Source of the DNA: a virus
Reading direction: 5' to 3' (one strand)
DNA length: 37,106 bases
Virus record (IMG/VR): IMGVR_UViG_3300034198_002086
Coordinates: 1 to 37,106 of that record
Shown here piece after piece: positions 1-37,106 of this stretch. Position 1 is the stretch's first letter, and each line of letters opens with the position of its first letter. A program made the position numbers and the translations under genes. Under the pieces are notes generated by a model. That model had not been told where the DNA came from. It worked only from the letters and a program-made list of their open reading frames with translations, and did not search any database.

Positions 1-207
1 ATGGGCTATAAAGTCATCGGAATTAATGATCGAGATGCCAAATGGCAACCCCGTAAAGGGCTTGAAGGACCGTTTTGGTTTGTAGGTAGAGTACTATACT
101 ACGATCCTAAAGCAGGTCAGTATTGGGATCCTACCACTGACTTTTATGTTGAACAAGAAGAAATGGATCAACTTCAACAACGTGTCGTAGACATACTAGC
201 GAGGTAA
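1..207 (+). CDS. Small hypothetical phage protein (5' end at window edge)
   Basis: 68 residues from an ATG at the very first base, so the true start may lie outside the window. The protein is soluble, rich in aromatic residues (FWFVGRVLYYDP, then YWDPTTDFYVEQ) and ends in an acidic amphipathic helix (EEMDQLQQRVVDIL). I see no catalytic motif and assign no function. The stop is 2 bases before the next ATG, and its last codons carry the GAGG Shine-Dalgarno for that gene, so the two are probably co-translated. Plus-strand context with small accessory genes fits an early or middle phage region. Confidence 0.7.
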   Translation: MGYKVIGINDRDAKWQPRKGLEGPFWFVGRVLYYDPKAGQYWDPTTDFYVEQEEMDQLQQRVVDILAR

Positions 208-209
208 GA

Positions 210-497
210 ATGAACTACGAATTTATCGGCTGGTGTAAAGAAGACAATCACGATAAGGTCTGGGGTGTAATTAAACTTCGTGAAAACGACAATACAGTAT
301 GTGTATTCTGGGGTCGTCGTGGCAAGAAACTACAGACTAAAGTCAGTAGCGAAACCTATCGTGACATGTATAGATTGATTGACAGCAAGACTCGTAAAGG
401 ATATCAAAAGGTCAGTAAGGAAAAATTAAATGAAGTCTATCCAGAGTTCCAAACAGACCTTGAACAAACGGCATTCTGGGCCACTCTCTCGCTATGA
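210..497 (+). CDS. Stand-alone WGR-like domain protein
   Basis: 95 residues. The centre reads VFWGRRGKKLQTK and later KTRKGYQKV. This matches the WGR-domain pattern: a Trp-Gly-Arg core, a basic strand, a helix, then a K-x-x-K-G-Y element. WGR domains are nucleic-acid or regulatory modules in eukaryotic PARPs and in bacterial MMR-type proteins. Here the domain is essentially the whole protein with no catalytic partner fused. It starts 2 bases after the preceding stop, with GAGG upstream, and overlaps the deaminase gene by ATGA (4 nt), so it is translationally coupled to both. Nucleic-acid binding is inferred from the family only. The assignment rests on motif spacing and is moderately sure. 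Confidence 0.65.
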   Translation: MNYEFIGWCKEDNHDKVWGVIKLRENDNTVCVFWGRRGKKLQTKVSSETYRDMYRLIDSKTRKGYQKVSKEKLNEVYPEFQTDLEQTAFWATLSL

Positions 498-808
498 AAG
501 CCCGGGCTAAACAAAGCCTGACAGCAATCATTTACGATAAGAAGGGTAGAGCACTTAGTATAGGGCAGAATTCTTATATTAAGACCCATCCGTTGCAGGC
601 TCGACATGCCAACAAGGTAGGCATGCCAGATAAACATTACCTTCATGCCGAAGTTCATGCTATTGTAAAATGCCGAGACCTTAGTAAAGCACACAAGATT
701 TTTATTAGTCGTTTTGGTAAAGAAGGACAACCATTGCTGGCAAAACCATGTCCAGTATGCCAAAGTGCAATTCAGGCCGCAGGTATTAAAGTAGTAGAAT
801 ACACTTGA
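494..808 (+). CDS. Zinc-dependent cytidine/deoxycytidylate deaminase-family protein
   Basis: 104 residues. HAEVHAI (His51, Glu53) and PCPVC (Cys86, Cys89) form the zinc-binding and proton-shuttle signature of the CDA/dCMP deaminase fold. Family members hydrolyse the amino group of cytosine nucleotides, free bases or bases in nucleic acid. T4-like phages often encode dCMP deaminase to make dUMP for thymidylate synthesis, and a thyX lies about 6.5 kb downstream. The protein is shorter than T4 Cd (about 190 residues) and lacks an obvious allosteric region, so free dCMP is not assured as substrate. The start overlaps the upstream stop as ATGA. A sigma70-like promoter lies across its stop codon. 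Confidence 0.8.
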   Translation: MKARAKQSLTAIIYDKKGRALSIGQNSYIKTHPLQARHANKVGMPDKHYLHAEVHAIVKCRDLSKAHKIFISRFGKEGQPLLAKPCPVCQSAIQAAGIKVVEYT

Positions 809-833
809 CAATTTATCATAAAGGCGTTACACT
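805..833 (+). promoter_or_regulatory. Possible sigma70-type promoter
   Basis: TTGACA at 805-810 and TACACT at 828-833 with a 17-bp spacer. It overlaps the 3' end of the deaminase gene and abuts the ATG at 834. A transcript starting about 7 bases after the -10 box would begin inside the 834 ORF, so the promoter would serve the gene at 1010 onwards or an internal start. The spacing matches the stronger promoters later in the window, but the -10 box is weaker. Confidence 0.4.
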
Positions 834-1013
834 ATGAATATCGATCAAATAGAACTCCTCATTAAAAATGGTTTCATCTCAATGAGGCAAGAAGAAGCTA
901 GCATTGAATCTCGCATTAAGACTCTCGAAGTTATGGCAGGGATTCTAAAACAAGAAGCAGTAAACCTTAAAAATAATCAAATTGAACAAGTGGAATTAAA
1001 TACGATATCATGA
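834..1013 (+). CDS. Small hypothetical protein, coiled-coil-like
   Basis: 59 residues, too short for routine gene calling. It begins MNIDQIELLIKNGF and ends VELNTIS. It is rich in Glu, Lys, Ile and Leu with heptad-like spacing (EEASIESRIKTLEVM), so probably one long helix. The start has AAAGG about 9 bases upstream. The stop overlaps the next gene's start as ATGA (1010-1013), typical of coupled phage genes. No function is recognisable. The uncertainty is the promoter-like -10 box directly before the ATG. Confidence 0.55.
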   Translation: MNIDQIELLIKNGFISMRQEEASIESRIKTLEVMAGILKQEAVNLKNNQIEQVELNTIS

Positions 1014-1168
1014 AAACAAAGACTCTTTCCTTCATAGTTAAGGCCCCTAAGATACGTGCTCATCAAGCTCTGTTTGATAATACGTTACCTTTCCGCGGCC
1101 GTGTGGAGGAACAGAAGAAAGCGTACAAACGTAAAACTAAACATCCAAAGAAAGATGGCCTTGATTAA
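1010..1168 (+). CDS. Small basic hypothetical protein
   Basis: 52 residues, starting in an ATGA overlap with the preceding ORF and ending 14 bases inside the next gene in another frame. The N-terminus MKTKTLSFIVKAPK is a strand-like segment. The C-terminal third is very basic (QKKAYKRKTKHPKKDG). Small proteins of this composition occur in many phages, with no function I can assign; RNA or DNA binding is a guess from charge only. The unbroken overlap on both sides is the main argument that it is real. Confidence 0.55.
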   Translation: MKTKTLSFIVKAPKIRAHQALFDNTLPFRGRVEEQKKAYKRKTKHPKKDGLD

Positions 1169-1727
1169 TACATACGTAGGACAAAAACATTTACCGGAAG
1201 AATTAGTAACTGCTATCAATCCTGACTATGTAAATGGCCCTTGGATTGCAGGTGGTGCGGCACGATGTTTATATCAAGATGAAACTATCAATGATGTTGA
1301 TATTTGGGTAGCTGATGATTCTCAAGTACTACAATTAATCAATGCGTTTAAAACAATAGGTGCCGTTGAAAGTTTTGTCACTGCCAATGCTGTTAGTTAT
1401 GACTTTTGGAAAGACGATCATAATTGGAAATTACAAATCATTATCAAAAATAAATTTGCATCGTTACAACATGTATACGACTATTTTGATTTTACTTGTT
1501 GTCAAGTTGCTACAAACGGCAAAGGCCGTTTCTATATGGAATCTAACACTAAGCACGATCTAGATGATAGACGACTGCGATTAGCTAACTTTCACGAAGA
1601 TGGATTTCTTGAAAGATGGGCCAAATATACTATGTATGGTTTTGATATGCCGTTTAGTGAATTAAAAACATATCTAAATAAAAAAGAACTTGTATGGAGT
1701 CTCGGAGATGGACGAAGTCTATATTAA
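1155..1727 (+). CDS. Nucleotidyltransferase-fold protein (poly(A)-polymerase/CCA-head-like)
   Basis: 190 residues from the ATG at 1155 (MALINTYVGQ); the frame is open further upstream but that stretch overlaps two small genes and looks non-coding. WIAGGAARCLYQ followed by NDVDIWV matches the Pol-beta-type head motif (GG-x-x-R, then D-x-D). FDFTCCQVA and DLDDRRLRL resemble the DFT and D-L-x-x-R-x-L-R elements of tRNA nucleotidyltransferase heads. Family members transfer NMP to RNA ends, proteins or small molecules. No RNA-binding C-terminal domain is visible, so the acceptor is unknown. It is followed closely by an unknown gene and a gamma-glutamylcyclotransferase-like gene in the same run. 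Confidence 0.7.
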   Translation: MALINTYVGQKHLPEELVTAINPDYVNGPWIAGGAARCLYQDETINDVDIWVADDSQVLQLINAFKTIGAVESFVTANAVSYDFWKDDHNWKLQIIIKNKFASLQHVYDYFDFTCCQVATNGKGRFYMESNTKHDLDDRRLRLANFHEDGFLERWAKYTMYGFDMPFSELKTYLNKKELVWSLGDGRSLY

Positions 1728-2169
1728 AGAAGCAATGCTCATGAGTTCTATCAGTAGGTATCCTATTGCCTTAGATGATACATGGGCAGTATGGAATAAC
1801 TTAGTCATTACTAAACGTATGGCTTTGGCATTCCTTACTAAATTAAATGCCGGGCCATTGCCAAGACATTTGCAAGAAGTTCTATATGCTGACTATAGTA
1901 AAAAAATAACCAGCCTACCTAAGGATTATCAAGAACCCTTGCGTCAAAAAGGTTCTTACTGGAATTTCCACACTCGTCAGCGAGTTCTTCGAGACACAGA
2001 AGAAACAGAATATGAATGGTTTTCTAGATTGTACGGTCGGTTGTATAGTTCATTATCTGAACGTACAACAGGTGTAGACTTTTCACAAAACGATGTATCT
2101 ACTAATGTAGTAGCATTAGATCCTGATTATAAAAAACAGGCTATGGAAAGATTATTTTTAAATGAGTAA
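1708..2169 (+). CDS. Hypothetical protein
   Basis: About 153 residues. Candidate starts are ATG 1708 (MDEVYIKEAM), preceded directly by GGAG and overlapping the upstream gene by 20 nt, and ATG 1735, which follows the upstream stop by 7 nt; neither has an ideal Shine-Dalgarno. The protein looks helical, with many Tyr, Arg and Trp (DDTWAVWNNL, YEWFSRLYGRLYSSL). I recognise no family. It overlaps the next gene by 8 nt, so coupling with the nucleotidyltransferase-like and GGCT-like genes is likely. Confidence 0.65.
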   Translation: MDEVYIKEAMLMSSISRYPIALDDTWAVWNNLVITKRMALAFLTKLNAGPLPRHLQEVLYADYSKKITSLPKDYQEPLRQKGSYWNFHTRQRVLRDTEETEYEWFSRLYGRLYSSLSERTTGVDFSQNDVSTNVVALDPDYKKQAMERLFLNE

Positions 2170-2611
2170 ACAATACTATTATTTTTCCTACGGCATGAAC
2201 ACTAATTTAGATGGGATGAAAGATCGCTGTCCAACTGCAACAAATCTTGGGGCGGCTATCTTGCCTAATCATTATTTTCGATTTGCTATTCATGCTGATG
2301 TAGTATCACGTAAGTTTTCAGAGGTCGACGGTGTGTTATGGGCAATAACACAAGAAGACCTAGACAGTTTAGATCGTTTAGAAGGCTATCCAGTTTACTA
2401 TGATCGAAAGATAGTGAAAGTAAAACATAACGGACGCACCGTTAGAGCTATCACTTACTTTATGCAACCGGGATATGAAGACAATGAGCCTGCACAATAC
2501 TATTTGGATTGTGTAACAAAAGGCTACGCAGAAAATGATGTTCCTCTAGGGCAAATTTTTGAAGCCCTGCAGGACAAAAGTGTGGCACAAAAACAACACT
2601 TTTTTGGATAA
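2162..2611 (+). CDS. Gamma-glutamylcyclotransferase-like (AIG2/GGCT fold) protein
   Basis: 149 residues. FSYGMNTN at 8-15 is the family's nucleotide-loop-like Y-G-x-N motif. SLDRLEGYPVYYDR places Glu73 in the position of the catalytic acid of GGCT enzymes. Family members release 5-oxoproline from gamma-glutamyl amines or peptides; related forms act on glutathione or on gamma-glutamylated amines. Myoviruses often carry such genes, with undetermined substrates. It overlaps the previous gene by 8 nt and is the last gene before a 210-nt regulatory gap, so it probably ends this unit. Confidence 0.8.
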   Translation: MSKQYYYFSYGMNTNLDGMKDRCPTATNLGAAILPNHYFRFAIHADVVSRKFSEVDGVLWAITQEDLDSLDRLEGYPVYYDRKIVKVKHNGRTVRAITYFMQPGYEDNEPAQYYLDCVTKGYAENDVPLGQIFEALQDKSVAQKQHFFG

Positions 2612-2629
2612 AATTATGGTAAAAAACGG

Positions 2630-2658
2630 TTGACCAATAATTCGTTTTTTGCTATACT
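2630..2658 (+). promoter_or_regulatory. Sigma70-type promoter P1
   Basis: TTGACC at 2630-2635 and TATACT at 2653-2658 with a 17-bp spacer, just after the stop of the GGCT-like gene. It would make a long leader (about 155 nt) upstream of the 76-residue gene at 2822 and run through a second promoter. Confidence 0.7.
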
Positions 2659-2714
2659 TATGGAATAGTGATACAAAAGATCCTTTTAAAAACACCACAA
2701 ATAGTTTGTACAGT

Positions 2715-2734
2715 TTGTTCAAAATTGTTCAAAA
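2715..2734 (+). repeat. Tandem 10-bp direct repeat upstream of P2
   Basis: TTGTTCAAAA occurs twice head-to-tail (2715-2724, 2725-2734), with a degenerate copy (TTGTACAG) before it at 2706. The array ends 5 bp before the -35 box of P2, and the 10-bp period places each copy on the same DNA face. This fits an activator or repressor site or an UP-like element; the protein that would bind is unknown. Confidence 0.55.
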
Positions 2735-2739
2735 AGTGG

Positions 2740-2768
2740 TTGACAAATAAATGGATTGACTGTAACAT
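2740..2768 (+). promoter_or_regulatory. Sigma70-type promoter P2
   Basis: TTGACA at 2740-2745 and TAACAT at 2763-2768 with a 17-bp spacer. The -10 box is imperfect, consistent with a need for help from the tandem repeat just upstream. The predicted transcript begins near 2775, right at a small hairpin, and reads into the 76-residue gene. Confidence 0.6.
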
Positions 2769-2775
2769 TATGGTT

Positions 2776-2792
2776 ACTAGCAAGGTGCTAGT
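2776..2792 (+). other. 5' leader stem-loop
   Basis: ACTAGCA / AGG / TGCTAGT forms a 7-bp perfect stem with a 3-nt loop exactly where the P2 transcript would start. A 5'-terminal hairpin can stabilise phage mRNA; that role is inferred. Confidence 0.4.
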
Positions 2793-2821
2793 TGTTCATT
2801 AACTTGTATCAGGAGATACTT

Positions 2822-3052
2822 ATGTCAAACAAGACTTTTACTTTCGTTGGTTCATCTGCCCTTAAAGGCAAAACAAAGGTTCGTTATACTAACGACCAGA
2901 CTCGTGTGAAGATTCTTATTAAGAACGGTCACACTAATGTAGACTTCATTGAGTTGCCCCGTGCAATGACTAAGGCTGAGATTGTCGCTGAAGGCTATCT
3001 TGCTAAGGTGTTGCCGGAAGGTACCGACCTTTCCAAGGTTGCTGAAGCCTAA
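2822..3052 (+). CDS. Small, probably highly expressed phage protein
   Basis: 76 residues from ATG 2822, with AGGAG 7 bases upstream. Longer in-frame starts lie in the leader and lack a ribosome site. Beginning MSNKTFTFVGSSALKGKTKV and containing IKNGHTNVDFIELPRAMTKAE, it resembles small uncharacterised proteins of aquatic myoviruses, recalled rather than searched. The predicted secondary structure is a compact beta sheet with a C-terminal helix. It is monocistronic, with two promoters, a tandem repeat and a leader hairpin upstream and a strong terminator 2 bases after the stop. That arrangement argues for abundant, regulated expression. No function is assigned. Confidence 0.8.
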   Translation: MSNKTFTFVGSSALKGKTKVRYTNDQTRVKILIKNGHTNVDFIELPRAMTKAEIVAEGYLAKVLPEGTDLSKVAEA

Positions 3053-3053
3053 T

Positions 3054-3078
3054 AAAAGGGGGGCTTGGCCCCCCTTTT
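3054..3078 (+). terminator. Intrinsic terminator
   Basis: AAAAGGGGGG, loop CTTGG, CCCCCCTTTT: a GC-rich stem flanked by an A tract and a T tract, starting right after the stop of the 76-residue gene. Because both tracts are present it could act in both directions. It separates this unit from the promoter at 3083. Confidence 0.9.
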
Positions 3079-3082
3079 GTCA

Positions 3083-3111
3083 TTGACAAATAAATCAATT
3101 GACGTTATAAT
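3083..3111 (+). promoter_or_regulatory. Consensus sigma70-type promoter P3
   Basis: TTGACA at 3083-3088 and TATAAT at 3106-3111, spacer 17 bp: a perfect consensus match. Eight bases after the -10 box the leader reads AGCAACAA, the same as in promoter P4. It drives the MoxR-like ATPase gene. Confidence 0.9.
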
Positions 3112-3145
3112 TAAGACTTAGCAACAATATTTAGGAGAGCGCAAA

Positions 3146-4249
3146 ATGGCACGTAAACAATCGGATGTAACTGACGCCCGTACAGTTAAAATTAGCGAGG
3201 CAAAGTTTATTATCCGCAAGGCACTTTCAAAAGGTCGCCCTGTGATGATCTGGGGTCCTCCCGGAATCGGCAAGTCAGATCTTATCGCTGAACTTGCACT
3301 TGAAGATAATCGTCCGGTAACAGACGTGCGTCTTAACTTGTGGGAACCTACAGACATTAAAGGTATCCCATATTACAATTCTGCTGAGAACACTATGAAG
3401 TGGGCTCCACCTGCAGAACTTCCTACTAACGAAGATGCCACTGACGTCTTATTCTTAGACGAATTGGTAAGTGCGGCGCCTGCTGTACAGGCCGCGGCAT
3501 ATCAACTTGTACTTAACCGTAAGGTTGGTACTTATAAATTGCCTAAGGGTGTTGGCATCGTTGCCGCTGGTAACCGAATGTCAGACAAGGGTGTTACATA
3601 TCGTATGCCTAGTCCGCTAGCAAATCGTTTCGTTCACTTGGAACTACGTGTGGACTTTGAAGATTGGCAAAAATGGGCTTTGAAGAATCGTATCCACAGT
3701 GACGTGGTTGGTTACTTGTCTTTTGCTAAAAATGACTTGTACAATTTTGATCCTACACAACATGACCGTTCGTTTGCTACACCTCGTTCTTGGGCGTTTG
3801 TTAGCGACTTGCTAGAAGATGGAATGAGAGAGTCTACACAGACTGATATTGTTTCCGGTTGCGTTGGCGAAGGACTTGCTATTAAGTTTATGGCACATCG
3901 TAAGATTGCTAGTAAACTGCCTAACCCTTCAGACATCCTTAAGGGCAAAGTAACTAAGTTGGACATCAAAGAAGTGTCCGCTATGTACTCTTTGACTACT
4001 TCATTGTGCTATGAGTTGAAAGACGCATACGACAATGCTAAGAAGGATGGTAAGTTGGATGTGTGGCATCCAATGTGCGAATACTTCATCCAGTATATGA
4101 TGGAGAACTTTGAACCTGAAATGGTTATTATGGGTGCCCATACAGCATTGAAGAGCTATGCACTACCGTTTGAGCACAAGAAACTTAAGAACTTCCCAGA
4201 GTTCTTTAAGAAGTATGCTCACCTTGTTATCGATATTGACAATAAGTAA
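3146..4249 (+). CDS. MoxR-type AAA+ ATPase
   Basis: 367 residues; start fixed by AGGAG 8 bases upstream. Walker A GPPGIGKS at 37-44, Walker B VLFLDE at 101-106, sensor-1 AAGN at 140-143 and an arginine-finger-like ANRF at 159-162. WEPTDIKGIP and AAAYQLVLNRKVG match the MoxR subgroup that is commonly paired with VWA-domain proteins. MoxR ATPases act as hexameric chaperones in maturation or metal-cofactor insertion of partner complexes, usually with a VWA protein encoded beside them, as here. The C-terminal half (about 190-367) is helical and specific to this subgroup. It sits alone between its own promoter and terminator. The client in the phage cycle is unknown. Confidence 0.9.
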   Translation: MARKQSDVTDARTVKISEAKFIIRKALSKGRPVMIWGPPGIGKSDLIAELALEDNRPVTDVRLNLWEPTDIKGIPYYNSAENTMKWAPPAELPTNEDATDVLFLDELVSAAPAVQAAAYQLVLNRKVGTYKLPKGVGIVAAGNRMSDKGVTYRMPSPLANRFVHLELRVDFEDWQKWALKNRIHSDVVGYLSFAKNDLYNFDPTQHDRSFATPRSWAFVSDLLEDGMRESTQTDIVSGCVGEGLAIKFMAHRKIASKLPNPSDILKGKVTKLDIKEVSAMYSLTTSLCYELKDAYDNAKKDGKLDVWHPMCEYFIQYMMENFEPEMVIMGAHTALKSYALPFEHKKLKNFPEFFKKYAHLVIDIDNK

Positions 4250-4260
4250 GATTGCGCTCC

Positions 4261-4302
4261 CCGGAGAGTGTGTGGACTTAGTTTGCTACTCTCCGGCTTT
4301 TA
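4261..4302 (+). terminator. Intrinsic terminator
   Basis: CCGGAGAGT (4261-4269) pairs perfectly with ACTCTCCGG (4288-4296) across an 18-nt loop, followed by CTTTTAT. It lies 11 bases after the AAA+ stop and ends just before promoter P4, so the ATPase and VWA genes are separate transcripts. Confidence 0.8.
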
Positions 4303-4304
4303 TA

Positions 4305-4333
4305 TTGACAAATAATAAAAAAGAACGTATAAT
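4305..4333 (+). promoter_or_regulatory. Consensus sigma70-type promoter P4
   Basis: TTGACA at 4305-4310 and TATAAT at 4328-4333, spacer 17 bp. AGCAACAA begins 8 bases after the -10 box, as in P3, and the Shine-Dalgarno stretch is also alike, so P3 and P4 look like copies of one promoter-leader cassette. Confidence 0.9.
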
Positions 4334-4367
4334 ATACATACAGCAACAAATTTTGGAGTGAGCACAA

Positions 4368-5606
4368 ATGACTACAGCAACACCTACAATAGAACGCGAA
4401 GAATACATTGCACCATTAGACAATGTAAAATTCGCAAAAGCAAAAGACCGTGTAACTAAAGTTCGAGTCCGATTGCTACTTCAACATCCTTTCTTTGGTA
4501 ACCTGGCAACTCGTCTTAAGATTGTAGATGCCACTGACAGAATCCCAACAGCCGCAGTAGATGGACGCAACATGTTCATCAATGTCAACTTCGTTGCTAA
4601 ACTTAACGATGATGAATTGATGTTCCTTATTGCTCACGAAGTGATGCATTGTGTATTTGAACACATGATTCGTCGAGGCGAGCGTCAACCGCAAGTGTGG
4701 AATATGGCAGGTGACTTTGTTATTAACTATCTGCTAGACCGAGAACGCATTGGCCAAGTTATCCGTCAAGTAGACATTTGTCTGGACTCTAAATACAAAG
4801 ACATGACTACAGAAGAAGTATACGATTCTTTAATGAAGAATGCTGTTACTATCAAAATGCCTTTGGATGTACACTTGGATATGACAGGTGATGGTGAAGA
4901 AGGCGAGGGCGAAGAAGGTCACGGTCTTGGTAAGAAACTTACTGACGAAGAACGTAAAGCCCTGCAAGACGAAATTAAAAATGCAGTATTGCAAAGTGCT
5001 CAAGCCGCAGGTGCAGGTAAAACCCCTGCCGCAGTAGCTCGTTTAATTAAACAGTTCACTCAACCAAAAATGAACTGGAAGGACCTGTTGCGTATTCAAC
5101 TTGAGAGCTTGCTTAAAAACGATTATTCTTTTACTCGTCCTTCACGCAAGGCGTGGCATACTGGTGCAGTACTTCCTGGTATGACTCCTGCGGAAGAAGT
5201 AGACTTGTGCGTAGCAATTGATACTTCAGGTAGTATTAGTGAAGATATGGTAACTGACTTCCTTACTGAAGTCAAAGGTATCATGGATAATTATGACAGC
5301 TGGAAAATCAAAATTTGGTGTTTTGATACCGAAGTGTGTGCAGTTGAAGACTTTGACAGCGATAATGGGTCATATGATATTATGGATTATGAGCCTGGTG
5401 GTGGTGGCGGAACTGACTTCGAAGCCAATTGGGAATTTATGAAACGTGAAGACATTACTCCAAAACAATTGGTAGTGTTTACTGACGGTTACCCATGTGG
5501 TAGCTGGGGTGATGAGAACTACTGTGATACCCTTTGGGTTATTAATTCTGGCAAGGACATTGAGGCACCGTTCGGAGTAACTGCCTACTATGACCACAAA
5601 CACTAA
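4368..5606 (+). CDS. Putative metallopeptidase fused to VWA-like domain (DUF2201-type)
   Basis: 412 residues. The N-terminal half carries AHEVMH (HExxH at 90-94) and a downstream Asp (MAGD, 115), a zincin-like metal site. An acidic Gly-rich linker (about 173-190) and a helical stretch follow. The C-terminal half is a von Willebrand A fold with a MIDAS site: DTSGS 285-289, GGTD 347-350 and FTDG 371-374. This architecture is the usual partner of the MoxR ATPase encoded just upstream. Together they probably form a chaperone or remodelling machine; that is family knowledge, not shown here. It has its own promoter, and its stop overlaps the next ATG as TAATG. Confidence 0.87.
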   Translation: MTTATPTIEREEYIAPLDNVKFAKAKDRVTKVRVRLLLQHPFFGNLATRLKIVDATDRIPTAAVDGRNMFINVNFVAKLNDDELMFLIAHEVMHCVFEHMIRRGERQPQVWNMAGDFVINYLLDRERIGQVIRQVDICLDSKYKDMTTEEVYDSLMKNAVTIKMPLDVHLDMTGDGEEGEGEEGHGLGKKLTDEERKALQDEIKNAVLQSAQAAGAGKTPAAVARLIKQFTQPKMNWKDLLRIQLESLLKNDYSFTRPSRKAWHTGAVLPGMTPAEEVDLCVAIDTSGSISEDMVTDFLTEVKGIMDNYDSWKIKIWCFDTEVCAVEDFDSDNGSYDIMDYEPGGGGGTDFEANWEFMKREDITPKQLVVFTDGYPCGSWGDENYCDTLWVINSGKDIEAPFGVTAYYDHKH

Positions 5607-5821
5607 TGTTTAGATATGAGATTCCCATTTCGGAATCATCAGAAGTAGACAATATAAGTTGGATAGTCAAAGACTACCTGGCCCTGAATGCCACAGGGCC
5701 ATTTCGTATTTCTGAAGGTCAATCGAGTGTGCAGATCGAACTAGAATCAGCAGAGGATTCTTTTTTGTTTGAATTGAGTGCATGGTCAGATAAGATACAG
5801 AAAATTAATGTGGCTAAATAA
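5606..5821 (+). CDS. Small hypothetical protein coupled to the VWA gene
   Basis: 71 residues, starting in a TAATG overlap with the VWA gene stop, so it is translated by re-initiation. It is acidic, with an alternating strand pattern (FRYEIPISESSEVDNISW; SVQIELESAEDSFLFEL). No family is recognised. Its coupling suggests a role with the MoxR-VWA pair, an inference from position only. Confidence 0.65.
   Translation: MFRYEIPISESSEVDNISWIVKDYLALNATGPFRISEGQSSVQIELESAEDSFLFELSAWSDKIQKINVAK
5814..5820 (+). promoter_or_regulatory. Possible late-type promoter element
   Basis: CTAAATA overlaps the stop of the preceding gene, about 39 nt upstream of the ATG at 5859. It matches the TAAATA core of T4-like late promoters and could let the following genes be expressed late. 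A 7-base AT-rich motif alone is weak evidence. Confidence 0.25.
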
Positions 5822-5858
5822 AACTACATTAAATTATGTTTTAATAGGAGAACTAAAC

Positions 5859-6107
5859 ATGGAACTAAATGTTCAAGACTTACAATTAGCCGCTAGCGTA
5901 ATTGATTTGGCTACACAACGTGGCGCATTCAAAGGCAGTGAAGCTAAAGCCGTTGGTACTATCTATGAAAAGATTACCACCTTTATCCAATCTGTTGCTG
6001 AAGCACAGGCTAAGCAAAAAGAAGAAGCAGATAAAGCCGCGGCTGATCAAGCTCAATCTACAGCGCCAGCTGAAGGTGAAGCACCAGCAGAGCCAACTGC
6101 CGAATAA
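5859..6107 (+). CDS. Small Ala/Glu-rich hypothetical protein
   Basis: 82 residues from ATG 5859, with AGGAG 8 bases upstream. The first half (MELNVQDLQLAASVIDLATQ and onward) is a structured helical region. The second half is a low-complexity helix and an Ala/Pro/Glu tail (EGEAPAEPTAE). Small proteins of this layout sit in the same neighbourhood in other T4-like aquatic phages, as far as I recall. Function unknown. The next gene starts 10 bases after the stop with its own AGGAG. Confidence 0.75.
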   Translation: MELNVQDLQLAASVIDLATQRGAFKGSEAKAVGTIYEKITTFIQSVAEAQAKQKEEADKAAADQAQSTAPAEGEAPAEPTAE

Positions 6108-6117
6108 GGAGATTATA

Positions 6118-6654
6118 ATGGCATTTCTCAGACACGTTGGCATCATAAAAGATGTCGGCACCAGAGTTGTAGTAGTATTCCGTCAGGTACCAAACGAACC
6201 TAATTTTTGTTTGGTAGTAGAAACTGATACATTACCAGATCGCTATCATAGTGATATTATGAATGCAGTCGAAAGCATTACAGCACAAGAAGCATTAGAC
6301 TTTTATGTGTACGCTAATCGTCAGTTCTTATCAGATGGATCAAACATGCTAACTGGTATGCACGAGAAAGGGTATATTAAAAAGATGCCTACTCGTAATA
6401 TTATTATGCGTCCGGGTCCTAATGTTGAAATCAACCTCGAAGAACTTAATAATCAATTAGCTTCTATGAATGGTGATGATCAAACTGTAGGTGAAAAAGT
6501 TTTAGATAACAAATCTATTGCTACTAACTTACGTAATCAGGCAGTCTTGTATGAAAAGCAGGCATCAGATCTACGCAAACAAGCAGAGGATCTAGATCCT
6601 CAAAAAAGACCAGTAGGACGTCCAAGAAAAGAAACTGACAATGTCTCAGCTTGA
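6118..6654 (+). CDS. Conserved T4-like phage protein with AT-hook-like tail
   Basis: 178 residues from ATG 6118, with AAGGAG upstream; an in-frame upstream extension overlaps the previous gene and reads as low-complexity Lys/Leu, so it is rejected. The N-terminal domain (MAFLRHVGIIKD, VVVVFRQVPNEPNFCLVVET, about 1-110) resembles an uncharacterised family of marine T4-like phages. A helical segment rich in Gln, Ala and Asp follows. The C-terminus KRPVGRPRKE contains the G-R-P core of an AT-hook, suggesting minor-groove DNA binding. It overlaps the next gene by 14 nt. DNA-associated function is inferred. Confidence 0.72.
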   Translation: MAFLRHVGIIKDVGTRVVVVFRQVPNEPNFCLVVETDTLPDRYHSDIMNAVESITAQEALDFYVYANRQFLSDGSNMLTGMHEKGYIKKMPTRNIIMRPGPNVEINLEELNNQLASMNGDDQTVGEKVLDNKSIATNLRNQAVLYEKQASDLRKQAEDLDPQKRPVGRPRKETDNVSA

Positions 6655-6907
6655 CAAAATCTTAGATGATGTTAAAATAGAAAGACAACGACAAGCAAAT
6701 GTAGCAGGTAGCGAGTATGATTTAATGAATACTCCAAATGATTGGGTAGCGATAGCTAGTCATTACCTGCTACAAGATGTTTATCGAAAAAAAGTTGTAC
6801 CTAATAGAGCGCAGTTTCATGATAGTCTTGTTAAGGCCGCCGCTGTAATCGTTGCCGCATTAGAGTATGAACAAAACATGACCAGCAAAGGTCACTTAAC
6901 GGACTAA
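6641..6907 (+). CDS. Small phage protein, ERQRQ/MazG-like helical family
   Basis: 88 residues. The N-terminus ILDDVKIERQRQ and the C-terminal helix DSLVKAAAVIVAALEYEQ match a widespread group of small phage proteins distantly similar to all-alpha NTP pyrophosphatases (MazG-like). The acidic metal-binding E-x-x-E motif of active MazG enzymes is not obvious, so enzymatic activity is doubtful. It overlaps the upstream gene by 14 nt and precedes the next by 2 nt. Involvement in nucleotide pools would suit the nearby thyX but is speculative. Confidence 0.6.
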   Translation: MSQLDKILDDVKIERQRQANVAGSEYDLMNTPNDWVAIASHYLLQDVYRKKVVPNRAQFHDSLVKAAAVIVAALEYEQNMTSKGHLTD

Positions 6908-6909
6908 CA

Positions 6910-7248
6910 ATGCCAATTAGAAAAAAAGATCGTAGTTTTGACGACATCCTCAATGATGTTGTGATGCACGAAGTACCAGTACAATATATTTCGGAAATTA
7001 CAGTAATACTACGTGACGGCAGAACTTTAAGTTTTGCGGCTGAAGATATCACTGACATTGATAACATTAAAAACATATTAGAACGTAAAGGTTTAGAAGA
7101 ATATTCTAAAATGATTGCAGACGTCCAAATAACAATGGACAGTCAAAAACTTAAAGAAAACGTAACCGGATTTGTTTCGGCCTTACTTGAAAAACATTTA
7201 AACGATCCAAAGAAATCTAAAGGTAAACGCAATTACAAAAAGAAGTGA
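6910..7248 (+). CDS. Hypothetical protein upstream of thyX
   Basis: 112 residues. The N-terminal part is mixed alpha/beta (FDDILNDVVMHEVPVQYISE; DGRTLSFAAEDITD). The C-terminus is strongly basic (DPKKSKGKRNYKKK). No family is recognised. Its TGA stop lies at 7246-7248, two bases before the first plausible codon of thyX. Because thyX has no canonical start for its conserved N-terminus, this gene may feed translation into thyX by coupling or frameshift. Confidence 0.7.
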   Translation: MPIRKKDRSFDDILNDVVMHEVPVQYISEITVILRDGRTLSFAAEDITDIDNIKNILERKGLEEYSKMIADVQITMDSQKLKENVTGFVSALLEKHLNDPKKSKGKRNYKKK

Positions 7249-7249
7249 G

Positions 7250-8119
7250 ATTAATTTTGATCAAGATACAAACTATGTTCCTGTATTAGATCATGGGTTT
7301 GTTGGATTAATTGATCACATGGGCGACGATGCGGCAGTAGTACAAGCCGCAAGAGTAAGCTATGGTGCAGGCACAAAACAAGTACAAGATGATCGTAATT
7401 TGATTAGATATCTTGTACGTCATGAGCATACTACTCCCATTGAAATGTGTGAGGTTAAGTTTCATTTAAAGATGCCTATCTTTGTAATGCGACAACTTGT
7501 ACGTCATCGTACTGCTAGTATCAATGAATACTCTGCTCGTTATAGCGTAATGACTGATGAGTTTTATATTCCTGAACTAGATCAAATTGCTCCACAAAGT
7601 ACATTAAACAAACAAGGGCGCGAAGAATTTGACGAGTGGGATTTTAACAAACGTCAAGACTACCAGCATGCCTTTATGCGTAGCTCACACAACAGCTATA
7701 AAGAGTACGAGTACCTATTAGGTAAAGACGGCGACGGTGTTGCCCGTGAACTAAGTCGTATGGTATTACCAGTTGGCGGATATACCGAACTGTATTGGAA
7801 AGCAAATCTAAAGAACTTTTTGCATATGGTTAGACTACGTGTTGATCCACATGCACAAAAAGAAATTCGTGACTTTGCTAATGCTATGTATCAATTGGCT
7901 AAACCATTATTTCCGGAAGTATGTCAAGCATTCGAAGACTATCAACAAAATAGTATGCGGTTAAGTATGATGGAAATTAATTTAGTAAAAAGACTAATTA
8001 GTAAACAACGTTGGATAGAACTAAACGAAGATCAACGAGGTGAAGATAATATTGCTAAGGCATATGGTCTAAGCAAACGAGAATTAACTGAATTTAAAGG
8101 TAAACTTGACCTCCAATGA
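7250..8119 (+). CDS. thyX: Flavin-dependent thymidylate synthase ThyX
   Basis: About 289 residues. ThyX methylates dUMP to dTMP using methylene-tetrahydrofolate, FAD and NADPH. The signature RHRTASINEYSARY (RHR-x7-S) is intact, and RHEHTTPIE and RELSRMVLPVGGYTE are also typical. The first ATG in frame is 7319 (MGDDAAVVQ), but the 23 codons before it encode VPVLDHGFVGLIDH, a block that ThyX proteins conserve. The frame is open back to a stop at 7199 with no ATG, GTG or TTG. An AUU at 7250 (ATT AAT TTT), with AGAAG 4 bases upstream, is the best candidate start; a frameshift or assembly error is possible. It overlaps the next gene as ATGA. With the deaminase it forms a dCMP to dUMP to dTMP route. 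Confidence 0.93.
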   Translation: MNFDQDTNYVPVLDHGFVGLIDHMGDDAAVVQAARVSYGAGTKQVQDDRNLIRYLVRHEHTTPIEMCEVKFHLKMPIFVMRQLVRHRTASINEYSARYSVMTDEFYIPELDQIAPQSTLNKQGREEFDEWDFNKRQDYQHAFMRSSHNSYKEYEYLLGKDGDGVARELSRMVLPVGGYTELYWKANLKNFLHMVRLRVDPHAQKEIRDFANAMYQLAKPLFPEVCQAFEDYQQNSMRLSMMEINLVKRLISKQRWIELNEDQRGEDNIAKAYGLSKRELTEFKGKLDLQ

Positions 8120-8577
8120 ACTTATTAGTAGGAACAGCCACGTGGGGAGAAGTACTGCCTATATGGCGTGACTACTTGTGGGTAGGGCGTCAGAGTGCAA
8201 TAGAACCAACTAGTGCTATGCAATACCTAGGCGGGTACGACATGCGTAATATGCAGTCCGTACCTATTTTCTTTTCTGTCAGATCATCAGATAAAATTGT
8301 TGCAGTTAATAGTGTTGTTAGATGTGCTGATGGTAGTGCCCGTAGTAGAGGGCTATGGGTAGATCCAGAACACCGTAAAGCCGGCTATGCAAGAATCGTG
8401 CTAGAATGTTCTATACTACAGGCTAAAGACTGGCAGTCTACCCATTTGTGGACTATACCTAGACAGTCTGCTTGGCCCACTTATGCAAAAGTAAATTTTG
8501 TACAAACATCTGATTGGTTTGATGAAGGTGTTGAGTTTGGACCTAATTGCTATGCCAGTAGGAAAGTAAATGTTTGA
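8116..8577 (+). CDS. GNAT-family N-acetyltransferase-like protein
   Basis: 153 residues, starting in the ATGA overlap with thyX. LWVDPEHRKAGYARIVLE (about 79-96) is the GNAT motif A, where the R-x-x-G-x-A loop binds the acetyl-CoA pyrophosphate. LWTIPRQSAWPTYAKVNFVQ is the motif B region. The preceding strand (KIVAVNSVVRCADGS) fits the fold. Substrate unknown. It overlaps the PP-loop gene by 8 nt, heading a run of seven overlapping genes that includes three PP-loop ATPases, a second GNAT-like protein and a desaturase. A role in the same pathway is likely. Confidence 0.82.
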   Translation: MNLLVGTATWGEVLPIWRDYLWVGRQSAIEPTSAMQYLGGYDMRNMQSVPIFFSVRSSDKIVAVNSVVRCADGSARSRGLWVDPEHRKAGYARIVLECSILQAKDWQSTHLWTIPRQSAWPTYAKVNFVQTSDWFDEGVEFGPNCYASRKVNV

Positions 8578-9523
8578 GTTTACCCATAACAATCATTACC
8601 AGTTTGCCTATAATGGAATTCCATTTGTGTACCGCAATAGCACGTATGATAAATTTTCTTGTAGTATAGGCAAGTGTGGTGGTCCAGCTGGAGATTGGCG
8701 ATTTGAGAACCAACGTGCGGCCAGATTAATTTACAGCAAAGCACGACCAGGTCAACGTATTAAACTATTTTATAGTGGTGGCATTGATAGTGAAATCATG
8801 CTTATGGCTTTTATGGATGCCGGTGTTCCCTTTGATTGTGTTATTATAGATTTATGTACTAACCAGCATGACATCGAGTATGCTTATAAATTTTGTGCCT
8901 CTAATAGTATTAATTACAGAACCATAAAAATAGATCCTGCTACTTTTGTAAAAGAACAGCAACACTATTTTTTCAATGATAGGTATCAAGTAAAACAGTT
9001 AGCCATGATGATTGTTATGCGGGTATTAGATATATTACACAATAAGGATGATATCTACATACTAGGTGGCGAAATCTTTTTAAATAGAGAACCAGATATT
9101 AATAAGTTTTATGCATCAAATGATGGCACGTATTCCTATAAATGGTATCATACAGTTAGAGAAGACAACGACATTAGTTATTTTAAGTATGCGTTGTCTA
9201 CTGGTACAAATCTAATATCAGAGTTCTTTTGCTACACACCGGAACAGATATACAGTTACCTAACTGATCCGCTAGTAACTGATCTAGTTACTGATAAGAT
9301 AGACTACAAGTATAGTCTAATGAGTACAAAGCCAAAAGTATATGCAAGATACTATAATTTTGAAGACAGACCAAAGTACCATGGATATGAAAATGTTATG
9401 TTCTTAAACAATAAAGTTTATCTAGATCTAGGTGAAAACGCAGATATCGACCATGACACTATATACTTGACAGAGGTCAATGAATTAATTAAACGGCTAC
9501 AATATGATCAAGTTACTAGGTAA
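8570..9523 (+). CDS. PP-loop (asparagine-synthase/N-type ATP-pyrophosphatase-like) protein 1
   Basis: 317 residues. FYSGGIDSE (SGGIDS at 69-74) is the PP-loop that binds ATP pyrophosphate in enzymes that adenylate a carbonyl substrate (asparagine synthetase, QueC, GuaA, TilS). VIIDLCTNQHDIEYAYKFC and YRTIKIDP follow. The same pattern (D..N.HD..YA...C, then R.I..D) recurs in the gene at 12570, so the two are paralogues. No glutaminase domain is attached, so ammonia, an amine or an amino group from another protein would be the acceptor. The C-terminal about 120 residues are Tyr/Asp-rich and unmatched. It overlaps both neighbours (8 and 20 nt). Confidence 0.85.
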   Translation: MFEFTHNNHYQFAYNGIPFVYRNSTYDKFSCSIGKCGGPAGDWRFENQRAARLIYSKARPGQRIKLFYSGGIDSEIMLMAFMDAGVPFDCVIIDLCTNQHDIEYAYKFCASNSINYRTIKIDPATFVKEQQHYFFNDRYQVKQLAMMIVMRVLDILHNKDDIYILGGEIFLNREPDINKFYASNDGTYSYKWYHTVREDNDISYFKYALSTGTNLISEFFCYTPEQIYSYLTDPLVTDLVTDKIDYKYSLMSTKPKVYARYYNFEDRPKYHGYENVMFLNNKVYLDLGENADIDHDTIYLTEVNELIKRLQYDQVTR

Positions 9524-10127
9524 AGAACACAAGGACGATCTTAAACGCATTACAATATCTCACGATAAACATGCCGGAGTAACAACCGCTGAAGCAAATA
9601 CAGAACATTTCTGGAGTGAGAGTAACTTCAATCAACTGTATTTAGAAGAGTCTAACCCAACGTATCTATGCTGGGGATATTTTGAGAATGATCAATTGAT
9701 CAGTTATTTAAATATGCAGTTGAATACTGCAAGGCCAGTTTGGTATTTACAAAAAGTAGTAAGCGATGCTGATGTAAAATCAATAGCACCAATGAAAGGT
9801 ATAGCTGACCTAATGAGTCATGCTATTAATTTTGCAGAAAGTAAATACTTGTTTGAGTACTATAGTAGTATTCCAGTAGTTTATATTAGAGCACACGAAA
9901 AAATATGGGGCTCATTAGTTCCGGAACGTAAGCGATATGATATCAACTTTGATCATGTTGTTCCTGCGTTACAACGACCAGCCTATAATGAATTTTGGGT
10001 AATTTTAATGAGGACCACATTGTGGCCTAAGGATATGGTAATAAGACACCATATACTTAGACAAGAACATAGACCAGATGTCAATGTACTAAAGAATTTA
10101 TATAAGACAGGATATAAAAATGATTAA
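9504..10127 (+). CDS. Probable GNAT-fold acyltransferase-like protein
   Basis: 207 residues. YLCWGYFENDQLISYLNMQL then WYLQKVVSD resembles the central strands of GNAT enzymes. IADLMSHAINFAESK would be the helix after the CoA loop, but a clear R/Q-x-x-G-x-G/A loop is missing, so either activity is lost or the match is only structural. The ATG overlaps the PP-loop gene by 20 nt with no good Shine-Dalgarno, so translation probably depends on coupling. The stop overlaps the desaturase start by 8 nt. A role next to the PP-loop enzyme as acyl or aminoacyl transferase is inferred. Confidence 0.55.
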   Translation: MIKLLGKEHKDDLKRITISHDKHAGVTTAEANTEHFWSESNFNQLYLEESNPTYLCWGYFENDQLISYLNMQLNTARPVWYLQKVVSDADVKSIAPMKGIADLMSHAINFAESKYLFEYYSSIPVVYIRAHEKIWGSLVPERKRYDINFDHVVPALQRPAYNEFWVILMRTTLWPKDMVIRHHILRQEHRPDVNVLKNLYKTGYKND

Positions 10128-10890
10128 TAATCCTCATGTAAAGAATATTACTATTCCAGTACATATTCTATTTGTAGTTGCTGTAATGTCTATGATTACA
10201 TTCCATGATTGGATATGGTTATGGGCTGTCTTTGTTGGTTGGGTTATGTTTAGTGGTCTAGGTATTGCTATTGGATTCCATAGAATCTTAAGTCATAAAG
10301 CATTGCCAGTAAACAACAAAACTAAAAAAGTATTAACAATATTAGGTATGTTTGGTTGCCAAGGTAGTGCTATATTTTGGGCCGCAATGCACAGGGGGTA
10401 TCATCACCCTCATGCAGATACAGAGAAAGATTTCCATAGTCCGTATTACGGTAAGTGGAGCGCCTATATGGGTTGGATGACAAAACTTAAACCTACAGAT
10501 GTTAATTTAAAATATGCCGTAGACTTGTTACGTGATCCTTTTCAAGTGTACGTACATAAACACTATAACAAAATTATTTGGCTTACTGTTATTGCAGTTG
10601 CCATCATTGATATTAGACTAGCATTATACGGAATGATTATTCCTATGACTCTAGCACAACATCAGGAAAACTTAGTAGACCTTTTCGGACACACGCCTAA
10701 GGCAGGTTACCGAAACTTTGACTTACCGGACTGGTCTACTAATGTCCCTGTACTAGGTCTATTTGCCTGGGGACAAGGGTGGCATAACAACCATCATAAG
10801 TCTCCCGGTTCATTTGACTTTGGTACACAGGTTAGTGGTAAATGGTGGGAATTTGATCCTTGCCGATTGTTTAAACCTTTTTTAAAATGA
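10120..10890 (+). CDS. Membrane fatty-acid desaturase (acyl-CoA delta-9-like)
   Basis: 256 residues with all three His boxes of the membrane di-iron desaturases: HRILSH (54-59), HRGYHH (91-96) and HNNHH (222-226), plus HQENLVDLFGH (181-191) supplying extra ligands. Hydrophobic segments at about 11-27, 31-52, 72-90 and 152-178 fit four membrane spans. Such enzymes insert a cis double bond into acyl-CoA or acyl-lipid. Desaturases are known auxiliary genes of some cyanophages and may adjust membrane fluidity. Here the gene is embedded in the PP-loop/GNAT run (8-nt and ATGA overlaps), so a specialised acyl substrate is also possible. Confidence 0.92.
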   Translation: MINNPHVKNITIPVHILFVVAVMSMITFHDWIWLWAVFVGWVMFSGLGIAIGFHRILSHKALPVNNKTKKVLTILGMFGCQGSAIFWAAMHRGYHHPHADTEKDFHSPYYGKWSAYMGWMTKLKPTDVNLKYAVDLLRDPFQVYVHKHYNKIIWLTVIAVAIIDIRLALYGMIIPMTLAQHQENLVDLFGHTPKAGYRNFDLPDWSTNVPVLGLFAWGQGWHNNHHKSPGSFDFGTQVSGKWWEFDPCRLFKPFLK

Positions 10891-11507
10891 TATATCAACC
10901 ATTAGTAGTGGACTCGGAGTATAGAGTATTAGCAGTTACCCCTGAAAGAAAACATCTATTATGGCTAGTAGAGGGTGAGTGCGATTGTCAGCTGGTATTA
11001 GGTATACATGATCTCAGTGCCACTGATGTAGAAAGTCTTAAAGCAAAGACATGGGAATGGATGTACAAACCTAGTCTTATGGCTAACAATCTAGTTAAGG
11101 TAGGCGGCGAAGAAATTAAAGCTCGTAGTCAATTGTTACAACTCAAACTATGGGCCTATTATGAAATCCTTAACTTAATCAATTATGCTCGTGCTAAAAT
11201 AAGTCCGGTGGTTAATCAACAAGACTTAGTATACTTAGAAAAAGAACGTCAGGCTAGATTAGTATATAACGGTGATGTTAGTGATTGTACTATGGTTAGA
11301 GATTTTGCCAATATAGAATCATGTACCTTAGAACAGGCCGCAAATCAAATTATTTTTAAAGCAGAATTAGCTAAAGATGTTTATGCAAATACAGAACGTC
11401 TACGTATGTTATATCTACGAGATCTACGCAAGTGTACTAATAAAGAAGAAATACAAACCCTTAAAGATAAAATGTATAGAGAGAGTTGGTTAAACGTATT
11501 ACTATGA
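10887..11507 (+). CDS. Hypothetical protein in PP-loop cluster
   Basis: 206 residues, with ATGA overlaps on both sides (10887 and 11504). The N-terminal half is mixed; the C-terminal half is long-helical (LEQAANQIIFKAELAKDVYA, RLRMLYLRDLRKCTNKEEI) with many charged residues, suggesting a helical bundle. Two Cys residues occur together (CDCQL). No family is recognised. Position between the desaturase and the second PP-loop gene, with strict coupling, says it belongs to the same functional set. Confidence 0.7.
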   Translation: MIYQPLVVDSEYRVLAVTPERKHLLWLVEGECDCQLVLGIHDLSATDVESLKAKTWEWMYKPSLMANNLVKVGGEEIKARSQLLQLKLWAYYEILNLINYARAKISPVVNQQDLVYLEKERQARLVYNGDVSDCTMVRDFANIESCTLEQAANQIIFKAELAKDVYANTERLRMLYLRDLRKCTNKEEIQTLKDKMYRESWLNVLL

Positions 11508-12577
11508 ACCTGTTATACTATAATCCTATAGATCTCTATTCAAAAGAAAATTTAGACCTGTATCCTGTGCTTAACCGTACTGAGCCGTTTAAAAGATTAT
11601 TCAATCCTAGCATTAGTTTATATGATCGAACAGAAACAATTAAATGGCCGGTAAAGATTAAAAACCTTTACCCTATGCCTAACAATCTATATACAACAAA
11701 AACGTTCGGTGAGATTTGTAATGAACGTATGTTGGATATTATCAAATATGTAAAATACAACTCTACAAAACAATTTGTTGTTATGTACAGTGGCGGTATA
11801 GATAGTACATTGCTTATGGTTCTATTGTTACAACTAGGTGATCAAGATATATTTGATCGCACATTGGTTATTCTTAATGAAGCCAGTATTGCAGAGAACC
11901 CAGAATTTTATAAAAAGTATATTACTAAGTTCCGTATGGCCAGTAGTAACGGATTTGAACGTTATCTAACTAAAGATCATATTGTGCTTACTGGAGAGTT
12001 TGCAGACAATGTATTTGGCAGTTTAACTTTGGGCATGGTAATGGATCGTTTAAATGATCGCACTATTGCCCATGCCCCGTATCAAGACTATGCCCTACAG
12101 TTTTTTACCCAGAAACTAAACTCTAAAGAAGACGCCCGCACGTACATGGATATTATAGAACCCGTGCTTAAACTAAATCCTAACGGGATCACTAGTTTAC
12201 ACGATTACATGTGGTGGATTAACTTTACTATGAAATGGCAAGCTGTAGAATTTCGCATATTAAGTCATGCTCAGCCTGAAGAATTGTTAGATTTAGATTG
12301 GGTAAATAATAGTTTAATACATTTCTGGAATACCGAACTTTGGCAACAATGGGCTGTAAGTAACCCCGATAAAAAGGTAGGTAAGGACTGGGCTAGTTAT
12401 AAGTGGGTAGCAAAAGAGTTAATTTACGAGTTTGATCGTAATCGTACTTACTACACCCTAAAAACTAAAGTCCCTAGTTTACCAGATATGGTAAGGTTTA
12501 AATACGTGAGTAATTTTATTACAGAGGATATGAAATTTCACAAAACTTTAAACTTGGAGAATTTTATAAATGTATAA
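11504..12577 (+). CDS. PP-loop (asparagine-synthase-like) protein 2
   Basis: 357 residues from ATG 11504, which overlaps the previous TGA as ATGA; an ATG at 11486 is in frame but less favourable. VVMYSGGIDSTLLM (SGGIDST at 96-102) is a PP-loop. Downstream, TLVILNEASIAENPEFYKKY and FADNVFG resemble the asparagine-synthase C-domain. The about 90-residue N-terminal region is not a class-II glutaminase (no catalytic Cys after Met1). It is more distant from PP-loop proteins 1 and 3 than those are from each other. It overlaps the next gene by 8 nt. An adenylating, amide-forming step is the family inference; substrates are unknown. Confidence 0.82.
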   Translation: MNLLYYNPIDLYSKENLDLYPVLNRTEPFKRLFNPSISLYDRTETIKWPVKIKNLYPMPNNLYTTKTFGEICNERMLDIIKYVKYNSTKQFVVMYSGGIDSTLLMVLLLQLGDQDIFDRTLVILNEASIAENPEFYKKYITKFRMASSNGFERYLTKDHIVLTGEFADNVFGSLTLGMVMDRLNDRTIAHAPYQDYALQFFTQKLNSKEDARTYMDIIEPVLKLNPNGITSLHDYMWWINFTMKWQAVEFRILSHAQPEELLDLDWVNNSLIHFWNTELWQQWAVSNPDKKVGKDWASYKWVAKELIYEFDRNRTYYTLKTKVPSLPDMVRFKYVSNFITEDMKFHKTLNLENFINV

Positions 12578-13385
12578 CATTGAATTAGACCATCTTAAAG
12601 TAAGCAACTACGGTACTACTTTAGAATATAATCTAGAGCGATCAACTACACTATGGGTCGATGCTATGGAGGAGTACCTAAGTCGTATTACTCCTTTTAA
12701 TATTGCGCTGGGCCTTAGTGGTGGCGCAGATAGCGAAGCAATCGCTACAATACTACATCGTATGGGTAGACCGTTTACTCCTTTAATTTTTGATTACCTA
12801 GGTAAAAACAAACACGATACTGATTATGCTATTGCTTGGTGTGAAGCTAACGGATATTATCCTAGAGTTATTCCTATGGACCCATTGGGGCTTTGGGTTG
12901 AAAATCAAGATGTTGCATTAGCCCTTGCGGCTAAGACACAATGCGTAAGTCCGCAGTATCTAGTCTATATGAATATTATGGAGTCTATGCAACCATTTGG
13001 ATCTCCTGTACTTTGTATTGGTGAACCAGAATTAGAATACAGTGGTCAAGCTGGCGACAACATTACTTTAATAGAAAAGCCAATGCACTTTGTAGCTGAG
13101 ATATATCGTAGACAAATGTCAATTGACGGTAACTGTTTACCATTCCAAACTGATAAGTCAGTTATGGAGGCCTGGATCAGTGATCCTTATTGGCTTAATC
13201 TTGCACCCGGCCAATCCAGTAAAGAACTAAAGGCAGACTTTTATAATCACTATCTTGGAATTGAGAAACGTGTTAAGAAAGATGGCTTTGAGAATTTACG
13301 CGATGAAGATAAAGTTCTTAGAGACCAATTAGTTGCATTGTATTCTGATAATAACTCTATTATCAGAACAGATATTTCACTTTAA
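12570..13385 (+). CDS. PP-loop (asparagine-synthase-like) protein 3
   Basis: 271 residues. LGLSGGADSEAIA (SGGADSE at 50-56) is the PP-loop. LIFDYLGKNKHDTDYAIAWC and YPRVIPMDP match the equivalent block of the 8570 product, marking an in-cluster duplication. It lacks a glutaminase domain and is shorter at the C-terminus than PP-loop protein 1. It closes the plus-strand run: its last codons contain an 11-bp-stem hairpin, and its stop region overlaps the 3' end of the convergent methyltransferase-like gene by 9 nt. The activating chemistry (acyl-adenylate) is inferred from the fold. Confidence 0.84.
   Translation: MYNIELDHLKVSNYGTTLEYNLERSTTLWVDAMEEYLSRITPFNIALGLSGGADSEAIATILHRMGRPFTPLIFDYLGKNKHDTDYAIAWCEANGYYPRVIPMDPLGLWVENQDVALALAAKTQCVSPQYLVYMNIMESMQPFGSPVLCIGEPELEYSGQAGDNITLIEKPMHFVAEIYRRQMSIDGNCLPFQTDKSVMEAWISDPYWLNLAPGQSSKELKADFYNHYLGIEKRVKKDGFENLRDEDKVLRDQLVALYSDNNSIIRTDISL
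13343..13368. terminator. Hairpin at convergent gene ends (candidate bidirectional terminator)
   Basis: TTCTGATAATA (13343-13353) and TATTATCAGAA (13358-13368) pair perfectly over 11 bp around a 4-nt ACTC loop. It lies inside the last codons of the plus-strand PP-loop gene, 9 bp past the stop of the minus-strand gene. It is AT-rich and lacks a clear T tract on either side, so it may act as a weak terminator or an RNA-end stabiliser for both transcripts. Confidence 0.5.
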
Positions 13386-14144
13386 TACCAATACCGTGTA
13401 CCTTTCATAGCGATCCCCGAGATCGCTATAGGTACTGGTTTCTGTGTGTATAACTTCCCTACATTCAATTTGGTGCAGAAACTCATCAACCGAATTAACA
13501 CAATTACAATGATCATCTATGCCATACATGTTATTACTTTGGAGTAACATTAGGGTACCATATGGAATTGATTTTTGCCATCCTTTAAAGTCATTTAAAT
13601 GTTCGCAGATAGTATTCACGATAGTCCCTGAAAAGTTTGTATAGTCTAAGGTGTATATATCGCGATAAACCGACGTGAATTGCCTCGGATCTATAAGGTT
13701 TCTTGCTACTTTGTTGGCAGTATCATCTATCTCATAACTAGTAATGTGCTTGTAGTCTAGTTCATTACGAACAATCAACAATGGTAGTATTCCAATCCAC
13801 CCACCCATTACCCAAATATCTTTAAGCTCTGCTTCGGATAACTTTAGTATTTGATATGCAGTAACTTTACTACGTATTTGGAAACGACTTAATGCGTCTA
13901 CCCAATTAACTGTTGGATAGTCTTCTATTAAACTTATAACCTTACCGAATATCCCATCATTACAAAATTCTGATAAGGCATCGTATGCCGCAAATAGATA
14001 TACTGGATCTTGCGGCTCTTCATGACGGCCATCATTTATAGTTGTATACCATTTATGAAACTTGCTATAGTCTACTTGTATTAGGCCTGCATTTTTTAGT
14101 TCTTCAGCAAACCAACTTAAATGGTAAGCATTAAATTGCGTCAT
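13377..14144 (-). CDS. SAM-dependent methyltransferase-like protein
   Basis: 255 residues. DIWVMGGWIGILPLLI (about 109-124) is a variant of motif I (G-x-G-x-G region). SYEIDDTANKVARN provides the motif II acid (Glu138), and IVNTICEHLND the motif IV strand. FTSVYRDIYTLDY resembles the motif III region. The Rossmann-type methyltransferase fold is therefore likely, with substrate unknown. The first 100 residues are helical and unmatched. It is the distal gene of the minus-strand glycosyltransferase run, overlaps the gene before it by 14 nt, and converges on the PP-loop gene with a 9-nt overlap. Confidence 0.7.
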   Translation of the reverse strand: MTQFNAYHLSWFAEELKNAGLIQVDYSKFHKWYTTINDGRHEEPQDPVYLFAAYDALSEFCNDGIFGKVISLIEDYPTVNWVDALSRFQIRSKVTAYQILKLSEAELKDIWVMGGWIGILPLLIVRNELDYKHITSYEIDDTANKVARNLIDPRQFTSVYRDIYTLDYTNFSGTIVNTICEHLNDFKGWQKSIPYGTLMLLQSNNMYGIDDHCNCVNSVDEFLHQIECREVIHTETSTYSDLGDRYERYTVLVLK

Positions 14145-14793
14145 ACTGTTCCTTTAACCATTCGCTGTTGTTAACTAGTTGTAGAGCTTCTATATTACCT
14201 TTATTTGTCTCTCCGTAATCACGGCCTGCTCTTGCACCTTGTAGTGCTAACTGACTGTAGGCATGATATGGTTTAGCCATATTACACCACACCGCTAGTC
14301 TATAATTTGTGGCTATTTCAATTTGGAACTCTATGGCCTTAGATGATAACTTAACACATTCTCTAAATGCGGTACGCCAGGTGTTATAGGCTTCATAGTC
14401 AAATCTATGTTCGTTGCTTATTTGCTGTACAGCAATTATACCACCTAGACCAGTAGTTATGTCAACCTTTGGTTCAACTTGCGTAAATGCTTTCTTGGGG
14501 AATAGTTTTACTGCTCCGTGGCCGTATTTTAAATTGTTAATAGGATTTATACTACGCCAAACATGCACCCGTTCTGCTGTAGCAGTATAATTAAATTCAA
14601 AGTTGTCTACTATCCACGCATCTGCATCTACTACGTAAAACATATCTGTAGATGATTGATCTGCACAGGCCTTATGTGCATTATAATAACCTAGTACATC
14701 AGAAACTACTTTGGGATTAGATTTTTCCTTAAGCCTATGTAAATTTTCCCAGGCTCTAGGTTCTCCCATTGTTAGAAAGAATACATCATACAT
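14131..14793 (-). CDS. Putative GT-A glycosyltransferase, paralogue A
   Basis: 220 residues. VFFLTMGEPRAW at the N-terminus and FYVVDADAWIVDNF (DAD at 56-58) form the nucleotide-sugar and metal (D-x-D) core of GT-A enzymes. Three blocks match the gene at 15351: NPINNLKYGHGAVKLFPK, TWRTAFRECVKLSS and RLAVWCNM followed by GARAG. The two are therefore paralogues flanking a methyltransferase gene. This copy is shorter, lacking about 90 C-terminal residues. The role is transfer of a sugar to an unknown acceptor (fibre protein, host glycan or modified DNA base). It overlaps both neighbours (14 and 8 nt). Confidence 0.72.
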   Translation of the reverse strand: MYDVFFLTMGEPRAWENLHRLKEKSNPKVVSDVLGYYNAHKACADQSSTDMFYVVDADAWIVDNFEFNYTATAERVHVWRSINPINNLKYGHGAVKLFPKKAFTQVEPKVDITTGLGGIIAVQQISNEHRFDYEAYNTWRTAFRECVKLSSKAIEFQIEIATNYRLAVWCNMAKPYHAYSQLALQGARAGRDYGETNKGNIEALQLVNNSEWLKEQYDAI

Positions 14794-15358
14794 AGAAATA
14801 CCATATGCTTGTGTGCGGAGGATTAGTTACATCCTTGCCTAATTTTGTTTGTAAATAAGTTACATTACGTTTAACATCTGGCCATTGATCAGTGTAATCA
14901 TGTCCGGCAAATATGCCTCCGGACTTAACTTGCGGTAACCAAAAATCAATATTAACTTTGTCACTTGGATTAGTATGTGCGGCATCTAGGAATACCATAT
15001 CTACATCTAATTTAAGATCTTCGATACCCGTAGGACTGTTTGCTCTTACTGGTACTATGTTAGAACAATCCTGTGTGTTGTCTAGAAATGTGAATATAGT
15101 ATTTTTTGTACCTGGTACTGGCCAGCCGTTTTTCTTTGCTACTTCTATGTTTATATTAGGAACACTACTATCGTTACCCCACCATGGGTCAATACAATAT
15201 ACTTTAGCCAGTGGCGCGGCTTTGGCTATAATACTAGAACTTTTACCATGAAGGCTTCCTAGTTCTACTATGATACTTCCAACTTTGTTGCAAGAAGCCG
15301 CTAGCTCGTGTAATACTCTACATTCTTCATCAGTTATGTATCCTGGAATATTATTCAT
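14786..15358 (-). CDS. Class I SAM methyltransferase (Methyltransf_24-like)
   Basis: 190 residues from ATG 15358, chosen over a GTG at 15367 because AGGTGA stands 6 bases before it. IVELGSLHGKSSSI (about 30-43) is motif I, VYCIDPWWG (53-61) motif II and DVDMVFLDAAH (118-128) the acidic strand. SGGIFAGHDYTDQWPDVK is highly typical of the family often associated with glycan or antibiotic biosynthesis (MacroCIN-related O-methyltransferases). It lies between two paralogous glycosyltransferase genes and overlaps both by 8 nt, so O-methylation of a sugar or glycan is a reasonable inference. Confidence 0.82.
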   Translation of the reverse strand: MNNIPGYITDEECRVLHELAASCNKVGSIIVELGSLHGKSSSIIAKAAPLAKVYCIDPWWGNDSSVPNINIEVAKKNGWPVPGTKNTIFTFLDNTQDCSNIVPVRANSPTGIEDLKLDVDMVFLDAAHTNPSDKVNIDFWLPQVKSGGIFAGHDYTDQWPDVKRNVTYLQTKLGKDVTNPPHTSIWYFYV

Positions 15359-16295
15359 TATCGTCACCTACTCCTGCTAGAACCTGCGTTTCCCTAATCA
15401 TAGGACCCAATCTATTTGGATTAACGTAGGTGCTCTTAAAAAATTTACTGCCAAAGGTATCTAAATTAGCAATGTCTAGGTCTAACTCTTGTCGTAGTAT
15501 AATTCCTAGTTGGTGTGTTTTATTACGTAAATCTTCTTCGCCCTTAATTGATGGTAATACTGTTTGATTAAAGTAATTTACTAACCATTCAAAGTCACGT
15601 ACATTAATATAATCAAACTCATTTCTTTTTAGATTAGTTAAGTAACAACCCAATCGGGCACCGTACATGGCCCATAATCCATTTTGTACATCTTCACCTA
15701 CTGAACACCACACTAATAAACGTTGATGATTTTTGTAATGAATACGTTTTTTCATTTCACGTGGGTCAACAGTAACACCGCCAACCAAACTCATCTTTAC
15801 CCCTTCTCGAAATCCAGCTCGCCAAGCCTGTAACGGACTAGCATTATTCATTACATCACTGTAGACATTATTCATTTGAACATAATTAATGTCCCAACAA
15901 AAATCAACTTGTGAGCTGGCTGTTTCTGCGGCCTCATGACTTTTCATTTGTTCTACTACATGAACTGGCCAGCACTTAACTCCGCCGTTACCGTATACTA
16001 ATCCGTTTACTACATTCTTACCGGCCCAGGAAATAACATCATTCTCATTGACTGAACTCAAATCTACCTCTGCATTAAAGAAGTCTTCGCGTACAATGTT
16101 ATCAGCATCCACAGTAATGAAACGTTTTGTTTCTGCTAATTTTGCGGCGGCTTTATGGCAAGCGTCTGATCCTTTAACTCCGTGACTGCGTTTAGCCCAC
16201 GGTGCTTTACGTAGCAGGTCAGCATAGTTATAATCTGCATTTGGTTCGTCATAGCTGATAAACACTATGTCAAATTCTGTCATTGGTAATTTCAT
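15351..16295 (-). CDS. Putative GT-A glycosyltransferase, paralogue B
   Basis: 314 residues. FDIVFISYDEPNAD opens a Rossmann-like first strand; RFITVDADNIVRED (DAD at 63-65) is the metal-binding motif. NVVNGLVYGNGGVKCWP, AWRAGFREGVKMSL and RLLVWCSV with GARLG correspond to blocks in the 14131 product. The extra C-terminal about 90 residues (SIKGEEDLRNKTHQLGIILR and onward) are helical and absent in paralogue A. It overlaps the upstream gene as ATGA (4 nt) and the methyltransferase by 8 nt. The acceptor is unknown. Confidence 0.75.
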   Translation of the reverse strand: MKLPMTEFDIVFISYDEPNADYNYADLLRKAPWAKRSHGVKGSDACHKAAAKLAETKRFITVDADNIVREDFFNAEVDLSSVNENDVISWAGKNVVNGLVYGNGGVKCWPVHVVEQMKSHEAAETASSQVDFCWDINYVQMNNVYSDVMNNASPLQAWRAGFREGVKMSLVGGVTVDPREMKKRIHYKNHQRLLVWCSVGEDVQNGLWAMYGARLGCYLTNLKRNEFDYINVRDFEWLVNYFNQTVLPSIKGEEDLRNKTHQLGIILRQELDLDIANLDTFGSKFFKSTYVNPNRLGPMIRETQVLAGVGDDNE

Positions 16296-17251
16296 TGTAA
16301 TGTAACTCTTATATATGGATTGTCATGCAATAGGGTATGGCTAACATCTAGGTGTTGATCAATATCAAATACATTTTTGTTTTTGATATCATCAAGTGAT
16401 AGTCTAATTGTTTTTATGTAATAACTGGGATCACTTTTCTTAACCACATGCAAGTCAACATGATCAAATATTGAAAATTTATACGGGTCTACAATGTTAC
16501 TATGTACACGTACACCATCATCTGTAATATTTAGGCCAATATGATAATTTCCCATATCATATGAATAATACTGTGCCGATTGATTGTTAACCATATGTGC
16601 AGTTTCTACTCTGTGATCAAGTATCTGTGTTTGATATGATGAGAAAATTCTTTTAGTATAGATTACTATGTCAGTTGTAGGAATTGTTACATTGAATAGT
16701 ACTCTTTCTTTTATTATCAATTCTTCTGTTGGAATTCTTATAGTAGCATATAGCTTCAATGGATTAGTTGCATTAACAATATAAAATTCCATATTGTCGT
16801 AACCATCATACATTAAATTATTAGTGTTGACAATAGATAAGAATCCATCTAGGCTTTCCTTATGTACTGTTAGTTCTGCTAGGTTGTCTTTAGTGTATAT
16901 AAACAACGATACTTGAGTTCCTATAACTGCTTCGTCTACTTGATTAACTTTGTATAACGCACTATTCTCGTATTGTATACGTCTAAGATAATTATCTTTT
17001 TTAAATAAATTTCTAAGGCCAGTGTCTTTATCAAACGCAACAATTAATTGTGTTACTGCTAATTTGTTTAACATTACCGCAGTAACTAACTCGTGATCCA
17101 CAGGTACATCAATATATGGTTCTTTTAATTTGTCCACGGACGGCTGTTTAATTATGTCGCGGATTTGGCCCGAGTCTATGTCAAAGAATACATAAAACTT
17201 AGATTTAACTTCTTCAACAGTACTGAAAAACTCAGATGTTAATTCGAACAT
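16292..17251 (-). CDS. Hypothetical beta-rich protein in glycosyltransferase run
   Basis: 319 residues, mainly predicted beta strands with regular hydrophobic alternation (VLFNVTIPTTDIVIYT, FDHVDLHVVKKSDP, YYIKTIRLSLDDI). No signal peptide, membrane span or catalytic motif is seen. Beta-sandwich composition would fit a carbohydrate-binding or virion-surface protein. The position between glycosyltransferase genes, with 13-nt and 4-nt overlaps, makes it a candidate acceptor or scaffold for the glycan. I recognise no family. Confidence 0.65.
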   Translation of the reverse strand: MFELTSEFFSTVEEVKSKFYVFFDIDSGQIRDIIKQPSVDKLKEPYIDVPVDHELVTAVMLNKLAVTQLIVAFDKDTGLRNLFKKDNYLRRIQYENSALYKVNQVDEAVIGTQVSLFIYTKDNLAELTVHKESLDGFLSIVNTNNLMYDGYDNMEFYIVNATNPLKLYATIRIPTEELIIKERVLFNVTIPTTDIVIYTKRIFSSYQTQILDHRVETAHMVNNQSAQYYSYDMGNYHIGLNITDDGVRVHSNIVDPYKFSIFDHVDLHVVKKSDPSYYIKTIRLSLDDIKNKNVFDIDQHLDVSHTLLHDNPYIRVTLQ

Positions 17252-18039
17252 AACTTTCTAATAGCAGTATCAAACTCCGGAGTATAAAAACTGTTAGAGT
17301 AATGCCATATTCCTGTTTGGTTGTAGTCGCCTACTTTAATGTGCTTGTCATCTGTTGCCCAGAATGATAATAATGTATACCAATCTTTAAATGCAAGGTC
17401 CGGGATATTGGTATTGTTTGTTTGTTTACTCATGTTAGTAAACGTAATTCCATAGTCTAATGGATCTTGTTTTTTTAACTTTAGTGCCGCAGATAACATA
17501 GTATTGTATAGTAAGTGCATATCTTCATCGTTACTATACGCCGGGCAAGCCTGGTCTTTGATTTCTTTCCAATGGTCTGATACTAGGTATAGCAATCCGC
17601 ACATATCAGATAATTCTTGTGTTTTATTATACAAGAAGTAGTTAGCCCATACATCAGGCAAGTCGTTCTTGGTTATTAGTTTGCGATTTTCGTACAAGTC
17701 ACTGGATAGTCGTTGTGATTTATAATCAACAGGTTTGGTGAAAACTAAATCATGATGGTCTAGCATATCAAAGTGTACATTGATGTCACTCAGTACTAGA
17801 GTGTCAGCATACATAAATGCTGTTTGATTGTAGGGGGATGCCTGGATCGCTGTAATCATTCCTCTTTCGGCAAATGGCTCAGGAACCATAACAATCCCTT
17901 CAAATTCTTCTGCTGTAATTGGTTTAGTTGTTACTAATGTAGTAGGCAAGTTACTAAACTTTTTTGCCGACAATGCTAGTAATTTTGCTTGGCCTATGTA
18001 CTCTGGGTCAGCGAATGTAATAATACCTTTTTTAGTCAT
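17239..18039 (-). CDS. Putative GT-A/GT8-like glycosyltransferase
   Basis: 266 residues. KKGIITFADPEYIGQAKLLA starts a GT-A nucleotide-binding strand. SPYNQTAFMYADTLVLSDI (about 68-86) resembles the central acid-metal region of GT8-type enzymes (ADTLVL in place of D-x-D-x-x). WHYSNSFYTP near the C-terminus resembles the GT8 HY/HF region. The SPYNQ block is shared with the upstream neighbour (18032), so the pair is related. It overlaps neighbours by 8 and 13 nt. The sugar donor cannot be told from sequence. Confidence 0.65.
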   Translation of the reverse strand: MTKKGIITFADPEYIGQAKLLALSAKKFSNLPTTLVTTKPITAEEFEGIVMVPEPFAERGMITAIQASPYNQTAFMYADTLVLSDINVHFDMLDHHDLVFTKPVDYKSQRLSSDLYENRKLITKNDLPDVWANYFLYNKTQELSDMCGLLYLVSDHWKEIKDQACPAYSNDEDMHLLYNTMLSAALKLKKQDPLDYGITFTNMSKQTNNTNIPDLAFKDWYTLLSFWATDDKHIKVGDYNQTGIWHYSNSFYTPEFDTAIRKLCSN

Positions 18040-18925
18040 AATAATATTTGTTTAGGAAATCGTTGTAATGGCGCAGTAGGGCCATTTTGTTCATGACGTG
18101 GATGTCTTCACCCTTCATGTTAACTAGAATATTTTTCCTAACATCAGGAACCATACTAGCCATAAAAAGTATTCTATCCTTTTTAACTTCTAATATATCA
18201 TCTAATTGATCCATGTAGCGCATACTACCAGGAGGAATGTTACAGGTTAAGTTATTTTCAACTTGCCCATTTAAAATGTGTATTGCTATGCTTGATGCAT
18301 AATCAGTCCTAAACATCGTGCCGGGGAACTTGTATAAGAATCTATAATAATCATAGTTTTCTTTTACATGGTGCCACATGTCAAAAAACTTTTTACTGTA
18401 ATCAGTCTTTTGCCAATAGATAACTGTACTCCACCACATGTCTATCCCTAATGGGTGTAAACGCTGTTCTTTACTATGTGGATCATTACCTCGTAGCCCG
18501 TGTGCATTTCTAAATAATGCTAGTTCATAATCAGTGTCAAATAATAAATCTAAACAGTTAGAACCTAATAGATAATCCACATCCAATAACAACGATTGAT
18601 TATACGGGCTAAGATTGTAAACATTGTGTTTGTTAGTGTTACTAAATTGTGTTGAGAATTCTACATCAATACTATCATGATGCACTCTAGTATTCTTTTC
18701 GTGATGTACATCCTCTACTATAATTTGATCAAATGCGTAGTCTCTTATTTCTTTGGGACAAGTTTCTTCTAATGCTTTATATGTTGCACCATCAGTTAGT
18801 AAGGTGGTATTGTTATTTTTAAGGTTAGATTTTACTGTTAGCGCACATATTGTTGCTAACCTATCGTAACTAATTTTATCATTGTTATAGGCAAACATAA
18901 CAATGCCACGATCTAAATCACTCAT
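18032..18925 (-). CDS. Putative GT-A glycosyltransferase
   Basis: 297 residues from ATG 18925 (MSDLDRGIVMFAYNN), which overlaps the upstream stop by 8 nt; a longer frame upstream lies inside the previous gene. RGIVMFAYNNDKISYDRLA is the first strand and donor loop. SPYNQSLLLDVDYLLGSN (DVD at 115-117) carries the D-x-D motif and matches the SPYNQ block of the 17239 product. GIDMWWSTVIYWQKT is a typical core strand after it. Sugar and acceptor are unknown. It is the first enzyme gene in the minus-strand modification run. Confidence 0.7.
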   Translation of the reverse strand: MSDLDRGIVMFAYNNDKISYDRLATICALTVKSNLKNNNTTLLTDGATYKALEETCPKEIRDYAFDQIIVEDVHHEKNTRVHHDSIDVEFSTQFSNTNKHNVYNLSPYNQSLLLDVDYLLGSNCLDLLFDTDYELALFRNAHGLRGNDPHSKEQRLHPLGIDMWWSTVIYWQKTDYSKKFFDMWHHVKENYDYYRFLYKFPGTMFRTDYASSIAIHILNGQVENNLTCNIPPGSMRYMDQLDDILEVKKDRILFMASMVPDVRKNILVNMKGEDIHVMNKMALLRHYNDFLNKYYYD

Positions 18926-19262
18926 TATAGTCGACAATTTTTTTAATGTTTCTAGACTTAGAAACTTTGTTATATTCAATATAATAGTTGTTCATTGCCT
19001 TTTGATATCGGTCTCGAAGAACATTATAAAACTCAGGTAAGTTTGTAATTAGAATAGGAATGCCATTATCATCAATGAATGGAAATTCATCTGAAGTAAT
19101 ATGATTGAATGTGTTTAATTTTTCAACCGTAGATGTAAAAACACCATTTTGGTATGTAACAATTAAGTCGCTGGCTAACTTAATCTTAAGGTTGTTTAGT
19201 TGAGTGTTTAGCGTTAGTCGATAATTGCTAAAGTCAAGTGCTTCTTGTAATCGGATATCCAT
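18918..19262 (-). CDS. Conserved T4-like phage hypothetical protein
   Basis: 114 residues. MDIRLQEALDFSNYRLTLNT at the N-terminus and YNKVSKSRNIKKIVDYNE at the end resemble a small protein found near structural genes of T4-like cyanophages (from memory, not a search). It is mostly helical and charged, with no catalytic motif. AGAGG lies upstream of the ATG. It is the first gene after the hairpin and late-type box at 19296-19350 and overlaps the glycosyltransferase gene by 8 nt, so it leads the minus-strand run. Confidence 0.72.
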   Translation of the reverse strand: MDIRLQEALDFSNYRLTLNTQLNNLKIKLASDLIVTYQNGVFTSTVEKLNTFNHITSDEFPFIDDNGIPILITNLPEFYNVLRDRYQKAMNNYYIEYNKVSKSRNIKKIVDYNE

Positions 19263-19295
19263 TAATAAAACCTCTGAGTCAGTGTCTAAAATTAT

Positions 19296-19326
19296 AACAG
19301 GTTGATCTAGTTAAAGTCAACCTGTT
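19296..19326 (-). terminator. Hairpin between tail genes and glycosyltransferase run
   Basis: AACAGGTTGA (19296-19305) pairs perfectly with TCAACCTGTT (19317-19326) over 10 bp with an 11-nt loop. On the minus strand it is followed by ATAATTTTAG, a modest U-rich tail. It lies after the last tail gene and 34 bp before the next ATG. It could be a terminator for the structural unit, or a 5' stem for transcripts starting at the late-type box at 19343. Confidence 0.55.
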
Positions 19327-19342
19327 TATTAAACTAGTGTTT

Positions 19343-19350
19343 TATTTATG
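19343..19350 (-). promoter_or_regulatory. Late-type promoter element
   Basis: CATAAATA on the minus strand matches 7 of 8 bases of the T4 late promoter TATAAATA. It sits 2 bp beyond the stop of the 19352 gene and about 80 bp before the 18918-19262 gene. It would allow late expression of the glycosyltransferase run. Confidence 0.5.
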
Positions 19351-19351
19351 A

Positions 19352-20371
19352 TTACGAATCATCTGCACCAGTGTCAAAAGTATTAACAATGGTTAGACTG
19401 TTTGGGGGATCAATATCAAATATAACATTTTGGTTTTGCAAGCTAGTTTCTGGATCTGCTTTACGATACGTAACTTGGAATCCAGTAGTGCCATCAATCC
19501 AATGTCTAAATGCTCGATTATCAAAAATAAGTTTAATCAATAGGGTATTGTTACCAACTAGTCTACCCCATACTTTAATTTGAATTCCGGAATAAGCACC
19601 GTAGCCACTATATCCGCCATAACCGTATCCGCCATAATTGCCACCAAAGTTTGCTTTAGCAGTTAACATAAGTTGATAGGTTTGTGTTAACGCATAAAGG
19701 TTATCCATGCCCGGAGGTTGAATGCCAATAGAGCCAACACAAGTTGATCCGTTAACTCCAATATTAATAGCACCGCATTGGTCCACTAGATATTTCCAAT
19801 CTAAATAACCTTGGCTTGTGCCACCGACTGCTGTAGGATTTATTTGTAGTTGCCCGCCCGAATTAAAAAAGTAACGTAATTTATCATAGCTATCAAAATT
19901 AACTTGAAAGCTGGCCGCCATATAATATCTCCAGGGAGTATTACGTGTTACAATACCGCCCACAGGAGTAGTAACACTTCCGTGATATGGTGCTAGTGTA
20001 TTTTTATGTGCAGTAATTTGATCAGTATAATATTGTAGGGTTTGTCCTAATGCACTATCAGTTAAACTAATCTTTTCATGTACAGCTCTACGTTGAAAGA
20101 ATACTTGGCTTGGTATATCACCAGTTACATGTCCTGCTACACTAACGGAGTCAATTGCACTATTAAATACTGATGCTTCAATTAAGTCACCGACATTTAC
20201 ATTATCTGCCTCATATGTATTACCCCAACCAAACTTGTAATTTGCCTGTGTTGTAGGATCAGTCGAAGGAGCAGAGTTAGGTGTTGCATCACTGAACACT
20301 CTATTAATATTATTAGCCAAAGCATTCCAACCGGACGCTTCGACGTAGGTGTGTAGATCACCAAAGGCCAT
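19352..20371 (-). CDS. Tail/fibre-tip structural protein with Gly/Tyr-rich loop
   Basis: 339 residues. YDKLRYFFNSGGQLQI is a motif common in phage tail-tip and fibre proteins. Residues about 243-262 are Gly/Tyr-rich (FGGNYGGYGYGGYSGYGAYSG region), reminiscent of the Gly-rich receptor-binding loops of T-even adhesins, though overall similarity to gp38 is not claimed. The N-terminus is Ala/Asn-rich and helical. It overlaps the upstream fibre gene's stop as TAATG, with GGGAGG as ribosome site, and is the last gene of the virion unit. A receptor-contact role is inferred. Confidence 0.7.
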   Translation of the reverse strand: MAFGDLHTYVEASGWNALANNINRVFSDATPNSAPSTDPTTQANYKFGWGNTYEADNVNVGDLIEASVFNSAIDSVSVAGHVTGDIPSQVFFQRRAVHEKISLTDSALGQTLQYYTDQITAHKNTLAPYHGSVTTPVGGIVTRNTPWRYYMAASFQVNFDSYDKLRYFFNSGGQLQINPTAVGGTSQGYLDWKYLVDQCGAINIGVNGSTCVGSIGIQPPGMDNLYALTQTYQLMLTAKANFGGNYGGYGYGGYSGYGAYSGIQIKVWGRLVGNNTLLIKLIFDNRAFRHWIDGTTGFQVTYRKADPETSLQNQNVIFDIDPPNSLTIVNTFDTGADDS

Positions 20372-21375
20372 TACTTACCTCCCACCACAACCTCTATAGT
20401 TCTAATACCTTCTTCGTCTGACGAATGTAGCGCACGACCAATGATAGCTAATGCGTTTGGTTTAGAACTTGCCTTAGCTGTACCTGGTGTACTGCTACTT
20501 ACTAGACGATCGCCCTTCTTAACTGGGCCAATCACTTTAACTGGAACACGACCTGCTAGTGCTACCGGTAATGCTAATTTTGTTCTAGCTAGACCTGCAT
20601 TTAGTAAGTACGCTGGATTGTCAGAAATGATACCAAATACATCAGTATCATCTGCATCTGTTGTTTGTGTGATTTCTTTATCGCCACCAATTTTAACAAC
20701 TGTACCCGGAGTATAATTTACGTCGGCTTCATACATCTCGGCAACGTCAGCAAATTCTGCTTGGACTGCAATACCACGGAATTTAACATTAGCACGTACT
20801 GGTAAGTTAACACCGGGGCCAATGGCCGCAAACTCTGCACCTAAATTTTCACTTATGTTTGGTGTGTATTCTGCATCACTGCTAATAATCGCCATGATTG
20901 AATTACTTACAATAATCTTAATGGCATTATGTAGATTGTTACCAGTGTCGCGGATTTTAACTGCACGAGCAGTAGTATTGGATCCAGCAAACCCAATTGG
21001 TACATGTTCTGTACCAGTCCACATGTATAATTGTTTTGTAGTGGTATCCATCCAGAAGTCACCTGTTCTACGACCAGTATAACTTGGTTCAGTATCTTGT
21101 GCTACTAGCTGTGATAATTCTTTCCATTGGCCAATGGTGTCATATACACTTAGTCGATTAGACTCAGTATCGTACCAAAGTTGACCAACTATTGGATTAC
21201 TTGGCGCCGCGGCAGAATTAAAATTTTCTAGCATTGCTACTAGATTCTCTGCCATAATTTCGCCATAGCCAGCATAGTTTTTACCTAGCAAGCGTAAACT
21301 AGTACTAACGTCTAGTGTACCATCTGGAATCGTTGTTAATAACGAGCCACTTGTTTTGTTGACATCATATGCCAT
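20371..21375 (-). CDS. Tail fibre-like structural protein
   Basis: 334 residues. Two short repeats, GQLWYDTESNRLSVYD (about 64-79) and GDFWMDTTTKQLYMWTG (about 105-121), are the W-x-D-T-x-x-x-x-L-Y units frequent in fibre proteins of T4-like aquatic phages. The C-terminal region FADVAEMYEAD, GTVVKIGGD, FGIISDNPAYLL, LPVALAGRVPVKVIGPVKKGD resembles the domain seen at ends of phage fibres and in Peptidase_G2/IMC-like chaperone modules. No cleavage site is asserted. It lies between a baseplate-type gene and the Gly/Tyr-rich gene, in TAATG coupling with the latter. Confidence 0.75.
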   Translation of the reverse strand: MAYDVNKTSGSLLTTIPDGTLDVSTSLRLLGKNYAGYGEIMAENLVAMLENFNSAAAPSNPIVGQLWYDTESNRLSVYDTIGQWKELSQLVAQDTEPSYTGRRTGDFWMDTTTKQLYMWTGTEHVPIGFAGSNTTARAVKIRDTGNNLHNAIKIIVSNSIMAIISSDAEYTPNISENLGAEFAAIGPGVNLPVRANVKFRGIAVQAEFADVAEMYEADVNYTPGTVVKIGGDKEITQTTDADDTDVFGIISDNPAYLLNAGLARTKLALPVALAGRVPVKVIGPVKKGDRLVSSSTPGTAKASSKPNALAIIGRALHSSDEEGIRTIEVVVGGK

Positions 21376-21400
21376 TTGTAATTTCCTCTTTTACTTAACT

Positions 21401-22036
21401 TTAGCCTACTCTAATTCGTACTGTGTATCGAACTTGAAGCAATCTATTAGCTGATTTTTGAACTGGGTGGAAAGCAACGTGTGTTAGCAACAACCCTTCA
21501 TTTAATCCTGCGCCCTTACTCTTAAGGCCGACTTCATCAAACACAAAAGAACCATTAAAATCTGCCGCATTGTCTGCCGCGGATTGTGCGACTCCTGCTA
21601 GGTTAAAAACTTCATCAGTTGCGCTAGGTTCAGTATAATCTAATACACAATTGACAATCAAATCAGTATAGTTAGTACCGTTGATATGTTCAACTGTCAT
21701 GTAATTTTTATTAGGATCTGTGTTTAGTGGACTTTCAGCATCAATTACTTTATAAAAAGTAGGATTGTACAGGTCTTCTGATTGACCGTTTACATTCGGT
21801 GTTTTATAAGAAATAACACCTAGATTGTCAATGATAGTTCCACCATTGCCAAAGTGCATTTCATACATTGAATGTATATTTTTGTTACCCAGCATATTAA
21901 CCATAGCAATGCTAAGATTTTCTGGATTAATAGCATTGCGTCGGTTGACAAGAATGTCACTGGATTCTGGATCCCAGATCTTTAAATGGCCTTCTGCGCT
22001 AAGGTTTGCTAACTCTTTATTCGAAAACATGTTCAA
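21401..22036 (-). CDS. Virion structural protein (baseplate/fibre-associated)
   Basis: 211 residues. The C-terminal part (FVFDEVGLKSKGAGLNEGLL, THVAFHP, LLQVRYTVRIRVG) resembles a conserved structural protein of T4-like marine phages that follows the large gp7-position protein; this is recognition by pattern, not a search. The rest has beta-rich segments with many Asn and Asp. GAGG lies 6-7 bases before the ATG, and a TAAATA-type late box lies about 20 bp upstream. Confidence 0.72.
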   Translation of the reverse strand: MNMFSNKELANLSAEGHLKIWDPESSDILVNRRNAINPENLSIAMVNMLGNKNIHSMYEMHFGNGGTIIDNLGVISYKTPNVNGQSEDLYNPTFYKVIDAESPLNTDPNKNYMTVEHINGTNYTDLIVNCVLDYTEPSATDEVFNLAGVAQSAADNAADFNGSFVFDEVGLKSKGAGLNEGLLLTHVAFHPVQKSANRLLQVRYTVRIRVG

Positions 22037-22052
22037 TCCTCAATTATAGTCT

Positions 22053-22060
22053 TATTTACC
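22053..22060 (-). promoter_or_regulatory. Late-type promoter element variant
   Basis: GGTAAATA on the minus strand between the giant gene and the 21401-22036 gene. The same 8-mer recurs before the gp25-like gene at 34693. It keeps the TAAATA core of T4-like late promoters. The short distance to the ATG (about 17 bp) would leave a very short leader. Confidence 0.4.
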
Positions 22061-25000
22061 TATAATAAATCACCCTGTTTTGCTGTTATGAATACAGCTA
22101 ACGGGTTAGTACTATCTCTCAGCGTTTGTCCTGGGTCATTGAAACCAATGTTCCCCGGAGTTCCTGTAATCATAGGAATCTCTTCGCGTGGTAAAGCATC
22201 TATTACTTTACTACCAAAAGGATGCGCTAAAACTGACGTACCGCCCGTTCCACGGACAACGTCATGTAGTGTATTTCCTGATCTTCTATAGAATTCTATA
22301 CGTTCACCATTTATAAAAATTACGCCTGGTTGCTGACGGATAAAGTCTACACCCCCAAACACTGAGCCATTTGCTACTTCAATTTCTGTATCATCAATTG
22401 CTAGCGGTGCTACTAATGTAGTCTTAGCACTATTAGCAATACGGGAGAACTCAAACTGGTGTACAATATTCTTGAAGATTCTAAAAGAATATACCTCTCC
22501 AGGATAGTTAGTCTGTACATCAATTTCTAACACATCGCCTGCTGTTATAGGTGCAATTTCTTCACCCCAACCGTCGTCAGTTAATGCCTGTCCATAATTA
22601 CGATGTCCATCTAAAATTGCATCAATTTCGCTAGCAGGTACCCCAAACTCACTGCCCATAAACATATAACGGTTAATTGGGTCCATAGCGGGCAATGTAG
22701 CGTCCCATGGAATTTCGTAGTCATTAATCACAGCACCCCAAACTTGGTTCGCAAATCCAGGTACTGGTACTAAGAAGTCACCTGCACTACCGGCACCACT
22801 ATCATTATTAACTCTTCCGGTACGATTAAACTTAATATGTATTTCAGTAGAGTGGGAGTCTTCGCCTGTACTTGAAATCTCATCCGCTACTCTACGAGTA
22901 TCAAATACTTCACGTAATTTGGTACGATATGGTTTTACTTCGTTAATATAAGAAATAAAATGTTCTATTTGATCTTCTTTATAATAAGGTAATTGACTTA
23001 ATCCTGCAATTTCTAAGTTGTCAATGTGCAAGTAGGTACTCTTGGCAATCCAATCTACATTATTTTGTTCTGTGTAGATAAATTTAACCATGGCAAAGAA
23101 TAAACGGTTGTAATAACTTTGATATGTATCTACAAAAATATCATCACGGAATGTCTGTAGAATTTTTTCTAGTTCTTGACTAGGTTCACTATCCCATGCC
23201 TTAAAGTCCCATCCACCTAAATCCCAAATGTCAAGTTGAATATAACTATCAAATAAAGTTTCGTCAAATTGGATAGTACCATTTTGTCTATATAGTACTG
23301 TAAATTGATCATTGTAGCGTTCGTATACTAATGGATACTGTCCGTTAACTGGAGTACCAACTCCTACATAATCACCATCAACTAGTAAATTAACAATAGC
23401 ATCTAACTGGCCTTCATTATCAACACTATATAAAATAGTTTTAGTAGGTTCGTAGTTTGTATTAGTGTAATCATAGTATGACCAAAATTTAGTTAAGTCA
23501 TATGTAATACTACCTCTAATGAAACTTGTACCTAATACTTTATTCCAGTATGGTATTTCATGTACTAGATCAATTTCTAGTAATAATGTGTTTAACGCTT
23601 CAACTAAATTTTTACGTGCATTGGCACGATCTTTGATCCACGTTTGTTGTGTAGGACGAATACGATTACCGTAACGATCAAACTCATTTAGTCTACTGTC
23701 TGGCACTTCAATATGTTGACTTAACTTAATAACATTATTAGGTAACAGTTCATAATCAGCTAACTTATACATTGGCTTTTTATTGATTGCTGTTACGACA
23801 CTTGCTTCATATGGTTGGAATGTACGGAATACTCTATAATAATCTTCGCCAACTTTAACTACATCGCCTGCATGATATATTGTTCCATACGTATATTCTA
23901 CCCAAGTAGTATTACTGGTATTAGAACTATACCCAGATAAACTATCTTTAAGACGTTGATGTAACCAGTCCGGTATACCTGTGTTATTATCATATTCACG
24001 CAATAACATCCATTGACTATGTGCAGGGGTATCATCATTCTTAATTTGAATTTGTAATGTTGTATTTTCGTTATTCAACAATGCCTTTACATTGCTCACA
24101 ATAAACGCATCAGTGCTAATAGGAGCAAACCAGCTCAACCCAATACTAGCAGGATCAGCAATAATGTTTGATACTGCGGCAACCGGTAACTTGCGTTCAG
24201 GTCTAGTGTTTGGAACGGTATCTAAATTCTTAACCCAGAAATAGTAACGTGTATGAGTAACATTTAAATCATCTACGTATACTTCGGTTGACCAGCTGGC
24301 CCAGTTCTGCCCATTCTTATTAACAAACTTAGCAGTACCCGTTGGTACTTTACCGTCAACTTCTTTGCTGTTAGTAACTGCATCGTTATATGCAATAGGA
24401 TCTACACTACTTTGTACCCATTCATATACATCTACGGTTGACCCTGTAAATAATTTACCCCAGTTCTGTTGACGATAATCTAAACTACCACTTTCGTAGT
24501 TAACATATTTTACTGTGCTTAGATCCCACCAAACTGATCCAAGTTGTTCGGCACCCCAGGGTGCTAAATGATCTAGTTGACGGAAAGGATTTGTGCTGTC
24601 AGTATATTTGGCTTCGTCTATTGGACTCTTAATGTCAATTTCTACATCGGCCGCCTTAGGGATAAATCCTTTATAAGGATCCCATAGTTCTAAATCTACA
24701 ATTACTCTATTCTTAGTTCTATCATAGATACTAATGCTGTGAATCTTTTTAGAATCTACCATTTCTTGTTCTACATCTACTGTATCAAATCTTTCGTAAG
24801 GAACAAATGTATTACCAATTGGATTACTTCCTTCGTTCCACTGGAATACTTTATATCCGTGTGCTGATGCAGAATAGTCAACAAATGCCAATTGACTAAT
24901 CTCTGTGGCAGTACTATCAGTAGTAATGTCATTCCATACATAACGAGGATCAGTTAAAGAAGCTGTCATTGCGGCTTCAGTTGCAAATCTTACTGGCATA

Positions 25001-28000
25001 AATGGTATAACTTTACCTTGCGTGCCAGCAGTAGTTGTAGGAGTTTCAATAACAATAGTAGTATTGTTAATTACTTTATATACTTTAGTAAATCCATCAG
25101 CGGTTGGTTTGCTGTCAGTATTGACTAGCATAACATCATCACCAACTTGTAAATTATGTGGATAAGCAAAAGTAACAGTACTTGGTAAAGTAGGACTAGT
25201 AACTCCGTCAATGCTATATGTTTCATCATATGATTCAATGGCAGTAATGGCTAATTGTTTATCTTGACTACGCAATACTTGCCAATTGGTATAGACATAG
25301 TTACCAACTAATATACTAACAATACTTGGCTCTTTGCTAATTGTCCAATTTGCCAATTGAAATGTTTCGCCGGATACATGATTAACTGCGGCTGTATATA
25401 CATAGCCTGCATTGCGAACAGTATCGCCTATCTTGTAACTGGTTGTAGCAGTCCAATTAAGTATGTCTGTAAAGTCTGTTAGTTTATTGAATATAGTATA
25501 TAAATCTGCTGGATTGTCTACGGTATAGTCAACTTGATCTAAACGCACAAAGCCTGCGCTAGGTAAGTCTTCGTAAATTACTTCAGTTATTGTATCTGTA
25601 ATTTGATCTAATGGTCGTGTAGGAAATACAAGATTATCATCACCTGGTTTAGATACCCAACGAGTATCTGCAGGTGTAAGGTCAACTACTAGGTCTGTTG
25701 CCAAATCTCTATTAGTTGTCTTGGTAGCTGAATTGTATAACGGAATCATTCTAAACAGTTGTTTTTGGTCGTCTAGAATATCACGTTGACGTAATTTTAA
25801 TTCATAGCTTTGCCATGTGTCAATTGCACCAAAGTCACCTAACTTAAATAACCATTCTTCACTTACTTTTAAATTAGTGTTGCTTAATAGATTACTATCA
25901 ATACTCTTTGTTCGTAACAATTTATCGTAGGCCGCAGGTGTACCCTTTTGATGTAACATGCCTCGTTGGAATTCAAATGATACGCTAGGATCTAATAAAA
26001 TATTTTTTAGATAATCTGCTTGTTGTATACCGATACCATGACGAGCAGTATTAACTAAACTCTTATTCTGTGTACTACCTTCAACGCTAAAATAACGATC
26101 ACTAATATCACTAACTGTTCTATCAAAGTTACTAATGATAGTATCGCCATATACCATATAGCCAGCTGTTTTAGGACGGCCGTTCCAATTTGGTGTTCGT
26201 GTACCTAACACTTTAAAGCGATATTGCTTTAGTCTATATTGCGGATCATATATAATGTCGTTAAAAATAGTTCGGTTGTCAAACACCACTAGATGTTCTA
26301 GTTCACTAAATCGTAAACGTAATCCATAGATACCATCATATGCGTTACGTGTATTAATAATGTTGCGACCAGATTCTAATCTATTGAACGTAATAGAACT
26401 AACCGGAATTACATTTTGATCTTTGTCTAAAATGTTTGTATAACCTCTAACAGTTACATTAAGGTCTTCGACCCAACCAGTTGCGCTGTCTATAATAATT
26501 TGATTGGCGCACGGACTTAATGAAATACTGTAACCAGCAGTCCATTTGCTTTCGCTCCAGAATAGGAATTGTCTAGCACTTAGGTTAAAGTCTCTAATTG
26601 CACCCAATGTACTATCGTACTCGTCAAATATCATTCCTTGATCTATTAGATACTTGTTATATCCGACAAAGAAGTTCCATACTGCTTGACGACTCATAAA
26701 TGTGTAACCGTAGTCAATTATTACCGGGGTTACTTCCCAATCTGTTGCTTCTTTAACTTTAATACCGTTATATAAAATATCTTTATAGCGTGTAGAATTC
26801 TTTGGTTGATATACTGTAAAGTATGGGTTGATTAAATCATACCCGTGTACTGCATAACCTGTGCCGTTGTATACTACTTTAACACCGCTATAGAAAAACT
26901 CTCTATAGGTACTGCCTTTGTGTAGTACAACTTGATAATCTTCTTCTGGAATAAAGTTACTGCCCTGCTGAACTTTAAGTGTATCAGCAAGGAAACTTAA
27001 ATTAGTCTTATCGGCAAATCCGCCTAATTTTAATTGTAGCTGTGATCCAGCATAACGAATCTTATTATAAAAATTTGTAGCTAGGTCTTTGCTATCTTGA
27101 ATTAAGTTTTCCGCTAATATATGTTGGAAACCCAATCTAACATTAAAAGAACCGTTACGGTATTCTCTATGGAACAGTAGGTCTGATAAGTGTGGTCTAC
27201 GGCCTAGACTATCATAAATTTCTTGTGTGCCATAACTGTCGACTGCATTACTTTCTGGTTCCCAGCATGATTCTACCCACTGGTTTGGTTTAGCAGAGTA
27301 GAACCACTGTGACAATGCCCAAGGATATTCACTACTTCTTACCCATGCCATTTCTTGATTGCCTAGTGCGCCAAAGGCCCAATCTGCTTGTGCTTGTTCA
27401 GCACTTGGTGCAGGTACTATGTATGCGCTAACAGGATCTAGCAGATTACCAAAACTATCTACAGGAATATCAATATCTGGTCGTACTAGGTTAACGTCAA
27501 TACTGATATGCGGTGGCTCTGCAATATTTCCGGAACGGATAGCATTAATTAGGGCGGCTCGTTGGCCTACATCAGTCCAACTATAATACGTATCCCACCA
27601 ACTAGGTTTAATAGTGTACCCTAGCATCTCCCAAGGATGGGTGTGTGGACGATCAGTATCAAATAGATATCTGTAAATTGATCTCCAACTAACTCCGTTA
27701 TAGTTCCATGTAAAAGGATTTTCTTCTTGATAAAACTGTGCATTAGAATTATCTGACACAGAGTTTTGCAAACGCCATAGGCGATACTTGTCACCTACAT
27801 AACTTAATCGTTGTTCTGGATTGTATTGTGTTGGTCTATTTTGTCCTGGCTCTATGTTTAACCATTTGTTTCTTGCATGTCTAAATTTACTATAAATGTT
27901 ATTATAGATTGACTTTTCAAATTCTAAAATTACAGCATCTTTATAATCACCAAAGGCCACAATCTGACTGCCATCATGACAAATTATAAAGTCAGTATCA

Positions 28001-31000
28001 TTGGTACTGTCATAATATAGTTCAGGAGTATATACTGATGTTAGACCTAATTTGGCTGTGCTGGCAGGAACGTAGCAGTTACCCAAGTTAGTTAATACTA
28101 AAAGTCTAACACTATCACCATCATTGATTGGCGCAGTAATTAATACACGATCTGTTTGTAATGTATAGTCTTGATCTACTAATAACTGAATATCATTTAC
28201 GTATACATACACATGGTCTCTATATGGACTAGCTGGATCAATAGTTGTACCCAATAGATAATGTGTCTGTGGTGCAATATATGTTCTTGTTGATGTGGCA
28301 TCAGTATCTACATAATAAAGCATATCGCTAAATGCAAAGGGGAAATCTTTTCCTTTACCAACGTTGATAGCAATTAAACTTTCTCTTACTAGGTCTCTTA
28401 CAGTCATTGATTGTACATCTAATGTTGCTTCTAGACTTGTTAATTTATTAATAAACTTTTGACGGAATAATTTGTTTTGTTCTGCTCCGTACTGTAATAC
28501 GTTGTTAGGTAATGTTTCGTTTTCACGCAATAGAACACCTAACTTAACCGCAGGATTAAGTTGTTGCTGTGCTACCCAACCAGTACCACCGTCTTTAATA
28601 ATTTGATAATAGTTATTAGAACCGTATGCCGCACCTTCAAAACCGTACTGGTTAACTACTTTAGATTTAAAGTGAGCAAATATTTCGCTATAGGTAAATG
28701 AACCAATGTTTTCGTTATTTGGGTTTGCTTCTAATGTGCTGTGTACACTATATGTACCAGCTGATGATGCAGATTCAAACAATACCTCAATGAGGTCATT
28801 AACTGCTAGAGTGGCAGTAATATTAACTTGTATGTTGCCGCCAGTGTTTACAGTAGTCCACTCGGTAGTGTCCGTTCCGTTAATTCTAACCTTAAAGGAA
28901 CGAGTATCTGTGTTAGGATTAACTACTTTAATAAATCCTGTTATACCATTACATTCATATTTCCATACTCCACCTGCAAGTGGATTTCCCACGATTAATG
29001 TAGGTTCCTGAACTGTAACTCCGTTGCCATACATTGGGTTTCCGTCAATGTCACTAATGGTCATTGACTGCCCATTAGTGTTTAATATGATACGGAACTC
29101 AAACCCTACTCCAAATGCAAGAGTGTTACTAGACCAATCAAATGGAACCCATTCGTTGTTTTTACTCAAACAATAGAATCTAATCTTGTTGTCAATAATC
29201 GTTGCAGAGTAAGTATAACTTGGCCACGAGTCTCCGGGAATCATTACACTATTTTGACTTGTAGGATCGGTTACTAGTTTACTAATGCGCTGATATGTTT
29301 TTGCTGGCTCAGCATTTTTAACCCATCCGTTTGACCAAGCACTGGCTTCTGCTCTACGGTCATAATATTTCCAATAGTAATTTCCAGGAATAACATCTCT
29401 TAAACCTTTGCTGTTTTTATAGTAAGTAGAATCAGCTAATGTATTATTAAAGAATAAATTAGTGAATGTCTTGGCAAAAGGACTGGAGTTTGAAACTATG
29501 TCATAGTTAGTATCTTCAATGGTTACATTGATTTTTAATTCTTTATCGTAAAAGGTACCTGTTTTATATTCTAAAATAGTGTTACCAGTAAAGTCATTAT
29601 CTCTATAAGAATTTAATTGATTACCTTTATGATCATACAGAACAAACTTAGGTGCTTGGTTTACTGTGATCTTGTTTTGACCCAAATACCACTTAGTACC
29701 ATTAAAGGTTAATTCTTTGTATCTATAATATACACCACTATTAACAAATATCTTTTGGCCAACAGTCGGAGTTCCAAACTCGGTAACTTCCTGCCAACGA
29801 TAAATGTCGGGACCACCATTAACATCTGGGATAGTGTATAGGTTGATTAATTTATTGTTTATAATAGAATCAGGACTATCAATAAACAAAACTTTACTAC
29901 CAGGAACAACTGATATACCATCAATAGTAACTGATGTTTTGTTTAGGAAGTCGGTTATTTTAGTATTGTATGCTACTAGGTCAGCTGATACGTCTAATTG
30001 CGTTATACCGCTATCATATAACTCCATATCTCTATGGAATTCAATAATTGGGCGATTGCCTCTATATTCTAATTTTAAGTAATCTGCAGGATTTAATCCA
30101 ATGTAGTTATATACATCTTTGATTGTTTCAACACGATACCATTGGTTAATTCTCGACCAAGCATTTCTATCTGCACACCCGCGTTGCATTACTACATATT
30201 CTTTTTCGCCTGGTGCAGGAATTGCAGTATCATATTTCTTGCTATCCCAGGGAACGGCATCCCATTCAACTTGGGCCAATAGACTATAAGGAATACGTTG
30301 ATCAAATTGATCAGCTGGCACTAAAAATATACTATCGCCTACACCTTCTACAATAAAGTATGTAGGTTCTGCATCCGGGTTAGTACTCATTAGTTCAACG
30401 TTATCCATTGTCATTAACGGTACACCAAATTCTGTAGTAAGTACCGGGGTCTTTTCACTTACAAACCAACTTGGACTTACTACACCTTGCGGATCAGTTT
30501 CAGAGTTTACAAAGTAAACCTTCATTCCGTTTTGCAGATTAATCGTTTGGCCGTTACGTTGAACTGGAGTTGTATAACTAGGTTTACCGATGATATCGTT
30601 TTCAATATTAATATTGCCTTCAATCATCATTCCAGGTAAACCAGTTTTCATCCAATGGTAGCTGGTAAAGTTAATAAACTTATCGTAATCAATTGGCGGG
30701 GTAAATGAATAGTATTCGCTATCAAACTGATCTGGTTTAGTATACGACCAATTTGACTTTAATTCTTCTATGATATCATCATAGGTAAGCGTAGATGTAA
30801 TGTTACCATCAGCATCTTTTGTAACTATACCTACTTCTAATTGATAATCAGAACGATCTTGTCTTGTTTCTTTAAGATAAAAGTCGCTATCTGCTTTGTA
30901 CACAGTACCACTCTTTTTACCTACATAAAGATTAATTTCTTCTTGCGTACCTTTTGATGTTAATTGATCTAAGGTATTAGTAAGGAACTTCTTATTAAGA

Positions 31001-31119
31001 TCGGTATTGTAATATTGTGGTAAAAACTGACTACTAGACGTATTGGCTACTTGTCCACTACCTTCACCTGGTACTGAAGAATTTGGAGGTACACTTGGAT
31101 TAGCTGAAAATTGATCCAT
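22060..31119 (-). CDS. Giant virion structural protein in gp7 position
   Basis: 3,019 residues, about three times T4 gp7 (1,032). It directly follows the gp6-like gene (stop and start separated by 1 nt), the place of gp7 in T4-like baseplate operons. The N-terminus is Ser/Pro-rich and extended. Aromatic modules at about 1890-1925 (WTATTSYKIGDTV, GYVYTAAVNH) and about 2400 (YHAGDVVKVGEDYYRVF) resemble chitin/glycan-binding CBM5/12-type folds. Near 2935-2975, FINGERIEFYRR, VVRGTGGTS and AHPFGSKV form a motif common in phage tail proteins. No peptidase or lysozyme motif was seen. Likely a baseplate wedge or peripheral protein with sugar-binding modules; gp7 homology is inferred from position. 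Confidence 0.8.
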   Translation of the reverse strand: MDQFSANPSVPPNSSVPGEGSGQVANTSSSQFLPQYYNTDLNKKFLTNTLDQLTSKGTQEEINLYVGKKSGTVYKADSDFYLKETRQDRSDYQLEVGIVTKDADGNITSTLTYDDIIEELKSNWSYTKPDQFDSEYYSFTPPIDYDKFINFTSYHWMKTGLPGMMIEGNINIENDIIGKPSYTTPVQRNGQTINLQNGMKVYFVNSETDPQGVVSPSWFVSEKTPVLTTEFGVPLMTMDNVELMSTNPDAEPTYFIVEGVGDSIFLVPADQFDQRIPYSLLAQVEWDAVPWDSKKYDTAIPAPGEKEYVVMQRGCADRNAWSRINQWYRVETIKDVYNYIGLNPADYLKLEYRGNRPIIEFHRDMELYDSGITQLDVSADLVAYNTKITDFLNKTSVTIDGISVVPGSKVLFIDSPDSIINNKLINLYTIPDVNGGPDIYRWQEVTEFGTPTVGQKIFVNSGVYYRYKELTFNGTKWYLGQNKITVNQAPKFVLYDHKGNQLNSYRDNDFTGNTILEYKTGTFYDKELKINVTIEDTNYDIVSNSSPFAKTFTNLFFNNTLADSTYYKNSKGLRDVIPGNYYWKYYDRRAEASAWSNGWVKNAEPAKTYQRISKLVTDPTSQNSVMIPGDSWPSYTYSATIIDNKIRFYCLSKNNEWVPFDWSSNTLAFGVGFEFRIILNTNGQSMTISDIDGNPMYGNGVTVQEPTLIVGNPLAGGVWKYECNGITGFIKVVNPNTDTRSFKVRINGTDTTEWTTVNTGGNIQVNITATLAVNDLIEVLFESASSAGTYSVHSTLEANPNNENIGSFTYSEIFAHFKSKVVNQYGFEGAAYGSNNYYQIIKDGGTGWVAQQQLNPAVKLGVLLRENETLPNNVLQYGAEQNKLFRQKFINKLTSLEATLDVQSMTVRDLVRESLIAINVGKGKDFPFAFSDMLYYVDTDATSTRTYIAPQTHYLLGTTIDPASPYRDHVYVYVNDIQLLVDQDYTLQTDRVLITAPINDGDSVRLLVLTNLGNCYVPASTAKLGLTSVYTPELYYDSTNDTDFIICHDGSQIVAFGDYKDAVILEFEKSIYNNIYSKFRHARNKWLNIEPGQNRPTQYNPEQRLSYVGDKYRLWRLQNSVSDNSNAQFYQEENPFTWNYNGVSWRSIYRYLFDTDRPHTHPWEMLGYTIKPSWWDTYYSWTDVGQRAALINAIRSGNIAEPPHISIDVNLVRPDIDIPVDSFGNLLDPVSAYIVPAPSAEQAQADWAFGALGNQEMAWVRSSEYPWALSQWFYSAKPNQWVESCWEPESNAVDSYGTQEIYDSLGRRPHLSDLLFHREYRNGSFNVRLGFQHILAENLIQDSKDLATNFYNKIRYAGSQLQLKLGGFADKTNLSFLADTLKVQQGSNFIPEEDYQVVLHKGSTYREFFYSGVKVVYNGTGYAVHGYDLINPYFTVYQPKNSTRYKDILYNGIKVKEATDWEVTPVIIDYGYTFMSRQAVWNFFVGYNKYLIDQGMIFDEYDSTLGAIRDFNLSARQFLFWSESKWTAGYSISLSPCANQIIIDSATGWVEDLNVTVRGYTNILDKDQNVIPVSSITFNRLESGRNIINTRNAYDGIYGLRLRFSELEHLVVFDNRTIFNDIIYDPQYRLKQYRFKVLGTRTPNWNGRPKTAGYMVYGDTIISNFDRTVSDISDRYFSVEGSTQNKSLVNTARHGIGIQQADYLKNILLDPSVSFEFQRGMLHQKGTPAAYDKLLRTKSIDSNLLSNTNLKVSEEWLFKLGDFGAIDTWQSYELKLRQRDILDDQKQLFRMIPLYNSATKTTNRDLATDLVVDLTPADTRWVSKPGDDNLVFPTRPLDQITDTITEVIYEDLPSAGFVRLDQVDYTVDNPADLYTIFNKLTDFTDILNWTATTSYKIGDTVRNAGYVYTAAVNHVSGETFQLANWTISKEPSIVSILVGNYVYTNWQVLRSQDKQLAITAIESYDETYSIDGVTSPTLPSTVTFAYPHNLQVGDDVMLVNTDSKPTADGFTKVYKVINNTTIVIETPTTTAGTQGKVIPFMPVRFATEAAMTASLTDPRYVWNDITTDSTATEISQLAFVDYSASAHGYKVFQWNEGSNPIGNTFVPYERFDTVDVEQEMVDSKKIHSISIYDRTKNRVIVDLELWDPYKGFIPKAADVEIDIKSPIDEAKYTDSTNPFRQLDHLAPWGAEQLGSVWWDLSTVKYVNYESGSLDYRQQNWGKLFTGSTVDVYEWVQSSVDPIAYNDAVTNSKEVDGKVPTGTAKFVNKNGQNWASWSTEVYVDDLNVTHTRYYFWVKNLDTVPNTRPERKLPVAAVSNIIADPASIGLSWFAPISTDAFIVSNVKALLNNENTTLQIQIKNDDTPAHSQWMLLREYDNNTGIPDWLHQRLKDSLSGYSSNTSNTTWVEYTYGTIYHAGDVVKVGEDYYRVFRTFQPYEASVVTAINKKPMYKLADYELLPNNVIKLSQHIEVPDSRLNEFDRYGNRIRPTQQTWIKDRANARKNLVEALNTLLLEIDLVHEIPYWNKVLGTSFIRGSITYDLTKFWSYYDYTNTNYEPTKTILYSVDNEGQLDAIVNLLVDGDYVGVGTPVNGQYPLVYERYNDQFTVLYRQNGTIQFDETLFDSYIQLDIWDLGGWDFKAWDSEPSQELEKILQTFRDDIFVDTYQSYYNRLFFAMVKFIYTEQNNVDWIAKSTYLHIDNLEIAGLSQLPYYKEDQIEHFISYINEVKPYRTKLREVFDTRRVADEISSTGEDSHSTEIHIKFNRTGRVNNDSGAGSAGDFLVPVPGFANQVWGAVINDYEIPWDATLPAMDPINRYMFMGSEFGVPASEIDAILDGHRNYGQALTDDGWGEEIAPITAGDVLEIDVQTNYPGEVYSFRIFKNIVHQFEFSRIANSAKTTLVAPLAIDDTEIEVANGSVFGGVDFIRQQPGVIFINGERIEFYRRSGNTLHDVVRGTGGTSVLAHPFGSKVIDALPREEIPMITGTPGNIGFNDPGQTLRDSTNPLAVFITAKQGDLL

Positions 31120-31120
31120 C

Positions 31121-34100
31121 TTATGCCTTTATTTGCTTGATGTTAATATCTGTAATTTGTGTGATAATTTCAATATCATCAACAGTAGCACAGTTAGCAA
31201 ACAATTCGTCTACTGCCGCACCAACTTGGAATAAGTCACCAAAGGTAGTATAACTTCCCTGTGGAACTAATACAATAGAGCTAATTGCTCCTGACAACTG
31301 TGTATGTATATATGCGGCTAGTTCAGTAAAGAAAAACGTTTCGCCAAAGGTCCAGTTTTTAATATCAAAGAAAGAATTTAATGCTGTTAATACTTTAGAA
31401 CGTATTTCATTATCTGTTCTATTTGTACCTGGCATCTTAACTACTTTAAATTTTGCTCGTAAACTAGCATCTGCTCCAGGGCCAAATAATAATTTATACT
31501 TGGCTGGACGGAATACTATAGTGTCGCTACTGGTCTTTACTGTTTCTAGGTCAGCAAACTCTCCTAGCAATGTTGCGCTAGTAGGAGGCTGTGGTCTTGT
31601 ATCAGCAGATCCGCCGTTTGCCAGCCATCTACGAAATTCTGTTTCATATCCTGTTAGTAGCACAAATATATCAATAATGTTAATTTGTGCAGGGTCAATA
31701 CGTTGATCGCTTTCAGCTACATGATGCCATTGTGCTTTTAAATTTGCGCGACCACTATATGATGTACCAGTAGTACTTGGAGTAGCATAAGTTATACCGT
31801 TAACAGTTACTGGTGCTAGATTAATTGTGGTGTTGCCTACAATTTCTCTGAACGCATAAGGATCATCTGGTAGATAATCGCTGTTATCATCGGCAATGCC
31901 AATAATGATCTTTGTGTTATCTGTCCAGCCGTCTGTATACTTGTAATAACGATCTGTCTTGAATACAAAATCGTTTTCAAATAATGTGGTGCCGCTTGGC
32001 GGACGATTTACGTTAAGAATTTTGATTGTATCTTTTTCAATTTTCTTTTGCTTTGCATTTAATGTCTTACGGAAGTTTTCGTTAAAGAATCGTACCTTGG
32101 CAACACTACCTGCAATGTAGCGAGATACTTTAGTAGAGATAACATATTGGCCATCTTGATACGATGCTTGAATTAACCAGCTATTATCTTTGTACAGCCC
32201 TTCTGCATTACCGGAATTAGTTAAACTAAAGAACTCATTAGTTCCTATATCATTCTTATTGACAATTTTAAATGCTTGTGTTAAGTAATCGTAACGGATA
32301 CCAAATGTGTTACGTGCATCTAACTGTTCTTTAATTGCCGCATGTTCAGCAACTGTAAATTTCTTCTTAAATGCAGGAATTAATCTCTTAATTCTAGCAC
32401 CAGATCGTATTGTTTTGTTTAACGAAACAACACCTGCGCCGTCTGCTCTAATACCTAAACTGTTACCTAGCGGGTCATCTAATCCTAGACCATTACCAAA
32501 TACACTACTAATACCAACCCATTCACTAGCAACAGATCCGTCGTATGGTGCGTATTCTATTTCTAAAATTGAGCCTGGTTGAACTTGTCTTTGATTCCCA
32601 ATAGTACTAGTACCAATTTTAATAGGTAGTCCACCTTTGGTAAAATAGCCAGTGGACACCCCGTAACCTAATGTTACACGTTTCCATTGTGTTTCGTTGC
32701 CGTCGGTCATATTAAAATCTACAGCCGGGAAATTATCATAGAACAAGTTTAGTAATTCTGCATTGGTTAATTGTTTTTCAATGTTTTGGGCAATTAAATC
32801 TCTAACAAAGAAAGTGTTGTTAACTTTATTGAAACTGGTATCATATGTGTTTTCTTTGTATATGTACATGTCATCAGTAAAGATATCTACACTTTGATAT
32901 GTACCGGTTGGGTCAATGATATCTTGATAACGACTAAAGCCACTGTGAACGCGATTAATAGCTTTAACTTTTAATACGTTACTATTTTGTGTTATAGGAT
33001 ATACTGTATAGTCCTGTGCTGTGACCATACGATCCTGGCTGTAATAAACGGCAGGGGCATTTTCACGTATGCTGGTTAAACTTTCAGCAGGGCTACTATT
33101 TGTTACTGGAACTTCAAGATCCGCAGTAATTGTTAATGATTGTTGACGCCCACTTTTATCGTAGTATTGAATATCCCAAGTGATATTTTTCATATCTTCT
33201 GGACGTATTGTGTATGATAGGCTATTGCTGGTACGAGTCCACACACGGAATATACCACGTGGTACATCACTGAACAAACCGTCGCCAAACTTGATACTAA
33301 TCATATCATTGTCACGAGTAATAACAGAATAAACTTTACGTTGACCTTGTGTGATATTGTTATAGATAATGTTATTACCTACTAGGTTAGGAACTTTTTC
33401 CCATGTTTCAACTAGTGTGCCATCATCGTTAATTTTTTGTACGTATACGTCATTTTCGTTAACCATGCTCATATCAACATCAACTACGCGATTTTCCATG
33501 TAGTCAGTAATTAATAAATCTGTCTTGTTTAACTGTCCTTGCTTAAACAAACAAAAGAAACCTGTATTGGTACTAGTATTACCTGCGCCGTCGTTACGAT
33601 AGATAATGTTCCATGGTGCAAATGGATCCGGGGTAGATTCTTTAAAATAAGCCAAATCTTCAAAGTCACTATTACAAATTTCAAAATTATCTTCGGCGCC
33701 GCCTACTGTAGCACTAAATGAAACAGTTACTTGATTGCCCGGAACAGAGTTCAATCCGTATAATTGAGTTGTTACACCTGCAACCGTACCGCTTTTGTTT
33801 GGACTACCAAATAAGTGATTTACAGGCAAGGCCGCATTCATAATAGCAATAAATTTTTCAAAGCTCTCTGGATCGTTAGCACCTGCCCATTGAACTATTG
33901 CATTTGCTAAATTGTTACCTTGACTATCCATTACATTTTCAGTAGTCTTGATTGATTTAATTTTTAATAAACCAGAACCAGCTAGGTTACGTTTAGGATT
34001 GTAACTTAGGAAACGTGCTAGACGTAGTACACTTTCTTTACGTTCGGCTGTATCAATGAAGTTTTCTCTACTGTTTAAGTCAATACGGAAGGCTAAGTTT

Positions 34101-34318
34101 TGTCCTAGAAAAGCCACTAAGTCAATAAGCGCCACAAATTCACTAGACTGAATCCAATCGTTAAAGTCTTCTGGGTAATTTAATCTCACATAGGAGATCA
34201 TTGCATCACGCAAAGTATCAAAGTCGTATGCTTTAAAATCCGCATTACGGAAACTTTGATAGACTGCTTTCCAGTCCTCTGCCGCAAACAGGTTATCTTG
34301 TCGTTGGGCTTGTGCCAT
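31121..34318 (-). CDS. gp6: Baseplate wedge subunit gp6-like
   Basis: 1,065 residues. The N-terminal 120 residues are clear gp6 family: YDFDTLRDAMISYVRLNYPE, SSEFVALIDLVAFLGQNLAF, LNSRENFIDTAERKESVLRL, ARFLSYNPKRNLAGSG. In T4, gp6 dimers link baseplate wedges into the inner ring. T4 gp6 has 660 residues, so this one carries about 400 extra, probably in the middle and C-terminal half. FFTELAAYIHTQLSGAISSI and FQVGAAVDELFANC at the end are typical of the family's C-terminus. It overlaps the gp25-like stop as TAATG and precedes the giant gene by 1 nt. Confidence 0.9.
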   Translation of the reverse strand: MAQAQRQDNLFAAEDWKAVYQSFRNADFKAYDFDTLRDAMISYVRLNYPEDFNDWIQSSEFVALIDLVAFLGQNLAFRIDLNSRENFIDTAERKESVLRLARFLSYNPKRNLAGSGLLKIKSIKTTENVMDSQGNNLANAIVQWAGANDPESFEKFIAIMNAALPVNHLFGSPNKSGTVAGVTTQLYGLNSVPGNQVTVSFSATVGGAEDNFEICNSDFEDLAYFKESTPDPFAPWNIIYRNDGAGNTSTNTGFFCLFKQGQLNKTDLLITDYMENRVVDVDMSMVNENDVYVQKINDDGTLVETWEKVPNLVGNNIIYNNITQGQRKVYSVITRDNDMISIKFGDGLFSDVPRGIFRVWTRTSNSLSYTIRPEDMKNITWDIQYYDKSGRQQSLTITADLEVPVTNSSPAESLTSIRENAPAVYYSQDRMVTAQDYTVYPITQNSNVLKVKAINRVHSGFSRYQDIIDPTGTYQSVDIFTDDMYIYKENTYDTSFNKVNNTFFVRDLIAQNIEKQLTNAELLNLFYDNFPAVDFNMTDGNETQWKRVTLGYGVSTGYFTKGGLPIKIGTSTIGNQRQVQPGSILEIEYAPYDGSVASEWVGISSVFGNGLGLDDPLGNSLGIRADGAGVVSLNKTIRSGARIKRLIPAFKKKFTVAEHAAIKEQLDARNTFGIRYDYLTQAFKIVNKNDIGTNEFFSLTNSGNAEGLYKDNSWLIQASYQDGQYVISTKVSRYIAGSVAKVRFFNENFRKTLNAKQKKIEKDTIKILNVNRPPSGTTLFENDFVFKTDRYYKYTDGWTDNTKIIIGIADDNSDYLPDDPYAFREIVGNTTINLAPVTVNGITYATPSTTGTSYSGRANLKAQWHHVAESDQRIDPAQINIIDIFVLLTGYETEFRRWLANGGSADTRPQPPTSATLLGEFADLETVKTSSDTIVFRPAKYKLLFGPGADASLRAKFKVVKMPGTNRTDNEIRSKVLTALNSFFDIKNWTFGETFFFTELAAYIHTQLSGAISSIVLVPQGSYTTFGDLFQVGAAVDELFANCATVDDIEIITQITDINIKQIKA

Positions 34319-34686
34319 TATTTTGTCTCACTTATTGTTCTATCAAACTCAACTAGTAATTGATCTGATAAGTCGTCGGGTATATAATAGAGCTGAACTA
34401 ATAGACTAAATCCGTTAGGAACTTCAACTACGTTAGTGCCTAGACTGGTGAATCTAATATCTTGTGCGATAATACTTTCTATATCATCTCTAATAATTTT
34501 TTCTATAGCCGGAGTCAACGGATCAAACAAGTAATCCCATACTATACTACCAAATTCGGGCGCCATTACACGCTCGCCTTTTTTGGTCATGATGTGATTT
34601 AGTAAGTCTTGCTTGGCCAAGCCTACATCGTAGACTTTTGAGCCTGCTACTTTACTTGTGAAACCTTTGTATTTGAATTGTGCCAT
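34318..34686 (-). CDS. gp25: Baseplate wedge subunit gp25-like
   Basis: 122 residues, near the usual 130. LAKQDLLNHIMTKKGERVMA and EFGSIVWDYLFDPLTPAIEK are hallmark segments of the gp25/GPW family, including the E-F-G-x-x-x-x-x-x-F core. The protein joins gp6 and gp53 in the T4 baseplate wedge and helps start sheath assembly. The ATG follows a weak ribosome site, so coupling or the late promoter at 34693 may matter. Gene order gp25-gp6-gp7-position protein is conserved in T4-like phages. Confidence 0.92.
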   Translation of the reverse strand: MAQFKYKGFTSKVAGSKVYDVGLAKQDLLNHIMTKKGERVMAPEFGSIVWDYLFDPLTPAIEKIIRDDIESIIAQDIRFTSLGTNVVEVPNGFSLLVQLYYIPDDLSDQLLVEFDRTISETK

Positions 34687-34692
34687 ATACCA

Positions 34693-34700
34693 TATTTACC
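34693..34700 (-). promoter_or_regulatory. Late-type promoter element before gp25
   Basis: GGTAAATA on the minus strand, 7 bp upstream of the gp25-like ATG, overlapping the arm of a hairpin. It is identical to the element at 22053. Such a short distance to the ATG implies a nearly leaderless message if used, so confidence is limited. Confidence 0.35.
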
Positions 34701-34717
34701 AGAAAAATTATCTGGTA
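34697..34717 (-). other. Short hairpin between 34720 gene and gp25
   Basis: TACCAGA (34697-34703) and TCTGGTA (34711-34717) form a 7-bp stem with a 7-nt loop, between the stop of the small minus-strand gene and the gp25 ATG. There is no U tract after it, so it is probably a processing or stability element rather than a terminator. Confidence 0.4.
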
Positions 34718-34719
34718 TT

Positions 34720-34950
34720 TTAATGTAACGTAACTCCGGGAATCCTAATGGAATCTGTTAAATTTGTAACATCGTCTTCGTGCAACATGTGATCATTTAT
34801 AAGTGTGACCATTTCTTTAAAAACTGCTACACTTTTTGTTGCCGGAATACCTGCTTCTACAACTGGATAAATGAACTCAACACGCCCGTCTTGTTTAATT
34901 ATTATTCCGCAATCTGTGTTTTCGCATTGATATCCTTGAAGATTTTCCAT
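34720..34950 (-). CDS. Small hypothetical protein heading the baseplate unit
   Basis: 76 residues from ATG 34950 (MENLQGYQCENTDC), with AAGGAG 9 bases upstream; a TTG 9 bases earlier abuts that site and is rejected. A C-x5-C pair (CENTDC) followed by GIIIKQDGRVEFIYP suggests a small beta hairpin; a full zinc site (four ligands) is not seen. It is the first gene of the late minus-strand unit containing gp25 and gp6, so a baseplate-related role is possible but unproven. Confidence 0.7.
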   Translation of the reverse strand: MENLQGYQCENTDCGIIIKQDGRVEFIYPVVEAGIPATKSVAVFKEMVTLINDHMLHEDDVTNLTDSIRIPGVTLH

Positions 34951-34952
34951 GG

Positions 34953-34981
34953 TTGACAACTCCTTAAATTGATGTTATACT
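34953..34981 (+). promoter_or_regulatory. Sigma70-type promoter P5
   Basis: TTGACA at 34953-34958 and TATACT at 34976-34981, spacer 17 bp. It drives the 35014 gene rightwards. The -35 box lies between the ATG and Shine-Dalgarno of the divergent minus-strand gene, and the -10 box abuts a late-type box on the other strand. Confidence 0.85.
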
Positions 34982-34982
34982 A

Positions 34983-34990
34983 TATTTATT
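34983..34990 (-). promoter_or_regulatory. Late-type promoter for the baseplate unit
   Basis: AATAAATA on the minus strand matches 7 of 8 bases of the T4 late consensus. A transcript starting near 34976 would carry a short leader with AAGGAG (34961-34966) before the ATG at 34950, an ideal layout. It overlaps the start region of promoter P5, so the two could be mutually exclusive. Confidence 0.6.
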
Positions 34991-35013
34991 GGTGTAAATT
35001 TAGGAGTTTTTAC

Positions 35014-35403
35014 ATGAGTATGCACTTAGAAGGTCCGTGGCTTAGTACTACGGGAAAGAAAAAAGGTAAGCGTAAATTTAGGAATGCTGACGAAGCACGT
35101 AAGGCACGTGAATTGGACGAGTCTTGGAAAGCCCTACTAAAACGTCAGGGTATTGAAGCCGAAGAAAAGAAACGTAAAAAAGCACTAACCAGCGAAGTTT
35201 GGAAACCTGCACCCAACATCTATGTTCGTGATACTGGTCCAAAAATTGCCAGTCTTCCGTTTACAGGTGGTGCTTGTACAAAGGCGCCCGATAAAGTGTA
35301 CACTGGTACCCTAATCAAAGGGATCGGAACTATGCACAAAAGCAATGCAGTTCCAATTTTTTCGGATGAAGAAGCCAAAGATATTGCCAGAATGCGCCGT
35401 TGA
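35014..35403 (+). CDS. Conserved small phage protein (HLEGPWLSTTGKKKGK family)
   Basis: 129 residues from ATG 35014, with TAGGAG 8 bases upstream; an upstream in-frame ATG lies inside the promoter and is rejected. MHLEGPWLSTTGKKKGKRKF, ADEARKARELDESWKALL and the end block SLPFTGGACTKAPDKVYTGT, IKGIGTMHKSNAVPIFSDEE are conserved in many tailed phages of different types, function unknown. The N-terminal half is basic, so nucleic-acid contact is possible. It has its own sigma70-type promoter. The next promoter starts one base after its stop. Confidence 0.82.
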   Translation: MSMHLEGPWLSTTGKKKGKRKFRNADEARKARELDESWKALLKRQGIEAEEKKRKKALTSEVWKPAPNIYVRDTGPKIASLPFTGGACTKAPDKVYTGTLIKGIGTMHKSNAVPIFSDEEAKDIARMRR

Positions 35404-35432
35404 TTGACAGTTAATTTATTTGGCAGTATAAT
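35404..35432 (+). promoter_or_regulatory. Consensus sigma70-type promoter P6
   Basis: TTGACA at 35404-35409 and TATAAT at 35427-35432, spacer 17 bp. The leader contains AGCAAGGAG, like the AGCAA leaders after P2, P3 and P4, and leads into the 37-residue membrane peptide. Confidence 0.9.
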
Positions 35433-35458
35433 ACACACATCACAGCAAGGAGTTGACT

Positions 35459-35572
35459 ATGTTAAGATTGATAGGTTGGTGTACAGTAATCTGGGCCATG
35501 TTCCATTTTGGTATCGCTCAATTGATTGCAATCTATTTCATGGTCGGCCTATCATTTATAGCAGGAGCATAA
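35459..35572 (+). CDS. 37-residue single-span membrane peptide
   Basis: MLRLIGWCTVIW through to GLSFIAGA: almost wholly hydrophobic (about residues 4-35), with one Arg near the N-terminus. It should span the membrane once. AAGGAG stands 6 bases before the ATG, directly downstream of the consensus promoter P6, and the stop is just before the next gene's ATG. Those signals argue strongly that it is expressed, although it is below normal ORF size cut-offs. It could be a holin-like, superinfection-exclusion or host-membrane-protein-modulating peptide; nothing in the sequence decides. Confidence 0.7.
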   Translation: MLRLIGWCTVIWAMFHFGIAQLIAIYFMVGLSFIAGA

Positions 35573-35573
35573 T

Positions 35574-36704
35574 ATGCCTTTTAATCTAACTTATCAAGAC
35601 GTTGTTCGTAAACCTAATCCTATGGTTAAAATTAACCCAATGAAGCAAGGCTCGGGTAAAATTGTTAACCTACAAGATCGCGTGGACAAACTTAATAAAA
35701 ATGCGGCTTGGAAGAAAACTAAAAAAGCATGGTTAGAGCAAGGCAAGGTATTTGATCTTAGTCGTATTCCTCAGTTTACAATGGAGATGCTGGGCTTACT
35801 TGACATTGCCGAAGACGTTCAGCGTGAATTAGACGAGAAACATTGTGCTAATCGTATTGCGCCACCTGATATTTTTGACCCTGCACTATTACAGCCTGCT
35901 TTATGTATTAAGACATCTCAAGGCAAGTACATTAGCATCAACAGTCAGCATACTGTCAGTACCGTAGCCGCTTTAATTGACGCAGGATTTGTTCCTGGGA
36001 CCACTGACTGGCGCACATTTAAGTTTCCTTTCTATTATGTAGAAACAGATAGTCTTGCTTTTGCTCGACGTGCGTTTGGGGTACACAATGGTAAGGGCTC
36101 TAAAAAACAAAGTCAGTATATGCAGTTACGTAATGCTGTTTATATTGTACGTATTGACGGTGAAACTTCTGATCTAGATGAAGTTGCCAAAGAACGTAAA
36201 GTAGCTATTGCAGAAACGCATCATTGTTTTCCGGTTGAAGTGGGCAGTGATTACACAAAATACCCAGGAACATTTACTAACATTTCAACATTTGAAGGTC
36301 TGTCAGATGATGAAATTGATATGGCCTGTGCATGGCATAACAAATACTTTCACTACGAGGGTATTCATGTTAGCTTGTTCTTTATCTATAGGGATTTTGT
36401 ACGCAAGTTTAAACCTGCCAAGTGTAAAGTAACCGCAGAGCTTGAAGAAGAACTAGCGGCTTTGATCCAAAGCCTATTTGGTAACTTGGCACAGTTTGCA
36501 GATAGTTGTAAAAAGGTATGGCGTCTGTATACCGAAGCAAAATTTGGTTACGAAGATGACTGGAATGATGACATCTACGCAGAAGCACTACTACAGCTCT
36601 ATAAGAAATTTGGTGGAGAAGAAAAACTGCCAAAGTCTATTACAGAAACACATGATGATCTAGTTGAGTTCTTTGACGATGACATCTTAAACTTGGCTCC
36701 TTAA
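35574..36704 (+). CDS. ParB/sulfiredoxin-fold-like phage protein
   Basis: 376 residues, AGGAG 6 bases before the ATG. IKTSQGKYISINSQHTVSTV resembles the ParB/Srx core (strand, G-x-H-R-type turn, helix), with Q-H in place of the usual H-R. RRAFGVHNGKGSKKQS would be the following N-rich loop. The remainder is helical, with an acidic C-terminus (LVEFFDDDILNLAP). Phage ParB-like proteins include DNA nucleases, CTP-binding clamps and kinase-like relatives, so activity cannot be deduced. It follows the membrane peptide by 1 nt and precedes the GIY-YIG-like gene by 1 nt. Confidence 0.6.
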   Translation: MPFNLTYQDVVRKPNPMVKINPMKQGSGKIVNLQDRVDKLNKNAAWKKTKKAWLEQGKVFDLSRIPQFTMEMLGLLDIAEDVQRELDEKHCANRIAPPDIFDPALLQPALCIKTSQGKYISINSQHTVSTVAALIDAGFVPGTTDWRTFKFPFYYVETDSLAFARRAFGVHNGKGSKKQSQYMQLRNAVYIVRIDGETSDLDEVAKERKVAIAETHHCFPVEVGSDYTKYPGTFTNISTFEGLSDDEIDMACAWHNKYFHYEGIHVSLFFIYRDFVRKFKPAKCKVTAELEEELAALIQSLFGNLAQFADSCKKVWRLYTEAKFGYEDDWNDDIYAEALLQLYKKFGGEEKLPKSITETHDDLVEFFDDDILNLAP

Positions 36705-36705
36705 T

Positions 36706-37044
36706 ATGTACTATTTCTATATTATTGTTAGTGCCTTTGGGCGCATAGGATTTGGTATTACCAGTAATCCTAAAGAACGAAATAAACAGTATTGCTCGCA
36801 CAGCGGAGGTATTGTTGATTTTGTGTTCCTATATGGTGGGCTGAGTACCCATGCCAAAGCACTAGAGCGCACTATTAAAACACAATATACTGATCATATA
36901 TGGATGATTGACGATTGGGCTACTGAATGGCTCAACGACAATGTTACTATCGAAGACTTTCACAAATACGTAGATGAGTTAATAGCAGATAGACATTTCC
37001 GTGTAGAGCAAGTAGCAGTAAACTACAATTTCCAAAGTCAATAA
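36706..37044 (+). CDS. GIY-YIG-like (T5orf172-related) protein
   Basis: 112 residues. YFYIIVSAFGRIGFGITSNP followed by KERNKQYC gives the GIY-YIG pattern (aromatic pair, G-x-G-I, then R in the first helix). HAKALERTIKTQY supplies the Glu-bearing helix expected for the catalytic domain. It is a bare domain without a DNA-binding module. Such proteins in phages are homing-type or host-DNA-degrading nucleases, or inactive relatives. The stop codon lies directly before a strong terminator. Confidence 0.65.
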   Translation: MYYFYIIVSAFGRIGFGITSNPKERNKQYCSHSGGIVDFVFLYGGLSTHAKALERTIKTQYTDHIWMIDDWATEWLNDNVTIEDFHKYVDELIADRHFRVEQVAVNYNFQSQ

Positions 37045-37070
37045 AAAGCCACCCTAGGGTGGCTTTCTTT
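37045..37070. terminator. Strong bidirectional intrinsic terminator
   Basis: AAAGCCACCCT / AGGGTGGCTTT (37045-37066) is a 22-nt perfect palindrome, a 9-bp stem around CTAG. On the plus strand it is followed by CTTT; on the minus strand by GGCTTTTTATTG. It starts right after the stop of the GIY-YIG-like gene and ends 4 bp before the stop of a minus-strand gene, so it serves both convergent units. Confidence 0.92.
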
Positions 37071-37106
37071 CTATCCAAGAGCTCTTATAAGTTCTTCGGG
37101 CCAATG
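37071..37106 (-). CDS. 3' end of a minus-strand gene (partial)
   Basis: The minus strand reads HWPEELIRALG followed by TAG at 37071-37073. The frame is open to the window edge, and the terminator just beyond it is well placed for a minus-strand transcript. Only 11 codons are visible, so the gene cannot be named. Confidence 0.4.
   Translation of the reverse strand, partial: HWPEELIRALG

Follow-up and report, generated by a model that had tools for sequence, protein, structure and literature searches.

In two bacterial enzyme-activation systems, NorQ-NorD and CbbQ-CbbO, a MoxR-type AAA+ ring is joined by a VWA partner. In the former, a hexameric ring associates with one VWA adaptor (6:1), the MIDAS is required for client maturation (PMC9976466), and twisting acts on the adaptor's linker (PMC13036017). 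NorD and CbbO have no fused peptidase, unlike the phage VWA protein considered below. Bacterial MoxR-DUF2201 operons (e.g. our loci L072, L134 and L137) encode the same two families as the phage pair, in adjacent genes. Among viruses, two later accounts (PMC7824862, PMC9964418) present the MoxR-vWA pair p618/p892 of the Acidianus two-tailed virus as a tail-development chaperone; this is an archaeal virus and its pair, compared here by description only, is without the peptidase domain. The earliest phage report that we found is that of a MoxR-type two-subunit chaperonin in Bacillus phage 0305phi8-36, published in 2007 (PMC2147016), whose linked subunits, likewise compared only by description, were said to lie on one transcript, unlike the genes studied here. 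The N4-like core genes gp24 and gp25, listed in 2014 without a function and belonging to the middle transcripts of N4 (PMC4193335), are homologous to these genes and have the same domains. Finally, Iyer et al. described the metallopeptidase-vWA/MoxR pair of the group 2.2 jumbo phages in 2021 (PMC7824862). Their exemplar from Atu_ph07 (ASV44729.1/ASV44728.2) is homologous to our pair over most of both proteins and shares its domain order; transcription layout and a replication/nucleotide neighbourhood are not among the points made in the accessible part of that account.

The locus analysed here lies in a 37,106-nucleotide viral fragment (IMG/VR record IMGVR_UViG_3300034198_002086), the whole of which we call the window; a relative (L003) sits on a 231-kb contig. 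Both genes of the pair are intact (Table 1). A preliminary description had treated the pair as unusual for a phage, a view that did not survive, as each gene matches more than 750 phage records and the pair is already in print (PMC7824862; PMC4193335; PMC2147016). What is new is the transcription layout, the active-site conservation, the co-inheritance and the gene context. The label "T4-like" given to the genome was loose: its baseplate wedge is nearest to those of jumbo phages such as Atu_ph07, SCTP-2 and GAP32.

Table 1. Elements of the MoxR-VWA locus and its 3' flank, in window positions
Feature	Position	Strand	Evidence
Hairpin resembling a terminator, with T-rich tail, 5' of the MoxR unit	3058..3079 with tail (hairpin 3058-3073)	+	5 G-C pairs, CTTTTG tail
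MoxR promoter, TTGACA-17-TATAAT	3083..3111	+	12/12 sigma70 match
MoxR-type AAA+ ATPase, 367 aa	3146..4249	+	PF07728; phrog_1297 E=6e-98
Intergenic intrinsic terminator	4261..4304 (hairpin 4261-4296, T-rich tail 4297-4304)	+	Folding, hairpin search
VWA-gene promoter, TTGACA-17-TATAAT	4305..4333	+	12/12 sigma70 match
Metallopeptidase-VWA protein (putative adaptor), 412 aa	4368..5606	+	PF13203 + PF09967; phrog_1314 E=7e-111
HExxH of the VWA protein	4635-4649 (residues 90-94)	+	Motif conservation, AlphaFold2 model
MIDAS DxSxS of the VWA protein	5220-5234 (residues 285-289)	+	Motif conservation
71-aa small gene; its start overlaps the VWA stop codon (TAATG)	5606..5821	+	ORF
Conserved neighbour, phrog_13789	5859..6107	+	phrog match
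Conserved neighbour, phrog_15894	6118..6654	+	phrog match
ThyX thymidylate synthase, 3' of the pair	7319..8119	+	PF02511 E=4.5e-53

The identities proposed for the two proteins are borne out by their Pfam and phrog matches. The ATPase possesses the Walker A, Walker B and sensor residues of the MoxR-like AAA+ module; across 129 phage proteins K43, S44, D105, E106, N143 and R161 are invariant, and R214 is kept in 128. With its AlphaFold2 model (pLDDT 88, pTM 0.80), the top Foldseek rows were NorQ, NorQD and CbbQ; among solved structures, NorQ and CbbQ come closest to the phage motor. The partner carries an N-terminal zincin-like metallopeptidase domain (DUF2201_N, PF13203, E=5.8e-39) and a C-terminal VWA domain (PF09967). 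The label "HNH endonuclease" attached to phrog_1314, on N4 gp25 and its relatives, is at odds with the Pfam domains of these proteins. The AlphaFold2 model of the VWA protein has a pLDDT of 81 and a pTM of only 0.56, because of which the placement of its domains relative to each other is uncertain. Residues 274-412 align with VWA domains of known structure, Z reaching 12.7, and the Foldseek matches include the VWA domains of MDN1 and NorD; the matches listed for the protein are filled by its VWA domain, not by the zincin half. The same modelled residues also align near-completely with VWA domains of proteins that have no AAA+ ring as partner, and the pore "finger" of NorD was not recognised among them. 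For the zincin half, a sequence profile matched MJ1213 only weakly (4qhf, E 0.0015). Scans using very diverse alignments (A1, A2) yielded no conserved stretch, and an NCBIfam search no hit.

The catalytic and metal-binding motifs are kept well beyond the window. H90 and H94 occur in every one of 120 distinct phage VWA proteins and E91 in 119, the single exception being Atu_ph07, the exemplar of Iyer et al., which reads HQILH where the window keeps HExxH. Also invariant in this set is D116, a candidate third zinc ligand in the helix following HExxH, while the MIDAS residues D285, S287 and S289 occur in 120/120 proteins and T349 and D373 in 117/120. These counts rule out active-site loss in the phage proteins, and the retention of both motifs noticed initially in the window thus extends to its phage homologues. 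For bacterial proteins our sample comprised the 80 that best matched the MoxR query, a biased set of near relatives, within which the Campylobacterota proteins have lost HE (e.g. NGAMH) and most of those from Pseudomonadota, Bacillota and Thermodesulfobacteriota keep it. The near-complete retention of HExxH and MIDAS in phages, set beside the loss of HE in the nearest Campylobacterota proteins, is a new observation.

The MoxR and VWA genes are linked across loci and co-inherited. Trees of 82 MoxR and 84 VWA proteins, which were quick, without bootstrap, and uncertain for long branches such as rV5, are concordant, and in both the window falls inside a phage-only clade of 43 rows (SH-aLRT 100 and 99) together with PA5oct, Atu_ph07, Phosso, SCTP-2, 121Q, RaK2, XaC1 and metagenomic relatives. 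The N4-like phages, gp24/gp25 of N4 included, form a second lineage in both trees, separate from the window, while the S-TIM5 pair groups with a Synechocystis plasmid and that of phage G with a Bacillales contig. This concordance, and the standing of the N4-like, S-TIM5 and phage G pairs as lineages apart from the window's clade, are likewise new. Between close relatives, dN/dS ranges from 0.07 to 0.10 in MoxR and from 0.08 to 0.13 in the VWA gene, values to be read with the caveat that some pairs approach saturation at synonymous sites; they point to strong purifying selection on both genes. The pair is an old possession of phages, and its genes travel together.

Each gene was initially said to have its own perfect sigma70 promoter, with a terminator between the two, and both statements hold. 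Apart from these two promoters, the 37-kb window has only one perfect TTGACA-17-TATAAT site, at 35404. The stretch 4250-4300 folds with an energy of -21 kcal/mol (z -3.94), and the intergenic hairpin is followed by CTTTTATA; our first scan overlooked this terminator because of its long loop, and a wider search recovered it. The T4-type late promoter TATAAATA is absent from both strands of the window, which is uninformative, and a promoter of consensus sigma70 type could still be active late.

The layout proved to be common. We compared 74 distinct phage MoxR-VWA gaps of 30-400 nt with their dinucleotide shuffles: a promoter of at least 10/12 occurs in 48 gaps (1.95 in shuffles), a perfect one in 24 (0 in shuffles), and a hairpin with a T-run in 48 (1.0 in shuffles). 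Upstream of MoxR, 77 of 105 distinct phage loci have a promoter of at least 11/12, against 0.35 in shuffles. Over 122 phage loci, perfect promoters reach a density of 1.80 per kb within the 200 nt upstream of both genes versus 0.054 per kb elsewhere, whereas none was found in the 200 nt upstream of either gene among 60 bacterial loci. Chance matches are ruled out as an explanation of these promoters by the shuffles and the local density. The MoxR-VWA spacer has a median of 85 nt in 117 phage pairs, whereas among 59 bacterial pairs the median is 0 nt (P about 5e-13 by Mann-Whitney test, with the qualification that kinship between loci limits their independence). Not every phage pair conforms: 18 of the 117 spacers measure 20 nt or less, several N4-like pairs are closely spaced, and the gp24-gp25 gap of N4 holds no sigma70 promoter of at least 8/12. 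From the excess of promoters and hairpins over shuffles, the promoter density and the spacer difference, we conclude that separate transcription of the two genes is a conserved trait of the window's phage clade. The contrast with bacterial operons drawn in the preliminary description is real, and separate units are typical of the clade rather than special to this genome. That a terminator-promoter element between the genes is kept across this large-phage clade, while the nearest bacterial pairs are tight operons, is new.

The surroundings of the pair recur as well. The coupling of a small gene to the VWA gene through TAATG is genuine: overlap and 71-aa frame are conserved in the close relatives L002-L005, the gene being confined to close relatives of the window, and no match for it was found in Pfam or phrog family searches. 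The phrog_13789 and phrog_15894 genes lie 3' of the VWA gene in about 75 loci, that of 121Q included. Among the 108 phage loci with enough flank, 71 have a 5'-3' exonuclease (PF02739) on the same strand 2.2-4.9 kb upstream of MoxR; it is missing from this position in the window's own sub-clade. A thymidylate synthase is encoded downstream of the pair in 42 of 79 loci, mostly ThyA, with ThyX in others including the window; N4 similarly has a ThyX-like gene 1.6 kb downstream of gp24/gp25. Of 17 large or named genomes, 11 have such a gene no farther than 10 kb downstream, against 1.15 expected under random placement, in a test that is confined to genomes with such a gene, ignores the clustering of nucleotide genes, and draws on three pair lineages whose genomes are not independent. 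In PA5oct, Phosso, SCTP-2, phage G and rV5 the synthase is elsewhere in the genome. A dCTP deaminase directly follows the pair in N4, Piffle and RHph_X3_15. The small subunit of ribonucleotide reductase is encoded in 12 of 18 pair-bearing genomes; its absence from the other six weakens this enzyme as a candidate for a universal client. That many of these phages have a thymidylate synthase and a 5'-3' exonuclease close to the pair is new; this neighbourhood may be passive, because nucleotide genes abound in early-middle regions in any case.

The observed base for a functional model consists of both proteins, their intact motifs, co-inheritance, a conserved terminator-promoter and a replication/nucleotide neighbourhood. 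Our preferred reading, to which we give slightly less than an even chance, is that the pair is a remodelling machine of the NorQD/CbbQO kind combined with a protease, made by host RNA polymerase and used in the replication/nucleotide phase. The type of machine is well supported, and the phase of action moderately so. By analogy with the bacterial systems, the two proteins would form one ATP-driven complex in which MoxR is the AAA+ motor ring and the VWA protein the adaptor docking on it; as NorQ-NorD leads us to expect (PMC9976466, PMC13036017), conformational work would be exerted through the latter. The adaptor may grip an acidic site of the client through its MIDAS metal site and pass the client on to the putative zinc protease at the adaptor's own N-terminus, which would couple remodelling to limited proteolysis. 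Host RNA polymerase would transcribe each subunit from its own strong promoter, with the terminator between them, and two units would allow the phage to set the subunits independently, e.g. several ring subunits per adaptor, an excess modelled on the 6:1 NorQ:NorD complex. Action would fall in the early-to-middle phase, and the putative client is a DNA-replication or nucleotide-metabolism complex, or a host complex limiting these processes. Our preference for the replication phase comes from the kind of promoter, from the neighbourhood and from the fact that gp24/gp25 of N4 are middle transcripts (PMC4193335); a literature search gave no expression study naming the pair. The HQ of Atu_ph07 in place of HE and the unrecognised pore finger speak against the model.

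The main rival, and a serious one even if we consider it unlikely on balance, is virion assembly or processing, in which ring and adaptor would help to build the head or tail and the zincin would cleave structural precursors. One of the roles suggested initially, that of an assembly chaperone, corresponds to this published hypothesis, advanced for the group 2.2 jumbo phages by analogy with the tail chaperones of the Acidianus two-tailed virus (PMC7824862). Three observations favour it and count against action in the replication phase: the PA5oct ATPase carries an ESI-MS/MS note, one AAA ATPase peptide was detected in DC4 virions (PMC10638138), although the authors request confirmation of co-packaging, and in 121Q virion genes lie immediately upstream of the pair. 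Moreover, phage RPP1 has a second, non-late set of structural genes near its gp24/25 homologues (PMC4193335). Assembly accords poorly with the middle timing in N4 (PMC4193335), the host-type promoters and the replication/nucleotide neighbours, and the occurrence of the pair in both contractile-tailed giants and N4-like podoviruses points to no single tail type.

Host takeover or counter-defence, whereby the machine would dismantle or cleave a host complex, e.g. one of defence or transcription, strikes us as improbable. Host-type, probably early promoters, a protease that looks active from its motifs, and the remodelling of host complexes by bacterial AAA+ and VWA machines are in keeping with it. 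Remodelling of a complex, as also suggested initially, is plausible; counter-defence is without positive evidence. PADLOC returned weak partial AAA hits only (ATPase best E 3.6e-4, over 34 residues) and none for the VWA protein, and no recognised defence or anti-defence gene adjoins the pair. It belongs to the N4-like core gene set (PMC4193335) rather than being patchy, and its motifs are near-invariant where fast change would be expected of anti-defence genes.

We hold it quite improbable that the pair is a metal-cofactor or activation chaperone for a phage nucleotide-synthesis enzyme, akin to NorQD, with a zincin fold that binds but does not cleave. Metal insertion or activation is the job of NorQ and CbbQ, the nearest solved structures (PMC13036017), and a thymidylate synthase and nucleotide genes are nearby. 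Yet the diiron ribonucleotide reductase is missing from 6 of 18 pair-bearing genomes, and strict HExxH conservation suggests catalysis. The adjacent synthase, moreover, varies between ThyA and ThyX, neither of which, to our knowledge, needs an inserted metal. A recent, non-maintained acquisition of a bacterial operon, for which one could cite the similar pairs of bacteria and the grouping of the pairs of S-TIM5 and phage G with counterparts from a plasmid or from bacteria, is very improbable and for the window ruled out by its position deep within a phage-only clade in both trees and by dN/dS of about 0.1, with invariant motifs besides.

Returning to the remodelling-protease reading, its significance lies in linking the N4 core genes gp24/gp25 with the jumbo-phage pair, whose role has so far been a proposed one in assembly. 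A protease motif in essentially all phage members, the replication/nucleotide context and the host-type promoters together offer a concrete alternative to the assembly hypothesis, testable in N4 on E. coli K-12. A more far-reaching form of the proposal, which we regard as rather doubtful, is that of an ancient core phage machine in which AAA+ remodelling, coupled to zinc proteolysis while the genome replicates, would reshape and trim a replication or nucleotide-synthesis complex, the ring-to-adaptor ratio being tuned by two host-promoter units, each with its own terminator. If this is true, it would be a MoxR system acting by proteolysis, not cofactor insertion, and common to giant contractile-tailed and N4-like phages.

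In PHROGs and several RefSeq records, phrog_1314, the family of the VWA protein, carries the label 'HNH endonuclease'; Pfam detected a metallopeptidase and a VWA domain, and no others, in both the window protein and its N4 homologue gp25. Tandem VWA genes were observed at two of the compared loci, L022 and L008, and at both the upstream copy has an Asn in place of the MIDAS Thr, with the HExxH motif intact. The gene ahead of the VWA gene in an rV5-type phage is best matched by phrog_3118 (HNH endonuclease), with weak matches to the sigma70-decoy and Srd families. The 376-aa gene of the window has no match in PHROGs or NCBIfam.

Coordinates of features in the window and compared loci
Feature	Coordinates	Remark
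Terminator-like hairpin, 8 pairs	window 5679-5701	within coding sequence of the 71-aa gene
Perfect sigma70 promoter, third in the window, together with the 376-aa gene that follows it	window 35404-36704	
N4 gp25	L062:6923-8065	phrog_1314 member
PA5oct VWA gene	L055:9983-11167	phrog_1314 member
Tandem VWA genes	L022:4379-5614 and L022:5953-7266	
Tandem VWA genes	L008:1696-2934 and L008:3566-4864	
Gene preceding VWA gene, rV5-type phage	L063:4690-5667	annotation: anti-sigma factor

Some pairs occur in records filed as plasmid or bacterial. Acinetobacter baumannii pRBH2-3 (NZ_CP110465.1), filed as a 75-kb 'plasmid', encodes both a single-subunit RNA polymerase and a gp24/gp25 pair, the latter falling with the N4-like phages in the MoxR and VWA trees; the record probably represents the genome of an N4-like phage, entered as a plasmid. 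Two contigs are listed under Rickettsiales and Planctomycetota MAGs (NZHE01000019.1 and NYSS01000147.1); both trees place their pairs within the phage clade, and these are probably phage contigs that were put into bacterial bins.
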